Positions 1 to 64,000 of a stretch of 64,000 nt of DNA are shown here, one piece after another. Source of the DNA: Nakamurella flava (GTDB lineage Bacteria > Actinomycetota > Actinomycetes > Mycobacteriales > Nakamurellaceae); assembly GCF_005298075.1 (NCBI RefSeq), contig NZ_SZZH01000001.1, forward strand, positions 496,001 through 560,000, written 5' to 3'. Below the pieces are notes generated by a model. That model was not told the origin of the DNA. It searched no databases and saw only the letters and a list, made by a program, of their open reading frames with translations. The translations under genes and the position numbers were made by a program. Position 1 is the stretch's first letter; each line of letters opens with the position of its first letter.

Positions 1-2331
1 GACGAGCCGCCGGACCCCCGCGTGCAGCGGGTAGTCCTTGAGCTGCCAGGGCAGGCCGATGGCGTCGTTCCACTCCCAGGGGTTGCCCAGCTCCTGGCCC
101 ATGAACAGCAGCTGCTTGCCCGGGTGCGCCCACTGGTGGGACAGGAACGTCCGCAGGGTGGCGGCCTTCTGCCACTCGTCACCCGGGATCTTGGACCACA
201 GCGACTGCTTGCCGTGCACGACCTCGTCGTGCGAGATGGGCAGCACGAACTGCTCGGTGAACGCGTACATCAACGAGAAGGTCATCTCGTTGTGGTGCCA
301 GGACCGGTAGATCGCGTCCCGGGAGATGTAGCCCAGGCTGTCGTGCATCCAGCCCATGTTCCACTTGAGGTGGAAGCCGAGTCCGCCCAGGTGGGTCGGC
401 CGGGTGACGCCCGGCCAGGCGGTGGATTCCTCGGCGATCATCAGGGCGCCGGGGACGCGCTTACCGACGGTCGCGTTGGTCTCCTGCAGAAACGAGACCG
501 CGTCGAGGTTCTCGTTGCCGCCGTAGATGTTCGGCAGCCACTGCCCGTCCTCACGGGAGTAGTCCAGGTAGAGCATCGAGGCGACGGCGTCGACGCGGAG
601 CCCGTCGAGGTGGAACTCCTCCAGCCAGTACAGCGCGTTCGCGACCAGGAAGTTGCGGACCTCGCGACGACCGAAGTCGAAGACGAACGTCCCCCAGTCC
701 GGCTGCTCGCCACGGCGCGGATCGGCGTGCTCGTACAGCGACGTGCCGTCGAACCGGCCGAGCGCCCACTCGTCCTTGGGGAAGTGCGCCGGCACCCAGT
801 CGAGGATGACGCCGTACCCGGCCTGGTGCAGCCGGTCGATGAGGTAGCGCAGATCGTCGGGGGAGCCGAACCGGGCGTCCGGGGCGTAGTAGGACGTGAC
901 CTGGTAGCCCCACGACGGGGCGAACGGGTGCCCGGCCAGCGGCAGGAACTCCACGTGCGTGAACGCGGTCTCGGCCAGCTCCTCCAGGAGCGCGTCGGCC
1001 AGTTCGCGGTAGTTCAGCCCCAGCTTCCACGAACCGGCGTGCAGCTCGTAGATGGACAACGGCTGGTTGAGGACGTCCGCACCGGCCCGGGCGTCCATCC
1101 AGTCGCCGTCGGACCACTCGTAGCGGCTGCTGGTGACGACCGAGGCGGTGGCCGGCGGCACCTCGGCGGCGAAGGCCATCGGGTCGGCCTTCTCCCGCCA
1201 GTGGCCGTCGTTGCCGAGGATCGCGAACTTGTAGCGGGTGCCCTCACCGACCCCCGGGACGAACAGCTCCCAGACCCCGGACGAGCCCAGCGAGCGCATC
1301 GGTGTCCCGGCGCCCGACCAGTGGTCGAAGTCGCCGGTGACCCGGACGCCCCGGGCGTTGGGCGCCCACACCGCGAACGAGGTGCCGGTGACCTGACCGC
1401 CGGGGGTGTCGTACGTGCGGACGTGGGCGCCCAGGACGTCCCAGAGGTTCTCGTGCCGACCCTCGCCGATCAGGTGCAGGTCGATCTCGCCCAGGGTCGG
1501 CAACCAGCGGTACGGGTCGTCGACCTCGTACACGGCGCCCGGGCCGTAGTCGGCCCGGATCCGGTAGTCGCCGACCGGCCCGTCGACCCGCGCGGTGAAG
1601 ATGCCGCCGTGGGTGTGCTCGAACGGCACCTCGGCGCCGCCCTCCTGCAGCAGCGTCACGCTCTTGGCGTGGTGCCGCAGGGTGCGGACCAGGGTCGAAC
1701 CGTCGGTCTGCGGGTGCGCCCCGAGGATGCCGTGCGGGTCGTGGGTGTCGCCGCCGATGACCTTCTCGTAGTCCTCCGCCGTCGGCCCGGCAGGACCGTC
1801 GTCGGCAGCGGTCGGCGCATCGACCGGGCCGTCGGTGGTGACCCCACCGGGCTTGATCTCGTCCGCCGCGGTGCCCTTGCCCTCACCGGTGGCCAGCGGG
1901 GTGTCGGCACCGACCGGGGGAGCGACCCGCCGGGAGGTGTCGGCCGGGTCCGCCCCGGTGGGCACGGCCGCGTCGGCCGGGGCCGCCGTGGCGGGCGCCT
2001 TGGCCCGGGACGCACGCTTGCGCGGAGCGGGCGCCGCCGGGGCGGCGACGACCTCGGCGGCGTCAGGGGCGGCCGGATCGGCGGAGGCCGCGGCGGCACT
2101 CGTGTCGGACGCGACGGCAGCGGTCTTGGCGCTGACCGCGGTGCGTCGGCGGACCGGCGCCTTCCTGGCCGGGGCCGCGTCCGTCGGGGCGTCCGTCGCC
2201 GGGGCCGCAGCGTCCGCGGCCGGCTTCTTCGCGGGGGCTCGTCGGCGGGCCGGGGCCTTCTTCGCCGGCGCCGGATCCGGGCCCACGGCGGAGGTCTCGG
2301 CGGTCGGGTCCGAAGGGTTGTTGCTGGTCAC
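1..2331 (-). CDS. glgB: 1,4-alpha-glucan branching enzyme GlgB, C-terminus cut by window edge
   Basis: Introduces alpha-1,6 branches into cytoplasmic alpha-glucan, acting on linear chains made by GlgE. 777 codons are present from GTG 2331 with no stop, so roughly the last 120 residues (C-terminal beta domain) lie outside the window. Family similarity begins only near residue 188 ([12 protein letters not shown]). The N-terminal glucan-binding domains follow, then the GH13 barrel with probable nucleophile Asp581 (LRVDAVASM) and acid Glu634/635 (MIAEES). The first ~187 residues are an Ala/Pro-rich tail with three basic patches (about 22-37, 54-70, 101-113, such as [14 protein letters not shown]), which is unusual for this family. 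The start overlaps the mak stop as GTGA, indicating translational coupling. Confidence 0.96.
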
Positions 2332-3755
2332 GAGTGTCCTCCGTCGGGGGTGGCAGCGTGGGTCAGAGCGACGACCGCCTGCATTGGGATGGGGACCCAG
2401 TGCGGGCGGTGCCCGTTCTCGTAGAGCACTTCGTAGATCGCCTTGTCGAGCTCGAACGCCGTCAACAGACTGCCCGCTGTGCGCGGGTCCTGCCCGGCGG
2501 CCCGGGCGTAACCGTCGGCGAACGCCGTGCGGTTGCGGGTCGCCCATTCCGCGGCCCGGTACCGGTGTTGGGCCTGGACCGGGTCGTCCGGATCCCCGCC
2601 GACGGTCTGGCCGCGGGCGGCGTAGTCGAACGACCGCAGCATCCCGGCGACGTCGCGCAGCGGGCTGTGCGCCGCCCGGCGGTAGGCCAGCGGCTTGGAC
2701 GGCTCGCCCTCGAAGTCGATGATGCTCCAGCCCTGCAGGGTGCGGAGCACCTGTCCGAGGTGCAGGTCGCCGTGGATGCGTTGCCGGGTCAGACCGTCGG
2801 GATGGTCGGCCGCGGCCCGGAAGGTCGCGAGGATGGCGTCGCGATGCTCGGCCAGCTCGGGGACGAGGGCGATCGCCGCCTCGGCGGACGCGATCATCTG
2901 CCCGATGATCCGCTGCGCCTCGCCCGGATCGGCCACCTCGGAGCCGAACGCGGCGGCGAGGTCGGCGTGCACCTCGGCCACCGCCTGACCGAGCCGGTCG
3001 GCCTCGGCGGCGAAGTCGCCGCCCACCTCGTCGGCGGTCAGGTCGCCCTCGGACAGCAGGTCCCGGACGCTGGCGGTGGCCATCGCCCAGCCTTCCGCAC
3101 TGTTGGCGAAGAACTCCGTCAGCAGCCCGAGCGTGGTGGTCTGGCCGGCCAGCGGACCGGTGATCTCGCCGAGCGGGGCCGCGACGTGCGCCGAACCGGC
3201 CGCGGACAGGGCGCGGTGGATCTCGGCGTCCGGGTTCGGGCCCGGTTCCAGGCGCCGGAACATCTTCAGGATGGCCCGGTGCCCGTAGACGATGGACGTG
3301 TTGGACTGTTCGGCCCCGATGACCAGCCCGGGCAGGGTCGGGTCGATGTCGGCGCCGGGCTCGGACCGGAAGGAGAGGTCTCCGACGTCGGCGCCCGCGA
3401 CGATGGCCGACAGCAGCACCCCGGCGACGTGGGGGTCCTGCAGCGCGTCGTAGCCGGTGAGTCCGGCGACGTCTCCGATGTGCGCCTGGGGCCCGACGCT
3501 GTCCGGCAGACCCGGGGCCCAGCCGATCCACATCTGGTACCGCTGCACGCCGACCGGGGTCTGGACGGAGAACAGCAGCTGCTCGATCGGACCGCCGTGC
3601 ACCTGGTCGGGCATCGGCGTGCGGGACAGGATCGTGAACGGCCCGCGGTCGAGGTTCTTGGCCGCGAACCAGCGCTGGCGCGGGACGAAGTCGGTCAGCA
3701 GACCGGCGACGGCCGTGTCGGTCGGGAACTGGTGGGGGCTGTGGTGTTCGCTCAT
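2328..3755 (-). CDS. mak: Maltokinase (Mak/Pep2), ATP-dependent
   Basis: Phosphorylates maltose to maltose-1-phosphate, the donor for GlgE. 475 aa, close to the family's usual ~450. The N-terminal cap ([14 protein letters not shown]) is followed by an aminoglycoside-phosphotransferase-like kinase fold: [11 protein letters not shown] carries the catalytic Asp330, and IIDFEGEP is the Mg-binding DFE segment. ATG 3755 was chosen because it overlaps the treS stop as ATGA; the longer upstream reading frame is the treS shadow. Mak is known to form a complex with TreS in actinobacteria, which fits the 4-nt overlaps on both sides. Third gene of the glgE-treS-mak-glgB operon. Confidence 0.96.
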
Positions 3756-5458
3756 ATCTCCCCTCCACTGATGTCGAACCAGTAGAAGCCGTGTCCGGGC
3801 AGGGTCAGCAGATAGGGCAGCACGCCGATCCGGGGGAACGGCGTGCCGCCGGTCAGTTCGATGGGAGTCGCTCCTTCGTAGCTGCGCAGGTCCAGTTCGA
3901 CCGGTTGCGGGAAACGCGACAGGTTGTTCACGCACAGCACCGTCGAGTGCTCGCCCGACAGCGTGTACGACAGGACCGACGGGTTCGAGCCGCCGAGATC
4001 GGTGAACCGGCCCACCGCGAAAGCGGTGGACCGCTTGCGGATCTCGATCATCCGCCGGGTCCAGTGCAACAGCGAGGCCGTGCTGTTCATCTGGGCCTCG
4101 ACGTTGACCGTCTGGTACCCATAAACCGGGTCCATGATCGCCGGGAGGTACAGCCGCGCCGGGTCGCACCGGGAGAACCCGGCATTGCGATCGGGCGACC
4201 ACTGCATGGGGGTCCGGACGCCGTCCCGGTCGCCCAGCCAGATGTTGTCGCCCATCCCGATCTCGTCCCCGTAGTACAGGACCGGCGAGCCGGGCAGCGA
4301 CAGCAGCATGGCGGTGAACAGCTCCTGCTGGTTGCGGTCACCATCGAGCAGGGTGGCCAGCCGCCGGCGGATGCCGATGTTGGCCTTCATCCGCGGATCC
4401 TTGGCGTACTCGGCCCACATGTAGTCGCGGTCCTCGTCGCTGACCATCTCGAGGGTGAGCTCGTCGTGGTTGCGCAGGAAGATGCCCCATTGCGCGCTGG
4501 CCGGGATCGGCGGGGTCTGGGCCAGGATCTCGGAGATGGGGAAGCGGGACTCGCGCCGGGCCGCCATGAAGATCCGTGGCATCAGCGGGAAGTGGAAACA
4601 CATGTGGCACTCGTCGCCGCCGACCTCCGGGTCGCCGAAGTACTCGACCACGTCGGCCGGCCACTGGTTGGCCTCGGCCAGCAGCACGGCGTCGGGGTAC
4701 TCGACGTCGATCACCCGGCGGCACTCGCGCAGGAACGCGTGGGTCTCGGGCAGGTTCTCGCCGTTGGTGCCGTCCCGCTCGTACAGGTAGGGGACGGCGT
4801 CGAGCCGGAACCCGTCGATGCCGAGGTCCAGCCAGAAGCGCAGGACGTCGAGCATCTCGGCCCGGACCCGCGGATTGTCGAAGTTGAGGTCGGGCTGGTG
4901 GGCGAAGAAACGGTGCCAGTAGTACTGCTTGCGGACCGGATCGAACGTCCAGTTGCTCGGCTCGGTGTCGACGAAGATGATCCGCGCGTCGGGGTAGCGG
5001 GTGTCGTCGTCGGACCACACGTAGTAGTCGCCGTAGGGCCCGTCGGGATCCCGGCGGGATTCGGCGAACCACCAGTGCGCGTCCGAGGTGTGATTCAGGA
5101 CGAGGTCGGTGATGACCCGGATGCCCCGGGCATGGGCGGCGTCCAGTAGGGCCACGAAGTCCTCGACCGTGCCGAACTCCGGCAGCACCTTGCGGTAGTC
5201 GCTGATGTCGTAGCCGCCGTCCCGCAACGGGGAGTCGTAGAACGGCGGCAACCACAGACAGTCGATCCCGAGCCAGTGCAGGTAGTCCAGCTTGTCGATC
5301 AGCCCGCGCAGATCGCCGGTGCCGTCACCGTTGGAGTCGCTGAACGCCCGGACGAGCACCTCGTAGAAGACGGCGCGCTTGTACCACTCGGCGTCCCCGT
5401 CCAGTGGTCGGGCCCGCGGCAGGTCCCCGGCCGGGGAATCCAGTGCCGGTGGGGTCAC
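3752..5458 (-). CDS. treS: Trehalose synthase (maltose alpha-D-glucosyltransferase) TreS
   Basis: Interconverts trehalose and maltose, feeding maltose to Mak. 568 aa GH13 protein with typical opening [22 protein letters not shown]. It has [10 protein letters not shown], nucleophile Asp220 in [10 protein letters not shown], general acid Glu262 in LLAEANQW and [11 protein letters not shown] start overlaps the glgE stop (GTGA) and its stop overlaps mak (ATGA). No Mak fusion is present: the kinase is a separate gene, as in mycobacteria. It lacks the long C-terminal extension seen in TreS-Mak fusions. Confidence 0.97.
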
Positions 5459-7479
5459 CGACGGACCACGCGCAGCACGTGCGCGGTGCGCCAGTTCGGG
5501 TTGAGGCCGACGGTGTTCCGGGTGCCCCAGTGGTAGGTCTCACCGGACAGCTCGTCGACGACCTCGACGACGTCGTCCCAGTCCAGTCCGAGCCGCGGCA
5601 TGTCGAGATCCGTCTGGCCCCACTGCTGTTCGCGGGAGTCCAGGCACACGACGACGATGACGGTGTCGCCGCTGACCTCGTCCCGCCGGGAGTAGCAGAG
5701 CAGCTTGTCGTTCGAGATGCCGTGGAACCACAGCCCCTTCATCTGTTGCAGGGCCGGGTGGGCGCGGCGCAGCTCGTTGAGCCGGGTGATCAGCGGCTCC
5801 AGCGAACCGCCGGTGGCCAGCGCCCGCCCGTAGTCCCGCGGCCGCAGCGCGTACTTCTCGGAGTTGGCGTACTCCTCGCTGCCCGGCTTGACGGCCTCGT
5901 GCTCGAACAGCTCGTAGCCCGAGTAGACGCCCCACGTCGGCGAGAGCGTGGCCGCCAGCACGGCGCGGATCGCGAACATGGCCGGCCCGCCGAACTGCAG
6001 GGACGCGTGCAGGATGTCGGGGGTGTTGACGAAGAAGTTCGGCCGCATGTAGTCCGAGGCCTCGACCAGTTCGACGGCGTAGTCGGTGAGCTCCTGCTTC
6101 TCGGTCCGCCAGGTGAAGTACGTGTACGACTGCGTGTAGCCCAGGCGGGCCAGCTCGTGCATCATCGCCGGCTTGGTGAACGCCTCGGCCAGGAAGATCA
6201 CCTCCGGGTGGGTCCGGTGCACCTGCCCGATCAGCCACTCCCAGAAGTTGATGGGCTTGGTGTGCGGGTTGTCGACCCGGAACACGGTGATGCCGTGGTC
6301 GATCCAGAAGTTCACGACCCGCAGCACCTCGGCGTACAGCCCGTCCGGGTCGTTGTCGAAGTTGAGCGGGTAGATGTCCTGGTACTTCTTCGGGGGGTTC
6401 TCGGCGTAGGCGATCGAGCCGTCCGGCCGGGTGGTGAACCACTCGGGGTTGCTCTGCACCCAGGGGTGGTCGGGGGCGCACTGCAGGGCCAGGTCGAGCG
6501 CGACCTCCAGGCCCCGGTCGCGGGCGGCGGCCACGAAGGTGTCGAAGTCGTCGATGGTCCCGAGGTCCGGGTGCACGGCATCGTGTCCGCCGGCGGCCGA
6601 CCCGATGGCCCACGGCGAGCCGACGTCCCACGGCTGCGGGTGGATGGTCCCGCCCGGCTCGGCCGGCGTGTTCGGGCCCTTGCGGTTGACCTCGCCGATC
6701 GGGTGGATGGGCGGCAGGTAGACGATGTCGAAGCCCATCGACTGCGCCCGGTCCAGCTGCAGGACCGAGTCGGCGAACGTGCCGTGCCTGACGGGACGGC
6801 CGGACTCGTCGACCTCGGCGCCGCTGGACCGCGGGAAGAACTCGTACCAGGAGCCGAACTCGGCCAGCTTGCGGTCGACCCAGATCTCCATCACCGGTGA
6901 GGTGGTGATCAGCTCGCGGATCGGGTCGGCGGTGAGTACCGGCCACAGCTCGGGGGACAGCGCCGGGCCGATGCGCTCGGCGACCGACCGCGAGGTGTCG
7001 CGCAGCGCGTCGATGGCCGCGGTGATCGCGCCGGCGTACCGCTGGTGCGGGCGGGCGACGATCTGCTCCAGGAGCAGCGCACCGGTCTCCAGGTCGTTGG
7101 CCATCTCCTCGGCCGACTGGCCGGCGGCCGCCTTCACCTCGACGGCGTGGTGCCAGGTGCCCAGCGGGTCGCTCCAGGCCTCCACCTGGTACGTCCACAT
7201 GCCCATCCGGTCCGGGACGACCGTCGCGGTGTAACGGGTGCTCCAGGAGGCCTCCCGCTGCAACATGACGAGCGGGGCCTGTTCGCCGGTGCCGGCTGGC
7301 GCTCCGTCGCCCGGGGTGCCGTCCGCCGGTGGGCGCCACACCACGTTGGCCGCCACCGCGTCGTGTCCCTCGCGGAACACGGTGGCGCCGATGGTGATCG
7401 CCTGGCCCACCACGGCCTTGGCCGGGTACCCGCCGGCGATCTGGGGGGAAAGCTCGTTCAGTCCGATGCGTCCAGCCAC
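5455..7479 (-). CDS. glgE: Alpha-1,4-glucan:maltose-1-phosphate maltosyltransferase GlgE
   Basis: Extends alpha-1,4-glucan with maltosyl units from maltose-1-phosphate (EC 2.4.99.16). 674 aa, GH13_3. The N-terminal beta domain ([20 protein letters not shown]) is followed by a helical insert and the barrel, with nucleophile Asp403 in [11 protein letters not shown] and acid Glu432 in [10 protein letters not shown]. The 29-residue spacing matches Streptomyces GlgE from memory. I chose GTG 7479 over TTG 7488: a TAGGTT box on the minus strand ends 7 nt before this GTG, so the transcript probably begins at the start codon, and TTG 7488 overlaps that box. First gene of the operon; stop overlaps treS. 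Confidence 0.96.
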
Positions 7480-7486
7480 GGGCGTC

Positions 7487-7492
7487 AACCTA
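7487..7492 (-). promoter_or_regulatory. -10 box of leaderless glgE promoter
   Basis: Minus-strand TAGGTT followed by 7 nt and the GTG at 7479. Spacing places the transcription start at or next to the start codon. No convincing -35 was found. It faces the glgP promoter across about 170 bp. Confidence 0.55.
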
Positions 7493-7666
7493 CCGGGCGA
7501 CGTGGGGCGCCGCTGGGGCCGCCCCGGTGCGGCTCCGACGGAGCCCCGCCGTCCACGACCGGCCCGCTAAATTGCTTTGCTGAAGCGATATAGCCGGGCT
7601 GATCCGTCCGTTGCGTTCCCCGTCCACAATTGGCATGAATGGTGCGGCGGCCACCCGGGAACCCAG

Positions 7667-7672
7667 TAGATT
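7667..7672 (+). promoter_or_regulatory. -10 box of leaderless glgP promoter
   Basis: TAGATT followed by 8 nt and the GTG at 7681. This supports GTG 7681 rather than the in-frame 7639 start, which lies upstream of the box. Confidence 0.55.
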
Positions 7673-7680
7673 CGACCCTC

Positions 7681-10287
7681 GTGAAGGCACTCCGACGTTT
7701 CACGGTCCGACCGCAGCTGCCCAGTCGTCTGGAGCCGCTCGGTGCGTTGATCCGCAACCTGCGGTGGTCCTGGCATCCGGCCAGTCAGGACCTCTTCGCC
7801 GACATCGACCGATCGCTGTGGGCCAAGTTCGAGGGTGACCCCCTCAAACTGCTCGGCGCCGTCTCGGTCGATCGGCTCGAGGAGCTGGCCGCCGACGAGG
7901 AATTCGTCGGCCGCATGCACGCGCTGGCCGCCGACCTCGACCACTACCTCACCGATCCGCGCTGGTACCAGCACCAGCAGGAACTCGACACCGAGCGCCG
8001 GCCCGACGGCACCTCCGTGCTGCCGCGGACGATCGCCTACTTCTCCATGGAGTTCGGCGTCACCGAGGTGCTCCCGAACTACTCCGGCGGCCTGGGCATC
8101 CTGGCCGGTGACCACCTCAAGTCGGCCTCCGACCTGGGCGTGCCGATCGTCGGTGTCGGTCTGCTCTACCGCTTCGGCTACTTCTGGCAGTCGCTGTCGT
8201 CCGACGGGTGGCAGCAGGAGCACTACCCGGCCCATGACCCGCAGGGTCTGCCGATCGAACGCGCCCTGGGCGCCGACGGCGAGCAGATCAGCGTCACGGT
8301 GCCGATCCCCGGCGGCCGGTCGCTCACGGCCCGCGCCTGGGTGGCCCGCGTCGGTCGCGTCCCGCTGCTGCTGCTCGACGCCGACATCGAGGCCAACGAC
8401 GACTTCCTGCGGCAGACCACGGACCGGCTGTACGGCGGCGACCAGGACCACCGCATCCGGCAGGAGATCCTGCTCGGTGTCGGCGGTGTCCGGGCCGTCA
8501 CCGCCTACGCGGCGGCCAACGGCCTGTCGGCCCCCGAGGTCTTCCACATGAACGAGGGCCACGCCGGGTTCCTCGGCCTGGAGCGCATCCGCGAGCTGAT
8601 GACGTCCTCGGGGTTGAGCTTCAACGAGGCGCTGTCCGCCGTCCGCGCCGGCACGGTGTTCACCACCCACACCCCGGTGCCCGCGGGCATCGACCGGTTC
8701 CCGATGGACCTGGTCAACTACTACCTGGACGCCGACCACGACGGCTGCGCGCGGCTGCTGCCCGGGCTGCCGGTCGGCGACGTGCTGGCCCTCGGCGCCG
8801 AGCACGACCCGAGTCGGTTCAACATGGCCCACATGGGTCTGCGGCTGGCCCAGCGGGCCAACGGCGTGGCCAAGCTGCACGGCGTGGTCTCCCGGCTCAT
8901 GTTCAACGGCCTCTACCCGGGGTTCGAGCCGGACGAGGTGCCGATCGGCTCGGTCACCAACGGCGTGCACCTGCCGACGTGGGCGGCCCGCGAGATGTAC
9001 GACGTCGCCGGCGACATGGCTGACTGGCAGGACCTGGCCTCGGCCGACGAGTGGCCGGCCGCCGACCGGGTGTCGTCCGAGCGGCTGTGGAACCTGCGCA
9101 ACACCCTGCGCGGCCGCCTGGTCGAGATGGCCAGGTCGACCGCCCGCGTCTCGGCCATGCAGCGCGGGGCGTCGATCGCCGAGCTGGGCTGGACCGAGTC
9201 CATCCTCGACCCCGAGGTGCTGACCATCGGGTTCGCCCGCCGGGTCTCCACCTACAAGCGGCTCACCCTCATGCTGCGTGATCCGGAGCGCCTGCGTCGC
9301 ATCCTGCTCGACCCGGACCGCCCGGTGCAGATCATCATCGCCGGCAAGGCCCACCCGGCCGACGAGTACGGCAAGCGGTTCATGCAGGAGATGGTCCGGT
9401 TCACCGACGACCCCGCCCTGCGGCACCGCATCGTGTTCCTGCCCGACTACGACATGTCGATGGCCCGGGTGCTCTGCGCCGGTTCCGACGTCTGGCTGAA
9501 CAACCCCGTCCGTCCGCAGGAGGCGTCCGGGACGTCGGGCATGAAGGCCGCTCTGAACGGCGGTCTGAACCTGTCGATCTCCGACGGCTGGTGGGACGAG
9601 CTGTACGACGGCCACGACGGGTGGGCCATCCCGACCGCGGACGGCGTCGACGGCGACTCCCGCCGGGACGACCTCGAGGCCGCGGCCCTGTACTCGCTCA
9701 TCGAGAAGCGGGTCGCCCCGCTGTTCTACGAGCGCAACGCCGCCGGGCTGCCCGAGGGGTGGGTCGACACCGTCCGGCACACGCTGTCCTACCTCGGGCC
9801 GCGCGTCCAGGCCACCCGTATGGTCCGTGACTACGTCACCGGGTACTACGGCCCCGCGTCGGCCTACTCGCTGAAGGTCACCAGCGACCTGACGGTCGCC
9901 AAGCAGCTGGCCGCCTGGAAGGACGACGTCCGGGCCTCCTGGCCGAACGTGCGTGTGGTCAACGTCGACACCTCCGGAATCGGCGCCGAGCCCTCGCTGG
10001 GCAACGTCATGACGGTCCGCGCCTACCTCGACCTCGGTGGGCTCAGCCCGGAGGACGTCGAGGTGCAGACGGTGACCGGACGGGTCGACGAGAGCGAGCA
10101 GTTGCACGACATCACCTACTCGACGATGACGTTCGTCGACGGGCAGGACCAGCGCGGCGACGGCTTCCGCTACGAGGCCGAGCTCCCGCTGCAGCGCTCG
10201 GGGCCGGTCGGCTACACCGTCCGCGTGCTGCCGAAGAACGGTCTGCTGGCCTCGCCGGCCGAGCTGGGGCTCGTCACCATCGCCTGA
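7681..10287 (+). CDS. glgP: Alpha-glucan phosphorylase GlgP
   Basis: Releases glucose-1-phosphate from alpha-glucan ends using PLP. 868 aa from GTG 7681, whose product begins VKALRRFTVRPQLPSRL, as in actinobacterial GlgP. The in-frame upstream start at 7639 would add 14 atypical residues. It is the short GT35 type lacking the long eukaryotic regulatory N-terminus. Conserved segments are MEFGVTEVLPNYSGGLGILAGDH, given here by its ends MEFGV and GILAGDH, then FHMNEGHAGFLGLERI and the PLP-binding Lys622 in SGTSGMKAALNGG. Divergent from glgE, so synthesis and degradation share one regulatory region. A strong hairpin follows the stop. Confidence 0.95.
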   Translation: MKALRRFTVRPQLPSRLEPLGALIRNLRWSWHPASQDLFADIDRSLWAKFEGDPLKLLGAVSVDRLEELAADEEFVGRMHALAADLDHYLTDPRWYQHQQELDTERRPDGTSVLPRTIAYFSMEFGVTEVLPNYSGGLGILAGDHLKSASDLGVPIVGVGLLYRFGYFWQSLSSDGWQQEHYPAHDPQGLPIERALGADGEQISVTVPIPGGRSLTARAWVARVGRVPLLLLDADIEANDDFLRQTTDRLYGGDQDHRIRQEILLGVGGVRAVTAYAAANGLSAPEVFHMNEGHAGFLGLERIRELMTSSGLSFNEALSAVRAGTVFTTHTPVPAGIDRFPMDLVNYYLDADHDGCARLLPGLPVGDVLALGAEHDPSRFNMAHMGLRLAQRANGVAKLHGVVSRLMFNGLYPGFEPDEVPIGSVTNGVHLPTWAAREMYDVAGDMADWQDLASADEWPAADRVSSERLWNLRNTLRGRLVEMARSTARVSAMQRGASIAELGWTESILDPEVLTIGFARRVSTYKRLTLMLRDPERLRRILLDPDRPVQIIIAGKAHPADEYGKRFMQEMVRFTDDPALRHRIVFLPDYDMSMARVLCAGSDVWLNNPVRPQEASGTSGMKAALNGGLNLSISDGWWDELYDGHDGWAIPTADGVDGDSRRDDLEAAALYSLIEKRVAPLFYERNAAGLPEGWVDTVRHTLSYLGPRVQATRMVRDYVTGYYGPASAYSLKVTSDLTVAKQLAAWKDDVRASWPNVRVVNVDTSGIGAEPSLGNVMTVRAYLDLGGLSPEDVEVQTVTGRVDESEQLHDITYSTMTFVDGQDQRGDGFRYEAELPLQRSGPVGYTVRVLPKNGLLASPAELGLVTIA

Positions 10288-10313
10288 CCCGTTCGACGCA
10301 CCATCATCACCGC

Positions 10314-10344
10314 GGCCCGGTCCTTCTCTGCGAAGGACCGGGCC
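10314..10344 (+). terminator. glgP terminator hairpin
   Basis: Perfect 13-bp stem GGCCCGGTCCTTC / GAAGGACCGGGCC with a 5-nt loop (TCTGC), 27 nt after the glgP stop. No U-tract follows, which is usual for GC-rich actinobacterial terminators. Confidence 0.8.
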
Positions 10345-10428
10345 GTCGGCGTTCGGGGGTAGTCACTACGCCGATCGAGGTTGTCCACAAGATCGAACTA
10401 CGGTGCGTGAACGGTGCTAAATCGCGTC

Positions 10429-10434
10429 TACCGT
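10429..10434 (+). promoter_or_regulatory. -10 box before the 10441 gene
   Basis: TACCGT, then 6 nt, then ATG 10441: same leaderless geometry as glgE and glgP. It supports this strand and this start for a gene with no recognised family. Confidence 0.45.
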
Positions 10435-10440
10435 GCCGAT

Positions 10441-11034
10441 ATGCGCAAATGGTTGTCTCGGCAACGAGGGTCGACGGCGGGTCGCCCGGCAGCAGCGGCG
10501 ACGGGGATCGTCTGCCTGTGCGGCTCGTCGGTCCGATTCGGCGGCCTGCGCCCCGACCCGGCCGCCTGGTACCTGTTCGACGAACCCACCCGGCGGAAGT
10601 GGCATCGTGTCTCCCCGGGCGCCCAGCAGTGGCGCGCCGCCGCCGCGAACCATTGCCGCTCGGGCCGGCACCTGTGGGTGCTCTGGGACGGTCCGGGCGG
10701 TCGCCGCACGGTGTACCGCGTCCTGCACACCGGAGAGGACGAAACGGATCCCGACCCCAGGGCGCCCGGATTGAGCGCACCGGACAGCGTCTGCAGCTGG
10801 CAGCCGGTGCCGATCACGGCCCGCCCGGCGGAGGTCGACCTCCCGCACTGGTGGGCCGTGCAGGCCGCTCTGTTCCGCGAGTTGCCGGCCGAGCCGGGGA
10901 CCGCCCTGCTGCGACCGTTGCGACGCTGCCCGGACGGCGACCACCTGGTGGCCTGGTGGGACGGCGAGAGGGAACCCGCCAGCGTCTATGTCGCCGTCGG
11001 GGTCACCCGGGCAGGCGCGGACGCTCCTCGCTGA
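10441..11034 (+). CDS. Hypothetical protein, 197 aa
   Basis: Family not recognised. 197 residues, soluble, with no signal peptide or membrane segment. It is rich in Trp (DHLVAWWDGERE, HLWVLWDGPGG) and Arg, with a Cys pair near the N-terminus (IVCLCG). The two half-proteins WVLWDGPGGRRTVYRV and LVAWWDGEREPASVYV resemble one another and may be an internal duplication. A reading frame also exists on the other strand, but the TACCGT-N6-ATG promoter-start arrangement and the terminator upstream favour the plus strand. Convergent with the 11048-11539 gene; both stops lie in one hairpin. Confidence 0.6.
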   Translation: MRKWLSRQRGSTAGRPAAAATGIVCLCGSSVRFGGLRPDPAAWYLFDEPTRRKWHRVSPGAQQWRAAAANHCRSGRHLWVLWDGPGGRRTVYRVLHTGEDETDPDPRAPGLSAPDSVCSWQPVPITARPAEVDLPHWWAVQAALFRELPAEPGTALLRPLRRCPDGDHLVAWWDGEREPASVYVAVGVTRAGADAPR

Positions 11035-11053
11035 GCGGACGGACAGCTCAGCG
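11029..11053. terminator. Shared hairpin between convergent hypothetical genes
   Basis: CGCTGAG at 11029-11035 pairs with CTCAGCG at 11047-11053 across an 11-nt loop. The arms contain the stop codons of both convergent genes, so it could end transcription in either direction. Confidence 0.45.
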
Positions 11054-11539
11054 GCGGACCGTGAAGCCGACCCGGACACCCCACGGGCTGCCCAGCAGCA
11101 AGGTCATGCCCCAGGTCATCCGGAATGCGGACTCGAAGATGCGGAACACGGTGTCGGCGGCCAGCGCGAACGGATCGAACACCATCGCGCCGGTTCCGGC
11201 CGGGGCGTCCTGTCGTCGTTCGACCAGCACCCGGGCGCGGTGCAGGGCATCGGCCGCGGCCGCATCGCCCTGCTGGGCCCAGCCGTGGACGACGCGCAAC
11301 TTGACCGCCGTGGTCACCGCGGTCTCGTCGGTGCCGAAGGGGACCGCGATCCGCTCGTCCCCCTGGTGCAGCCACAAACGGCCCGGGGTCTCGGAGATCA
11401 CGACGGCCCACCGGGCCACCGGGTGGGCTTCGTCCATCCCGGCCCGCACCATGTGACCGCCGTCGCGCCGGGCGACGAGCACGCACGGCACCTGATCGGC
11501 GCACAGGCGCCGGTGGATCTCCTCCAACCGCCGGGACAT
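11048..11539 (-). CDS. Hypothetical protein, 163 aa
   Basis: Function not recognised. Soluble 163-aa protein opening MSRRLEEIHRRLCADQVP, with a beta-rich N-terminal half (VLVARRDGGHMVRA, WAVVISETPGRLWLH) and a helical, alanine-rich middle. ATG 11539 was chosen because minus-strand TACGGT lies exactly 6 nt upstream. The longer frame running to 12154 is the shadow of glgX. It lies 26 nt downstream of the glgX start-distal end on the same strand, so glgX read-through is possible, but its own promoter is likely. Confidence 0.6.
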   Translation of the reverse strand: MSRRLEEIHRRLCADQVPCVLVARRDGGHMVRAGMDEAHPVARWAVVISETPGRLWLHQGDERIAVPFGTDETAVTTAVKLRVVHGWAQQGDAAAADALHRARVLVERRQDAPAGTGAMVFDPFALAADTVFRIFESAFRMTWGMTLLLGSPWGVRVGFTVRR

Positions 11540-11545
11540 GGCCTC

Positions 11546-11551
11546 ACCGTA
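11546..11551 (-). promoter_or_regulatory. -10 box before the 11539 gene
   Basis: Minus-strand TACGGT, 6 nt before ATG 11539; same arrangement as other leaderless starts in the window. It lies between the glgX stop and this gene. Confidence 0.45.
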
Positions 11552-11565
11552 GTGGCGCGGCCGGC

Positions 11566-13860
<2,295 letters not shown>

Positions 13861-13924
13861 GCCGCGAAGCCCTGGGGCGTGGTTGCCGGACGGAGGGGTG
13901 ATGACGTGAGCAACAATGTTCGGC

Positions 13925-14764
13925 GTGACCTCCGCCCCTGTAGTGCCGTCATCGATCCAGCCCGGACCCGACTCGGTCGTGCATCTGCTGGAGGTGACGG
14001 TCCGCCGGGGCTCGACCCTGCTGCTCGACCGGGTCTCCTGGAGCGTCGACGCCGACGAGCGCTGGGTCATCCTGGGGCCCAACGGCGCCGGTAAGACCAC
14101 CCTGCTGCAGATCGCCGCGGCCAACCTGTTCCCCACCACCGGCCGGGTGCACGTCCTGGGCGAACGGCTGGGCGCCGTCGACGTCGGGGACATCCGCCCG
14201 CGGATCGGGCTGTCCTCGGCCGCCCTGGCCGCCCGGGTCGCCCCCAGCGAGAAGGCGGTCGACGTGGTCGTCTCCGCCGGATGGGGTGTGGTCGGACGCT
14301 GGCGGGAGGCCTACGACGCGCAGGACTTCACCCGGGCCGGCGAGCTGCTGTCCGCGATGGGCGTCGACCACCTGGCCGAACGGCAGTTCGGCACGCTGTC
14401 CGAGGGCGAACGCAAGCGGGTGCTGGTGGCCCGGGCGCTGATGTCCGACCCGGAACTGCTGCTGCTCGACGAGCCGGCCGCCGGGCTGGACCTCGGTGCT
14501 CGCGAGGACCTGCTGGCCCGCCTGTCGGCGCTGGCCGTCGACCCGGTCGCGCCGACCACCATCCTGGTCACCCACCACGTGGAGGAGATCCCGCCGGACT
14601 TCAGCCATGTGCTGCTGCTGCGCGGGGGTCGGGTCGTCGTCGCCGGCCCGATCGCCGAGGTGCTCACCGCGCAGTCGCTGTCGAAGACGTTCGGCATGCC
14701 GCTCGCGTTGGAACAGCGGGACGGGCGCTATTTCGCCTGGGCGCACGAGGACCGGCCGGCCTGA
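13925..14764 (+). CDS. ABC transporter ATP-binding protein
   Basis: Single cytoplasmic ATPase subunit, 279 aa. Walker A GPNGAGKTT, Q-loop region replaced by IGLSSAALAAR, signature LSEGERKRVLVARAL, Walker B LLLLDEPAAGLD and switch His in LVTHHVEEIP. It resembles the YlmA-like ATPases that occur without a membrane partner; no permease gene is adjacent, so its substrate is unknown. An ATG at 13916 would add three residues, but it falls inside a possible -10 (AACAAT, 13912-13917) that sits 7 nt before GTG 13925. Divergent from glgX, convergent with the serine hydrolase. Confidence 0.88.
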   Translation: MTSAPVVPSSIQPGPDSVVHLLEVTVRRGSTLLLDRVSWSVDADERWVILGPNGAGKTTLLQIAAANLFPTTGRVHVLGERLGAVDVGDIRPRIGLSSAALAARVAPSEKAVDVVVSAGWGVVGRWREAYDAQDFTRAGELLSAMGVDHLAERQFGTLSEGERKRVLVARALMSDPELLLLDEPAAGLDLGAREDLLARLSALAVDPVAPTTILVTHHVEEIPPDFSHVLLLRGGRVVVAGPIAEVLTAQSLSKTFGMPLALEQRDGRYFAWAHEDRPA

Positions 14765-14781
14765 CGCGCGGGGGTCAGGCC
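14758..14781. terminator. Bidirectional hairpin over two stop codons
   Basis: GGCCTGAC (14758-14765) pairs with GTCAGGCC (14774-14781), 8-nt loop. The arms contain the TGA of the ABC ATPase on the plus strand and of the serine hydrolase on the minus strand. Confidence 0.55.
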
Positions 14782-15836
14782 GCGTCGTTCCAGGCGTCGC
14801 GGATGGCGTCGGCGGCTCGGCCGCCGTCGTCGCCGTTCGTCAGCACCACCAGGGCCGCCCCGGCGGCGGGACGGACCCACAGGTCGGCGTGGAAGCCGCG
14901 GTTGACCCCGGGATGGCCGACCACGTCGGAACCCCACCGTTCCACTCCCAGTCCGTATCGACCGTCGGTGCCGGCCGCCGGGGACCGCATGTCGACGGCC
15001 CGGGGGTCGTTCGAGGCCAGCCAGGCGGCCAGCCGGGTCAGGTCGGCGGCGGTCGTGCACCAACCGGCCGCGGCCGCTTCGACGTAGCGGTACCGGGGGG
15101 CCGGCGTGCCGTCGGCGAGGTGACCGGCGGTGTCCCGGGGGTGGGTCTCCGCCTCCTGAGTGCAGCCGTAGCCGCTGTCCGTCAGGCCCGTCGGCTGCAG
15201 GAACTCCGATCGGGCCACCTCGGCGAACGGCCGCCCGGTCACGTCCTCGACGACCTGCTGCGCGATCGTGTAGCCGCCGCCGGAATAGGCGTAGGACCCG
15301 GGTCGTAGCGATTGGCGCACCGGGGCGCCGGTCGTCGCCCCGGCCAGCGAGTCGGCGGTCATCGGTAGCGGCCGGTCGGCCGGTTCACCGAGGTAGCCGG
15401 CCGTGTCGATGCCGGCGGTGTGGCTGAGCAACGCCCGCAGGGTCACCCGCTCCGGGTGCGGGAAACCGGCCGGGGACCACGATCGCAGCATCGACGTGAC
15501 GGGCGCGTCGAGATCGAGCCGGCCCTGCCCGGCCAGGGTGAGCACCGTCGCCGCGGCCACCGTCTTGGAGATCGACCCGGCCTGGAAGACCGTGCCGGCG
15601 GGGACCCCGGCCTGCCCGATCCAGGCGACCTGGCCGTCGACGACGGCGCCGACCGCGACGCCGGGCACCGCGGTGACGTGCGCGGCGGCGGCCGAGACTG
15701 CCGAGACTGCGACAGCGGCCGACCGGGGTGGCAGCAGCTCGACGACCGGCGCGCGGGTCGCCAGGTGCCAGCCGATGGCCCCTCCGGTGGCCAGGACGAC
15801 GGCGACGACGACGCCCGCGACCGCACCTCTCCGCAC
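14775..15836 (-). CDS. Membrane-anchored serine hydrolase (beta-lactamase/PBP4*-like family)
   Basis: 353 aa. One N-terminal membrane segment (AVAGVVVAVVLATGGAIGWH) is followed by an extracytoplasmic serine hydrolase domain: SISKTVAAATV carries the SxxK nucleophile, YSGGGYTI is the Tyr motif and GHPGVN is the third motif. Likely a D-aminopeptidase or esterase-like cell-envelope enzyme; the substrate cannot be told. GTG 15836 was chosen because minus-strand TAGGGT ends 8 nt before it; GTG 15842 two codons upstream lies too close to that box. Divergent from the methyltransferase gene, convergent with the ABC ATPase. Confidence 0.85.
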   Translation of the reverse strand: MRRGAVAGVVVAVVLATGGAIGWHLATRAPVVELLPPRSAAVAVSAVSAAAAHVTAVPGVAVGAVVDGQVAWIGQAGVPAGTVFQAGSISKTVAAATVLTLAGQGRLDLDAPVTSMLRSWSPAGFPHPERVTLRALLSHTAGIDTAGYLGEPADRPLPMTADSLAGATTGAPVRQSLRPGSYAYSGGGYTIAQQVVEDVTGRPFAEVARSEFLQPTGLTDSGYGCTQEAETHPRDTAGHLADGTPAPRYRYVEAAAAGWCTTAADLTRLAAWLASNDPRAVDMRSPAAGTDGRYGLGVERWGSDVVGHPGVNRGFHADLWVRPAAGAALVVLTNGDDGGRAADAIRDAWNDAA

Positions 15837-15844
15837 GCCCACCG

Positions 15845-15850
15845 ACCCTA
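15845..15850 (-). promoter_or_regulatory. -10 box of the serine hydrolase
   Basis: Minus-strand TAGGGT, 8 nt before GTG 15836. It lies in the 39-bp divergent gap with the methyltransferase. Confidence 0.5.
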
Positions 15851-15875
15851 GGCGGCGGGGTGGTCCAATGGGGAC

Positions 15876-17099
15876 GTGGCCTACCGCTTCACGATCGACG
15901 ACGTGGCCTGGCTGGCCGGACCGGCCGGCGACGAGGCGCTCGCGGCCGCCGCGGAACGCCCGCTGACCGACGCCTCGCTGTTGACCGACCTCGGTCGTCT
16001 GCGCGCCCGGCTCGGTGACGCCGCCGATCGGGCCGGCGCGGTCGTCGAGACCGTGCGCCTGCGGAGGAAGGCGACGGACAAACTCGGCGGGTGGGCCGCC
16101 GGGGGCCTGTTCACCGACGAGGCGCTGCAGCAGGCCAGCCCGGTTGCGGTGGCCCGCCATCGCGCCCGTCGACTGGCCGGCGTGGACGTGCACGACCTGA
16201 CCTGTTCGATCGGCGGCGATCTCGTCGTGCTGGCCGGGCGGGGGGAGGGGACTACCGCCGGTTCGGACCTGGACCCGGTCCGGGTGGCCATGGCCCGCCA
16301 CAACCTCGACCAGGCCCGGGTGGACGCCGCGGTCACGGTCGCGGACGCCCTGACGGTCCGGGCCCGAGGCGGCCTGCCGTACGCGGATCCGGCGCGCCGG
16401 GACACCCGGGGCCGCCGGGTGATGGGGGCCGACGCCGTCGTCCCGTCCGTCGGCGACCTGGACGCGGCGCACGCCGCCCGGCCGCCGGTGCTGCGCGTGC
16501 CACCCGGGCTCGACTACGAGGCCCTGGCCCGACCGGGGGAGGTCGAGCTGGTCTCGCTGGCCGGATCGGTCCGGGAGGCCGTACTGTGGCCCGCCGAACT
16601 GGCGTCGGTGACCGGGCCGGTCGGGCGGCGGGCCACCGTGCTCGACGCCGACGGCACGGTCCGCCTGGCCCTGACCAGCGACGATCCGGACGACATCCCG
16701 GTCCGGCCGGCCGCGGTGGGCGAGTACCTGATCGATCCCGACCCGGCCGTCGTCCGCGCCCACCTGGTCCGCGGGTACGCCGCCCGGTTCGCGTTGCGGC
16801 AGCTCGACCCGCACCTGGCCTACCTGACCGGGCCGACCCCGCCGCCCGGAGTGCGGTCGTTCCTCGTCCTCGACGAGGCACCGTTCACCGAGCGGACGGT
16901 GGCCGGATGGGCCCGGCGGGACGGAGTGGGAACGCTGGAGATCAAACAGCGCGGCACCGCCGTCGTCCCGGACGACCTGCGCCGGCGACTGCGGCCGGCC
17001 CTGCGCGGTGCGACCCGACAGGCGGCGACCCTGGTGCTGGCCCGGGTCGGTCGGTCGGTGCACGCCTACTGGTGCCGGGCGGTCGGCCCGGACGCCTAA
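15876..17099 (+). CDS. THUMP-like class I SAM-dependent methyltransferase
   Basis: 407 aa. A class I methyltransferase core spans about residues 85-200: [14 protein letters not shown] is motif [16 protein letters not shown] is motif II. It is followed by the C-terminal THUMP-like domain ending in [11 protein letters not shown]. Such proteins are widespread in actinobacteria; a nucleic-acid substrate is presumed from family membership but not established. The N-terminal helical region ([18 protein letters not shown]) is typical. GTG 15876 is preceded by a weak -10-like TCCAAT. The stop TAA forms part of the priA -10 box. Confidence 0.82.
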
Positions 17100-17102
17100 G
17101 GT
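17097..17102 (+). promoter_or_regulatory. -10 box of priA
   Basis: TAAGGT, whose first three bases are the TAA stop of the preceding methyltransferase, lies 8 nt before GTG 17111. Confidence 0.45.
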
Positions 17103-17110
17103 GGTGGCCC

Positions 17111-17833
17111 GTGACCTTCGAACTCCTCCCCGCCGTTGACGTCGCCGACGGCCAGGCCGTCCGCCTGGTCCAGGGCGAGGCCGGCAGCGAGACCCATTAC
17201 GGGGCCCCGCTCGATGCCGCCCTCGCCTTCCAGGCCGACGGTGCCGAGTGGATCCACCTCGTCGACCTCGACGCCGCCTTCGGCCGCGGGTCCAACGCCG
17301 CCCTACTGGCCGAGGTGGTCGGCCGGCTCGACATCAAGGTCGAGATGTCCGGCGGGATCCGGGACGACGCGTCCCTGGAGGCCGCTCTGGCCACCGGCTG
17401 CACCCGGGTCAACATCGGCACCGCGGCCCTGGAGAACCCGGACTGGTGCGCCACCGTCATCGACCGTTTCGGCGACCGGGTGGCCATCGGGCTGGACGTG
17501 CGGGGCACGACCCTGGCCGCCCGCGGGTGGACGCAGGACGGTGGGGACCTGTGGGAGGTGCTCGCCCGTCTCGACGCCCAGGGCTGCTCGCGGTACGTCG
17601 TCACCGACGTCACCAAGGACGGCACGCTGCGCGGTCCGAACCTGGACCTGCTCCGGGAGGTGTGCAGCAAGACCGCGGCCCCGGTCGTGGCCTCCGGTGG
17701 GGTCTCCTCGCTGGACGATCTGCGGGCGCTGGCCGGCCTCCGCGACGTCGGCGTCGAAGGGTCGATCGTCGGGAAGGCGCTGTACGCCGGGGCGTTCACC
17801 CTGCCCGAGGCGCTGGCCGCGGTCGCCGAGTAG
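17111..17833 (+). CDS. priA: PriA: bifunctional HisA/TrpF isomerase
   Basis: Amadori isomerase of histidine biosynthesis (ProFAR to PRFAR) which in actinobacteria also does the TrpF step (PRA to CdRP). 240 aa TIM barrel. Catalytic Asp10 is in [10 protein letters not shown], the second catalytic Asp in [11 protein letters not shown]. Arg138 and Trp140 in [10 protein letters not shown] match the residues that switch mycobacterial PriA between substrates. No separate trpF occurs in this window although trpE, C, B and A do, supporting the dual role. Only 11 nt separate it from the methyltransferase. Confidence 0.94.
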
Positions 17834-17843
17834 CCGACCCCGG

Positions 17844-18272
17844 GTGACCGCCGAGCTGGCGTTCCTGGTCGCCACCGCGCTGTACGCGGGGTTCCAGTGG
17901 TGCGTCCAGCTGGTGGTCTACCCCCAGTTCGCCGCGGTCGCGCCCGCCGATTTCGCCGCCTACGAGGCCGCCCATCAGCGCCGCATCACCCCGTTGGTCG
18001 GGGTGCTGTTCGTCGGCCTGGCCGGAGCCGGCGGGTGGTTGCTGCTGGGCGCCGCGCCGGCCACGCCCGGGTGGCTGATCGCCGTCGCGCTCGCCCTGGT
18101 GGCCGCCGTCCCGGTGCTGACCGGCGTCGGGGCGGTACCACAGCACCGGGTGCTGTCCACCGGCTGGGACCCGGCGGCCGCCCACCGGCTGCGGCGGGTC
18201 GACCGGTGGCGCACCGCCGGCGCGACCGGGGCGTTGGTGCTGGCCGTGGTCATGGTGGCGGTCGCCACCTGA
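17844..18272 (+). CDS. Small integral membrane protein, unknown function
   Basis: 142 aa with four predicted transmembrane helices: ELAFLVATALYAGFQWCVQL, then ITPLVGVLFVGLAGAGGWLL, GWLIAVALALVAAVPVLTG and a final AGATGALVLAVVMVAVAT. It contains VVYPQF after helix 1 and HRLRRVDRWR before the last helix. The layout resembles DUF1772-like membrane proteins, but I cannot confirm the family. GTG 17844, 10 nt after the priA stop; probably co-transcribed with priA. Confidence 0.7.
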   Translation: MTAELAFLVATALYAGFQWCVQLVVYPQFAAVAPADFAAYEAAHQRRITPLVGVLFVGLAGAGGWLLLGAAPATPGWLIAVALALVAAVPVLTGVGAVPQHRVLSTGWDPAAAHRLRRVDRWRTAGATGALVLAVVMVAVAT

Positions 18273-18285
18273 CGCCGGCGATAGA

Positions 18286-19806
18286 TCACTCCCGGACGGG
18301 CAGCCCGGTCCGCAGCCGCCACGCGATCAACGCCATCCCCAGGGTGGTGCCCACCTCCGGATCGTCCAGGCCGACCCCCAGCAGGTGCTCGATCCGGCTC
18401 AGCCGGTCGTAGAGGGTCTGGCGGCGGATCCCCAGGCGGGCGGCACTGGCGGCCTTGCGCCGGCCGCAGGCGAAGTGCACGTCCAGCGTGCGCAGCAGAG
18501 CCGTCGCGTGCTGACGGTCGTGTTCGAACAGTGGGCCCAGCACCTCGGAGGCGAACGCCGACAGCTCGGCCGCGCCGGCCCGGTCGGTGAGGAACCGGTG
18601 GGCCGCGACGTCGGCGGCGGTCACCACCCGGCCCCGGGTGCCGACCCGGCGCGCGATACCGGCGATGCGCAGGCTCTGGGCCACCGCGCCGGCCAGTCCG
18701 GAAGGGTCGTGGACCGGGGCGGCCACCGCGACGACGCGGACCGATTCGCCGACGCCGGTCGCCGCCAGGGCCATCCGGACCTGCTCGAAGGCGGCGCGCA
18801 CCCGGGCCGGGTCCGGGCCGGTCCAGCCGCGGGCCAGGACGACGACCGCCGTGCCGTGCACACCCACCAGCGTCGGGCCGAAGCAGGTCTGGGCGGCGTC
18901 CCGGACGTGGCGTTCGGCCGCGGCCGGCGAAGCGCGGACGTCGAGGTCGACGGCGGCGGCCAGCAGATGCCGATCCGGAAGCACCGGCCACCCGGCTTCG
19001 GCGCACCGCTGCCGGACCTCGCCCGAGGAGGCCAGATCGCCGACGGCGAGTTCGGTGACAAGCGACTGCGCGGGCGAGGGTCGCCCGGTCGCGGTCGAGC
19101 GGTGCAGCATCAGCCCGACGGCCACGGCCGCCCGGTCGGCGACCGCCACCCGCCGCTGCGTGCGTTCGCCCAGCAGGGACAGCCGTCCCATCCGTTCGGC
19201 GCCGGACCGGACGTCCACCGCGAAGCCGGCCGTCGGCCGCGGTGCCACCTCGGCGCTGGCGGCGACCAGCCGTCCGGTCACGTCCCGGAGTTCGACGGGG
19301 CACCCGGCCAGCCGGGCCGTGGTGCTGAGCAGCGTCGCCACTCCCAGGTCGGCCACGACGAGGCCCAGCAGCTCCTGCCACAGGGCGTCGCCGCCCCGGC
19401 CGGCGCCGGTGCGGCGGCGGACCAGCAGCTCGTGGAAATCCTCGACCATCCGCTCGAACGGGACCACATCGTCGAGGGCGATCAGGCAGAGGTTGCGGCG
19501 CCGGGCCGCCGCGGCCAGTTCCCGCGGCACGTCGAAGAAGGACCGGCCGACCTCCATGGCCAGGGCCGCACACCCGGCGTCGGCCAACCGGTCGACGTAG
19601 GTGCCGAGCTCGCGATCGGTCCGTCCCTCCAGGCCCAGCCCGCTGGTCAGCAGCACCTCACCGCCGGCCAGCAGACCGCCCATCTCGAACACCTCGGACG
19701 AATGCACCCACCGGATGGTGATCGAGGCCGGGTCACCGCACAGCAACCGGGGCGACCCGGCCACGAACGAGGGCAGGGTCAGGACCTCGGCCAGGGTGGG
19801 GAGCAC
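18286..19806 (-). CDS. PucR-family transcriptional regulator
   Basis: 506 aa. The N-terminal PucR domain (TLAEVLTLPSFVAG to VPFERMVEDFHELLV) is followed by a GGDEF-like linker region and the C-terminal PucR helix-turn-helix (AASAARLGIRRQTLYDRLSRIEHLLG). Family members sense purine or other metabolites and usually activate neighbouring catabolic genes. It diverges from a cytosine deaminase/permease pair, the likely target. GTG 19806 opens VLPTLAEVL; the upstream extension is the deaminase shadow. The start lies inside a 14-bp direct repeat, and two GGAC-N5-GTCC dyads lie in the gap. Confidence 0.9.
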   Translation of the reverse strand: MLPTLAEVLTLPSFVAGSPRLLCGDPASITIRWVHSSEVFEMGGLLAGGEVLLTSGLGLEGRTDRELGTYVDRLADAGCAALAMEVGRSFFDVPRELAAAARRRNLCLIALDDVVPFERMVEDFHELLVRRRTGAGRGGDALWQELLGLVVADLGVATLLSTTARLAGCPVELRDVTGRLVAASAEVAPRPTAGFAVDVRSGAERMGRLSLLGERTQRRVAVADRAAVAVGLMLHRSTATGRPSPAQSLVTELAVGDLASSGEVRQRCAEAGWPVLPDRHLLAAAVDLDVRASPAAAERHVRDAAQTCFGPTLVGVHGTAVVVLARGWTGPDPARVRAAFEQVRMALAATGVGESVRVVAVAAPVHDPSGLAGAVAQSLRIAGIARRVGTRGRVVTAADVAAHRFLTDRAGAAELSAFASEVLGPLFEHDRQHATALLRTLDVHFACGRRKAASAARLGIRRQTLYDRLSRIEHLLGVGLDDPEVGTTLGMALIAWRLRTGLPVRE

Positions 19807-19829
19807 CGGTCCAGCGTGGGGAGCACCGG
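19796..19829. repeat. 14-bp direct repeat at the pucR start
   Basis: GTGGGGAGCACCGG occurs at 19796-19809 and 19816-19829, a 20-bp period (about two helical turns). The first copy includes the PucR start codon. It could be a small tandem duplication or a pair of regulator sites. Confidence 0.55.
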
Positions 19830-19840
19830 ACGATCTGTCC
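19828..19840. promoter_or_regulatory. Candidate PucR operator 1
   Basis: Dyad GGAC-GATCT-GTCC in the 127-bp gap between pucR and the deaminase. A second dyad of the same form is centred 33 bp away, close to three helical turns. Confidence 0.45.
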
Positions 19841-19859
19841 AGGACCTGCCGGGCAGGGC

Positions 19860-19874
19860 GGGACACTCTGTCCC
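19860..19874. promoter_or_regulatory. Candidate PucR operator 2
   Basis: Dyad GGGAC-ACTCT-GTCCC; same GGAC-N5-GTCC core as operator 1, on the deaminase side of the gap. Confidence 0.45.
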
Positions 19875-19933
19875 TGTTCGACGGTCGTCCCGACCTGATG
19901 GGGTGAACGCCATCACCGACGGGAAGGGACCAC

Positions 19934-20434
19934 ATGCCCAGTGCACCGCCCACCGAGGACTCCCGGGTCCCCATCGACCCGGTCGATCGTGACCGGTACT
20001 TCCTGGACCTGGCCATCGAGCAGGCCGAGATCGGCTGGTCGGAGGGGGGCGTGCCGATCGGGGCGGTCCTCGTCCACGGCGACACCGTGCTCGCCGCCGG
20101 CCGCAACCGGCGGGTGCAACTCGGCTCGCCTATCCGGCACGGCGAGACCGACTGCATCGACCTGGCCGGCCGGCAGCCGGCCGAGGTCTACCGGGCCAGC
20201 ACCCTCTACACGACCCTGTCCCCGTGCTACATGTGCGCCGGGACCTCGCTGCTCTACAACATCCCCCGCATCGTGATCGGCGAGAACACCTCGTTCGAGG
20301 CGTCGGAGGCGTGGCTGACCTCGCACGGGGTCGAGCTGACCGTCATGGACGACCCGACCTGTCGGGGTCTGATGGACCGCATGCTGGCCGAGCGCCCGGA
20401 GATCTGGTTCGAGGACATCGGGGAGCCCGCGTGA
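19934..20434 (+). CDS. Cytosine deaminase, yeast Fcy1-like nucleoside deaminase fold
   Basis: Zinc hydrolase likely converting cytosine to uracil. 166 aa, small CDA-fold protein rather than the large E. coli CodA amidohydrolase. Zinc site: His and catalytic Glu in RHGETDCID, Cys pair in SPCYMCAG. The HGE (not HAE) motif and IPRIVIGENTSFE segment resemble fungal cytosine deaminase. Strong ribosome site GGGAAGGGA before ATG 19934. Its stop overlaps the codB-like permease start (GTGA). Creatinine or another pyrimidine deaminase activity cannot be excluded. Confidence 0.86.
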   Translation: MPSAPPTEDSRVPIDPVDRDRYFLDLAIEQAEIGWSEGGVPIGAVLVHGDTVLAAGRNRRVQLGSPIRHGETDCIDLAGRQPAEVYRASTLYTTLSPCYMCAGTSLLYNIPRIVIGENTSFEASEAWLTSHGVELTVMDDPTCRGLMDRMLAERPEIWFEDIGEPA

Positions 20435-21729
20435 CCGGCCGTCTCGACACTCCGGTGACCGCGGAGACGGTCGTCGACCCGGACTATCCGGTCACCCCGG
20501 TGCCCCGGCACGCCCGGCGCAGCTTCTTCTCCATCGCGGTCGTGCTGCTCGGCTTCACCGTCTTCACCCCGACCATGCTGGCCGGGGCGTCCCTCGGCGC
20601 CGCCTTCGATCTCTCGCAGCTGGTCCTGGTCATCCTGATCGGGTCCGCCGTCCTCGGCACCTACGTGGCCTTCATGGGGTGGGTCGGCGCCCGCAGCGGC
20701 CTGACCACCGTCGTGATGTCGCGCTACACCTTTGGCACCGGCGGCGCCAAGCTCGCCTCCATCCTGCTCGGCGGCACCCAGATCGGCTGGTACGGCGTCG
20801 TCGTCGGGACCATCGGCGACCTGACCGCGCAGGCCTTCGGCTGGGAGTCCTGGGGCGCCCGGGCCGCCGTCATGATCGTGACGAGCGCCCTGATGTGCGT
20901 GACCGCCTGCTACGGCTACCGCGGCATGTACTGGGTGTCGCTCGTCTCCACCCCGCTCATCCTCGTCCTGGCCGTCTGGGTCCTGGTGAAGTCGCTGGAA
21001 CAGGTCGGCGGCTGGGCCGGCCTGGCTGCCGTCGCCCCCACGACGTCCATGAGCCTGGCCGTCGCCGTGACCACCGTCGTCGGCACGTTCGTCTCGGCCG
21101 GCACCCAGTCGCCGAACTGGACCCGGTTCGCCCGGACCGGTCGGCAGGCGGTGCTGGCCTGCGTCATCGGCTTCCTGGTCGGCAACGGGCTGATGATCTT
21201 CTTCGGGGCGGTCGGGGCCATGACCACCGGCGAGGGCGACTTCGTCCTGGTGCTGTTCAACATGGGCCTCATCGGCTGGGGACTCTTCCTGCTGTTCGGG
21301 AACCTCTGGAAGAGCAACGCCGACACCGCCTACGCCTTCGGGGTGGCCGGGGCCGAACTGTTCGACCGGCCGCGGAAACTGCCGTTCGTCGTCGCCGGAT
21401 CCGTCATCGGCACCGTGTTCGCCCTCACCGGTGTGCACAACCACCTGGTCGACTACCTGGTGCTGCTCGGGGTCTTCATCCCCCCGCTCGGCGGCGTCAT
21501 CATCGGCGACTTCCTCCTGCGGTGGCGCGGCGGCGTCCCCGAGGGGCAGGCCACCCAGGTGGTGCGCTGGCAGAACGTCGCCGCGTACGTCGTCGCCAGC
21601 CTCGCGGCTTGGGCGTCCAGTCACTTCGCGTTCGGGGTGCCCCCGGTCATCGGCATCCTGCTCGCCGTGGCGCTCGCCGTCGGCCTGGGGCTCGCCGACC
21701 GCGGTGCGGCGGCGATCGGTCGGGAATGA
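20431..21729 (+). CDS. codB: Cytosine permease CodB-like (NCS1 family)
   Basis: 432 aa, about 12 transmembrane helices. NCS1 hallmarks: N-terminal VPRHARRSFFSIAVVLLGF, helix 3 region RYTFGTGGAKLASIL and GTFVSAGTQSPNWTRFAR, where NWTRF is the family's substrate/cation-site segment. Imports cytosine (or a close pyrimidine) for the deaminase to which it is translationally coupled. GTG 20431 overlaps the deaminase TGA by 4 nt. A hairpin follows before hisF. Confidence 0.9.
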   Translation: MTGRLDTPVTAETVVDPDYPVTPVPRHARRSFFSIAVVLLGFTVFTPTMLAGASLGAAFDLSQLVLVILIGSAVLGTYVAFMGWVGARSGLTTVVMSRYTFGTGGAKLASILLGGTQIGWYGVVVGTIGDLTAQAFGWESWGARAAVMIVTSALMCVTACYGYRGMYWVSLVSTPLILVLAVWVLVKSLEQVGGWAGLAAVAPTTSMSLAVAVTTVVGTFVSAGTQSPNWTRFARTGRQAVLACVIGFLVGNGLMIFFGAVGAMTTGEGDFVLVLFNMGLIGWGLFLLFGNLWKSNADTAYAFGVAGAELFDRPRKLPFVVAGSVIGTVFALTGVHNHLVDYLVLLGVFIPPLGGVIIGDFLLRWRGGVPEGQATQVVRWQNVAAYVVASLAAWASSHFAFGVPPVIGILLAVALAVGLGLADRGAAAIGRE

Positions 21730-21745
21730 CGGCTCCGTCTGACCC

Positions 21746-21765
21746 GCCGGCGTTTTCCCGCCGGC
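21746..21765 (+). terminator. Hairpin after codB
   Basis: GCCGGCG / CGCCGGC 7-bp stem with TTTTCC loop, 16 nt after the permease stop and upstream of the hisF -10 box. Confidence 0.55.
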
Positions 21766-21776
21766 CCGGACCTTCG

Positions 21777-21782
21777 TAGGGT
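21777..21782 (+). promoter_or_regulatory. -10 box of hisF
   Basis: TAGGGT, 6 nt before ATG 21789. The intervening GGAGGA also reads as a ribosome site, so the message could be leaderless or start slightly upstream. Confidence 0.5.
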
Positions 21783-21788
21783 GGAGGA

Positions 21789-22625
21789 ATGTCAGTCGCG
21801 GTGCGGGTCATCCCCTGTCTGGACGTCTCCGAGGGGCGCGTGGTCAAAGGGGTCAACTTCGTCGACCTGGTCGACGCCGGCGACCCGGTGGAGCTGGCCC
21901 GGCGTTACGACGAGGAGGGCGCCGACGAGCTCACCTTCCTCGACATCACCGCGACCAGTGACAACCGGCGCAGCGCCTACGAGATGATCCGGCGCACCGC
22001 CGAGCAGGTGTTCATCCCGCTCACCGTGGGCGGTGGGGTCCGCACCATCGACGACATCGACCAGCTGCTGCGGGCCGGGGCAGACAAGGTGTCGGTCAAC
22101 TCGGCCGCGGTGGCCCGCCCGGACTTCCTCCGGGAGGGCGCCGACCGCTTCGGCTCGCAGTGCGTGGTCATCGCCATCGACGCCCGTCGGGTCGCCCCGG
22201 GTTCACCGGAGGCGGCGGCCTGCCCGTCCGGGTACGAGGTGACCACGCACGGCGGCCGGCGGGGGACCGGGATCGACGCGATCGCCTGGGCCGAGCAGGC
22301 CGAGGCCGCCGGCGCCGGGGAGATCCTGCTCACGTCAATGGACGCCGACGGCACCAAGAACGGCTTCGATCTGCCCATGCTGGCCGCGGTCCGGGCCGCG
22401 GTCGGAGTGCCGCTCATCGCCTCGGGCGGGGCGGGAACTCTGGCTCACTTCCCGGAGGCCGTCGGTGCCGGCGCCGACGCGGTCCTGGCCGCTTCGGTCT
22501 TCCACTTCGGCACGTTCCGCATCGACCGGGTCAAGCAGGAACTCGCCGAGGCCGGGTATCCGGTCCGCCGGGCCGGGCTGGCCGCCGCCGCCATCGACGC
22601 CGTCACCATGGGGGAGGCCCGATGA
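21789..22625 (+). CDS. hisF: Imidazole glycerol phosphate synthase cyclase subunit HisF
   Basis: Uses ammonia delivered by HisH to close the imidazole ring, giving IGP and AICAR. 278 aa, slightly longer than the usual 252-258 because of a loop after the second catalytic Asp ([19 protein letters not shown]) and a short C-terminal extension. Catalytic Asp12 in PCLDVSEG and the second in AIDARR. Phosphate-binding loops ASGGAG and ASVFHFG. hisH is not in this window. Stop overlaps hisI as ATGA. Confidence 0.96.
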
Positions 22626-22978
22626 ACGTCCCCGCCGCCGAACGGCAGCCGACGGATTTCCCGACCGTCCGGTTCACCGCCGAGGGACTGGTCTGCGCCG
22701 TGGTCCAGCAGCACGACACCGGCGAGGTGCTGATGGTCGCCTGGATGGACGCCACCGCGCTGTACCGGACCCTGACGACTGGGCGGGCCACCTACTGGTC
22801 CCGCTCCCGACGCGAGTACTGGGTCAAGGGCGAGACCTCCGGCAACCCGCAGCGGGTGGTCGAGGTCCGACACGACTGCGACGGCGACGCGCTCCTGGTC
22901 AAGGTGGATCAGACCGGGGTGGCCTGCCACACCGGGGCCCGGACCTGCTTCGACGACGGGCTGCTCACCGCCGACTAG
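22622..22978 (+). CDS. hisI: Phosphoribosyl-AMP cyclohydrolase HisI
   Basis: Opens the adenine ring of PR-AMP in histidine biosynthesis. 118 aa, stand-alone (no HisE fusion). Typical [29 protein letters not shown] and metal-binding residues in [18 protein letters not shown] and ACHTGARTC. Coupled to hisF by a 4-nt overlap. Convergent with the GNAT gene, 8 nt between stops. Confidence 0.96.
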
Positions 22979-22986
22979 GTCGCCGG

Positions 22987-23754
22987 TCAGTCCCGCGGGC
23001 GGCGGTAGTGGTAGCCGTGGTGGTCGACGAAACCCAGCCGCCCGTACAGCGCCCGCGCCCCCTGGTTCTCCCGGGCGACCTGCAGGTAGACCTGGTGAGC
23101 CCCGTGCGCCGCGCCCCAGTCGAACAGGTCGGCCATGACGGCGGTCCCGGCGCCGGCGCGCCGAGCCGACTCACGGACGGTGACCGCCGTGACCCCGAGC
23201 CAGCCGTCGGTGACGACCGCGCGGGCCACGGCGACCCGGCCGGCGGGCGCGCTCAGGGTGGCGAACACCGGTCCGGTCCCGCTGAGCAGCACAGCCTCCG
23301 CGGTGTCCGGTAGGGCGGAACCCCGGTACCGGTAGCCGGCGAGCCACTCCGGCGTCGGTCGATCGGCCAGCGCGGCCGGCGACCAGCCCCGCCCCGTCGA
23401 CGCGCGGCGGGCCGCGTCCCGCACGGCGACCAGGTCGGCGACCATCACGCTCGTCGGGTTGAACGCGACCCACCCGTACCGGTCGAGCGCGGTGTCCAGG
23501 GCGTCGGTCGCCGGGCACTCCGGCACCTGGAACAGCGGCCGTAGCCCATGGCCGGCGTAGAAGCGGTCCACCGCGTCGAGGGCATCGTCCAGCGGTCCGT
23601 CCGCCGGGCCCAGCGGGAGGACCGAGTTGGCCCGCCCGGTGAACCCGGCCGCCGCCCGCAGCAGCCAGTCGCCGCGCCACACCTCGGTGGTCCCGCACCA
23701 GCCGCGCGCGGCCACCCGCTCCAGGGTGAGGACCTCGGTGTCCAGGTCAGGCAT
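22987..23754 (-). CDS. GNAT-family N-acetyltransferase
   Basis: 255 aa. The C-terminal half is a GNAT domain: [20 protein letters not shown] holds the acetyl-CoA-binding R/Q-x-x-G-x-G/A segment, and [17 protein letters not shown] the last helix. The N-terminal half (residues ~1-120) is a divergent GNAT-like or capping region. Substrate unknown. ATG 23754 overlaps the end of the aminotransferase gene by 8 nt, so the two are probably co-transcribed. Confidence 0.85.
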
Positions 23755-24967
23755 CGATCGCCCGGCCGAGCCGGTCGGCGAGTTCGCCGACGAGGGGGTG
23801 CGGCAGGGCCAGGTTGAGCCGCAGGAAACCGGGTGCGCCGCAGGCCTGCCCGTCGACCCCCCGCACCCGCGCCGCCGCCTGCAGGTCGGCCACCGATCGG
23901 TCCACCGATCGCAGGTCGACCCAGGCCAGGTACGTGCCCTCGATCGGGGCCACCGGCACCGTCGGCACCACCTCGGCCAGCCGTCGGACGAAGAGGTCCC
24001 GGCCCCGCTGCAGGTAGCCGACCGTGGCGTCCAGATGCGCCTGCCCCTCGTCGTAGGCGGCGGCGGTGGCCAGGGCGCCGAGCGGACCGACCCCGTGCTG
24101 CACCAGGAACGGGACGGTCGCCCACCGTTCGCGCATCGCCGCACCGGAGACGATGAGCTGGGCGCACCCCAGACCCGCGATGTTCCAGCCCTTCGACGCG
24201 GAGGTCCCGGTCACCGTGTGCTCGGCGGCGCGGTCCGACACCGTCGCGTACGGCACGTGCCGTCGACCGTCGAACACGACCGGCGCGTGAATCTCGTCGG
24301 CGAACACCAGGGCCCCGGCGGCGTCGACCACGTCGGCGACCGCCCGCAACTCGGCCGCCGTGAACACCCGACCGGTCGGGTTGTGCGGGTTGGTGAGCAC
24401 CAGCACCGCGCCCGGGACGAGCGCCGCCGCGATGGCGTCGAGGTCGAAGGTGATCGCGCCGTCCGCGGTGTGGGTCATCGGGACGGTGCGCAACTCGCGC
24501 CCGGCCAGCGCCGGCACGTCCAGGAACGGCATGTAGGCCGGGACGGGCAGCACGACCGGTGTCCCGGGCGGGGTCAGATGGTCGAGCATCACCTGCAGGG
24601 CCCGCAGCACGGAGGTCGTCAGGTGGACGTCCGCGGGGTCGACGGCCCAGCCGTACCGGCGGTGCTGCCAGGCGGCGGCGGCGCGCTCGGCGGCCTGCTG
24701 GGCGGCCGGGGGCAGGTAGCCGGTCAGGCCCTGCTCGATCGCATCGTGCAGGGTGCGGCGGATCGCGGGGGCCAGCGGCAGGTCCATCTCGGCCACCCAC
24801 GCCCCGAGGTCGCCCGGGTCGGTGGCCGTCCATTTGAGGGACCCGCGGGCACGCAGATCATCCGGTGTCAGGGCATCGGTGCCGCCGCCGATGTCCGGGC
24901 CGGGCCTGTCGCGCCCCGGAGCGGCTGCCGGTCGAGGATCGCCGCATTCGGCAAAAGTGGGGGACAC
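23747..24967 (-). CDS. PLP-dependent cystathionine beta-lyase/aminotransferase (PatB/MalY family)
   Basis: 406 aa fold-type I PLP enzyme. Substrate-side motif [24 protein letters not shown] with the PLP-pyridine Asp, and Schiff-base Lys in [24 protein letters not shown] near the N-terminus is the PatB/MalY signature. Likely C-S lyase acting on cystathionine or Cys conjugates; ordinary transamination is possible. GTG 24967 is preceded by TACGGT-N6. Divergent from trpE. Confidence 0.86.
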
Positions 24968-24973
24968 CCGGCC

Positions 24974-24979
24974 ACCGTA
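24974..24979 (-). promoter_or_regulatory. -10 box of the PatB-like gene
   Basis: Minus-strand TACGGT, 6 nt before GTG 24967. Confidence 0.45.
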
Positions 24980-25041
24980 GGCCGACCGTCCGACAGCGGC
25001 GGTGCGGGTCCCGGGTGGCGTTCGGCCTCCCCGGCTCCCGG

Positions 25042-25047
25042 CAGAAT
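25042..25047 (+). promoter_or_regulatory. -10 box of trpE
   Basis: CAGAAT, 7 nt before ATG 25055. The nearer ATG at 25046 overlaps this box, which is why the later start was preferred. No Trp-rich leader peptide lies upstream. Confidence 0.4.
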
Positions 25048-25054
25048 GACCCGC

Positions 25055-26644
25055 ATGTCCGTGCCCGCCAGCCCCGCACCGCCGACCGCCGGACCGAAGG
25101 CCCCGCTCGGGGAGGTCAGCCCGAGCCGTGAGCAGTTCCGGGAGCTGGCCCGTGACCGCCGGGTCATCCCGGTCACCCGCCGTCTGCTGGCCGACGCCAT
25201 CACCCCGGTCGGTCTCTACGCCACCCTGGCCGGGGACCGCTCCGGCACCTTCCTTCTCGAATCGGCCGAGAACGGGCGGTCATGGTCGCGGTGGTCGTTC
25301 GTCGGGGTCAGTGCGCCGGCCGCTCTCACCGAACGCGACGGCGCCGCGACCTGGCTGGGGAACCCGCCGGTCGGCCTGCCCACCGGTGGCGACCCGTTGG
25401 CGGTGCTGGCGCAGACATTGCGGTTGCTGCATACCGACCCGCTGCCCGGCCTGCCGCCGCTGACCGGCGGACTGGTCGGCTACCTCGGTTACGACGTGGT
25501 CCGCCGCCTCGAACGCATCGGGAATCCCGACGAGCCGGGCGACCGTGAGGTCGACGTGCCGGAGTTGGTGATGTTGCTGGCCACCGATCTCGCCGCCCTC
25601 GACCATCACGAGGGCACCGTGACGTTGATCGCCAACGCGGTGAACTGGGACGCGACCGACGAGCGGGTCGACGCCGCCTACGACGCGGCGGTGCGGCGGC
25701 TGGACGAGATGACGGCCCAGCTGGCCGCCCCGGTCCCCGTCCCGGCCGCGGTGTTCACCGCCCGGCGCCCCGACGTCCGCCGGCGGATGACCTCCGAGCA
25801 CTACCGGGGCCTGGTCGAGCAGGCCAAGGAGCACATCTACGCCGGCGACGCATTCCAGATCGTGCTCTCCCAGCGGTTCGACATGGATGTCGCCGGCACC
25901 GACGCGCTCGACGTCTACCGGGTCCTGCGGGCGACGAACCCGAGCCCGTACATGTACCTGCTGCGACTGCCCACCCCCGCCGGTGACCCGGTCGCCGTCG
26001 TCGGATCGTCCCCGGAGGCGCTGGTGACCGTCCGGGACGGCCTGGTCACGATGCATCCCATCGCCGGGACCCGGCCCCGAGGCGCCACCGAGGAGGACGA
26101 CATCCTGCTCGGCAAGGACCTGCTGGCCGACGAGAAGGAACGCAGCGAGCACGTAATGCTCGTCGACCTGGGCCGCAACGACCTCGGTCGGGTCTGTGCC
26201 GCCGGCTCGGTCAAGGTGGTCGAGTTCTTCACCCTCGAGCGCTATAGCCACGTCATGCACATCGTGTCGACGGTCACCGGCCAACTGGCTCCCGACCGTT
26301 CGGCGTTCGAGGCGGTGACAGCCTGTTTCCCGGCCGGCACCCTGTCCGGGGCCCCGAAACCCCGCGCGATGCAGATCATCGACGACCTGGAACCGGCCCG
26401 TCGCGGCGTGTACGGCGGGGTGGTCGGTTACCTCGATTTCGCCGGGGACGCCGACACCGCCATCAGCATCCGCACGGCGGTCATCGTGGGGGACACCGCC
26501 CACGTCCAGGCGGGCGCCGGGGTCGTCGCCGACTCGGTGCCGGAGAACGAGGACGCCGAGTGCCGGAACAAGGCCGCCGCGGTGATCTCGGCGATCGGGG
26601 CGGCCACCACCCTGCGCTCGGTCCCGCCGGTGGGCGCTCCGTGA
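25055..26644 (+). CDS. trpE: Anthranilate synthase component I TrpE
   Basis: Chorismate to anthranilate, first committed step of tryptophan synthesis. 529 aa from ATG 25055 (ATG 25046 adds three residues). FLLESAENG near residue 65 is the LLES tryptophan feedback motif. Chorismate-binding domain from about 250: [35 protein letters not shown] and [14 protein letters not shown]. The glutaminase partner TrpG is not in the window. GTGA overlap with the next gene starts the trpE-orf-orf-trpC-trpB-trpA-lgt block. Confidence 0.95.
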
Positions 26645-27261
26645 GTGGTGGGTCCGCTCGACGCGCCGCCGGGGTGGCGGCCGGGGCCGCCGTGCTGGGG
26701 GCGGCCGCCGTGGCCGGTGGTGCCGTCCTGACGTGGTGGACCGCGCAGTGGACCGACACCCTCGTCGGCCCGGTGACGACCGCGGCGACCGGGTCCGACG
26801 TCGTTCCCGAACTGCTGCCGCTGGCCCTGGTCGGTCTGGCCGGGTGGGCGGCGGCTGCCGCCACCCGTGGCCGATGGCGACGCGTCATCGGCGTCGTGCT
26901 GGCCCTGGGTGGCCTGTGGCTGGCCGGGCGGGCCGTGCTGGCCGTGCTCTCCCCGCCCGACGCCCTGGCGGCCGCCCTCGTCCGGCCGGCCCAGGCGGTC
27001 GGCGATCCGACGCGGAATCTGCCCGGCCCCGCGCTGACGGTGCTGGGCGGGATGCTGCTGGCCGTCGCCGGCCTGCTGCTGGCCGCCCGTCCGGCCGGCC
27101 CACCCCCGCCCCGGTCCGGCGTCACGTCCGGATCCGACGACGGATCGGCGCCGGCTCGTCCGAGCCCCCGGCGGCGTGACGCCGGCGACACCACCGACGA
27201 CTGGTGGAAGGACCTGGACGCCGGGACGGATCCCACGACCCGGCCCGCGGGTGGGCCATGA
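26641..27261 (+). CDS. Trp-biosynthesis-associated membrane protein (TIGR02234 type)
   Basis: 206 aa. Three to four membrane segments: [59 protein letters not shown] and [30 protein letters not shown] follows helix 1 and a hydrophilic tail ends near [14 protein letters not shown], all typical of the actinobacterial protein found between trpE and trpC. Role unknown. Overlaps trpE by GTGA and the next ORF by ATGA. Confidence 0.88.
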
Positions 27262-27428
27262 CCGATGTCGTGTGGTCGGCCAGCCCCCCTGGCGGGCATT
27301 ACCATGACCAGGATCACGTGGCGATGCGGTTGCGGTTCCCGAAAGTGGGGGAGTGGCCGCCGCTGGTGGTGGAGAACGCAGATGTCCGGCACCTGGCCGG
27401 GCGGCCGGTGAGGAGAAGATTCGCGTGA
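27258..27428 (+). CDS. 56-codon ORF between the Trp membrane protein gene and trpC
   Basis: Begins with ATGA over the previous stop and ends with GTGA over the trpC start, so it is exactly tiled into the operon. 56 aa, soluble and basic: opens [19 protein letters not shown] and closes RPVRRRFA. It is not the HGxxPAAW membrane protein often found at this position. G/C at third positions is high (about 80 percent), like a gene. The trpC ribosome site GAGGAG lies in its last codons. A 5-bp hairpin GCCAG/CTGGC sits at 27279-27293. It may be a real small protein or merely a coupling ORF. Confidence 0.5.
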
Positions 27429-28234
27429 ACGTGCTGGAATCCATCCTCGTCGGCGTCCGGGAGGACATGGCCACGCGCGAGGCCGCGTTGCCATTGGCCG
27501 AGGTCAAGGCCATGGCCAAGGACGCCCCGGCCCCCCGCGACGTGCTCTCCGTCCTGCACGAGCCGGGTGTCGGCGTCATCGCCGAGGTCAAGCGGGCCAG
27601 TCCGTCGCGCGGCGCGCTGGCCGCGATCCCCGACCCGGCCGCGCTCGCCGCCGACTACGCCGCCGCCGGGGCCCGGGTGATCTCGGTCCTCACCGAGCAG
27701 CGCCGGTTCGGCGGGTCGCTGGACGACCTGGACGCCGTCCGGGCCGCCGTCGACATCCCCGTGCTGCGCAAGGACTTCGTGGTCAGTCCGTACCAGGTCC
27801 ACGAGGCCCGGGCACACGGTGCGGACATGGTCCTGCTGATCGTCGCCGCGCTCCCGCAGAACGTGCTGATCGGTCTGCTGGAGCGCATCGAATCCCTGGG
27901 CATGACCGCCCTGGTCGAGGTGCACACCGAGATCGAGGCCGACCGCGCGCTGGCCGCCGGCGCCCGGCTGGTCGGCGTCAACGCCCGTGACCTCACGACC
28001 TTGACGGTCGACCGCACGGTCTTCGGGCGGATCGCGCCCGGGCTCCCGTCCGGGGTACTCACGGTCGCCGAGTCCGGTGTGCGCGGGCCGGCCGACCTCC
28101 TGGCCTACGCTGGAGCGGGCGCGGACGCGGTTCTCGTCGGAGAAGGGCTCGTGACCAGCGGCGACCCCCGGTCCGCGCTGGCCGACCTGGTGACGGCCGG
28201 GTCCCACCCATCCTGTCCGCGGCCGGCCCGCTGA
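27425..28234 (+). CDS. trpC: Indole-3-glycerol phosphate synthase TrpC
   Basis: Closes the indole ring from CdRP. 269 aa, single-function. Active-site segments [12 protein letters not shown] (Lys), [12 protein letters not shown] (Lys), [15 protein letters not shown] (Glu), [10 protein letters not shown] and VAESGVRG. Very close to the mycobacterial protein in length and sequence. GTG 27425 is preceded by GAGGAG at good spacing and overlaps the small ORF stop. Confidence 0.97.
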
Positions 28235-28271
28235 GTCACAGCACCGGCCCAGGAGCGTCTGGAGTCGTCGG

Positions 28272-29657
28272 TTGTCCGTAGTACCGCCTGTCCTGTCGCG
28301 GCAGTCCGCCGCCGCCACCCCCGCCGGTCTGGCCGTCCCGTCCGAGGGTCTGGCCGGAACTGCGCACGATCCCGACGACCGCGGGTATTTCGGCAACTTC
28401 GGGGGGCGCTGGTTGCCCGAGGCGCTGGTCGTGGTGCTCGACGAGGTGGCCGACAGCTACCGCAAGGCGCGTCGTGATCCCGAGTTCCTGGCCGAGCTCG
28501 ACCGGCTGGCCAGCACCTACGCCGGCCGGCCCAGCCCGCTCAGCGATGCGACCCGGCTGACCGCCCACGTCGGCGGGGCGCGGATCCTGCTCAAGCGCGA
28601 GGACCTCAACCACACCGGCAGCCACAAGATCAACAACGTGCTCGGTCAGGCGTTGCTGGCCAAGCGGATGGGCAAGACCCGGCTGATCGCGGAGACCGGT
28701 GCCGGCCAGCACGGCGTGGCCACCGCCACGGCTGCGGCCCTGCTCGGCATGTCCTGCCGGATCTATATGGGTCGTGTCGACACCGAGCGGCAGGCCCTGA
28801 ACGTGGCCCGCATGCAGCTGCTGGGCGCCGAGGTCATCGCCGTCGAGACCGGTTCGGCAACCCTGAAGGACGCCATCAACGAGGCGTTCCGCGACTGGGT
28901 GGCCACCGTCGAGAACACCTTCTACCTGTTCGGGACCGTCGCCGGCCCGCACCCGTTCCCGGTGCTGGTCCGCGACTTCCAGCGCATCATCGGCCTCGAG
29001 GCGCGCGCGCAGGTCAAGGCACTGACCGGCCGTCTGCCGGACGCCGTCGCCGCTTGTGTGGGCGGTGGGTCGAACGCCATCGGCGCGTTCCATGCGTTCA
29101 TCGACGATCCCGGGGTCCGCCTGGTCGGCTTCGAGGCCGGTGGCGACGGTGTCGAGACCGGCCGGCATGCGGCCACCATCACCGGTGGTTCGGTCGGCGT
29201 GCTGCACGGCTCGCGGTCGCACCTGTTGCAGAACGAGGACGGTCAGATCGTCGAGTCGCACTCGATCTCGGCCGGTCTGGACTACCCCGGTGTCGGGCCG
29301 GAGCACTCGCACCTGGCCGACATCGCGCGGGCCGAGTACCGGCCGATCACCGACCGGCAGGCGATGGAGGCGATGGCCCTGCTGTCGCGGACCGAGGGCA
29401 TCATCCCGGCCATCGAGTCGGCGCACGCCGTGGCCGGTGCCGTCGACCTGGCCCGGGAGATCGGTCCGGACGGCATCGTGCTGATCAACGTCTCCGGGCG
29501 CGGGGACAAGGACATGGAGACCGCCCTGCGCTGGTTCGGCCTCGGCGGCGCCACGCCGCAGAGCGCCGCGTCCGCGCCGGGATCCGCCCCCCAGGGGCAG
29601 GCCGGGACCGACGGCACCTCGCCGGTGGGCGGCGCGAGCACGGAGGCCGGAGCATGA
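28272..29657 (+). CDS. trpB: Tryptophan synthase beta chain TrpB
   Basis: Condenses indole and serine to tryptophan. 461 aa; the extra length is a ~40-residue N-terminal extension and a disordered Gly/Ala/Ser tail after [18 protein letters not shown] Lys119 in HTGSHKINN, phosphate loop [24 protein letters not shown] start at 28272 is supported by GGAG 7 nt upstream; 37-nt gap after trpC. Stop overlaps trpA as ATGA. Confidence 0.96.
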
Positions 29658-30490
29658 CCGAGACGACCACCACCACGTCCGGCGTCGATCGGCTGGACGA
29701 GATGTTCGCCGGGGCCAAGGAGGAGGGCCGCGCCGCGCTGGTCGGCTACTTCCCGGCCGGGTACCCGACGGTGGACGCATCGGTCGACCTCATGACCGCG
29801 ATGGTCGACGGCGGCTGCGACCTCATCGAGGTCGGGCTGCCGTTCTCCGACCCGGTGCTGGACGGCCCGGTCATCCAGGAGGCCGCGCAGACCGCGCTGG
29901 AGCAGGGCTACCGGGTCAAGGACACCTTCGACATCGTCCGCAAGATCACCGAGGCCGGCGGCCGGGCCGTCGTCATGACGTACTTCAACCCGGTGCTGGC
30001 CTACGGCCCGGAACGGTTCGCGGCCGAACTGGCCGCGGCCGGCGGGTGCGGGGTCATCACCCCGGATCTCATCGTCGACGAGGCCGGCCCCTGGCTGGCC
30101 GCGGCGGAGTCCGCCGGTATCGCGCCGATCTTCCTGGTCGCACCGTCGTCGTCGCCCGAGCGGATCGCGCTGACCACCGCCCGGACCCGCGGCTTCGTCT
30201 ACGCGGCGTCGGTGATGGGGGTCACCGGCACCCGTGACCAGGTGTCGTCGGCCGCGCCCGAGCTGGTGGCCCGCACCCGGCAGCAGACCGACCTCCCCAT
30301 CGGGGTGGGCCTCGGGGTCCGGACCGGCGCGCAGGCCGCGGAGATCGGCAAGTACGCCGACGCCGTGATCGTCGGTTCGGCGTTCGTCCAGGCGGCCCGG
30401 AACGCGGCGGGTGCGGCCGACGCCACCGACGCCGTCCGCGAGGTCGCCCGCGGGCTCGCCGCCGGGGTCGCCTCGGCCCGATCGGAGTGA
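29654..30490 (+). CDS. trpA: Tryptophan synthase alpha chain TrpA
   Basis: Cleaves indole-3-glycerol phosphate to indole and G3P; partner of TrpB. 278 aa TIM barrel. Catalytic Glu59 in [17 protein letters not shown] (which also holds the second acid), then YFNPVLAYG and phosphate loops [13 protein letters not shown] and [11 protein letters not shown] short Thr-rich N-terminus precedes the fold. Overlaps trpB by 4 nt and lgt by 4 nt (GTGA). Confidence 0.96.
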
Positions 30491-31554
30491 ACACCGCCTA
30501 CCTGGCCGCCATCCCGTCGCCCCCGCAGGGCGTCTGGTATGTGGGGCCGGTTGCTCTCCGGGCCTACGCGATCTGCATCATCGCCGGGATCGTCGTCGCC
30601 GTCTGGTGGGGCAACAAGCGCTTCGTGGCCCGCGGCGGTCGCCCCGGGCGGGTGACCGACATCGCAGTGTTCGCCGTGCCTTTCGGGATCATCGGCGGGC
30701 GGCTGTACCACGTGATCACCGACCATCAGCTGTACTTCGGTCCCGGTCGCAACCCGTGGAACGCGCTGGCCATCTGGAACGGCGGCCTGGGGATCTGGGG
30801 GGCGATCGCGCTCGGCGCGGTCGGCGCCTGGCTCGGTTGCCGCTACTACAAGGTGCCGCTGTCGGCCTTTGCCGACTCGGTCGCACCCGGCATCGTCACC
30901 GCGCAGGCCATCGGTCGGCTCGGCAACTGGTTCAACCAGGAACTCTTCGGTGGTCCGACGTCGCTGCCCTGGGGGCTGGAGGTCTTCGTCCGCACCCCCG
31001 GCGGGGTCGCGGGGGCAGTACCGGCCGATGGGGTCTGCGAGTTCCCGACCGACTACGTCAAGGCCACGCCCGAGGTGTTGTGCGGGACGTTCCAGCCGAC
31101 GTTCCTCTACGAGCTGTTGTGGAACCTGCTGGTCGCCGCGGTCATCGTGGCGGCCGACCGTCGGTACCGGCTGGGGGGCGGCCGCGTCTTCGGCCTCTAC
31201 GTGGCCGGTTACACACTGGGTCGGGTGTGGATCGAGATGCTCCGGATCGACCCGGCCAACACCTTCCTCGGTGTCCGCATCAACGTGTTCACCTCGGTCG
31301 TGGTGTTCCTCGGCGCCGTCGTGTTCCTCGTGCTCCGCCGCCACGCGCCCCGGGAGGATCCGGCGCTGGTCGCCGGCCCGGAGAACCCCCGGGGCAAGCC
31401 CACCGACCCGACCGCTGTCCCGGCCGACGAGCCGGCGGACGCCGCCGGGTCGGTGGCCGCGACGGCCCGGCGGGCCGGCGAACCGGATACCGACGCCACC
31501 GATCGGGCCGGGAGTGCCGGGTCGGCGGAGGACGCGTCCGGCGGACGGTCGTGA
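30487..31554 (+). CDS. lgt: Prolipoprotein diacylglyceryl transferase Lgt
   Basis: Attaches diacylglycerol to the lipobox Cys of prolipoproteins in the cytoplasmic membrane. 355 aa, seven membrane segments. Conserved IWNGGLGIWGAIALG, GRLGNWFNQELFG (Arg/Asn/Glu signature) and GRVWIEMLRID. The C-terminal ~65 residues are a hydrophilic Pro/Ala/Asp-rich tail common in actinobacteria. GTG start overlaps the trpA stop, so it is part of the trp transcription unit. The C42 lipoprotein at 56.1-56.9 kb would be a client. Confidence 0.95.
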   Translation: MNTAYLAAIPSPPQGVWYVGPVALRAYAICIIAGIVVAVWWGNKRFVARGGRPGRVTDIAVFAVPFGIIGGRLYHVITDHQLYFGPGRNPWNALAIWNGGLGIWGAIALGAVGAWLGCRYYKVPLSAFADSVAPGIVTAQAIGRLGNWFNQELFGGPTSLPWGLEVFVRTPGGVAGAVPADGVCEFPTDYVKATPEVLCGTFQPTFLYELLWNLLVAAVIVAADRRYRLGGGRVFGLYVAGYTLGRVWIEMLRIDPANTFLGVRINVFTSVVVFLGAVVFLVLRRHAPREDPALVAGPENPRGKPTDPTAVPADEPADAAGSVAATARRAGEPDTDATDRAGSAGSAEDASGGRS

Positions 31555-32016
31555 CGGCGGTTTCTGGGGAGTTCCACCGCGCGGTAATGTGAATCGACTG
31601 GGCCACCGGTGTCCCGGGACGACGCGCCTGGAACACGGCGTCGGCGACGGCGGCGATCCCGTTCCGTGGTCGAGCGGTGTGTTCGGGTCGAGCGGCTCGC
31701 CGGCCGCAGACGACCTGCCTCGGCCGAGCGGGCAGTCCGGCTGACCTTCGTCGGACGTTCCGCCGCGCCGGAGGTTGCCCCGAGCCACCTCCTGGTGTCA
31801 GTGCCGCACCAGGACTCGTTGATCCACCGCGTCAGCGCCGCCGCCCGCCGTGTCAACACCGCACATCGATCCCCGTAGGTTCCCCGCGCAGAGCGCGATG
31901 ACCCGCCGGTGGAGCAACCGGGAAGCCCCGGACCCGAGTAGTACCGATCCAGAACAGGTCACCGGTCGCGCGCCGCGCGGTCCGTCCTGCCACGCCGCGA
32001 CGACGGGAGGTCTGCC
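31555..32016. other. 462-bp intergenic region, gltB leader
   Basis: No supported gene. The short frames on both strands (for example a basic one on the minus strand at 31209-31859) look like random GC-rich frames. It holds a hairpin TCCTGGTG/CACCAGGA at 31790-31814, a candidate -10 TAGGTT at 31876-31881 (which would give a ~130-nt leader) and the gltB ribosome site GGGAGG near 32006-32011. Confidence 0.6.
31790..31814. other. Hairpin in the gltB upstream region
   Basis: 8-bp stem TCCTGGTG (31790-31797) with CACCAGGA (31807-31814), 9-nt loop. It is upstream of the candidate TAGGTT box, so it could be an operator or the end of lgt read-through. Confidence 0.35.
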
Positions 32017-35000
32017 GTGCAGTACTCGGCAACACCCGCCCCCCAGGGGCTGTACGACCCGAGCAACGACCGGGACGCCTGTGGCGTCGCGGCGGTCGCC
32101 GACATCAAGGGCCGCCGGAGCCACCGCATCGTGGCCGACGGCATCACAGCTCTGATCAACCTCGACCACCGGGGCGCCGCCGGCGCCGACCCGGCCGTCG
32201 GGGACGGCGCCGGGATCCTGCTACAGGTCCCGGACGAGCTGTTGCGCGCGACCGTCGACTTCGAGCTGCCCGTCTCGCCCGATCCGCGGCACGGTCAGGC
32301 GTACGCCGCCGGTATCGCCTACCTGCCGGTGGACGCCGAGCTCCGGGCCCGGGCCAAGGCGCAGATCGCCGACATCCTCGCCGAGGAGAACGTCGAGCTG
32401 CTGGGGTGGCGTGAGGTGCCCGTCGACCCGGCCGGCGCCGGCGTCGGCCGGATGGCGCTGGACGTCATGCCCGCGTTCGAGCAGCTGTTCGTCGCTGCCC
32501 CGGTCCAGGCCGACGGCTCCCGTCCGCACGGTGTCGACCTCGACCGGTACATCTATCCCGCCCGCAAGCGCATCGAGCACGAGACGGTGCCGACGCTGGG
32601 TGAGGCGCAGGCGGTGTACCTGGCGTCGCTGTCCAGCCGCACGATCGTCTACAAGGGCATGCTCACCACCGAGCAGCTGCCCGCGTTCTTCGCCGACCTG
32701 ACCGACGAGCGGGCGACCAGCGCGATCGTCATCGTGCACTCCCGCTTCTCGACCAACACCTTCCCGGCGTGGCCGCTGGCGCACCCGTTCCGCTACATCG
32801 CCCACAACGGCGAGATCAACACGGTCCGCGGCAACCGCAACCGGATGCGGGCCCGGGAGTCGCTGCTGGCGTCCGATCTGATCCCCGGCGACCTGTCGCG
32901 GGCGTTCCCGATCGTCACCCCGGACGGTTCGGACTCGGCCTCGTTCGACGAGGTGCTGGAACTGCTGCACCTGGGTGGGCGTTCGCTGCCGCACGCGGTG
33001 ATGATGATGATCCCGGAGGCGTGGGAGAACGACGCCACCCTCGACCCGTCGGTCCGCGGGTTCGCCGAGTTCCACGCCTCCCTCATCGAGCCGTGGGACG
33101 GGCCGGCCTGTGTGACGTTCACCGACGGCACCGTGTTGGGTGCGACCCTGGACCGCAACGGTCTGCGCCCGGGCCGCTGGTGGCTGACCACCGACGACAC
33201 CGTCGTGCTGGCCTCCGAGGCCGGCGTGCTGCCGATCCCGCCGGAGAAGGTGCTCGAACGCGGGCGTCTGCAGCCGGGCCGGATGTTCCTGGTCGACACC
33301 GACCAGGGCCGCATCCTGGACGACAAGGAGTTCAAGGCCGGGCTGGCCGCCGAGCTCCCGTACCGGGAGTGGGTGCACGCCGGGCTGGTCCGGCTGGCCG
33401 ACCTGCCGGCCCGCGAGCACGTCACCGTCTCGCACCGCAGCGTGCTCTCCCGGCAGCGCATCTTCGGCTACACCGAGGAGGAGGTCCGGCTGATCATCAC
33501 GCCGATGGCCGCCTCCGGTGCCGAGGGCATCGGGTCGATGGGCACCGACACCCCGGAGGCCGTGCTGTCCCAGCGGCCGCGAATGATCTTCGACTACTTC
33601 ACCCAGCTGTTCGCGCAGGTCACCAACCCGCCGTTGGACGCCATCCGCGAGGCCGTCGTCACCTCCCTGTCCAGCGTCATCGGCCCGGAGCAGAACCTGC
33701 TCGAGCCGGGCCCGGCGTCCTGTCGGCAGATCGTGCTGCCGTTCCCGGTGGTCGACAACGACGACCTGGCCAAGCTGATGCGGATGAACGCCGACGGCAA
33801 CATGCCTGGGTTCGCGTCGGCCACCATCTCCGGTCTGTACGACGTGCACGGCGGCGCCGAGGCGCTGGCCGCGGCGATCGAGCGCTGCCGGGCCGAGGCC
33901 GACGAGGCCATCGCCGACGGTGCCCGGATCCTGATGCTGTCCGACCGGCACTCGACCGCCGACCTGGCCCCGATCCCGTCGCTGCTGCTGACCTCGGCCG
34001 TGCACCAGCACCTGGTCCGGCAGAAGTCGCGGACGAAGGTGGCGCTGGTCATCGAGTCCGGCGACGCCCGCGAGGTGCACCACATCGCGCTGCTGCTCGG
34101 CTACGGCGCGGGTGCGGTCAACCCGTACCTGGCCATCGAGTCGGCCGAGGACCTGGCCCGGCAGGGTCTGCTGGGCGACATCACCGCGGCCAAGGCCGTC
34201 AAGAACGTGGTCTACGCCCTGGGCAAGGGCGTGCTCAAGGTCATGAGCAAGATGGGCATCTCGACGGTCGGCTCGTACCGGCAGGCGCAGGTGTTCGCCG
34301 TCTTCGGTCTCGATCCGGAGCTGCTGGACGAGTACTTCACCGGTACCACCACGCGTACCGGTGGCAGCGGCCTGGACACCCTGGCCGCCGACGTGCAGCG
34401 CCGGCACAGCCTGGCCTTCGTGCCGAACCCGCGGGCCCTGGAGCACCGCGGTCTCGAGGTCGGCGGGCTCTACCAGTGGCGCCGTGAGGGCGAGATCCAC
34501 CTGTTCAACCCGGAGACCGTCTACCTGCTGCAGCATGCGACCCGCAGCAAGCAGGAGGACGTCTTCCGCCGGTACGCCAAGACGGTCGACGACCTGTCCA
34601 AGGAGGGCGCCACCCTCCGTGGCCTGTTCGAGCTGCGCACCGGGGTCCGCCCGGCGGTGCCGCTGGACGAGGTCGAGCCGGCGTCGGAGATCGTCAAGCG
34701 GTTCGTCACCGGGGCCATGTCCTACGGCTCGATCTCTATCGAGGCCCACGAGACGCTGGCCCGGGCGATGAACAAGCTCGGCGGCAAGTCCAACACCGGG
34801 GAGGGCGGCGAGGATGTCGCCCGCCTGCTGGACCCGGAGCGTCGGTCCGCGATCAAGCAGGTCGCCTCCGGCCGGTTCGGCGTGACCAGCGCGTACCTGG
34901 TGAACGCGGCCGAGATCCAGATCAAGATGGCCCAGGGCGCCAAGCCCGGTGAGGGTGGCCAGCTGCCGGGGTCCAAGGTCTACCCGTGGATCGCGGCGAC

Positions 35001-36600
35001 CCGGCACGCCACCACCGGTGTCGGCCTGATCTCGCCGCCGCCGCACCACGACATCTACTCGATCGAGGATCTCAAGCAGCTGATCCACGACGTCCGCAAC
35101 GCCAACCCGGCCGCGCAGGTGTCGGTCAAGCTGGTCTCCGAACCGGGGGTCGGGACGGTCGCGGCGGGGGTGACCAAGGCGCACGCCGACAAGGTCATCG
35201 TGGCCGGCGCGGACGGCGGCACCGGCGCGGCGGCGCTCACCTCGCTCAAGCACGCGGGGCAGCCGTGGGAGCTCGGTCTGGCCGAGGCCCAGCAGACGCT
35301 GCGGATCAACGAGCTGCGCGAGCAGGTCCGGGTCCAGGTCGACGGCGGTCTGAAGACCGCGCGCGACGTGGTCGTGGCCGCGCTGCTGGGTGCCGAGGAA
35401 TTCGGTTTCTCCACGGCGCCGCTGGTGGTGGCCGGCTGCATCATGATGCGGGTCTGTCACCTCGACACCTGCCCGGTCGGCATCGCCACCCAGAACCCGG
35501 TACTGCGGGACCGTTACACCGGCACCCCGGAGTTCGTCGAGACGTTCTTCCTGTTCCTGGCCGAGCAGGTGCGCGAGTACCTGGCCGAGCTCGGTTTCCG
35601 CTCGATCGACGAGGCCGTCGGGCAGACGGACGTCCTGGACGTCACCGCGGCCGTCGCCCACCACCGGGCCCGCGGTCTGGACCTGGCGCCGCTGCTGGAG
35701 CAGGCGGATGTGCCCAGCGACCACCGCTGCGTGCGCCCGGCCCAGCACGACCTGTCCAAGACCCTGGACGCGGTGCTGATCACCAAGGCCGCGCCGGCGT
35801 TGCAGGAGGCCCGGCCGGTGCGCATCGACCTGCCGATCCGCAACGTCGACCGCACCGCCGGCACCATGCTCGGCTCCGAGGTGACCCGGATCCACGGTCC
35901 CGAGGGTCTGCCCGAAGGCACGATCGACGTCCACCTGACGGGGACGGCCGGACAGTCGCTGGGCGCGTTCCTGCCCAAGGGTGTCAGCATCACGCTGGTC
36001 GGCGACGCCAACGACTACGTCGGCAAGGGCCTGTCGGGTGGCCGGGTCGTCGTCCGTCCGGACGAGAACTCCCCGTCGCAGGCGCCCGGGTCCAAGACCC
36101 AGGTCATCGCGGGCAACACCATCGGCTACGGCGCCACCTCCGGTGAGCTGTTCCTGCGCGGCCGGGTCGGGGAGCGCTTCGCCGTCCGCAACTCCGGCGC
36201 GCTGATGGTGGTCGAGGGGTCCGGCGACCACGCCTGCGAGTACATGACGGGTGGCCGCGTGGTCATCCTCGGTCGCACCGGGCGCAATGCGGGCGCCGGG
36301 ATGAGCGGTGGTATCGCCTACCTGCTCGATCCCGACCCGGCCCGGGTCAACCCGGAGCTGGTCGACCTGGAACCGCTGGACGCCGACGAGGTCATCTGGC
36401 TCGGCGACGTCGTCAGCTCGCACGCCAAGCTGACTGGTTCGCCGGTGGCCTCGGCCCTGCTGGCCGACTGGCCCATCGCCGCCGTCCGGTTCTCGCGGCT
36501 GATGCCGCGGGACTACCGGCGGGTGCTGTCCCTGCGCGCCGAGGCCGCCGCCCGCGGTGTCGACGCCGACGAGTTGATCATGGAGGCCAGTCATGGCTGA
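32017..36600 (+). CDS. gltB: Glutamate synthase large (alpha) subunit GltB
   Basis: NADPH-dependent glutamate synthase: hydrolyses glutamine and transfers ammonia to 2-oxoglutarate. 1527 aa. The glutaminase nucleophile is Cys22 in [10 protein letters not shown], so a 21-residue propeptide must be removed. GATase2 domain to about 430, central domain, FMN domain ([40 protein letters not shown]), 3Fe-4S cysteines 1141, 1147 and 1152 ([12 protein letters not shown]), then the C-terminal GXGXG beta-helix. GTG start with GGGAGG upstream. Overlaps gltD by 8 nt. Confidence 0.97.
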
Positions 36601-38044
36601 CCCCACCGGGTTCCTCAAGTACGGCCGACAGGGTCCGGCCCGGCGGCCGGTGCCGCTGCGCCTGCGGGACTGGAAAGAGGTCTACGAGCCGTTCGAGGAA
36701 CAGGACACCCGCAAGCAGGCCGCACGCTGCATGGACTGCGGGATCCCGTTCTGCCACCAGGGTTGCCCGCTGGGCAACATCATCCCGGAGTGGAACGACC
36801 TGGTCCGGACGGGCAAGTGGCAGGAGGCGTCGGACCGGCTGCACGCCACGAACAACTTCCCCGAGTTCACCGGGCGGTTGTGCCCGGCTCCCTGTGAGGG
36901 GGCCTGCGTGCTGGGTATCGGCGACGACCCGGTGGCCATCAAGCTGGTCGAGCAGGAGATCGCCGATCGGGCGATCGCCGACGGCTACGGCCTCGAGCCC
37001 CGTCCGGCCGAGCTGTCGACCGACCGGACGGTGGCCGTCATCGGTTCCGGCCCGGCCGGCCTGGCCGCGGCCCAGCAGCTGGCCCGGGCCGGCCACGCGG
37101 TGACGGTCTACGAGCGTGATCAGCGCATCGGCGGCCTCATGCGCTACGGCATCCCCGAGTTCAAGATGGACCGCGACGTGCTGGACGCCCGGTTGACGCA
37201 GATGTCGGCCGAGGGCATCGATTTCGTCACCGGGGTGAACGTCGGGGTCGACCTGACCGTCGAGGAGCTGCGGGAGCGGTTCGACGCGGTGGTCATCGCC
37301 ACCGGGGCGACGGTCGCCCGCGAGCTGACCGTCGACGGCCGCGAACTGCAGGGCGTGCACCTGGCCATGGACTACCTGGTCCAGCAGAACGAGGTCTGCG
37401 AGGGCACCCGCGACCAGGTCGAGATCTCGGCCGAGGGCAAGCGGGTGGTCATCATCGGTGGTGGCGATACCGGGGCCGACTGCTACGGCACCGCGCTGCG
37501 CCAGAATGCCGCGTCGGTGACCCAGCTGGACATCCACGTGCAGCCGCCGGCCACCCGTTCGCCGGCGACGCCGTGGCCGACGTACCCGCTGATGCTGCGC
37601 ATCTCGGCGGCGCACGAGGAGGGCGGCGAGCGCGTCTTCGGCGTGAACTCGACGTCGATCGCGGGGGAGAACGGTCACGTCACCGGTCTGAACCTGGTCG
37701 AGGGCAAGCGCATCCCCGGCAGCTTCATCCCCACCGAGGGCACCGAGTTCCACCTCGACGCCGACCTCATCCTCATCGCCCTGGGATTCACCGGCCCGGA
37801 GCAGGAGGGTCTGCTCGACGGGCTGGGGGTGGCGATGTCGTCGCGCGGCACCATCGTGCGGGACGCGAACTACATGACCGACGTGCCCGGCGTGTTCGTG
37901 GCCGGGGACGCCGGCCGCGGGCAGTCGCTCATCGTCTGGGCCATCGCCGAGGGCCGGTCCGCGGCCGCCGGGGTGGACGCCTACCTGGCCGGTCAGTCCT
38001 TCCTGCCCGACCCGGTGCCGCCGACGGCGGCCGCCCTGCGGTAG
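36593..38044 (+). CDS. gltD: Glutamate synthase small (beta) subunit GltD
   Basis: Takes electrons from NADPH via FAD and 4Fe-4S clusters to GltB. 483 aa. The N-terminal cysteine set is [18 protein letters not shown] and [16 protein letters not shown]-binding [20 protein letters not shown]-binding [15 protein letters not shown] and [14 protein letters not shown] near the end. ATG 36593 lies inside the gltB 3' end. A long perfect hairpin follows the stop. Confidence 0.97.
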
Positions 38045-38050
38045 TCGATC

Positions 38051-38096
38051 GCCACCGATCCGCGGGCCGTCGGAGACGGTTCCGCGGATCGGTGGC
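38051..38096 (+). terminator. gltBD terminator
   Basis: Perfect 15-bp arms GCCACCGATCCGCGG (38051-38065) and CCGCGGATCGGTGGC (38082-38096), 16-nt loop, 7 nt after the gltD stop. Confidence 0.8.
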
Positions 38097-38119
38097 GCGC
38101 GCCGTGCGGCGGGAGGACC

Positions 38120-39280
38120 ATGCTTTGCATGGGTAAAGATCTTCCGCCGGCTGCGGCGGACGGGAACGCCACCGTCGACCCGGCGGTGGCTCGGGCGGAG
38201 TCCCGGGCCGCGCAGCTGCGGACGCAGGACCAACCCCACGGTCCGGTCGGTCGGCGGTTCGACTGGCGCTCACCGTTCCTGGTCGCCCTGCTGGCCACCC
38301 TGGGGGTGGCCGTCGGGGCGGGCATCGTCGGTCTGCTGTGGCTCAGCGCCCACGTCCTCCTGCTGGTCGGGGTGGCGCTGTTCCTGGCCATCGGGCTGGA
38401 TCCCGTGGTGTCCTGGCTGGTCCGGCGGCACTGGCCGCGGTGGCTGGCCGTACTGGTCGTGCTCCTGGTCATCGCCGGGGCGGTGGCCGGGTTCGTCGCG
38501 GCCGCCCTGCCACCGCTGGTGGACGAGACCGAGCAGCTCGTCGCCGACGTGCCGCAGCTGCTGCAGCAGGCGCAGGACCATTCGTCCTGGATCGGGCACC
38601 TCGACGACCAGTTCGGTCTGCAGGACCGGTTGCAGAACTTCTTGTCCTCGTCGGGCGAGACGATCGCCGGCGGCATCTTCGGGATCAGTGTCGTCGTCTT
38701 CGGCGCCCTGGCCGACGCCCTGGTGGTCGTCGTGCTGATGATCTACCTGCTCGCCGACCTGCCCCGGGTCCGCGCCCTGCTGTACCGGACGGTGCCGGGG
38801 TCGCGTCGCCCGCGGGCCATCCTGCTCGGGGACGAGATCATGGCCAAGGTCGGCCGTTACGTGCTGGGCAACCTGGTGATCTCGCTAATCGCCGGGGTCC
38901 TGACGTTCGTCTGGCTGACGGTGTTCGGCGTCCCGTACGCGGTGCTGCTGTCCCTGACGGTCGCGATCCTCGACATCGTCCCGGTCGTCGGCTCCACCGT
39001 GGCGGGTCTGGCCGTGACGGCGGTCGCACTCACCATCTCGCTGCCGGTGGCGTTGGCCACCATCGGTTTCTTCGTGGTCTACCGGGTGGTGGAGGACTAC
39101 GTGCTCGTCCCGCGGATCATCGGTCGGGCCGTCGACATCCCGCCGTTGGTGACGGTGATCGCCGTGCTGGCCGGCGCGGCCCTGTTGGGGCTGGTCGGGG
39201 CTCTGGTGGCGATCCCGACCAGTGCCGGGGTGCTGCTGCTCGTCCGGGAGATGCTGTTCCCGCGGCTCGACGCGGCGTAG
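38120..39280 (+). CDS. AI-2E family transporter (PF01594-type membrane protein)
   Basis: 386 aa, about eight transmembrane helices: pairs near the N-terminus (LVALLATLGVAVGAGIVGLL, VLLLVGVALFLAIGLDPVV), a long soluble loop (PPLVDETEQLVADVPQLLQQ) and a C-terminal bundle with the conserved DIVPVVGSTVAG and VVEDYVLVPRIIG. Such proteins export autoinducer-2, act as Na+/H+ antiporters or have unknown roles; substrate not deducible. ATG 38120 is only 3 nt from GGAGG and ATG 38129 is 12 nt away, so the start is uncertain. Own transcription unit after the gltD terminator. Confidence 0.87.
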   Translation: MLCMGKDLPPAAADGNATVDPAVARAESRAAQLRTQDQPHGPVGRRFDWRSPFLVALLATLGVAVGAGIVGLLWLSAHVLLLVGVALFLAIGLDPVVSWLVRRHWPRWLAVLVVLLVIAGAVAGFVAAALPPLVDETEQLVADVPQLLQQAQDHSSWIGHLDDQFGLQDRLQNFLSSSGETIAGGIFGISVVVFGALADALVVVVLMIYLLADLPRVRALLYRTVPGSRRPRAILLGDEIMAKVGRYVLGNLVISLIAGVLTFVWLTVFGVPYAVLLSLTVAILDIVPVVGSTVAGLAVTAVALTISLPVALATIGFFVVYRVVEDYVLVPRIIGRAVDIPPLVTVIAVLAGAALLGLVGALVAIPTSAGVLLLVREMLFPRLDAA

Positions 39281-39368
39281 CGCCCGGGTCCGCGACGGTC
39301 ACACGGCCGGGTCTCTGCATTCCCCGAATGTTCATGACCCCCGTCTCGGAATCGGTTCAGAAAGGCGC

Positions 39369-39374
39369 TAGGGT
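39369..39374 (+). promoter_or_regulatory. -10 box of pyk
   Basis: TAGGGT, 7 nt before ATG 39382; leaderless geometry. No Shine-Dalgarno sequence is present between it and the start. Confidence 0.55.
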
Positions 39375-39381
39375 TGGGGCC

Positions 39382-40800
39382 ATGACTCGTCGAGCGAAAA
39401 TCGTCTGCACGCTGGGTCCGGCGACCTCGTCCGAGGAGGGCATCGCCGCCCTGCTGGACGCGGGCATGAATGTCGCCCGGATGAACTTCAGCCACGGGGC
39501 CCACGAGGACCACGAGGTCATCTACCACCGCCTGCGGGCCGCCGCCGAGCGGTCGGGCAAGGCGCTGGCCATCATGGCCGACCTGCAGGGCCCGAAGATC
39601 CGCCTCGGCAAGTTCGCCGACGGCCCCCACCTGTGGAACACCGGCGAGCAGGTCGTCATCACGGTCGACGACTGCGAGGGCACCAAGGACCGGGTCTCGA
39701 CCACGTACAAGGGCCTGGCCACCGACGCCCGTCCCGGTGACCGGCTGCTGATCGACGACGGCAAGGTCGGTCTGGTCGTGACCCAGGTCGACGGCAACGA
39801 CGTGCACTGCGCCGTCACCGAGGGCGGCCCCGTCTCGAACAACAAGGGCATCTCGCTGCCCGGCATGAACGTCTCCGTCCCCGCGATGAGCGAGAAGGAC
39901 GTCGAGGACCTCAAGTTCGCCCTGCACCTCGGGGTCGACGTGATCGCGCTGTCCTTCGTCCGCTCGCCCGACGACGTGGACCTCGTGCGCAACGTCATGG
40001 ACGAAGTGGGCGCCGAGCGTCGTCCCGTCATCGCCAAGCTCGAGAAGCCCGAGGCCATCGCCAATCTCGAGGCCATCGTGCGCGCGTTCGACGCGATCAT
40101 GGTCGCCCGCGGCGACCTCGGCGTCGAGCTGCCGCTGCAGCAGGTGCCGCTCGTCCAGAAGCGCGTGGTCCAGGTCGCGCGGGAGAACGCCCGCCCGGTC
40201 ATCGTGGCCACCCAGATGCTCGAGTCGATGATCGAGCACTCCCGCCCGACCCGCGCCGAGGCCTCCGACGTCGCCAACGCCATCCTCGATGGCGCCGACG
40301 CGGTGATGCTGTCCGGCGAGACGTCGGTCGGCAAGTACCCGATCATCGCGGTCAAGACGATGGGCAAGATCATCGAGGCCGTCGAGTCCGAGTCGGTGAG
40401 CGCCCCGCCGCTGACCCACACCCCGCGTACGCACGGCGGTGTCATCTCCTTCGCGGCCCGCGACATCGGCGAGCGCCTCGGGGCCAAGGCCCTGGTCGCC
40501 TTCACCTTCACCGGCGACACCGTCCGGCGGCTGGCCCGGCTGCACACCGAACTGCCGGTGCTGGCCTTCACCCCCAAGGAGGAGGTCCGCAACCAGCTGG
40601 CCCTGACCTGGGGCGTGCAGACCTTCGTGACCCCGCCGGTCGCCACCACCGACGAGATGATCCGCCAGGTCGACGGGGCGGTCCTGTCCATTCCCGGGTA
40701 CTCCGAGGGCGACATCGTCATCGTGGTGGCCGGTGCTCCGCCGGGGCAGTCGGGTTCGACGAACCTGATCCGCGTGCACCGGCTCGGACACGACGACTGA
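39382..40800 (+). CDS. pyk: Pyruvate kinase
   Basis: PEP + ADP to pyruvate + ATP. 472 aa, usual length. TRRAKIVCTLGPATS, ARMNFSHG, ADLQGPKIRLG, catalytic Lys in VIAKLEKPEAI, DAIMVARGDLGVELP and signature MLSGETSVGKYP. The C-terminal domain (KALVAFTFTGDTVRRLAR) holds the effector site. ATG 39382 follows TAGGGT-N7. tesB begins 10 nt after its stop. Confidence 0.97.
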   Translation: MTRRAKIVCTLGPATSSEEGIAALLDAGMNVARMNFSHGAHEDHEVIYHRLRAAAERSGKALAIMADLQGPKIRLGKFADGPHLWNTGEQVVITVDDCEGTKDRVSTTYKGLATDARPGDRLLIDDGKVGLVVTQVDGNDVHCAVTEGGPVSNNKGISLPGMNVSVPAMSEKDVEDLKFALHLGVDVIALSFVRSPDDVDLVRNVMDEVGAERRPVIAKLEKPEAIANLEAIVRAFDAIMVARGDLGVELPLQQVPLVQKRVVQVARENARPVIVATQMLESMIEHSRPTRAEASDVANAILDGADAVMLSGETSVGKYPIIAVKTMGKIIEAVESESVSAPPLTHTPRTHGGVISFAARDIGERLGAKALVAFTFTGDTVRRLARLHTELPVLAFTPKEEVRNQLALTWGVQTFVTPPVATTDEMIRQVDGAVLSIPGYSEGDIVIVVAGAPPGQSGSTNLIRVHRLGHDD

Positions 40801-40804
40801 CAAT
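40799..40804 (+). promoter_or_regulatory. Possible internal -10 box of tesB
   Basis: GACAAT overlaps the last bases of the pyk stop codon and lies 6 nt before GTG 40811. A weaker match than the TAGGGT boxes. Confidence 0.3.
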
Positions 40805-40810
40805 GGTCGC

Positions 40811-41740
40811 GTGAGCAGCGACGACGGCACGCAGACCGCGATCTCGACCGCACCGGTCCTGGACACCGACGGGGTTCCGCGGGGCCAACCGGCGGTCGAC
40901 GGGCTCGTCCAGCTGCTGAATTTGGAGCGGCTGGACGACAACCTGTTCCGGGGGGTGTCGCCGGAGGTGTCGCCCACCCGGGTGTTCGGTGGTCAGGTGG
41001 CCGCGCAGGCTCTGGTGGCCGCCGGTCGCACGGTGCCGAGCGACCGTCCGGTGCATTCCCTGCACGCGTACTTCCTGCGTCCGGGATCGCCCGAGCGGCC
41101 GATCATCTATCAGGTCGACCGCACCCGGGACGGGCGGTCGTTCACCACCCGGCGGGTGGTGGCCCTCCAGCACGGCAAACCGATCTTCACGATGTCGGCG
41201 TCGTTCCAGGTGGACGAGCCCGGGGTCGACCACGCATTGCCGGCGCCGCTGGACGTGCCGCCGCCGGAGGTCCTGCCCGGCTTCGCCGAGCGGATCGCCC
41301 CCGTCCGGGAGTATCTCGACGTGTGGGGCCGGGTGCCGCGGCCCCTGGACATCCGCTATGTGGACGACCCGCCGTGGCTGGCCCGGTTGTCCGGGCCGCG
41401 GCCGGCCGCGCACTCCCGAGTCTGGTTCCGCACCGACGGCGACCTGCCGGACGACGACCTGCTGCATGTCTGCCTGCTGGCGTACATGTCGGACCTGACA
41501 CTGCTGTACTCGGTGCAGACCACCCACGGGCTGGCGATGGGGTTCGACCGCATGCAGGTGGCGTCACTGGACCACGCGATGTGGTTCCACCGGCCGTTCC
41601 GGGCCGACGAGTGGATCCTGTACGACACCAGCTCGCCGAGTGCGTCCGGCGCCCGTGGGCTGGGGACCGGGCACTTCTTCTCCGCCGACGGGCGGCTCTT
41701 GGCCACCGTCGTGCAGGAGGGACTGATCCGTTTGCGCTGA
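40811..41740 (+). CDS. tesB: Acyl-CoA thioesterase II TesB
   Basis: Hydrolyses acyl-CoA to free fatty acid and CoA. 309 aa double hot-dog protein. LFRGVSPEVSPTRVFGGQVAAQAL is covered by LFRGVSP and RVFGGQVAAQAL; the first hot-dog continues with HSLHAYFLRPGSPERPI. LAYMSDLTLL contains the catalytic Asp region and SLDHAMWFHRPFRADEWILY the second hot-dog core. GTG start; product length and order match the family. A long hairpin separates it from the convergent exported-protein gene. Confidence 0.94.
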   Translation: MSSDDGTQTAISTAPVLDTDGVPRGQPAVDGLVQLLNLERLDDNLFRGVSPEVSPTRVFGGQVAAQALVAAGRTVPSDRPVHSLHAYFLRPGSPERPIIYQVDRTRDGRSFTTRRVVALQHGKPIFTMSASFQVDEPGVDHALPAPLDVPPPEVLPGFAERIAPVREYLDVWGRVPRPLDIRYVDDPPWLARLSGPRPAAHSRVWFRTDGDLPDDDLLHVCLLAYMSDLTLLYSVQTTHGLAMGFDRMQVASLDHAMWFHRPFRADEWILYDTSSPSASGARGLGTGHFFSADGRLLATVVQEGLIRLR

Positions 41741-41755
41741 TTGGCTTCGGCCGGT

Positions 41756-41797
41756 GACGAGAGGGACGAGGACCGTGCGGTCCCCGTCCCTCTCGTC
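41756..41797. terminator. Bidirectional terminator between tesB and the exported-protein gene
   Basis: GACGAGAGGGAC (41756-41767) pairs with GTCCCTCTCGTC (41786-41797). Inside, GGACCG pairs with CGGTCC, leaving a 2-nt loop and a 2x2 internal mismatch. It lies between convergent stops at 41740 and 41818. Confidence 0.8.
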
Positions 41798-41817
41798 GTC
41801 TCATGACCGTTGGCGGC

Positions 41818-42690
41818 TCAGCCGCCGATCGGCGTCGGGTTCACCGGGTCCGGCGGGACGGGCACGGAACCGCGGATGCGGTTCTGGGCCTGGCAGTCGC
41901 TGGTGCAGTTGGTGGCTCCGGCGGAGAGTTCGACGGCGTCCTCGCCGAGCACACCGCCCATGCGGCCGCCCGAGGTGACCAGCCAGCGGGTGGCGGTGCC
42001 GTCCTGGTAGGTCTTGGTGGCGACCTGCGGGCTGTCCTTGCCCAGCAGCATCTGGTGATAGCCGGTCGGGCTCTGGGCCGGCGTCACGGCGGAGGTCCCG
42101 TCCCCGAAGTTGATCTTGCCGGTGAACGGGTTGACGAAGTAGAACAGCCCGCTGCCCAGGGTGTGGGTGATCTCGACCGCCGACCCGAACTCGGGCTCCA
42201 TCTGGAAGATGCCACCCTGGGCGCCGTCCTTGGCCTGGATCTTCACCTTGCCGGCCGTGGTCTGGAAGATCAGCACCAGGCTGTCGTCCTCGACCTGCAG
42301 CTCGCGGACCTGCAGGCCGGACCGCTGGGCGGTGGTCAGGGTCGGCACCTTGGACGCGAAGACCACGGTGGGCGCGGTGACCATGCGCTGGGTGTCCGGA
42401 GCGCCGGTCAGCGTGTAGCGGTAGACCCCGAGGGTGGCCGGGTCGACGTCGAAGCCGACGTTGCGGCCGCGCACGGCGATGGTGCCGGTGGGGGTCACGG
42501 ACTTCACCGTGACCGACTGGCCGGCGGCCGGGTTGTAGACGCGGCCGTTGAGGGTGACCGCGAAGTCGCCGCCGGCGGAGGTCTTTCCGGAGGCCTGGGC
42601 CGGGCCCCCGGTGGCCAGGGCCAGCGCGGCGACCGCTCCGACCACCACCAGGGTGCGGGCGGCCCGCAGGGCCGATCGGGTTCGGGACAT
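41818..42690 (-). CDS. Exported beta-rich protein of unknown function
   Basis: 290 aa with a Sec signal peptide: RTRSALRAARTLVVVGAVAALALATGG, cleavage likely after PAQA (near residue 31). The mature part is predicted beta-rich (FAVTLNGRVYNPAAGQSVTV, SLVLIFQTTAGKVKIQA, LFYFVNPFTGKINFGDG). It ends with a Cys pair NCTSDC and a Pro-rich tail PVPPDPVNPTP. Not recognised as any family. ATG 42690 has GAGGAG 6 nt upstream. It lies 126 nt downstream of the two-component regulator on the same strand, with its own GGTACTAGTACC box between them, so it is likely a direct target. Confidence 0.75.
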   Translation of the reverse strand: MSRTRSALRAARTLVVVGAVAALALATGGPAQASGKTSAGGDFAVTLNGRVYNPAAGQSVTVKSVTPTGTIAVRGRNVGFDVDPATLGVYRYTLTGAPDTQRMVTAPTVVFASKVPTLTTAQRSGLQVRELQVEDDSLVLIFQTTAGKVKIQAKDGAQGGIFQMEPEFGSAVEITHTLGSGLFYFVNPFTGKINFGDGTSAVTPAQSPTGYHQMLLGKDSPQVATKTYQDGTATRWLVTSGGRMGGVLGEDAVELSAGATNCTSDCQAQNRIRGSVPVPPDPVNPTPIGG

Positions 42691-42792
42691 CAGGTGCTCC
42701 TCGAGGAGTTCGGCGCGGCCGGGCCGCGATGGACCGCTCATTGCGGTCCGTCCACCGTCGGTCACAGCGGGTCGTGCGCACCATCGGACGGA

Positions 42793-42804
42793 GGTACTAG
42801 TACC
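42793..42804. promoter_or_regulatory. GGTACTAGTACC box 1, candidate response-regulator operator
   Basis: Perfect 12-bp palindrome upstream of the exported protein gene (start 42690). On the minus strand it is followed after three bases by GTCCGATG, exactly as at box 2. It is also flanked by CGGACGG (42785-42791) and CCGTCCG (42808-42814), so it is the loop of a larger dyad just past the regulator stop. Confidence 0.6.
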
Positions 42805-42816
42805 TGCCCGTCCGGT

Positions 42817-43485
42817 TCAGGGCCGCGCCTCCGGCAGGTGGTCGCGGGCCCACATCGCCGCGCTGGTCCGGTCGGCCACGCCCAGCCGCCGAAACAGGCT
42901 GCCGACGTGCACCTTGACGGTTCGCTCGGCGATGCCCAGGTCCCGGCCGATCTGCCGGTTAGACAGGCCACGGGTGAGCCGCAGCAGCACTTCACGTTCC
43001 CGCACGCTGAGCTGGTCGACGAGCGGGACCTCGGTGGTCGGCAGCAGCGCGGTGGCCACCCGTGGGTCGAGCGGTGCGTGCCCCCGGGCCGCCGACCGGA
43101 CCGCTGCGAGCAGGTCGTGCGGCTCGCAGTCCTTGAGGAGGTAGCCGACCGCCCCGGCCCGCAGCGCCTCGGTGACCCGGTCGGTGTCCGAGTACGAGGT
43201 CAGCACCACGACCCGGGTGCCGGGGCAGGCGGCCAGCACCCGGCGAGTGGCCTCGACCCCGTCGACGTCCGGCATCGACAGATCCATCAGGACGACGTCC
43301 GGCTGGTGGGCCCGGGCGACGTCCGCCGCCGAGGCACCGCCGGGGGCCTCGGCGACGACCCGCAGGTCGGTGGTCGCGCCGAGCAGTGCGGCCAACCCGG
43401 TCCGCACCAGCGGGTGGTCGTCGACCAGCAGCACCCGGGTCACCGGGTCCGGGGGCGGAGCGTCCGGGGGTGTCGGGGTGGTCAC
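42817..43485 (-). CDS. NarL/LuxR-type response regulator
   Basis: 222 aa. Receiver domain RVLLVDDHPLVRTGLAALL with acidic pocket DD, phospho-acceptor Asp68 in VVLMDLSMPDVDG, conserved Thr/Ser in VVVLTSYSD and Lys in YLLKDCEP. C-terminal LuxR helix-turn-helix LSVREREVLLRLTRGLSNRQ and AERTVKVHVGSLFRRLGV. GTG 43485 overlaps the kinase stop (GTGA), so the two are cognate. Probable binding sites are the two GGTACTAGTACC boxes flanking the operon. Confidence 0.94.
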   Translation of the reverse strand: MTTPTPPDAPPPDPVTRVLLVDDHPLVRTGLAALLGATTDLRVVAEAPGGASAADVARAHQPDVVLMDLSMPDVDGVEATRRVLAACPGTRVVVLTSYSDTDRVTEALRAGAVGYLLKDCEPHDLLAAVRSAARGHAPLDPRVATALLPTTEVPLVDQLSVREREVLLRLTRGLSNRQIGRDLGIAERTVKVHVGSLFRRLGVADRTSAAMWARDHLPEARP

Positions 43486-44885
43486 GTCGGGAACCGTAGC
43501 TGCCAGCGTGTTCCCGCCCCGGGGGCGGTCCGGACCCGAAGGCTCGCACCGGCTTCCGCGGCGACGTCGGCCAGCACCTGCACGCCGAAATGGCCCGGCG
43601 GTGGGTCGTGGACGACCTGGTCGGCGTCGAAACCCACGCCGTTGTCGACGATCTCGAGGATGGCCTCGCCCGGGGCGTCAGCGGGACGGACGCTGACCAC
43701 TGCGGCGGTGGCGCCGGAGTGGCGGCCCACGTTGCCCAGGCACTCCCGCGCGACCCGGTAGATCAGGCGCTGCCGCTCGGCGTTCAGGTCGGCCGGAGCG
43801 ATCTCGGCACTCACCTGCACTCGGACGTCGATGCCGCGGACCCGCAGTTCCCCGGCCAGGTCCTGCAGGGCGGCGGTCAGGCCGCCGTCGGCCAGCCGGG
43901 GTGGGTAGATGTCCAGTAGCAGGGAGCGCAGGCCGCCGATGCTGGACCGGACGGTCGCCGCGGCCTGCCGCAGCTCGGTCGCCGCCTGGTCACGTCCCTC
44001 GGTGGCGGCCCGTTCGGCCGCGCCCGCCACGGCGAAGGACGTGGCCACCAGGTCCTGCACCACCCCGTCGTGGACGGTCCCGGCGATCCGCCGGCGCTCC
44101 TCGGCCGAGGCGTCGACCGCCCGCTGCAACAGCGATTCCCGTTGGCGCTGGGCGGCGCTGAGCCGGTCCAGCAGGCGCCAGAGCACCGGCAGCAGCAGCA
44201 CGACCAGCAGCAGCAGGCTACTCAGGGTGATCCCGGCGAAGCCGCGGAAGAGCTGGCTGCTGCGGGCGGTCACCTCGTCGTACCGGAAGTAGGCCTCGAA
44301 CAGCAGGGGCGCCCCCGACGGTGTCCACACCGGCCGGTAGGTCTCGAGCAGCTGGTCGTTGCCCCGTTCGTAGACGTTCTCCGGCGCGGCCAGATCGGAG
44401 ACCTCGGCCCTGGTCGCCGGGACCGCGAAGACCTCCCGTTCGTCCTGGCCCAGCGGGAAGGTCTGCCCGATCAGTCGGGGTTCGTCGGAGTACAGCACTC
44501 GACCGGTCGGGTCCCACACCTTCAGGCGGACCACCGGTGGGCCGGCGAGCACGTGTTCGCGGACCACGCCGTCGATCGCGGCGACCGACCCGGGATCGCC
44601 GTCCAGCAGACCGTCCTGCAGGGCCGGCTGGAGCAGCAGTTCGGCCAGCAGGTCGGCGGTCTTGGCCGCGTCGGCGACCGCCTCGGCCTCGGCCAGCCGC
44701 CGGGCGGCGACCACCCCGGCGACGGCGACGGCGGCGACGACCACCAGGGCCAGCAGCACCACCTGGAGCAGGACGCGCCGACGCCGGAGCGCAGGAGCGG
44801 TCTGCTCCTGCGCTCCGACCGTCAGGTCGACCCACCCGGGGGGCGGGGGTGGTGGGTCGACCGGCTCCTCGGTGGGATGGCTCAT
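43482..44885 (-). CDS. Membrane sensor histidine kinase (HisKA_3)
   Basis: 467 aa. A Pro-rich cytosolic N-terminus is followed by TM1 (VLLQVVLLALVVVAAVAVAG), a ~155-residue extracytoplasmic sensor region (CHASE/dCache-like spacing; PVVRLKVWDPTGRVLYSDE), TM2 (ITLSSLLLLVVLLLPVLW), dimerisation helix with phospho-His272 in IAGTVHDGVVQDL, and a HATPase with GNVGRHSG, DNGVGFD and GHFGVQVL. ATG 44885 overlaps the stop of the acidic exported protein. The signal is unknown; coupling to an exported acidic protein suggests an envelope or metal cue. Confidence 0.93.
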   Translation of the reverse strand: MSHPTEEPVDPPPPPPGWVDLTVGAQEQTAPALRRRRVLLQVVLLALVVVAAVAVAGVVAARRLAEAEAVADAAKTADLLAELLLQPALQDGLLDGDPGSVAAIDGVVREHVLAGPPVVRLKVWDPTGRVLYSDEPRLIGQTFPLGQDEREVFAVPATRAEVSDLAAPENVYERGNDQLLETYRPVWTPSGAPLLFEAYFRYDEVTARSSQLFRGFAGITLSSLLLLVVLLLPVLWRLLDRLSAAQRQRESLLQRAVDASAEERRRIAGTVHDGVVQDLVATSFAVAGAAERAATEGRDQAATELRQAAATVRSSIGGLRSLLLDIYPPRLADGGLTAALQDLAGELRVRGIDVRVQVSAEIAPADLNAERQRLIYRVARECLGNVGRHSGATAAVVSVRPADAPGEAILEIVDNGVGFDADQVVHDPPPGHFGVQVLADVAAEAGASLRVRTAPGAGTRWQLRFPT

Positions 44886-45541
44886 CGGTGTCCGGCGCCG
44901 TCGTCCCCGCCGCTGGAATCCGAGCCGGAACCCGAGCCCGATCCGTGACCGGAGCCGGACACGCCGCCGGAGTGCGCACCGTCCTCGCCGCGGTCACGGT
45001 CGCGGCCCCGATCGTCGGGCTCCTCGCCCGAACGCGCCCGGGCCGGGTCGTCGCTGGTCGGGGCCACGGTGGCGGTGGTGCGGTCGTCTTCGGCCGGGTC
45101 GTCCGCGCCACCACGCTCGTCCCCGCCCGGGGCGGATCCGCCACGATCGTCCGCGGAATCGTCGCCGGTGCGTCCGCCGTGCCGGTCGACCGTCTCGCCG
45201 GTCGGATCGTCATCGGTGGCGTCCGCCCGGCCGCCGTGGTCGTCGGGTGCGGTGCTCACCGTGCTCGGCGACGTGGTGGTCGGCGACGTGGTGGTCGGCG
45301 ATGCGCTGGTGGACGACTCGGTCGACGGTGTGGTGCTGGCCGCGTTCGGCGACGAGGAGCCGGCCGGGTCGTGGTCGGTCGTCCGGCCGCCGTGGTCGTC
45401 CGCGGCCACGACGGTGAGGGTGGCCGACTGCGGGACCCGGACGGGGATGCTGTCGCCGAACGAGGCGTTCCCGACCAGTCCGAGCACGGCGGGCACACAG
45501 GCCGCGACCACCAGGCCGCTGAGGATGGCGATGCGCTTCAT
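44882..45541 (-). CDS. Exported acidic low-complexity protein coupled to a sensor kinase
   Basis: 219 aa. N-terminal signal or anchor (KRIAILSGLVVAACVPAVLG) and a short ordered part (SIPVRVPQSATLTVVAADD), then a disordered Asp/Gly/Ser/Thr-rich region. It contains repeated DDHGGR, DRHGGR and DDRGGS units, a PTTTSPTTTSP run and a GSGHGSGSGSGSDSSGG tail. No known family. His within acidic repeats could bind metal ions, which is speculation. ATG 45541 has GGGAG upstream; the stop overlaps the kinase start by 4 nt, making it the first gene of a three-gene operon under box 2. Confidence 0.75.
   Translation of the reverse strand: MKRIAILSGLVVAACVPAVLGLVGNASFGDSIPVRVPQSATLTVVAADDHGGRTTDHDPAGSSSPNAASTTPSTESSTSASPTTTSPTTTSPSTVSTAPDDHGGRADATDDDPTGETVDRHGGRTGDDSADDRGGSAPGGDERGGADDPAEDDRTTATVAPTSDDPARARSGEEPDDRGRDRDRGEDGAHSGGVSGSGHGSGSGSGSDSSGGDDGAGHR
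45266..45300. repeat. 15-bp tandem repeat in the acidic exported-protein gene
   Basis: Unit CGGCGACGTGGTGGT at 45266-45280 and 45281-45295, with a partial third copy. It encodes the PTTTS run on the minus strand; unit changes remain in frame. Confidence 0.6.
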
Positions 45542-45604
45542 GGTGCGCTCCCTTCTGCCGACTCAGTTCTCTCCCATCCGTCGTCGGCGGCGACATCGGA
45601 CCTT

Positions 45605-45616
45605 GGTACTAGTACC
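45605..45616. promoter_or_regulatory. GGTACTAGTACC box 2, candidate response-regulator operator
   Basis: Identical 12-bp palindrome to box 1, in the 80-bp gap between the APC permease stop and the acidic exported protein (start 45541). On the minus strand AAG and then GTCCGATG follow, sharing the 8-mer with box 1. This would make the operon self-regulated. Confidence 0.6.
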
Positions 45617-45621
45617 GCGGC

Positions 45622-47613
45622 TCAGCCGACGTGCACCTTGGGCCGGCGGGACCGGTCCGGCTCGGCCCGGCGCAGCACCTCACGGGTGACCGGCGCGAAC
45701 TCGCCCTCGCCGAGGAAGAGGAACCGCAGCAGGTTGGTGACCGGATTGCCCTCGGTCCACTCGAAGTAGACGTTCGGCCGGACCCCGTAGGCGTCCCGCA
45801 GGTGCAGCAGGATCGCGGCGATGGAGTTGGGCACGACGGGGCTGACGACCTCCAGCACCCGCCGCCCGTTGCGCAGGCAGCCCCGCACGTCCAGGTGGGT
45901 GGTGAAGTCGGAGGCGTCGATGACGGTGACCTCGAGGAAGACGATCGGATCCTCGGCGGGGATGTGGTTCTCGGCCCGCTGCTGCCGCTCCTTGGCCCCC
46001 AGGCTCTGCGCGTCCGGCCGGTCCGGGTCGTGGGCCACCAGCCGGACCTCGCGGCCGGACAGCCCGGTGAAGAACCCGGACGCGGTGGCGTCCAGGCTGA
46101 TCGAGGTGACCCGCAGCTCGAACGAGCGGCGCACCCGGGAGATCAGCGAGATGACGACGATGCCGAGGATGAACAGCGAGGCGATCCGCACGCCGTCCGG
46201 ACGCTCGATGACGTTGACGACGGTCGTGTAGACGAACACCGCTGCGATCAGCGCGAAGCCGATCGTCGACGCGCGGTGCCGGCGCCGCCGGGCGGACAAG
46301 GTCACCGCGATGGACGCCGATGTCATCAGCACCAGCACACCCGTCGCGTAGGCGCCGCTCTGGGCGTCGACGTCGGCGTCGAAGATCCAGGTGATGAAGA
46401 ACGCGACGAACGCGAACACCAGCACCAGCGGCCGCACCGCTCGCGTCCACTCCGGGGCCATGCCGTACCGGGGGAGGTAACGGGGGACCAGGTTGAGCAG
46501 GCCGGCCATCGCCGACGCCCCGGCGAACCACAGGATGGTGATGGTCGAGACGTCGTAGATGGTGCCGAAGGCCGCCCCCAGGTGCTCGTGGGCCAGGTAG
46601 GCCAGTGCTCGTCCGTTGGCCTGCCCGCCGGACTGGAACTCCTGCTGCGGGATGAGGAACGTGGTGATGAGGCTCGAGGTGATGAGGAACGCGCTCATGA
46701 TGATGGCGGCGGTGGTCAGCAGCCGGCGGGTGCCGCGGATGCGGCCCTTCGGGTGGTCCGGACGGTCGTCGGCGTCACCGCGGATCTGCGGCATGACCGC
46801 GACCCCGGTCTCGAACCCGGACAGGCCGAGCGCCAGCTTGGGGAAGACCAGCAGCGCGATGCCGACCATCATCCAGGGGCTCGCATAGCTGGTGGTCAGT
46901 GCGCTGGTCCAGTCGGTCACCACCACCGGCGCGGTGATCACCTCGACCAGGCCGACGATCACCACCACCAGGTTGAGCAGCAGGTAGACCCCGACCAGCA
47001 GGACGGCGATGCCGATGGCTTCGCTGAACCCGCGCAGGAACACGGCGGCCAGGGCGGTCAGCAGCAGCAGGGTGATGAGAAGGGTGTGTCCACCCCAGCT
47101 CTCGGGGACGTACGGGTTCTCCACCAGGTGTGCGGTCGCGTCGGCGGCCGACAACGTCATGGTGATCATGAAGTCGGTGGCGGCGAAGCCGAGCAGGGCC
47201 AGGACGAACAGCTTGCCCAGCCAGGCCGGCAGCAGCCGCTCCAGCATGGCGATCGAGCCCTCGCCGCGGAAGCTCTCGCTCGCCACCCGCCGGTAGACCG
47301 GCAGCGCGCCGAACAGGGTGAGCAGGACCAGCACGATGGTGGCCAGCGGCGAGAGGATCCCGGCGGCCAGTGCGGCGATGCCCGGCTGGTAGCCCAGGGT
47401 CGAGAAGTAGTCGACACCGGTCAGGCACATGACCTTCCACCAGGACTGCCGGTGGCCGGACTCCTCCGGTGCGGGCGACCCGGGGGTGGTCTCGATCGCC
47501 GAGGCCGGCTGCACCGTCCCCATCGCCGGGGTGGGGACCTGTTCGGTGTCCTGCAGCAGCCAGTGCCGCAGTCGGTGGTGGCGGTCGTGCTGGCGGGTGG
47601 TGGGGGTGCTCAT
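45622..47613 (-). CDS. APC-superfamily permease
   Basis: 663 aa. About 12 transmembrane helices opening with [21 protein letters not shown], where the unwound TM1 of APC transporters lies. A cytoplasmic C-terminal domain of ~170 residues follows ([45 protein letters not shown]). This arrangement recalls large bacterial APC/KUP-like transporters with regulatory tails; substrate could be an amino acid or a cation. ATG 47613 is 14 nt after the glpX stop, so glpX and this gene probably form one transcript. No clear ribosome site. Confidence 0.85.
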
Positions 47614-47627
47614 CGGGTCGGCCCCGT

Positions 47628-48635
47628 CTACGAACCGGTCGGGAACAGGGTGGACGTGCTGAGACGGTGTCGCGTCTCGATGGTGCGCACGGCCCCGGTC
47701 CGCGACCGCATCACCAGGCTGGAGGTGACCGCGGTGTCGGCCGAGAACCGCACTCCGCGCAGCAGTTCCCCGCCGGTGACCCCGGTGGCGGCGAAGTAGA
47801 CGTTGTCGCCGCGGACCAGGTCGTCGGTGGACAGCACCCGGTCCAGGACGAGGCCGGCGTCCCGGGCCTGCCGGGCCTCGGTCTCGGTGCGGGGGGCGAG
47901 CCGGCCGTAGATGGCCCCACCCAGGCACTGGACGGCACAGGCGGCGATGATGCCCTCGGGCGTGCCACCGGTGCCGATCAGCAGGTCGACCTCCGAGTCG
48001 GACTGGACGGCCATCAGGGCACCGACCAGGTCACCGTCGAGCAGGATCTTGATGCGCGCCCCGGCGGCCCGGATCCGGCCGATGAGCTCGGTGTGCCGGG
48101 GCCGGTCGAGCAGGGCGACGGTGACCTCGCCGAGACCCACGCTGCGTTCCCGGGCGATCGCGGCCAGGTTGTCCTCGATGGGGGCGTCGAACTCGACGGT
48201 GCCGACCAGGTCCGGCCCGATGACCAGCTTGTCCATGTACAGCACATGGCCGGCGTCGAACATGGCGCCGCGGTCGGCGACCGCGATGACCGACATCGCG
48301 TTGGGCAGGCTGCGGGCCGTCAGCCCGGCACCGTCGATCGGGTCGACCGCCAGATCGACCAGCGGGCCGTGACCGGAGCCGACGTGCTCGCCGGGATAGA
48401 GCATGGGGGAGTCGTCGTTCTCGCCTTCGCCGACCACGACGACGGCCCGCATCGGCACCGTGCCCAGGACGGGCCGCATGGCGTCGACCGCGGCCGCGTC
48501 GACCTCGTCGTCGTTGCCGCGGCCGAGCAGGCGGGCGGTGGCCAGGGCGGCGGCCTCGGTGGCGCGGAGGAGGTCGAAGACGAGGACGCGGTCGTCGTCC
48601 AGCGCGTGGGTGCCCTCGGGGGCGGCTGCAGTCAC
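47628..48635 (-). CDS. glpX: Class II fructose-1,6-bisphosphatase GlpX
   Basis: Gluconeogenic phosphatase, metal-dependent. 335 aa from GTG 48635. Metal/phosphate motif [38 protein letters not shown] and [17 protein letters not shown]. An Ala replaces the more usual Thr in DPIDGT. GTG 48635 was preferred over TTG 48677 because CACAAT lies 7 nt upstream and the extra 14 residues look non-coding. Opposes pyk metabolically; the downstream APC permease shares its transcript. Confidence 0.93.
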
Positions 48636-48642
48636 GGGGGAG

Positions 48643-48648
48643 ATTGTG
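48643..48648 (-). promoter_or_regulatory. -10 box of glpX
   Basis: Minus-strand CACAAT, 7 nt before GTG 48635. Confidence 0.4.
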
Positions 48649-48672
48649 CGGCCGACGAGGCCCCCATGTGCA

Positions 48673-48721
48673 GGCAACCCCGCCGCGGCGGTCCGAAAGG
48701 ACTCGTCGTGGCGGGGTTGCC
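48673..48721 (-). terminator. tctCBA terminator
   Basis: Perfect 12-bp arms GGCAACCCCGCC (48673-48684) and GGCGGGGTTGCC (48710-48721) around a 25-nt loop. It lies 25 nt past the tctA stop and upstream of glpX. Confidence 0.75.
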
Positions 48722-48746
48722 GAGTGCGGGGAGCCGGGGAACGAAA

Positions 48747-50255
48747 CTAGATGTCGACCTTGGCCCGGGTGCGCAGCTTCTGGACAGCGACCCAGATGAT
48801 GCCCACCGCGAGCAGCCCGTACAGCGAGAGGGTGATGCCGGAAGCGAACAGTGCGCTGGGGTCGCCCTCGCTGATGGCCAGGGTGCGGCGCAGGCTGGTC
48901 TCGGCCAGCGGTCCGAGGATGACGCCGATGAGCACCGGGGCCAGCGGCATCCCGAACCGGCGCAGCACGAAGCCGAGCAGGCCGAGCAGTACCAGCAGCA
49001 CCAGGTCGACGACCGAGGAGCTGGCCGCGTAGACGCCCAGGCAGGCGAACACCGAGATCCCCGCGTACAGGTAGTGCTTGGGGATGTCGAGCAGCTTGGC
49101 CCAGATCGGCGCGAACGGCAGGTTGATGATGAGCAGCACGACCATGCCGATGAACAGGCTGGCCAGCAGGGCCCAGACCAGGTCGCCGTTGCGGGTGAAC
49201 AGCAGCGGACCGGGCTGCATGCCGTACTGCTGGAACGCGGCCAGCATGATCGCCGCGGTGGCCGACGTGGGCAGGCCCAGGGCGAGCAGGGACCCCATGG
49301 CGGTGCCGGCGGTGGCGTTGGCGGCCGACTCCGGCGCGGCGAGGCCGCGGATGGCGCCCTTGCCGAACTGCGGGTCACGCCGCCGCTGGTCCAGGCGGCG
49401 CTCGGTGCCGTAGGCCAGGAACGTCGGGATCTCCGACCCGCCGGCCGGGATGGCGCCGAACGGCAGGCCCCAGGCGGTGCCGCGCAGCCAGGCCGGCATC
49501 GCCTCGCGGAACTCGCTCTTGGACAGGTAGGGCCGGCGGCCGACCGTCAGCGCGGTGGGCACCGGGTCCTTGTGGATGCGGGACGCCACCCACAGCACCT
49601 CACCGACGGCCAGCAGACCGACGGTGATGACGACGATGTCGATGCCGTCCAGCAGCGACGGCAGCCCGAAGGTGAAGCGGGACGCGCCGCTGATGCCGTC
49701 GATGCCGATGAGCGCCAGGGCCAGGCCGATGGCCAGCGCGGCGACCCCCTTGATGGCCGAGTCGGAGACGACGGCGGCGGTGGCGATGAAGGCGACGATG
49801 GCCAGCGCGAAGTACTCGGCCGGGCCGAAGACGGTGGCCAGCTGGGCCATCGCCGGGGCGAAGAACGCGATGAGCGTGGTGGCGATGATGCCGCCGACGA
49901 ACGCACCGATGGCTGACGTGGCCAGGGCTTGCGGGCCGCGGCCCCGTTTGGCCATCCGGTGGCCCTCGAACGTCGAGGCGATGGCGCTGGACGCGCCGGG
50001 GGTGTTGAGCAGGATGGCGGTGGTCGAGTCGCCGAACAGGCCGCCGTAGTAGATGCCGGCGAACATGATGAACGCAGCGGTCGGGTCGAGGCTGAAGGTC
50101 ACCGGCAGCAGCAGGGCCACCGCCATCGAGGAACCCAGGCCGGGCAGCACGCCGACGGCGGTGCCGAGCAGGCAGCCGACGAACACCCAGACCAGGTTCA
50201 TCGGGGTCAGTGCGTGACCGAAACCGGTCATCAGGTCCGCGATCTGGTCGCCCAT
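48747..50255 (-). CDS. tctA: Tripartite tricarboxylate transporter large permease TctA
   Basis: Large membrane subunit that moves the substrate using an ion gradient. 502 aa, ~11-12 helices. Family signatures are [20 protein letters not shown] and the paired [40 protein letters not shown] is also conserved. The middle loop is [22 protein letters not shown] 50255 overlaps the tctB stop by one base (TGATG). Last gene of usp-tctC-tctB-tctA and followed by a hairpin. Confidence 0.94.
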
Positions 50256-50887
50256 CAGAGCACCCCCTCCAGGAAGCCGGCGGGCAGGTTCAGGCCCAGG
50301 GCCACGCCGAAGATCAGTTGGATCGCCGAGGACATCACCAGGGCGATGGAGATGTCGAAGATCGGCCGGCGCGAGCCGAACGCGTAGGCGACGCCCCAGA
50401 ACAGGATGGCGGCGGAGAGGATCCAGCCGGCCGGCACCAGCAGCACGACCAGGGCGACGAACGAGCCGACCACGGTCAGCACGGCGCGCCAGTCGGTGAC
50501 CGCGTTCAGCGGCCACGGCGCCCGCCCCGGCGGGACGTCCGGCGGGGTGCCGGTGATCTGGCCGTCCTCGTCGATCAGCTGGTCTTCTGTCAAGGGCGCA
50601 GCGAGGGGTCCGTCTTCCGCGGTGCGTCTGCGCTGCCGCAGGATCTGCACGGTCGAGGCGATGGCCATGGCGACCAGGACTCCGATGACGATCCACGGGA
50701 AGAAGGTGGGTCCGGGCTTCTGCACCGACGGCGGCTGGACCATCGAGACGGTGCCGACGGTGAGGAAGCCGGCGACGACCAGCAGGATGGCCGGGACGAC
50801 GAGCTCGGCCAGGCCGGCCAGCGGTCGCTTCGGCGCGGCCGCTGTGCTTCCGGCGGTGGACGGGGGTGGGGCGGCGGTGGTCGACAC
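50255..50887 (-). CDS. tctB: Tripartite tricarboxylate transporter small membrane subunit TctB
   Basis: 210 aa with four membrane helices: LVVPAILLVVAGFLTVGTVS, FFPWIVIGVLVAMAIASTV, VLTVVGSFVALVVLLVPAG and a last one around FDISIALVMSSAIQLIFGVA. An acidic loop (LTEDQLIDEDGQITGTPPD) lies between helices 2 and 3. Poorly conserved family, identified mainly by topology and position between tctC and tctA. GTG 50887, 2 nt after the tctC stop. Confidence 0.85.
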   Translation of the reverse strand: MSTTAAPPPSTAGSTAAAPKRPLAGLAELVVPAILLVVAGFLTVGTVSMVQPPSVQKPGPTFFPWIVIGVLVAMAIASTVQILRQRRRTAEDGPLAAPLTEDQLIDEDGQITGTPPDVPPGRAPWPLNAVTDWRAVLTVVGSFVALVVLLVPAGWILSAAILFWGVAYAFGSRRPIFDISIALVMSSAIQLIFGVALGLNLPAGFLEGVL

Positions 50888-50889
50888 GG

Positions 50890-51978
50890 TCAGGCTCCGA
50901 TTCCGAGATCGTCGGCGATCTGCTGGATCTCCTGGGTGTTCTGGGTCAGGAACGACTGGAACTCGGGCCCGCTGATGAAGGTGTCCTGCCAGCGGTTGCG
51001 GGCCAGGGTGTCCTGCCAGTCGGCCGAGTCGCGCATCTGCGTGACCACCTCGACGAGCGCGGCGTTCTGCTCGGCGGTCAGTCCGGGCGGGGCGACCAGG
51101 CCGCGCCAGTTGGTGAGCTCGACATCGATGCCCTGCTCGCCGAGGCTGGGGATGTCGATGCCGTCGACGCGTTCCTTGGTGCCGATGGCCAGGGCGCGGA
51201 CGTTACCGGCCTCGATCTGGTCGGCGAACTCGTTGTAGCCGGAGATGCTGGCGTCGGTGGTGCTGGACAGGATGGCGTTGAGCGCCTCGCCACCACCGGA
51301 AAAGGCCAGGTAGTTCAGCTGTGCGGTGTCCACCCCGCCGGCCCGGGCGATCAGCCCGGCCAGCAGGTGGTCGGTGCCGCCCTTGGATCCGCCGCCGATG
51401 GCCATGCCCTGCGGGTCGGCCTTCCAGGCCGCGATGAAATCGGTGAGGTTCTGGTACGGGGACGACCCGGGAACGACGAGGACCTCGTAGTCCTCGGCCA
51501 GCCGGGCGATGGGGGTGACGTCGGCCAGCGTGGTGTCTGCGTCGTTGGCGATGATGCCGCCGACCATGACGGTGCCGGTGACCATGAGAGTGCCGCCCTG
51601 GCCGGACATGCCGGCCAGCTGACCGAGACCGATGGTGCCGGCGGCCCCGGGGATGTTGACGACCTGGACGTTGTTGACGATGCCCTCGTCACGCAGCGCA
51701 CGCTGGGCCTCGCGGGCCACGCCGTCCCACCCGCCGCCGGGGGCGGCCGGGGCGATGACGGCGAGCCGGCTGCGGACGGACTGGCCGCCGCCGGAGCCGA
51801 GGGTGCTGTACAGGCCCGCACCGACGACCAGGGCGGCGACCACGGTCCAGACGATGAGGACCGGGCGGGACATCGCTGTCGGCCGCCTGCCGCTCGGCGT
51901 GACCGGCGAGGTCGAGGCGGTGCCGTCGGTGCTCGGCGGGGGTCCGGACGGGGTGCCCGGGGTGGTGGTGGATGCCAT
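50890..51978 (-). CDS. tctC: Tripartite tricarboxylate transporter substrate-binding protein TctC, membrane-anchored
   Basis: 362 aa. A 36-residue cytoplasmic Pro/Ser/Thr-rich start is followed by an uncleaved-looking TM ([20 protein letters not shown]) and the extracytoplasmic binding domain (Bug family). Bug motifs are [29 protein letters not shown] and a second-lobe [15 protein letters not shown]. Probable ligand is citrate or a related carboxylate. Being tethered rather than a lipoprotein is a variation on the family. Ribosome site GGAAGG 6 nt before ATG 51978. Confidence 0.92.
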
Positions 51979-52064
51979 CGTTGGCCTTCCGGGTGGGCGT
52001 GGGGTGAGGCGAGGGACGGGGCGGCTCGGTCAGTGGTGGGGCACCGGATGGTCCGGCGGTCGCG

Positions 52065-52439
52065 TCAGGAGGCGCGGACGGCCAGCACCGGCACGGTCGA
52101 GGTGAGGAGCACGTCCTGGGCGGCGGAGCCGAGGAAGAGTTTGCCGACGGGGGACCGGCGGCGCAGGCCGATGACGATCATCTCGGCGTCGAGTTCGGTG
52201 GCCAGGTCGACGACCTCGGCGGCCAGGTGGTCGGCACGCACGGCCGGCCGGACGGTGACCCGCAGGTCCCCGGCGTCGGGGCGGTCGGTGACGCCGTCGA
52301 TCTGGTGGATCGGGTCGCCGCCGTGGGCGGGCGCGGTGAGCACGACCAGGTCGGTGCGGCGCAGACGGGCCTCGTCCACAGCCCGGACGACGGCCGCCTG
52401 GCCCTCGGGCGTCTGCTGGTACGCGGCGAGAATGGTCAT
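52065..52439 (-). CDS. Universal stress protein (UspA family), short
   Basis: 124 aa single Usp domain. Opening [23 protein letters not shown]-loop region [21 protein letters not shown], which fits G-x2-G-x8-9-G(S); last strand [11 protein letters not shown]. Ribosome site GGAG 8 nt before ATG 52439. First gene upstream of tctCBA, 86 nt from tctC; Usp proteins are often next to transporters but a direct regulatory role is not shown. Confidence 0.88.
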
Positions 52440-52489
52440 CGTTGACGCTCCTGGGGTGCGGCGGCGGTGCGGCGGAGGCCCGTTCGTCG

Positions 52490-52554
52490 AGATCGACTTG
52501 TCATATCCGCACGTTCCCGGGCGTCGGCAACGTGCGGGTATGACAAGTCGATCT
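52490..52554. repeat. Long inverted repeat with 26-bp arms
   Basis: Left arm 52490-52515 begins AGATCGACTTGTCATA; right arm 52529-52554 is its reverse complement except one position (G-U in RNA). 13-nt loop. It lies in the 259-bp gap between divergent usp and the sensor kinase, so it is not placed as a terminator of either. AT-richer than its surroundings. A dispersed palindromic element, a small RNA or a regulatory hairpin are possible. Confidence 0.75.
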
Positions 52555-52685
52555 GCGGTGAGCCGGGTGCGGTACTGGACGGACGGTAGCGATGCGTCAC
52601 CCGATCGGCATGCTTTTCCGACTTTGCTGCGGTTGTTCTCGTTGGCCGACGTTCTGCTCGTTGTGCTCGACGACCGGCCCGGCAC

Positions 52686-52691
52686 TACCGT
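52686..52691 (+). promoter_or_regulatory. -10 box of the CitA-like kinase
   Basis: TACCGT, 7 nt before ATG 52699; leaderless geometry. Confidence 0.45.
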
Positions 52692-52698
52692 TTGCCCC

Positions 52699-54468
52699 AT
52701 GCGGCAGCGGCGCCTGAGGTTCAGCGGGCAGCTGTTGCTGCTCCAGGTGGCCGTGGTCGCCGCGGTCATCGCGCTCGGGTTCGGTCTGTTCACGACCCTG
52801 CTCGACCGGCAGCGCAGTTCCGAGTACGGGCAGCGGGCACTGGCGATCGCCCGGTCGGTGGCCGCCGACACCGAGCTGCGTGCCGCGGTCGCCGAGTTCA
52901 GCCGCACCGACATCGCCTCGCCGTCCCTCGAGACCCAGTTGGCCGGTGGCCCGGTGCAGCTGGACGCCGAGTCCGTCCGGCAGCGCACCGGGGCCCTGTT
53001 CGTGGTCGTGGTCGACGACCGGGGCATCCGGCTGTCCCATCCGGACCAGGACGAGCTGGGCGACCCGGTCTCTACCGACCCGTCCCGCGCCCTGGCCGGT
53101 CAGGAGGAGGTCACCGAGCAATTCGGCACGCTGGGGGAGTCGGCCCGGGCCAAGGTTCCGGTCTACGCGCCCGACGGTGGGGCGCCGGCCGGAACGGTGG
53201 TCGGGGCGGTGAGCGTCGGCATCGCCAGCGACGAGATCGACGCCGCGCTGTGGACCGATCTGCGGATCGGCGCGCTGTACGCGGCGGCCGCGTTCGCGGT
53301 CGGCATCGGCGCGTCCGTGCTGCTCAACCGCCGGCTGCGGCGGCTCACCCTGGGCGTCGAACCGGAGGAGCTGGCCGCCCTGGCGACCGAGCACGAGGCG
53401 GTCCTGGGCGGCATCGACGAGGCGGTCATCGGGGTCGACCCGCAGGGCCGGGTGACGGTGGCCAACGCCGAGGCCCGGCGGTTCTTCGCGGTGCCGTTGC
53501 CTCCGGGGACGCCGATCGCCGACGCAGGCCTGCCCGACGGGGTGTGCGAGATGCTCGTCCCGCCGGTGCTTTCCGATGCGACGGTGCCGCCGGTCCGCGC
53601 CGATACCGTCGAGGAACCCCGGTTGGTGGTCGTCGGCGAGCGGGTGCTGGTCTGCACCCGGCGGACCGTGCACCGGGGCCGGCACGACCTGGGTGTCGTG
53701 CTCACCGCCCGCGACCGCACCGACCTCGAACTACTGACCCGGCAGCTCGACGCGGTGCAGACCATGAGCACCGCGCTGCGCGCCCAACGGCACGAGTTCG
53801 CCAACCGGCTGCACGTCGTGCACGGGTTGCTGGCCCACGACCGGCCCGACGAGGCGGCCGAGTTCGTCGATGCGGTGCTGGGGTCGGGGCCGCTGGGGGC
53901 GACCCTGCCCGGTCTGGACGCGATCGGCGATCCGGTGCTGCAGGCGTTCCTGTCGGCCAAGGCGGCGCATGCCCGCGAGCGCGGGGTGCTGCTGCGCATC
54001 GGCCCAGAGTCCTGGCTGGACCGGGCGGTCACCGACCAGGTCGCGGTCACCACCGTGCTCGGCAATCTCATCGACAACGCCTGCGACGCCGCCGCTTCCG
54101 CCGTCCCGCCGGCGGCCGACCCGCTGACCGTCGACCGGGCCGCCTGGGTCGAGGTCGAGGTGCTGACCGACGGCGACACCCTGTTCGTCACCGTCGCCGA
54201 CTCCGGAGACGGCATCGTCGACGAGCTGGGCGACCGCGTCTTCGAGCAGGACGTGAGCACCAGAGCGGTCAGCGGACGCGGGCTCGGCCTGGGCCTGGTC
54301 AGGCAGGTCGCCCGGGCACTCGGCGGGGACGTCTGGATCGCCGATCCCGGCAGCGGCGGCGGGACGGGAGCGGTCTTCGTGGCCCGACTCCCGGGCGCCG
54401 TGGCCGAGCGAGCCGGTCACGTCAGCATGAGCGAGACCGCCCCGGATGCTGCGGAGGTCACCCCATGA
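52699..54468 (+). CDS. CitA/DcuS-like sensor histidine kinase
   Basis: 589 aa. TM1 (LLLLQVAVVAAVIALGFGLF), an extracytoplasmic PAS-like (PDC) domain of ~140 residues containing DRGIRLSHPDQDELGDPVS, TM2 (IGALYAAAAFAVGIGASVLL), cytoplasmic PAS (VIGVDPQGRVTVANAEARR), phospho-His365 in RAQRHEFANRLHVVHG (SPOB_a type), then HATPase with NLIDNACDAA, DSGDGI and GRGLGLGLV. DLGDPVS-type loops bind carboxylates in CitA/DcuS. Divergent from the tricarboxylate transporter, its likely target. Coupled to the regulator by ATGA. Confidence 0.93.
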   Translation: MRQRRLRFSGQLLLLQVAVVAAVIALGFGLFTTLLDRQRSSEYGQRALAIARSVAADTELRAAVAEFSRTDIASPSLETQLAGGPVQLDAESVRQRTGALFVVVVDDRGIRLSHPDQDELGDPVSTDPSRALAGQEEVTEQFGTLGESARAKVPVYAPDGGAPAGTVVGAVSVGIASDEIDAALWTDLRIGALYAAAAFAVGIGASVLLNRRLRRLTLGVEPEELAALATEHEAVLGGIDEAVIGVDPQGRVTVANAEARRFFAVPLPPGTPIADAGLPDGVCEMLVPPVLSDATVPPVRADTVEEPRLVVVGERVLVCTRRTVHRGRHDLGVVLTARDRTDLELLTRQLDAVQTMSTALRAQRHEFANRLHVVHGLLAHDRPDEAAEFVDAVLGSGPLGATLPGLDAIGDPVLQAFLSAKAAHARERGVLLRIGPESWLDRAVTDQVAVTTVLGNLIDNACDAAASAVPPAADPLTVDRAAWVEVEVLTDGDTLFVTVADSGDGIVDELGDRVFEQDVSTRAVSGRGLGLGLVRQVARALGGDVWIADPGSGGGTGAVFVARLPGAVAERAGHVSMSETAPDAAEVTP

Positions 54469-55118
54469 CGCTGTCCGTCCTCGTCGTCGACGACGACTTC
54501 CGAGTAGCCCGCCTGCACGCCGATATCGTCGCCGCGGCAACGGGTTTCACGGTCGCCGCGGTGGTCCCGACGATCGGTCAGGCATTGGCCCACCTCGGAT
54601 CCGAGCCGGTGGACCTGGCGCTGGTCGACCTGTTCCTGCCCGACGGGTCGGGGCTCGACCTGCTGCGCCGCCTGCCCTGCGAGGCGATCATGCTGTCGGC
54701 GGCGGCGGAGAGCGCCACCGTCCGGGCCGCGCTGGCCGCGGGGGCGGTGGGGTATCTGATCAAGCCGTTCGGTCAGGACGCGCTCCGCGAGCGACTGTCC
54801 GCCTTCGCCCGCTACCGGGCCATTACCGACCGGTCCGAGACGCTGACCCAGGCCGACCTGGACACCGCGATCCGCACCCTGCACGCCCAGCCCCAGCACC
54901 GCCCCAAGGGCCACTCCCAGCTCACCGAACAGGCCATCGTGACGGCGTTGACCGAGGCGGCGGACCCGTTGTCGGCCAGCGAGATCGCCGAACGCGTCGG
55001 GGTGTCCCGGGCCACCGCGCAGCGGTACCTGGCCGAGCTGGTCAACGGCGGGCGGATCGTCATGGGCCTGCGGTACGGCACCACCGGCCGGCCCGAGCAC
55101 CGCTACGGCGTCTCCTGA
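54465..55118 (+). CDS. CitB/DcuR-like response regulator
   Basis: 217 aa. Receiver VLVVDDDFRVARLHADIV, phospho-acceptor Asp55 in ALVDLFLPDGSG, Lys in YLIKPFGQDAL. The C-terminal winged helix-turn-helix LSASEIAERVGVSRATAQRY is of the DcuR/CitB type. ATG overlaps the kinase stop by 4 nt. Predicted to activate usp-tctCBA when an external carboxylate is present. Confidence 0.93.
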   Translation: MTLSVLVVDDDFRVARLHADIVAAATGFTVAAVVPTIGQALAHLGSEPVDLALVDLFLPDGSGLDLLRRLPCEAIMLSAAAESATVRAALAAGAVGYLIKPFGQDALRERLSAFARYRAITDRSETLTQADLDTAIRTLHAQPQHRPKGHSQLTEQAIVTALTEAADPLSASEIAERVGVSRATAQRYLAELVNGGRIVMGLRYGTTGRPEHRYGVS

Positions 55119-55208
55119 CGTCCCGCGCCACCGACTGCAGTCGATGGGGCGCCGCCCCCCGGGGACCGGCGATCCCCAGCCCGTCAGGTCACTGTCGGTG
55201 CCGCCGGG

Positions 55209-55214
55209 CAGGAT
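55209..55214 (+). promoter_or_regulatory. -10-like box of the nuclease gene
   Basis: CAGGAT, 6 nt before GTG 55221; weaker than TANNNT boxes elsewhere. Confidence 0.3.
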
Positions 55215-55220
55215 GGGCGC

Positions 55221-56072
55221 GTGACCACTACCGGAACCGGCTACGACCGCGATTTCCTCGGGCTGAGCATCGCCCCGCCCGCCGGGGTGGACGGTGACGG
55301 CGACCTGCTCCAGCTGCCCGGCGGCGGGACCGAGCTGACGTACACGCACTTCTCGGTCGCCCTGCACCGGGGGCGGCGGCTGGCCCGCTGGGTGGCCTGG
55401 AACATCGACGGTGGCACCCGGTGGGACGGCGACGACATCCCGCGCAAGGGTCTACGGTTCCGCACCGACTCGCGGATCCCGGTGACCGCCCAGATTGGTG
55501 ACGAGCTGTACCGCGACAACCCGCTGGACCGTGGACATCTGGCCCGCCGGGCCGATCTGCTGTGGGGTCCGCGGGCGGAAGCGGAAGCGGCCAACCGGGA
55601 CTCGTTCTTCTTCCCCAACATCACGCCGCAGATGGACACGTTCAACCAGTCCGGTAAGGACGGGGTGTGGGGCCGTCTGGAGAACGCCCTGCTGGCCACC
55701 ACCGGGGTCGGTCGGATCAGCGTGTTCGCCGGGCCGGTCTTCGCCGACGACGACCCGGTCTACCGGGACGTCCCCATCCCGCTGTCGTACTACAAGGTGC
55801 TGGTCTACCGGGACGGTCTGTGGCAGACCGAGCAGGCGCCGAACGGCGAGCTGCAGGCCCGCGCCTTCCTGTTGACCCAGACGCTGTCCGGGCTGCGCAC
55901 CGTGTCCCCGCTGGACGAGTTCGTCACCGACGAGCTGACCCTGGGTGCGCTGACCGAACGCGTCGGGCTGCGCTTCGACCCCGCACTCACCGCCACCGCC
56001 GCCGACCGGCGGACCGCGGTGGCGAGCGGGGGGTCGCGGCGCATCCGGGACCTCGCCGACGTCCGGTGGTGA
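55221..56072 (+). CDS. DNA/RNA non-specific endonuclease (NUC1, DRGH type)
   Basis: 283 aa. Beta-beta-alpha-metal nuclease: active-site DRGH at 103-106 (LDRGHLARRADL) supplies the general-base His106, and SFFFPNITPQMDTFNQ holds the metal-binding Asn in a helix. Cleaves both strands or RNA without specificity in the family. No signal peptide or membrane segment precedes the fold, and no NuiA-like inhibitor is adjacent, so it appears cytoplasmic or exported by another route. GTG 55221. Its stop is 4 nt from the convergent lipoprotein stop. Confidence 0.9.
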   Translation: MTTTGTGYDRDFLGLSIAPPAGVDGDGDLLQLPGGGTELTYTHFSVALHRGRRLARWVAWNIDGGTRWDGDDIPRKGLRFRTDSRIPVTAQIGDELYRDNPLDRGHLARRADLLWGPRAEAEAANRDSFFFPNITPQMDTFNQSGKDGVWGRLENALLATTGVGRISVFAGPVFADDDPVYRDVPIPLSYYKVLVYRDGLWQTEQAPNGELQARAFLLTQTLSGLRTVSPLDEFVTDELTLGALTERVGLRFDPALTATAADRRTAVASGGSRRIRDLADVRW

Positions 56073-56076
56073 CTGC

Positions 56077-56934
56077 TCACGCCACGGTGATCACCGTGGC
56101 GTGGTACCCGGCGAACTCCGGCGGGGCGCCCTGGGGGCTGACCACGGCGTAGCGGCCGGGGGTCAGCCGGGTGGAACTCCGGGCGGGCTGACCGTCCGGT
56201 CCCGGGGACGCGGCCATCACGATGGTGGCCTGGGTGGCCAGGTCGACGCGGTTCGCGATCAGGTCGTCGACGGTGAGGGTGACGTCGTCGTGCACCCGGG
56301 CGAGCAGCAGCACGAAACCGGTTCCGCCGTCGGCGTTCTCGAACGACACCGAGATGGGTCCGGGTGGCAGGGTGTCGGGGACACCGGCCAGGCCGGTGGG
56401 GGAGTTGGTGGCGGCGAGGCGGGGGAAGCCGCAGGCGTCCCACATCCACTGGTCCACCGCGGTCGACGCCGCGCCCAGGGCAGGGTCGGACAGGTCCAGC
56501 GGCTGACCGCCGGCCGCCTGCTGCCGCGCGGCCGCCAGAGTGTCGATATCGGGGCCCAGTTCGGCCGGTGCGAGGGCGCGGAACCCGGCCAGCGGGGCCT
56601 GCATCCGGTCGGCCCAGGCGGCCAGGGCCTCCCCCGAGGGTGTCGTGTCGAGCGGGCCGCTTCCCGGGTAGCTCAACGCGGTGGCCGTCACGGTCAGGCC
56701 GGCGTCGCAGGCGGCCTGGCCGACCGGCGGCGAGGACGGCGCCGTCGCGGAACTGACGGCCGACGTCCCCGATGCCGCCGCGGGGGTGGCCGGTGCGGCG
56801 GTGCCCCCGCAGCCGGCGGTGCCGACGACGAGCGCGCAGGCCGCGGCCAGGGTCATCGGCAGCAGTGGGCCGCGGCGGTACGGGTGCTGGTTCGACGGAC
56901 GGGACCAGGGGGCCGCAGGGGTGGGGTGGGACAT
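56077..56934 (-). CDS. Predicted lipoprotein of unknown function
   Basis: 285 aa. A long n-region (about 26 residues), h-region LPMTLAAACALVVGT, then lipobox TAGC with Cys42, so it should be lipidated by Lgt and anchored outside. The mature part has an Ala/Ser/Thr linker, then helical and beta regions (VTLTVDDLIANRVDLATQAT, RYAVVSPQGAPPEFAGYHAT). No family recognised. ATG 56934 has a strong site GAAGGAGA. The 3' end, including the stop, is part of a 26-bp palindrome. Downstream of a small membrane-protein gene, probably co-transcribed. Confidence 0.75.
   Translation of the reverse strand: MSHPTPAAPWSRPSNQHPYRRGPLLPMTLAAACALVVGTAGCGGTAAPATPAAASGTSAVSSATAPSSPPVGQAACDAGLTVTATALSYPGSGPLDTTPSGEALAAWADRMQAPLAGFRALAPAELGPDIDTLAAARQQAAGGQPLDLSDPALGAASTAVDQWMWDACGFPRLAATNSPTGLAGVPDTLPPGPISVSFENADGGTGFVLLLARVHDDVTLTVDDLIANRVDLATQATIVMAASPGPDGQPARSSTRLTPGRYAVVSPQGAPPEFAGYHATVITVA
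56078..56103. terminator. 26-bp perfect palindrome between convergent genes
   Basis: Perfectly self-complementary around 56090/56091 (core CCACGGTGATCACCGTGG). It covers the lipoprotein stop and last codons and begins 5 nt past the nuclease stop. It may end transcription both ways, or bind a dimeric protein. Confidence 0.5.
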
Positions 56935-56975
56935 GGCTTCTCCTTCGCGGGGCAGGGCTGACGGACAGGGGTGGT

Positions 56976-57281
56976 TCACCGGGCGTCGAGGTCGACCCCG
57001 GTCGCACGGCGGCGACGGCGCATCGCGACCCGTCCGCCGAGCAGCACCAGGGCGACGCCCACGGCCAGCACCAGCAGACTGACGGCGAGGTAGTCGACCG
57101 AGTAGTCGGCCGGTCGGCGGAAGGCGGTGTCGTCACCCAGGACCCAGCCGCGGACCAAGTAGGCGGACTGGAACGTGAAGCAGTACAGGTAGGCGGCCAG
57201 GTAGATCCCGACGGCGACCCGGCGGTCCCGCACCAGCAGACCGAGGGGGAAGGCGGGGAGGACGGTGACGATCGCGATCAT
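56976..57281 (-). CDS. Small membrane protein, unknown function
   Basis: 101 aa with two to three transmembrane helices: IAIVTVLPAFPLGLLV, VGIYLAAYLYCFTFQSAYL and YLAVSLLVLAVGVALVLLGG, ending in an Arg-rich tail (RRRRRATG). ATG 57281 is preceded by GGAG at 6 nt. No family recognised. Lies 41 nt upstream of the lipoprotein gene on the same strand and diverges from a histidine kinase. Confidence 0.65.
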   Translation of the reverse strand: MIAIVTVLPAFPLGLLVRDRRVAVGIYLAAYLYCFTFQSAYLVRGWVLGDDTAFRRPADYSVDYLAVSLLVLAVGVALVLLGGRVAMRRRRRATGVDLDAR

Positions 57282-57298
57282 GGCGGGCTCCGGGGTGT

Positions 57299-57322
57299 GG
57301 TGGTCGACGGACGACGACCACC
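57299..57322. promoter_or_regulatory. Inverted repeat in the divergent gap before the HisKA_3 kinase
   Basis: GGTGGTCG (57299-57306) and CGACCACC (57315-57322), 8-nt spacer, between the small membrane protein and the sensor kinase. A possible site for the adjacent LuxR-type regulator. Confidence 0.35.
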
Positions 57323-57422
57323 CTGGTGGCGACCCGCGGTGCGGCACATCGGGGCGGTCACGGGTCCGGTCTGCCGATCTGCCGTGCGGGCCGCCGCGCA
57401 GAGCGACTGCGTGCTGGCCCGG

Positions 57423-59606
57423 ATGTCCGGACCGCCCCGGACGGTCCACACTGATTCCGTGTACCGCTCGGCGGCCCCCACCCCGTCTCCGGCCCGCACC
57501 GGCGGGTCGCCGCGCCCCGCTGCTCACGCCGCTGAGACGTCACGGTCCGAGCGGCGGTCGCCCCCGTTCCGACCGGCCGTGCTCGTCCCGCTGGCCGTCT
57601 TCCTGACCGTCACCGCCGTGTCGCTGGCGGCGCTCGGTCCGGGGTCGGGCACGCCGGGCGGGTGGGCGCTGTCCACCGTCCTGCTGGCGCCGTCGGTCGT
57701 GGTGGGGGTGCTGCTGGGCGTCCGTGTCCCGCACTCGCCGGTCGGTCCGGCGCTGGCCTGGGTCGGCGTGTGCCCGGCCGTCGTGCTCACCGTCGAACGG
57801 TGGGCCGGCACGGTGGCCGCCCCGGACCCATGGCCGGGGGCCGCTGCGGCGAACCTGGTCGTCGCCCCCCAGGCGATCTGGCCGTTGCACTTCGTCGGAC
57901 TGTTGGCGCTGCTGCTGGTGTACCCGGACGGACGGCTTCCCGGGCGCGGCTGGCGGGTGGTCGCGGTCGCCGTCGGGATCGTGCCGGTGCTCTTGGCGGC
58001 GCAGCTCGCGCTCAACCCGGGGAACTACGCCACCGAGGGTGGCCCGGTGCCAGGTCCACCGCCGGTCCCCCTGTCGGACGGCGTCTGGACCGTACTGACG
58101 GCGCTGACGTTCGCGGCGTTCGCCGGACTGTTGGCGGTGGCCGCGGCGTCGGTGGTCGTGCGGTACCGCCGGGGCGACGAGGTGACCCGGCTGCGGGTGC
58201 GGTGGCTGGCGCTGGTCGCGGTCGCCGTCCCCGCGCTGCTGGTCCTGACCTGGGTGGCCGCCGCCCTGGGTCTGCCCGTCGAGACCGGATCGCTCACGCT
58301 GCTCTGCCTCTTGCTGCTGGGCATCCCGGCCGCGGTGGCGATCGCCGTCCTGCGGTATGAGCTGTTCGACGTGGACCGGCTCCTGGGCGAGGGCGCGGCC
58401 TGGCTGCTGACCACCCTGGTGTCGGCGGGGGTCTTCGCCGGTGTCGTCGCCGTGCTGACCCCGCTGGTGCGGTCGCTGGCCGACGTCCCGGCCACGGCCG
58501 ATGGCGGCAGCGGGATCGATATCGGTGTGAGCAGTGCCGCTTTCGTCGCGGCGCTGGTCCTGCTGCCGGTGCATCGCGGCCTGACCCGGGCCATCGGCCG
58601 GCTCCTGGACCGGGAACGCTGGGTCGTGCTGCGCCGGGTCGAGGAGTTCACCGAGCAGGTCCGGGACGGGTCGGCCGAGCCCGAGGCGGTGGAGCAGGTC
58701 CTACGGGTGGCCATCGGTGACCCGGGAGCCCGGCTGCTGCTGCGACGGCCCGGTACGGACCAGTTCGTCGACCTGTCCGATCGTCCGATCCGCTCCATCG
58801 CCGGCGATGCCGTCGTGCCCCTGCGGGAGGGGGACGACGAGGTCGGGATGCTGACCCTGTCGTCGGCGTCGGCCCGGCGGCTGCGTCGGGCCCGGGACGT
58901 CCTGGTCCGCGCGCGGCTGCCCATCGAGGTCAGCCGGTTGCGACTGGAACTCCGCCGGGCGCTGGCCGACGTCAGCGCCAGCCGCACCCGACTGGCCCAG
59001 GCGGCGGAGCAGGAGCGGCGGCGGCTGGAACGGGACCTGCACGACGGGGCCCAGCAGAGCATCGTCGCGGTCGGCATGACGGTGCGGTCGGTGCAGCGGG
59101 ACCTGGATCCGGCGTCGGCGGCGTGGGCCGACCTCGACCGGGCGGTGGGGACGCTGGAGGCGACCATCGCCGAACTCCGGCGACTGGCCCACGGGCTGCG
59201 GCCGGCCGGGCTGGACGACGGTCTGGCCCGGGCCCTCGCCCGGTTGGCCGCCGACTGCCCAGTCCCGGTGACGGTGGACTGCCGCGGATCCGGCCCCGTC
59301 CACTCGACCGGCGACGCGTGGGCCGATCTGGACCCGCTCACCGTGGAGACGGTGTGGTTCGTCGTGGCCGAGGCGCTGACGAACGTGCTGCGGCACGCGC
59401 GGGCGGACCGCGCCGCGGTGATGGTCGACCGCACGGGGAGCGGGGTCACGGTCATCGTGACCGACGACGGGATCGGCGGGGCCCGTGAGGGTTTCGGACT
59501 CCGGTCGCTACGCGACCGGGTCGGCGCGGCGGGTGGTGAGCTGACCGTCGACAGCGCACCGGGCCAGGGGACGACGGTGCGGGCGGTGGTGCCGTGCGCG
59601 TCGTAG
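57423..59606 (+). CDS. Multi-TM sensor histidine kinase (HisKA_3)
   Basis: 727 aa from ATG 57423; GTG 57459 is an alternative. The N-terminal membrane domain has about seven to eight helices (for example VLVPLAVFLTVTAVSLAAL, GVLLGVRVPHSPVGPALAW, LALVAVAVPALLVLTWVA). It is followed by a GAF-like linker (DPGARLLLRRPGTDQFVDLS), phospho-His540 in ERDLHDGAQQSIVAVG, and HATPase EALTNVLRHARAD, DDGIGG and GFGLRSLRDRVG. It resembles actinobacterial DesK/LiaS-like kinases with integral-membrane sensing. Overlaps the regulator gene by 13 nt. Confidence 0.92.
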   Translation: MSGPPRTVHTDSVYRSAAPTPSPARTGGSPRPAAHAAETSRSERRSPPFRPAVLVPLAVFLTVTAVSLAALGPGSGTPGGWALSTVLLAPSVVVGVLLGVRVPHSPVGPALAWVGVCPAVVLTVERWAGTVAAPDPWPGAAAANLVVAPQAIWPLHFVGLLALLLVYPDGRLPGRGWRVVAVAVGIVPVLLAAQLALNPGNYATEGGPVPGPPPVPLSDGVWTVLTALTFAAFAGLLAVAAASVVVRYRRGDEVTRLRVRWLALVAVAVPALLVLTWVAAALGLPVETGSLTLLCLLLLGIPAAVAIAVLRYELFDVDRLLGEGAAWLLTTLVSAGVFAGVVAVLTPLVRSLADVPATADGGSGIDIGVSSAAFVAALVLLPVHRGLTRAIGRLLDRERWVVLRRVEEFTEQVRDGSAEPEAVEQVLRVAIGDPGARLLLRRPGTDQFVDLSDRPIRSIAGDAVVPLREGDDEVGMLTLSSASARRLRRARDVLVRARLPIEVSRLRLELRRALADVSASRTRLAQAAEQERRRLERDLHDGAQQSIVAVGMTVRSVQRDLDPASAAWADLDRAVGTLEATIAELRRLAHGLRPAGLDDGLARALARLAADCPVPVTVDCRGSGPVHSTGDAWADLDPLTVETVWFVVAEALTNVLRHARADRAAVMVDRTGSGVTVIVTDDGIGGAREGFGLRSLRDRVGAAGGELTVDSAPGQGTTVRAVVPCAS

Positions 59607-60250
59607 TGGCCGAGGATTCCGTGCTGTTCCGGGAGGGACTGGTGCGGCTGCTGCACGAGGACGGACATCACGTAGTGGCGGCGGTGGGTGACGCCCCGGC
59701 GCTGGTCGACGCAGTCCGGGACCACGATCCGGACCTGGCCGTCGTCGACGTCCGGATGCCCCCCGACCTGACCGACGACGGCGCGCGGGCGGCCGCCCAG
59801 GTGCGGGCCGAGCGTCCCGGGCAACCGATCCTGCTGCTGTCCCAGCACGTCGAGACCCGTCACTCGGTCGCCCTGGTGACGACCGGGGCGTTCGGGTATC
59901 TGCTCAAGGACCGGGTGCTGCGGGTGGACGAGTTCACCGAGGCCGCCCGCCGGGTGGCGGCCGGCGGTTCCGCGTTGGATCCCGAGGTGGTGGCGGCACT
60001 GTTGTCGCCGCTGCGCGGCCCGTCGGGCGGCGACGGGTGGGGACGGCTGTCCGAACGGGAACGTCAGGTGCTGGCGCTGGCGGCCGAGGGTCGCAGCAAC
60101 GCGGCCATCGCCCGCACCCTGGTGGTGGGCGAGCGGACGGTCGAGACCCACATGCGGGCGGTCCTGCTCAAGCTGGAGATCCCGGACGACGGCGACGACC
60201 ACCGACGGGTGCTGGCGGTGCTGACGTACCTGCGCCGGCGACGCCCCTGA
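59594..60250 (+). CDS. LuxR-type response regulator
   Basis: 218 aa. Receiver VVVAEDSVLFREGLVRLL with phospho-acceptor Asp52 (LAVVDVRMPPDLTDDG), Ser in LLLSQHVE and Lys in YLLKDRV. Helix-turn-helix LSERERQVLALAAEGRSNAA and GERTVETHMRAVLLKL. GTG 59594 lies inside the kinase 3' end, so the pair is cognate. Targets unknown; the divergent membrane protein/lipoprotein pair is the nearest candidate. Confidence 0.93.
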   Translation: MRVVVAEDSVLFREGLVRLLHEDGHHVVAAVGDAPALVDAVRDHDPDLAVVDVRMPPDLTDDGARAAAQVRAERPGQPILLLSQHVETRHSVALVTTGAFGYLLKDRVLRVDEFTEAARRVAAGGSALDPEVVAALLSPLRGPSGGDGWGRLSERERQVLALAAEGRSNAAIARTLVVGERTVETHMRAVLLKLEIPDDGDDHRRVLAVLTYLRRRRP

Positions 60251-60272
60251 TCCGGGGCCGCGCCCGGACGGT

Positions 60273-60944
60273 TCACCGTTCCCCGAGGGCGGCGATGCCG
60301 GTCAGGACCAGTTGCAGCAGGTCTTCGAAGCGCCGGTCGACGTCGGGGTCGAACAGCCGCCGGCCGGCCGCGGCGACCAGCGGGTGGTCGTCGGCGCCGA
60401 TCCGTTCGTCCCGCGCGGCGAGGTCGTAGGTCCCGGCCGGGGCCTGGGTCCGGCCCTGCTCCTCGATGCACTGACCCACCACGAAGGCGATCAGGATCGT
60501 GAACGCGTCGGCGGTCGCGGCCACCGAGAACCCCTGCGCGCCCATCCATTCAAGGCCCCGTTCCTGATCGGTCAGGACCTGCGAGTCGGTCAGGGCGGTG
60601 CCGGCGAACAGGCGGGCGCCGTCCCGATGGGCCAGCAGGGCGGAGCGGGCGGTGCGGGCGAACGCAGCACAGGCCGACCACCAGGCCGGCTCGTCCGGTG
60701 TCCGTTCGGACGACGGGTCCGGGAGCTGCCCGCCCACCACCGACGACCGGATGACGGACGCCCAGACCCGGGTGCCCATCTCGTCCAGGAGCGCCTGCTT
60801 GTCCCGGATGTGCCAGTACAGCGCCGGAGCCTTGACGCCCAGGCGGTCGGCGACCGCGCGCGTCGTCAGGCCGTCGGCGCCGACGGCGTCGAGGACGGCG
60901 AAGGCGGCGTCGAGGATCGCATCCCGGTTCAGTCCTCTGGGCAT
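60273..60944 (-). CDS. TetR-family repressor (TetR_C class)
   Basis: 223 aa. N-terminal TetR helix-turn-helix (ILDAAFAVLDAVGADGLTTR, VADRLGVKAPALYWHIRDK, the YWH motif typical of TetR-class members), C-terminal ligand domain including FTILIAFVVGQCIEEQG. ATG 60944 with TAAGTT 7 nt upstream. It diverges from an oxidoreductase, with two CTTAAC-type palindromes in the gap, one over its own -10. Likely represses both genes until a small lipophilic ligand binds. Confidence 0.93.
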   Translation of the reverse strand: MPRGLNRDAILDAAFAVLDAVGADGLTTRAVADRLGVKAPALYWHIRDKQALLDEMGTRVWASVIRSSVVGGQLPDPSSERTPDEPAWWSACAAFARTARSALLAHRDGARLFAGTALTDSQVLTDQERGLEWMGAQGFSVAATADAFTILIAFVVGQCIEEQGRTQAPAGTYDLAARDERIGADDHPLVAAAGRRLFDPDVDRRFEDLLQLVLTGIAALGER

Positions 60945-60951
60945 GGTTGAC

Positions 60952-60957
60952 AACTTA
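60952..60957 (-). promoter_or_regulatory. -10 box of the tetR gene
   Basis: Minus-strand TAAGTT, 7 nt before ATG 60944. Operator 1 overlaps it, consistent with autorepression. Confidence 0.5.
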
Positions 60958-60968
60958 ACAGCATTAAG
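60954..60968. promoter_or_regulatory. TetR operator 1
   Basis: 15-bp palindrome CTTAA-CAGCA-TTAAG overlapping the tetR -10 box. AT-rich against a very GC-rich background. Confidence 0.65.
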
Positions 60969-60987
60969 TGCACCGTGGAGGCATCCG

Positions 60988-61002
60988 CTTAACAACGTTA
61001 AG
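60988..61002. promoter_or_regulatory. TetR operator 2
   Basis: 15-bp palindrome CTTAAC-AAC-GTTAAG, centred 34 bp from operator 1. Its right end abuts the AAGGAG ribosome site of the oxidoreductase, so bound repressor would block that gene. Confidence 0.65.
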
Positions 61003-61013
61003 GAGAGCCCGTC

Positions 61014-61979
61014 ATGCGAGCTGCCGTCATCACCAGCCCCGACGCCGCCCCGGTCGTCACCGACTTCGCCGAACCCACCGCCGCCGCCGGCGAGACCCTG
61101 GTCGACGTGGTCGCCGCCGGTATCCACACCGTCGTCCGCAGCCGAGCGACGGGCCGCCACTACAGCAGCACCGGTCGCTATCCGCTGGTACCCGGGGTCG
61201 ATGCCGTGACCCGGATGGCCGACGGTTCACTGCACTACGCCGGCATGGTCCGAGCGCCGTGGGGCACGCTGGCCGAGCGGGCCGCTGTGCGATTCACCGT
61301 CCCGCTGCCCGACCAGGCGGACCCGGTGGCCATTGCGGGCGGGATGAACCCGGGTCTGAGTTCCTGGATCCCGCTCACTCAGCGCGCTGTGTCGCCGGCG
61401 GGGCTGGACGCCGTCCTCGTCCTCGGGGTGACCGGGGTCGCGGGGCTGCTGGCCGTCCAGTCCGCCCGGTACCTCGGTGCCCGGCGGGTGGTCGGGGTCG
61501 GCCGGGACGCCGGTCGATTGGTCGCGGCGGCCCAGTGGGGTGCCGAGGCGATCGCGCTGACCGATGCCCCCGCCGTGTTGGGCGACCGGCTCGCCCAGGT
61601 GCTCTCCGAGCACTCCTCGTTACTCGTCCTGGACTACCTCTGGGGTGAGGTCGCTGAGCTGACCTGGTCGGCCCTGAGCCGCCAGGACGGTTCCGAGGAC
61701 CGGGTCGACATCCAATGGCGGCAGATCGGTGCGCGGGCCGGCGAGCGCGCCGCCCTGCCCGCCCCACTGCTGCGCGGACGCCGGATCACCCTGTCCGGGT
61801 TCGGACTCGGCGGCACCCCCGCCGGCGAGATCGCCGCCGGGGCCGGTGGTTTGTCCGCAGCGATCGCGGACGGCGCCGTACTGGTGCCGACCCGGCCCTT
61901 CGACCTGGACGACGTCGCGTGGGCGTGGGGGTTCGACGGTCCGGAGCGGGCGGTGGTGATGACAGGGCGGAGCCGTTGA
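61014..61979 (+). CDS. MDR-family zinc-less quinone oxidoreductase-like protein
   Basis: 321 aa medium-chain reductase fold. N-terminal GroES-like domain (MRAAVITSPDAAPVVTDF), cofactor-binding VLGVTGVAGLLAVQSARYLG (GxTGxxG, NADPH type, no zinc Cys/His set), ending FDLDDVAWAWGFDGPERAVV. Substrate unknown, perhaps a quinone or reactive carbonyl. AAGGAG 9 nt before ATG 61014. Controlled by the divergent TetR protein. Confidence 0.9.
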   Translation: MRAAVITSPDAAPVVTDFAEPTAAAGETLVDVVAAGIHTVVRSRATGRHYSSTGRYPLVPGVDAVTRMADGSLHYAGMVRAPWGTLAERAAVRFTVPLPDQADPVAIAGGMNPGLSSWIPLTQRAVSPAGLDAVLVLGVTGVAGLLAVQSARYLGARRVVGVGRDAGRLVAAAQWGAEAIALTDAPAVLGDRLAQVLSEHSSLLVLDYLWGEVAELTWSALSRQDGSEDRVDIQWRQIGARAGERAALPAPLLRGRRITLSGFGLGGTPAGEIAAGAGGLSAAIADGAVLVPTRPFDLDDVAWAWGFDGPERAVVMTGRSR

Positions 61980-62060
61980 CCGCGGATCGCGCCACCGGCC
62001 CAGGATGAGGTCCGGACCCCATGTCGCCGCGAGCACCCGACGGCCAGGCTGGGTGATCTG

Positions 62061-62123
62061 ATGACTGACTTCCCGCCCGTCGCCGCCGCGGCCGCCCGCC
62101 TGCCCGTCGGACGGTGGCCATGA
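62061..62123 (+). CDS. 20-codon ORF coupled to the glycosyltransferase
   Basis: ATG 62061 to TGA 62123 encodes 20 residues (opens MTDFPPVAAAAARL, ends GRWP). Its stop overlaps the glycosyltransferase ATG as ATGA. Only a weak ribosome site (GGGTGA) precedes it. It may be a leader peptide that couples translation, or chance. Confidence 0.3.
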   Translation: MTDFPPVAAAAARLPVGRWP

Positions 62124-63184
62124 CCACGCTCATCGTGCAGATCCCCTGTCTGAACGAGGAGGCGACCCTGGCGACCGTCCTCGACTCCATCCCCCGGCGG
62201 ATCGACGGGATCGACGACATCCAGGTCGTCGTCATCGACGACGGATCCACCGACCGCACCGCGGCCATCGCCGCCGAGCGGGGCGCCCACGTCATCCGGC
62301 ACGTCCGGACGATGGGGCTGGCCCGGTCGTTCCGGGACGGCGTCGACTACGCCCTGCACGTCGGGGCGGACATCGTGGTCAACACCGACGGCGACAACCA
62401 GTACCCGCAGGGGTCGATCCCCGAGCTGGTCCGGCCGATCCTCGACGGCACCGCCGAAATCGTCGTCGGTGACCGGCAGACCGACCAGGTCCCGCACTTC
62501 AGCCCGTTCAAGAAGATCATGCAGCGGTGGGGCAGCCGCGTCGTCAACGCGGCGGCGCAAACCGAGATCCCCGACGCGGCCAGCGGTTTCCGGGCCTACT
62601 CGCGGGCCTCGCTGCTCCGGCTGAACGTGATCACGCCCTTCAGCTACTGCATGGAGACGATCATCCAGGCCGGCAGTCGGCGACTGCCGATCGTCAGCGT
62701 GCCCGTCGTCACCAACCCGAAGACTCGCGAGTCCCGGCTGTTCCGGAACATCTGGGAGCACATGTTCAAGTCGGGCATGGCGGTGACCCGCAGCTACCTG
62801 ATGTTCCGGCCCTACCTGGTGCTGACCGTCCTCGGCGTGGTCTTCGGCCTGGCCGCCCTGATCCCGTTCGCACGTTTCGGCGTCCTCTGGCTGACCGAGG
62901 ACGGGGTCGGCCACATCCAGTCGCTGATCTTCGGCACCTCGATGTTCGTCGGCTGCCTGCTGTCCTTTGCCCTGCTGGTCATCGCCGACCTGCTGCGCAC
63001 CAACCGCCTGCTGCTCGAGGAGACCCTGGAGCGCACCAAGCAGATGCAGTACGCCGATCCGTCCCGCTATCCCCGGCTGTGGCAGCGGGCGCGTCGTGGG
63101 CCCGTGCTCCCCGTCCAGCGGGGCGCCGACGGACGACCGCCCGTCGTTGAGGGCACCGACTGGCCGCGCCGGGAAGCGATCTGA
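62120..63184 (+). CDS. GT2 glycosyltransferase, polyprenyl-phosphate (DPM1/GtrB-like) type
   Basis: 354 aa. GT-A domain: IVQIPCLNEEATLATVLDSI, VVVIDDGSTDRTAAIA and metal site NTDGDNQYP, then a conserved YCMETIIQAG. Two C-terminal membrane helices follow (LVLTVLGVVFGLAALIPFA, SLIFGTSMFVGCLLSFALLV). Enzymes of this type load a sugar onto undecaprenyl phosphate. ATG 62120 was chosen over GTG 62114 because it overlaps the small upstream ORF's stop. Coupled to the downstream membrane protein through CTGA. Confidence 0.9.
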   Translation: MTTLIVQIPCLNEEATLATVLDSIPRRIDGIDDIQVVVIDDGSTDRTAAIAAERGAHVIRHVRTMGLARSFRDGVDYALHVGADIVVNTDGDNQYPQGSIPELVRPILDGTAEIVVGDRQTDQVPHFSPFKKIMQRWGSRVVNAAAQTEIPDAASGFRAYSRASLLRLNVITPFSYCMETIIQAGSRRLPIVSVPVVTNPKTRESRLFRNIWEHMFKSGMAVTRSYLMFRPYLVLTVLGVVFGLAALIPFARFGVLWLTEDGVGHIQSLIFGTSMFVGCLLSFALLVIADLLRTNRLLLEETLERTKQMQYADPSRYPRLWQRARRGPVLPVQRGADGRPPVVEGTDWPRREAI

Positions 63185-64000
63185 ACGCACCCGCCCGGCC
63201 GTCCGGGCCCACTCCGGGCCGGGGCCGCTGGCTGCGGGCCGCGGGGATCGTCGTGGGCCTGCTGGCGGTCGGTTTCTGCGGATGGACCCTGATCGCCGAG
63301 TGGTCGACGGTCCGGGCCGCGGTGAGTGCGGCCGATCCGGCGGTGGTGACGGCCGCGGCGGTCGGCGGACTGGCCGGCACGATCTGCGTCGCCGAGCAGT
63401 GGCGGTGGGTGCTGGGCGCCCTGGGCGCACCCACCGGGCGTCGGCGGGCCTGGACGTGGTTCTTCGCCGGCGAGCTGGGCAAGTACGTACCCGGCGGGGT
63501 GTGGGCGGTCGTGGGTCGCGGGGAGCTGGCCCACCGCGGCGGCGTGCCCCGGGCGGTCGCCTACCCGGCCACCCTGCTGTCGCTGGGGGTGTTCTGTCTG
63601 TCCGGCGGAATCGGCTGGGCGGCGCTGTACCCGTTCACCGGACCGGCCCGGTGGTGGACGGTGCTGCTGATCCCCGTCCTGCTGACCGTGGTCCATCCCG
63701 CCGTCCTGCGACCGGTGTTCGCGATCCTGGGCCGGGTCAGTCGGGGGCGGCTGATCGTTCCGGTCCTGCCGTGGCCGCGGATGCTGGGCCTGGTCGGCGT
63801 GACCCTGCCCGGGTGGCTGCTGCTCGGCGCGACCAGCGCGCTGGTGGCGGGCTCGCTCGGGCTGACCGCCGACCCGGTGGCCGTGGCCGGCGCCGCGATC
63901 GCCGCCTGGGTCGTCGGGGTCCTGGTGCCGGTCCCGGCCGGGGCGGGGATCCGTGAGGTGGCCTTCGCGGTCGGGTCCGGGTTGCCCGCGGGACCGGCCG
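63181..64000 (+). CDS. Lysylphosphatidylglycerol-synthase-TM/flippase-like membrane protein, cut by window edge
   Basis: 273 codons to the window end. Multiple TM helices: AAGIVVGLLAVGFCGWTLIA, VVTAAAVGGLAGTICVAEQW, LLSLGVFCLSGGIGWAAL and others. It carries the family motif FFAGELGKYVPGGVWAVVGR and VLVPVPAGAGIREVAF. No ATG, GTG or TTG precedes the first helix in frame (open only from 63151). CTG 63181 overlaps the glycosyltransferase stop as CTGA with GGGAAG 4 nt upstream, so CTG initiation is inferred; CTG 63160 or the inner GTG 63253 are alternatives. Probably works with the GT2 enzyme on a lipid-linked sugar. Confidence 0.82.
   Translation, partial: MNAPARPSGPTPGRGRWLRAAGIVVGLLAVGFCGWTLIAEWSTVRAAVSAADPAVVTAAAVGGLAGTICVAEQWRWVLGALGAPTGRRRAWTWFFAGELGKYVPGGVWAVVGRGELAHRGGVPRAVAYPATLLSLGVFCLSGGIGWAALYPFTGPARWWTVLLIPVLLTVVHPAVLRPVFAILGRVSRGRLIVPVLPWPRMLGLVGVTLPGWLLLGATSALVAGSLGLTADPVAVAGAAIAAWVVGVLVPVPAGAGIREVAFAVGSGLPAGPA

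Follow-up and report, generated by a model that had tools for sequence, protein, structure and literature searches.

The locus lies in a window of 64,000 nucleotides of the Nakamurella flava genome, which is the whole stretch of DNA analysed, and consists of four genes on the minus strand: an operon for an acidic exported protein, a sensor histidine kinase and a NarL-type response regulator, followed by a gene for a beta-rich exported protein (Table 1). The initial annotation of this DNA had described the four products in these terms, correctly. The pair in the operon is a NarL/FixJ-type response regulator (receiver plus GerE (LuxR) helix-turn-helix domain) with a HisKA_3 kinase, the Pfam scores above cut-off being 99 bits (Response_reg) and 67 bits (GerE) for the regulator, and 40 bits (HisKA_3) and 31 bits (HATPase_c) for the kinase. 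In a structure model of the kinase (mean pLDDT 86) we read a membrane helix at about residues 35-58, a mixed alpha/beta, PAS/Cache-like outer domain at about 60-205, and a second membrane helix. A fold search was uninformative on the sensor domain, since the 50 matches listed were kinases, mostly their catalytic regions. Neither exported protein has a Pfam or NCBIfam family above cut-off. A structure search with the beta-rich protein returned a middling match to a galactose-mutarotase-like beta-sandwich, and also YidC periplasmic and beta-galactosidase domains; as these matches are middling and spread over several domains, we draw no function from them.

Table 1. Genes and promoter features of the locus, in positions of the window.
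Feature	Position	Strand	Remarks
Acidic exported protein, 219 aa	44882-45541	-	conserved N-terminus (GNASFGDSIPVRVPQSA), D/G/S/H-rich tail
Sensor histidine kinase, 467 aa	43482-44885	-	HisKA_3 and HATPase_c
NarL-type response regulator, 222 aa	42817-43485	-	recognition helix ERTVKVHVG
Beta-rich exported protein, 290 aa	41818-42690	-	no Pfam family; C-terminal CxxxC and PPDP..PIG
Box 1, palindrome GGTACTAGTACC	42793-42804	-	upstream of the beta-rich exported gene
Box 2, palindrome GGTACTAGTACC	45605-45616	-	upstream of the acidic protein-kinase-regulator operon
Composite element 1, palindrome + TCC + GTCCGATG	42782-42804	-	kept in relatives
Composite element 2, palindrome + AAG + GTCCGATG	45594-45616	-	kept in relatives
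Putative -10-like hexamer of box 1, GACGGT, exact	42754-42759	-	placed by the fixed spacing; start expected at about 42747
Putative -10-like hexamer position of box 2, GAGAAC	45566-45571	-	placed by the spacing over 85 sites

The two boxes are identical 12-mers, and on the minus strand both composites read exactly GGTACTAGTACC-NNN-GTCCGATG, so that the repeat noticed in the initial annotation, with its three variable bases and common tail, is confirmed. The same annotation had judged a chance match unlikely, and the composite occurred 0.00 times on average in 100 shuffles. In the complete genome (4.84 Mb, 13 contigs) a search for the 12-mer with at most one mismatch found only box 1 and box 2, both exact, whereas a reversed control pattern occurs 28 times. 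The conserved tail proved one base longer than had been described, GTCCGATGG, with a G at position 24, where box 2 has T, in 89 of 94 oriented sites; these come from the window and 91 loci and were selected for their resemblance to the 24-mer, which makes the conservation of positions 1-24 partly circular, but not that of the downstream spacing and genes.

Among 17 Nakamurella genomes, the six that have a close kinase (E <= 1e-80, a threshold fixed after the list had been seen) are exactly the six that have a box, and all nine box sites adjoin the close kinase. The probability that six of 17 genomes would coincide perfectly by chance is 1 in 12,376, a figure that takes no account of kinship or of the late choice of threshold. 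In two genomes of the genus (G003 and G011) all kinase matches are weaker (about 1e-45, 32% identical, resembling a paralog in the N. flava genome) and the box is absent, and a third (G001) has the beta-rich protein with neither close kinase nor box. More widely, a kinase profile search gave 80 named loci (the best 80 of 393) spread over Actinomycetes, in Cellulomonas, Nocardioides, Marmoricola, Frigoribacterium, Microbacterium, Knoellia and others, across which the composite was searched as GGTACTAGTACC-N3-GTCCGATGG. The 24-mer GGTACTAGTACCAAGGTCCGATGG is perfect in 11 of the 80 loci and matches at 20 or more of its 24 positions in 44, a level found in 0 loci with each of 60 shuffled probes; at 17 or more positions it is found in 65 (shuffled mean 4.6, maximum 27). 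Four of the 15 loci below that level (L080, L092, L120 and L137) end just upstream of the kinase, and the rest carry weaker versions or none. The composite switch appears to be common, almost letter for letter, to distantly related actinobacteria.

When 24 whole genomes (about 100 Mb) were scanned for the composite with at most two mismatches, 26 matches were found in 22 genomes, 25 at the kinase-regulator locus and one inside a coding region, and a reversed control gave one match; since 20 of these genomes had been reached via their kinase loci, the informative part is the absence of matches elsewhere. Two genomes with more divergent tails (G012 and G006) had no composite match at this threshold. 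Scans that did not use the kinase, covering 396 genomes of the phylum and 394 of the class in overlapping sets, matched, in addition to the N. flava genome, a site that precedes a third exported family, with a regulator 49.5% identical (G373), a site with the acidic protein, kinase and beta-rich protein (G1019), and an undecidable site at a contig end (G747). A palindrome scan of 298 genomes of the order added a 22/24 composite that also precedes the third exported family, in a genome (G170) with a 48% identical kinase on another contig; five further palindromes, in which the second element is missing (17/24 or less), were set aside. Chance as the origin of the repeated box is ruled out by the shuffles, the scan of the N. 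flava genome, the shuffled probes and the kinase-free scans. Many unrelated box sites were not found in the genome or its relatives, and the comparison supports the view that the box tracks the kinase-regulator pair and lies almost only at that pair's locus. Without the box, the pairing of a two-component system with the beta-rich protein reaches Deinococcus gobiensis, where a divergent kinase-regulator pair adjoins a 46% identical beta-rich protein.

At 80 of 85 strong sites (those with at least 6 of the 9 bases of GTCCGATGG, from 67 loci), one of three exported families lies at most 750 bases downstream: the acidic family at 50, the beta-rich family at 24 and the third family, of about 130 aa, at 6, one gene (G012) being counted twice because two sites precede it. 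The other five have no such family downstream, and one of them is an opposite-strand echo. The acidic family has a conserved N-terminal GNxSFxxSVPVRVP-like segment and D/G/S/H-rich repeats at its end. Scanned singly against Pfam, one acidic, one beta-rich and four third-family proteins gave nothing above cut-off, and 14 beta-rich members gave a best E of 0.016; the third family has no match in the N. flava genome, in a search run without a positive control. In one genome (G053) the kinase operon is on a different contig from the beta-rich gene; both this gene and the acidic-family gene that precedes the kinase carry boxes of the same unusual form, GTACTAGTGC. Conversely, the box is absent at ten beta-rich loci in genomes of family f16 (best match nearby 13/24). 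None of these ten genomes has a close kinase: in eight there is no match at E <= 1e-30, and the other two have weaker ones only (best 4e-54).

In the unselected region downstream, two bases are prominent in the 94 sites, A at position 47 and T at position 51. Among the strong sites, ANNNT is found at position 47 in 42 of 85 and at position 46 in 18 of 85, that is, at one or the other in 60 of 85, and the other adjacent offset pairs tested reach at most 7 of 85. At this fixed spacing ANNNT looks like a -10-like element, with which the palindrome would be centred near -51 and GTCCGATGG would lie near -38. Box 2 fits only roughly, its -10 position being weak and its T one base late. For the beta-rich gene the ATG at 42690, which gives 290 aa, is the most likely start, because the GTG at 42765, which would give a longer protein, lies upstream of the transcription start expected from box 1. 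We also considered the GTCCGAT part itself as a -10 and dropped it, because ANNNT follows at a fixed spacing and a conserved -35 is lacking ahead of the palindrome. The idea that GTCCGATGG holds another full dimer site was likewise rejected; a half-site is all that is possible there, and position 15 is unconserved. The composite is directional, and in Microbacterium a single palindrome between divergent genes has a directional half toward each and may serve two divergent promoters.

The recognition helix of the regulator is nearly invariant across the loci. The palindrome takes the form GGTCGTACGACC or GGTACTACGACC in Microbacterium and others, which makes the half-site GGTNST; GTAC-N2-GTAC, which the initial annotation had likened to the MacR core, is not conserved as a core. 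Helix position 192, which presumably matches a base-contacting residue of NarL, varies together with the half-site: among the 66 loci for which both were available, a G at position 5 is found in none of the 33 with Val192 and in 21 of the 33 with Ala192 (Fisher test 8e-9, uncorrected for kinship). The kinase tree shows five Val/Ala changes, of which well-supported branches require three, and no case of the half-site going the opposite way; with few independent changes and pairs, this link on the tree is not significant.

The initial annotation had proposed a variant of the MacR type, and MacR has the operator TGAGTAC-N2-GTACTCA. The core seen in N. flava, GTAC-N2-GTAC, would fit such an operator and a divergent MacRS system, and the protein classes are the same. 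The MacRS system of S. coelicolor (SCO2120/2121), on which excerpts of two reviews were consulted (PMC9739842, PMC10345050), likewise joins a kinase and a NarL regulator to membrane or exported targets, and according to the excerpt of the former MacR controls membrane and lipoproteins. The comparison nevertheless makes this reading highly improbable. The locus kinase reaches 54.4 and 55.5 bits against a MacS equivalog cut-off of 300, on a model where four other kinases of the genome score above it and none passes 300; the MacR box has 0 matches at up to two mismatches in the N. flava genome; and the half-site differs, as does the regulon, which is narrow and local here. No MacR model is named in the best 25 of 122 NCBIfam matches, and a literature search for the MacR motif gave only unrelated matches among those listed. 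We reject MacRS membership on the score of the kinase and the absence of that operator only.

A different factor, for example a global regulator or a sigma factor dedicated to it, might instead recognise the element, with the two-component pair merely one of its targets, and the GTCCGATGG half is indeed directional like a promoter element. We consider this improbable, since the presence of the element follows the kinase-regulator pair, only one of the 26 matches in the 24 genomes lies elsewhere (the one inside a coding region), and a -10-like sequence is found further downstream. It is also unlikely, though somewhat easier to entertain, that the regulator acts at the box as a repressor or a dual switch: the polarity of a regulator is unreadable from sequence, and a protein bound to the GTCCGATGG half, which overlaps the -35 region, could also block polymerase. 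The element is, however, clear of the predicted -10 and start, and a palindrome centred near -51 with a poor -35 at fixed spacing is typical of activated promoters.

Several known systems resemble this one in part. DevRS/DosR of mycobacteria also places a NarL-type dimer on a palindrome upstream of its target promoters, with a GG.ACT-type half-site, and differs in half-site, sensor domain and targets. In sequence and fold the core of the locus kinase is similar to VraS and DesK; unlike DesK/VraS-type kinases, it has in the model a large extracellular sensor domain, and its operon is different. It stays below the NCBIfam equivalog cut-offs of MctS (118 of 700 bits), LiaS (71 of 450) and MadS (49 of 500). 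In outline the locus is also like HbpS-SenS-SenR of Streptomyces, in which a kinase, a response regulator and a secreted partner form one signalling pathway (excerpt of PMC4991794). The deduced SenR consensus, as given in that excerpt, is an imperfect CGGGCCGCGTCCCG, which differs from GGTACTAGTACC; and HbpS is described as an octamer in an excerpt of PMC3754957, whereas the acidic exported protein has a low-complexity D/G/S/H-rich tail and, judged by Pfam and NCBIfam models rather than against HbpS itself, no HbpS-like domain. Literature searches gave no match for GTACTAGTAC with actinobacteria and, for GGTACTAGTACC, listed matches that are unrelated by title; in topic searches, the present system was absent among the matches listed.

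In our preferred reading, the palindrome is very probably the binding site of the NarL-type regulator, which from there would switch on its own operon together with the genes of the exported proteins. The proposal that the regulator binds the box, regulates itself and drives the exported protein gains support from the comparison, in which the box tracks the pair; its MacR-type variant does not. The membrane kinase would sense a signal outside the cell through its PAS/Cache-like domain and phosphorylate the regulator, a step that is established for this class of kinase and regulator. A dimer of the regulator would then bind GGTACTAGTACC, some 51 bases before the transcription start, and GTCCGATGG, which extends to the -35 region, would provide a second contact or act as a weak half-site; the spacing suggests that this binding activates transcription. 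It would have two targets in its own genome, the neighbouring gene for the exported beta-rich protein and its own operon, the latter giving a self-amplifying loop; in relatives the third exported family may be an added target. The acidic exported protein, encoded by the first gene of the operon, may be anchored, probably by its N-terminus, and might modulate the kinase or buffer cations at the surface. As a real but tentative possibility, the whole could be an undescribed, phylum-wide three-component surface-signalling system, in which the tethered acidic D/H-rich protein and the kinase would form the sensor and the exported beta-rich proteins the output, controlled by a single composite promoter of extreme conservation (palindrome, GTCCGATGG, fixed -10).

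The 24-base pattern alone finds the system in whole-genome scans, a specificity that we had not expected of a NarL-type regulator. The operator links three exported families without known function to one candidate regulator and to an operator that can be tested, and Cellulomonas, Microbacterium, Frigoribacterium and Nakamurella are genera in which these families could be put to the test. Position 192 of the recognition helix, which changes along with the half-site, would offer, in addition, a direct test of the specificity between protein and DNA.

The third exported family found downstream of the box consists of proteins of about 130 aa with the rough consensus GxCSxxxTWKLKAKxDDGRIEVEFEVDSNRxGQ. 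A search of 92 loci found it at 17, among which two pairs are duplicate records. One member gives a weak match, below the cut-off, to Big_7 (Ig-like). At L093, a relative's locus, a weaker composite (18/24, at about 2412) lies upstream of the gene for a 703-aa exported protein, in place of one of the usual targets. Another composite (22/24) was found in genome G747 (L196, region 1501-1659), where the contig stops 135 bases downstream.

Coordinates of third-family members and of the Deinococcus locus
Locus	Coordinates	Feature	Source
L079	4796-5191	third-family member	
L112	4996-5391	third-family member	
L197	1618-4717	beta-rich protein and divergent kinase/regulator pair	Deinococcus gobiensis plasmid P1

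The beta-rich protein from D. gobiensis is 46% identical, and its gene is divergent to those of the kinase (27% identity) and the regulator (41%); the intergenic region carries the inverted repeat CCGACC-TT-GGTCGG in place of the box. In family f16, possibly Geodermatophilaceae, the 10 loci with the beta-rich gene (L048, L050-L058) have neither the box nor a close kinase. Upstream of the gene in 8 of them lies another palindrome, about CATGAACGTTCATG, which suggests control by another regulator there.
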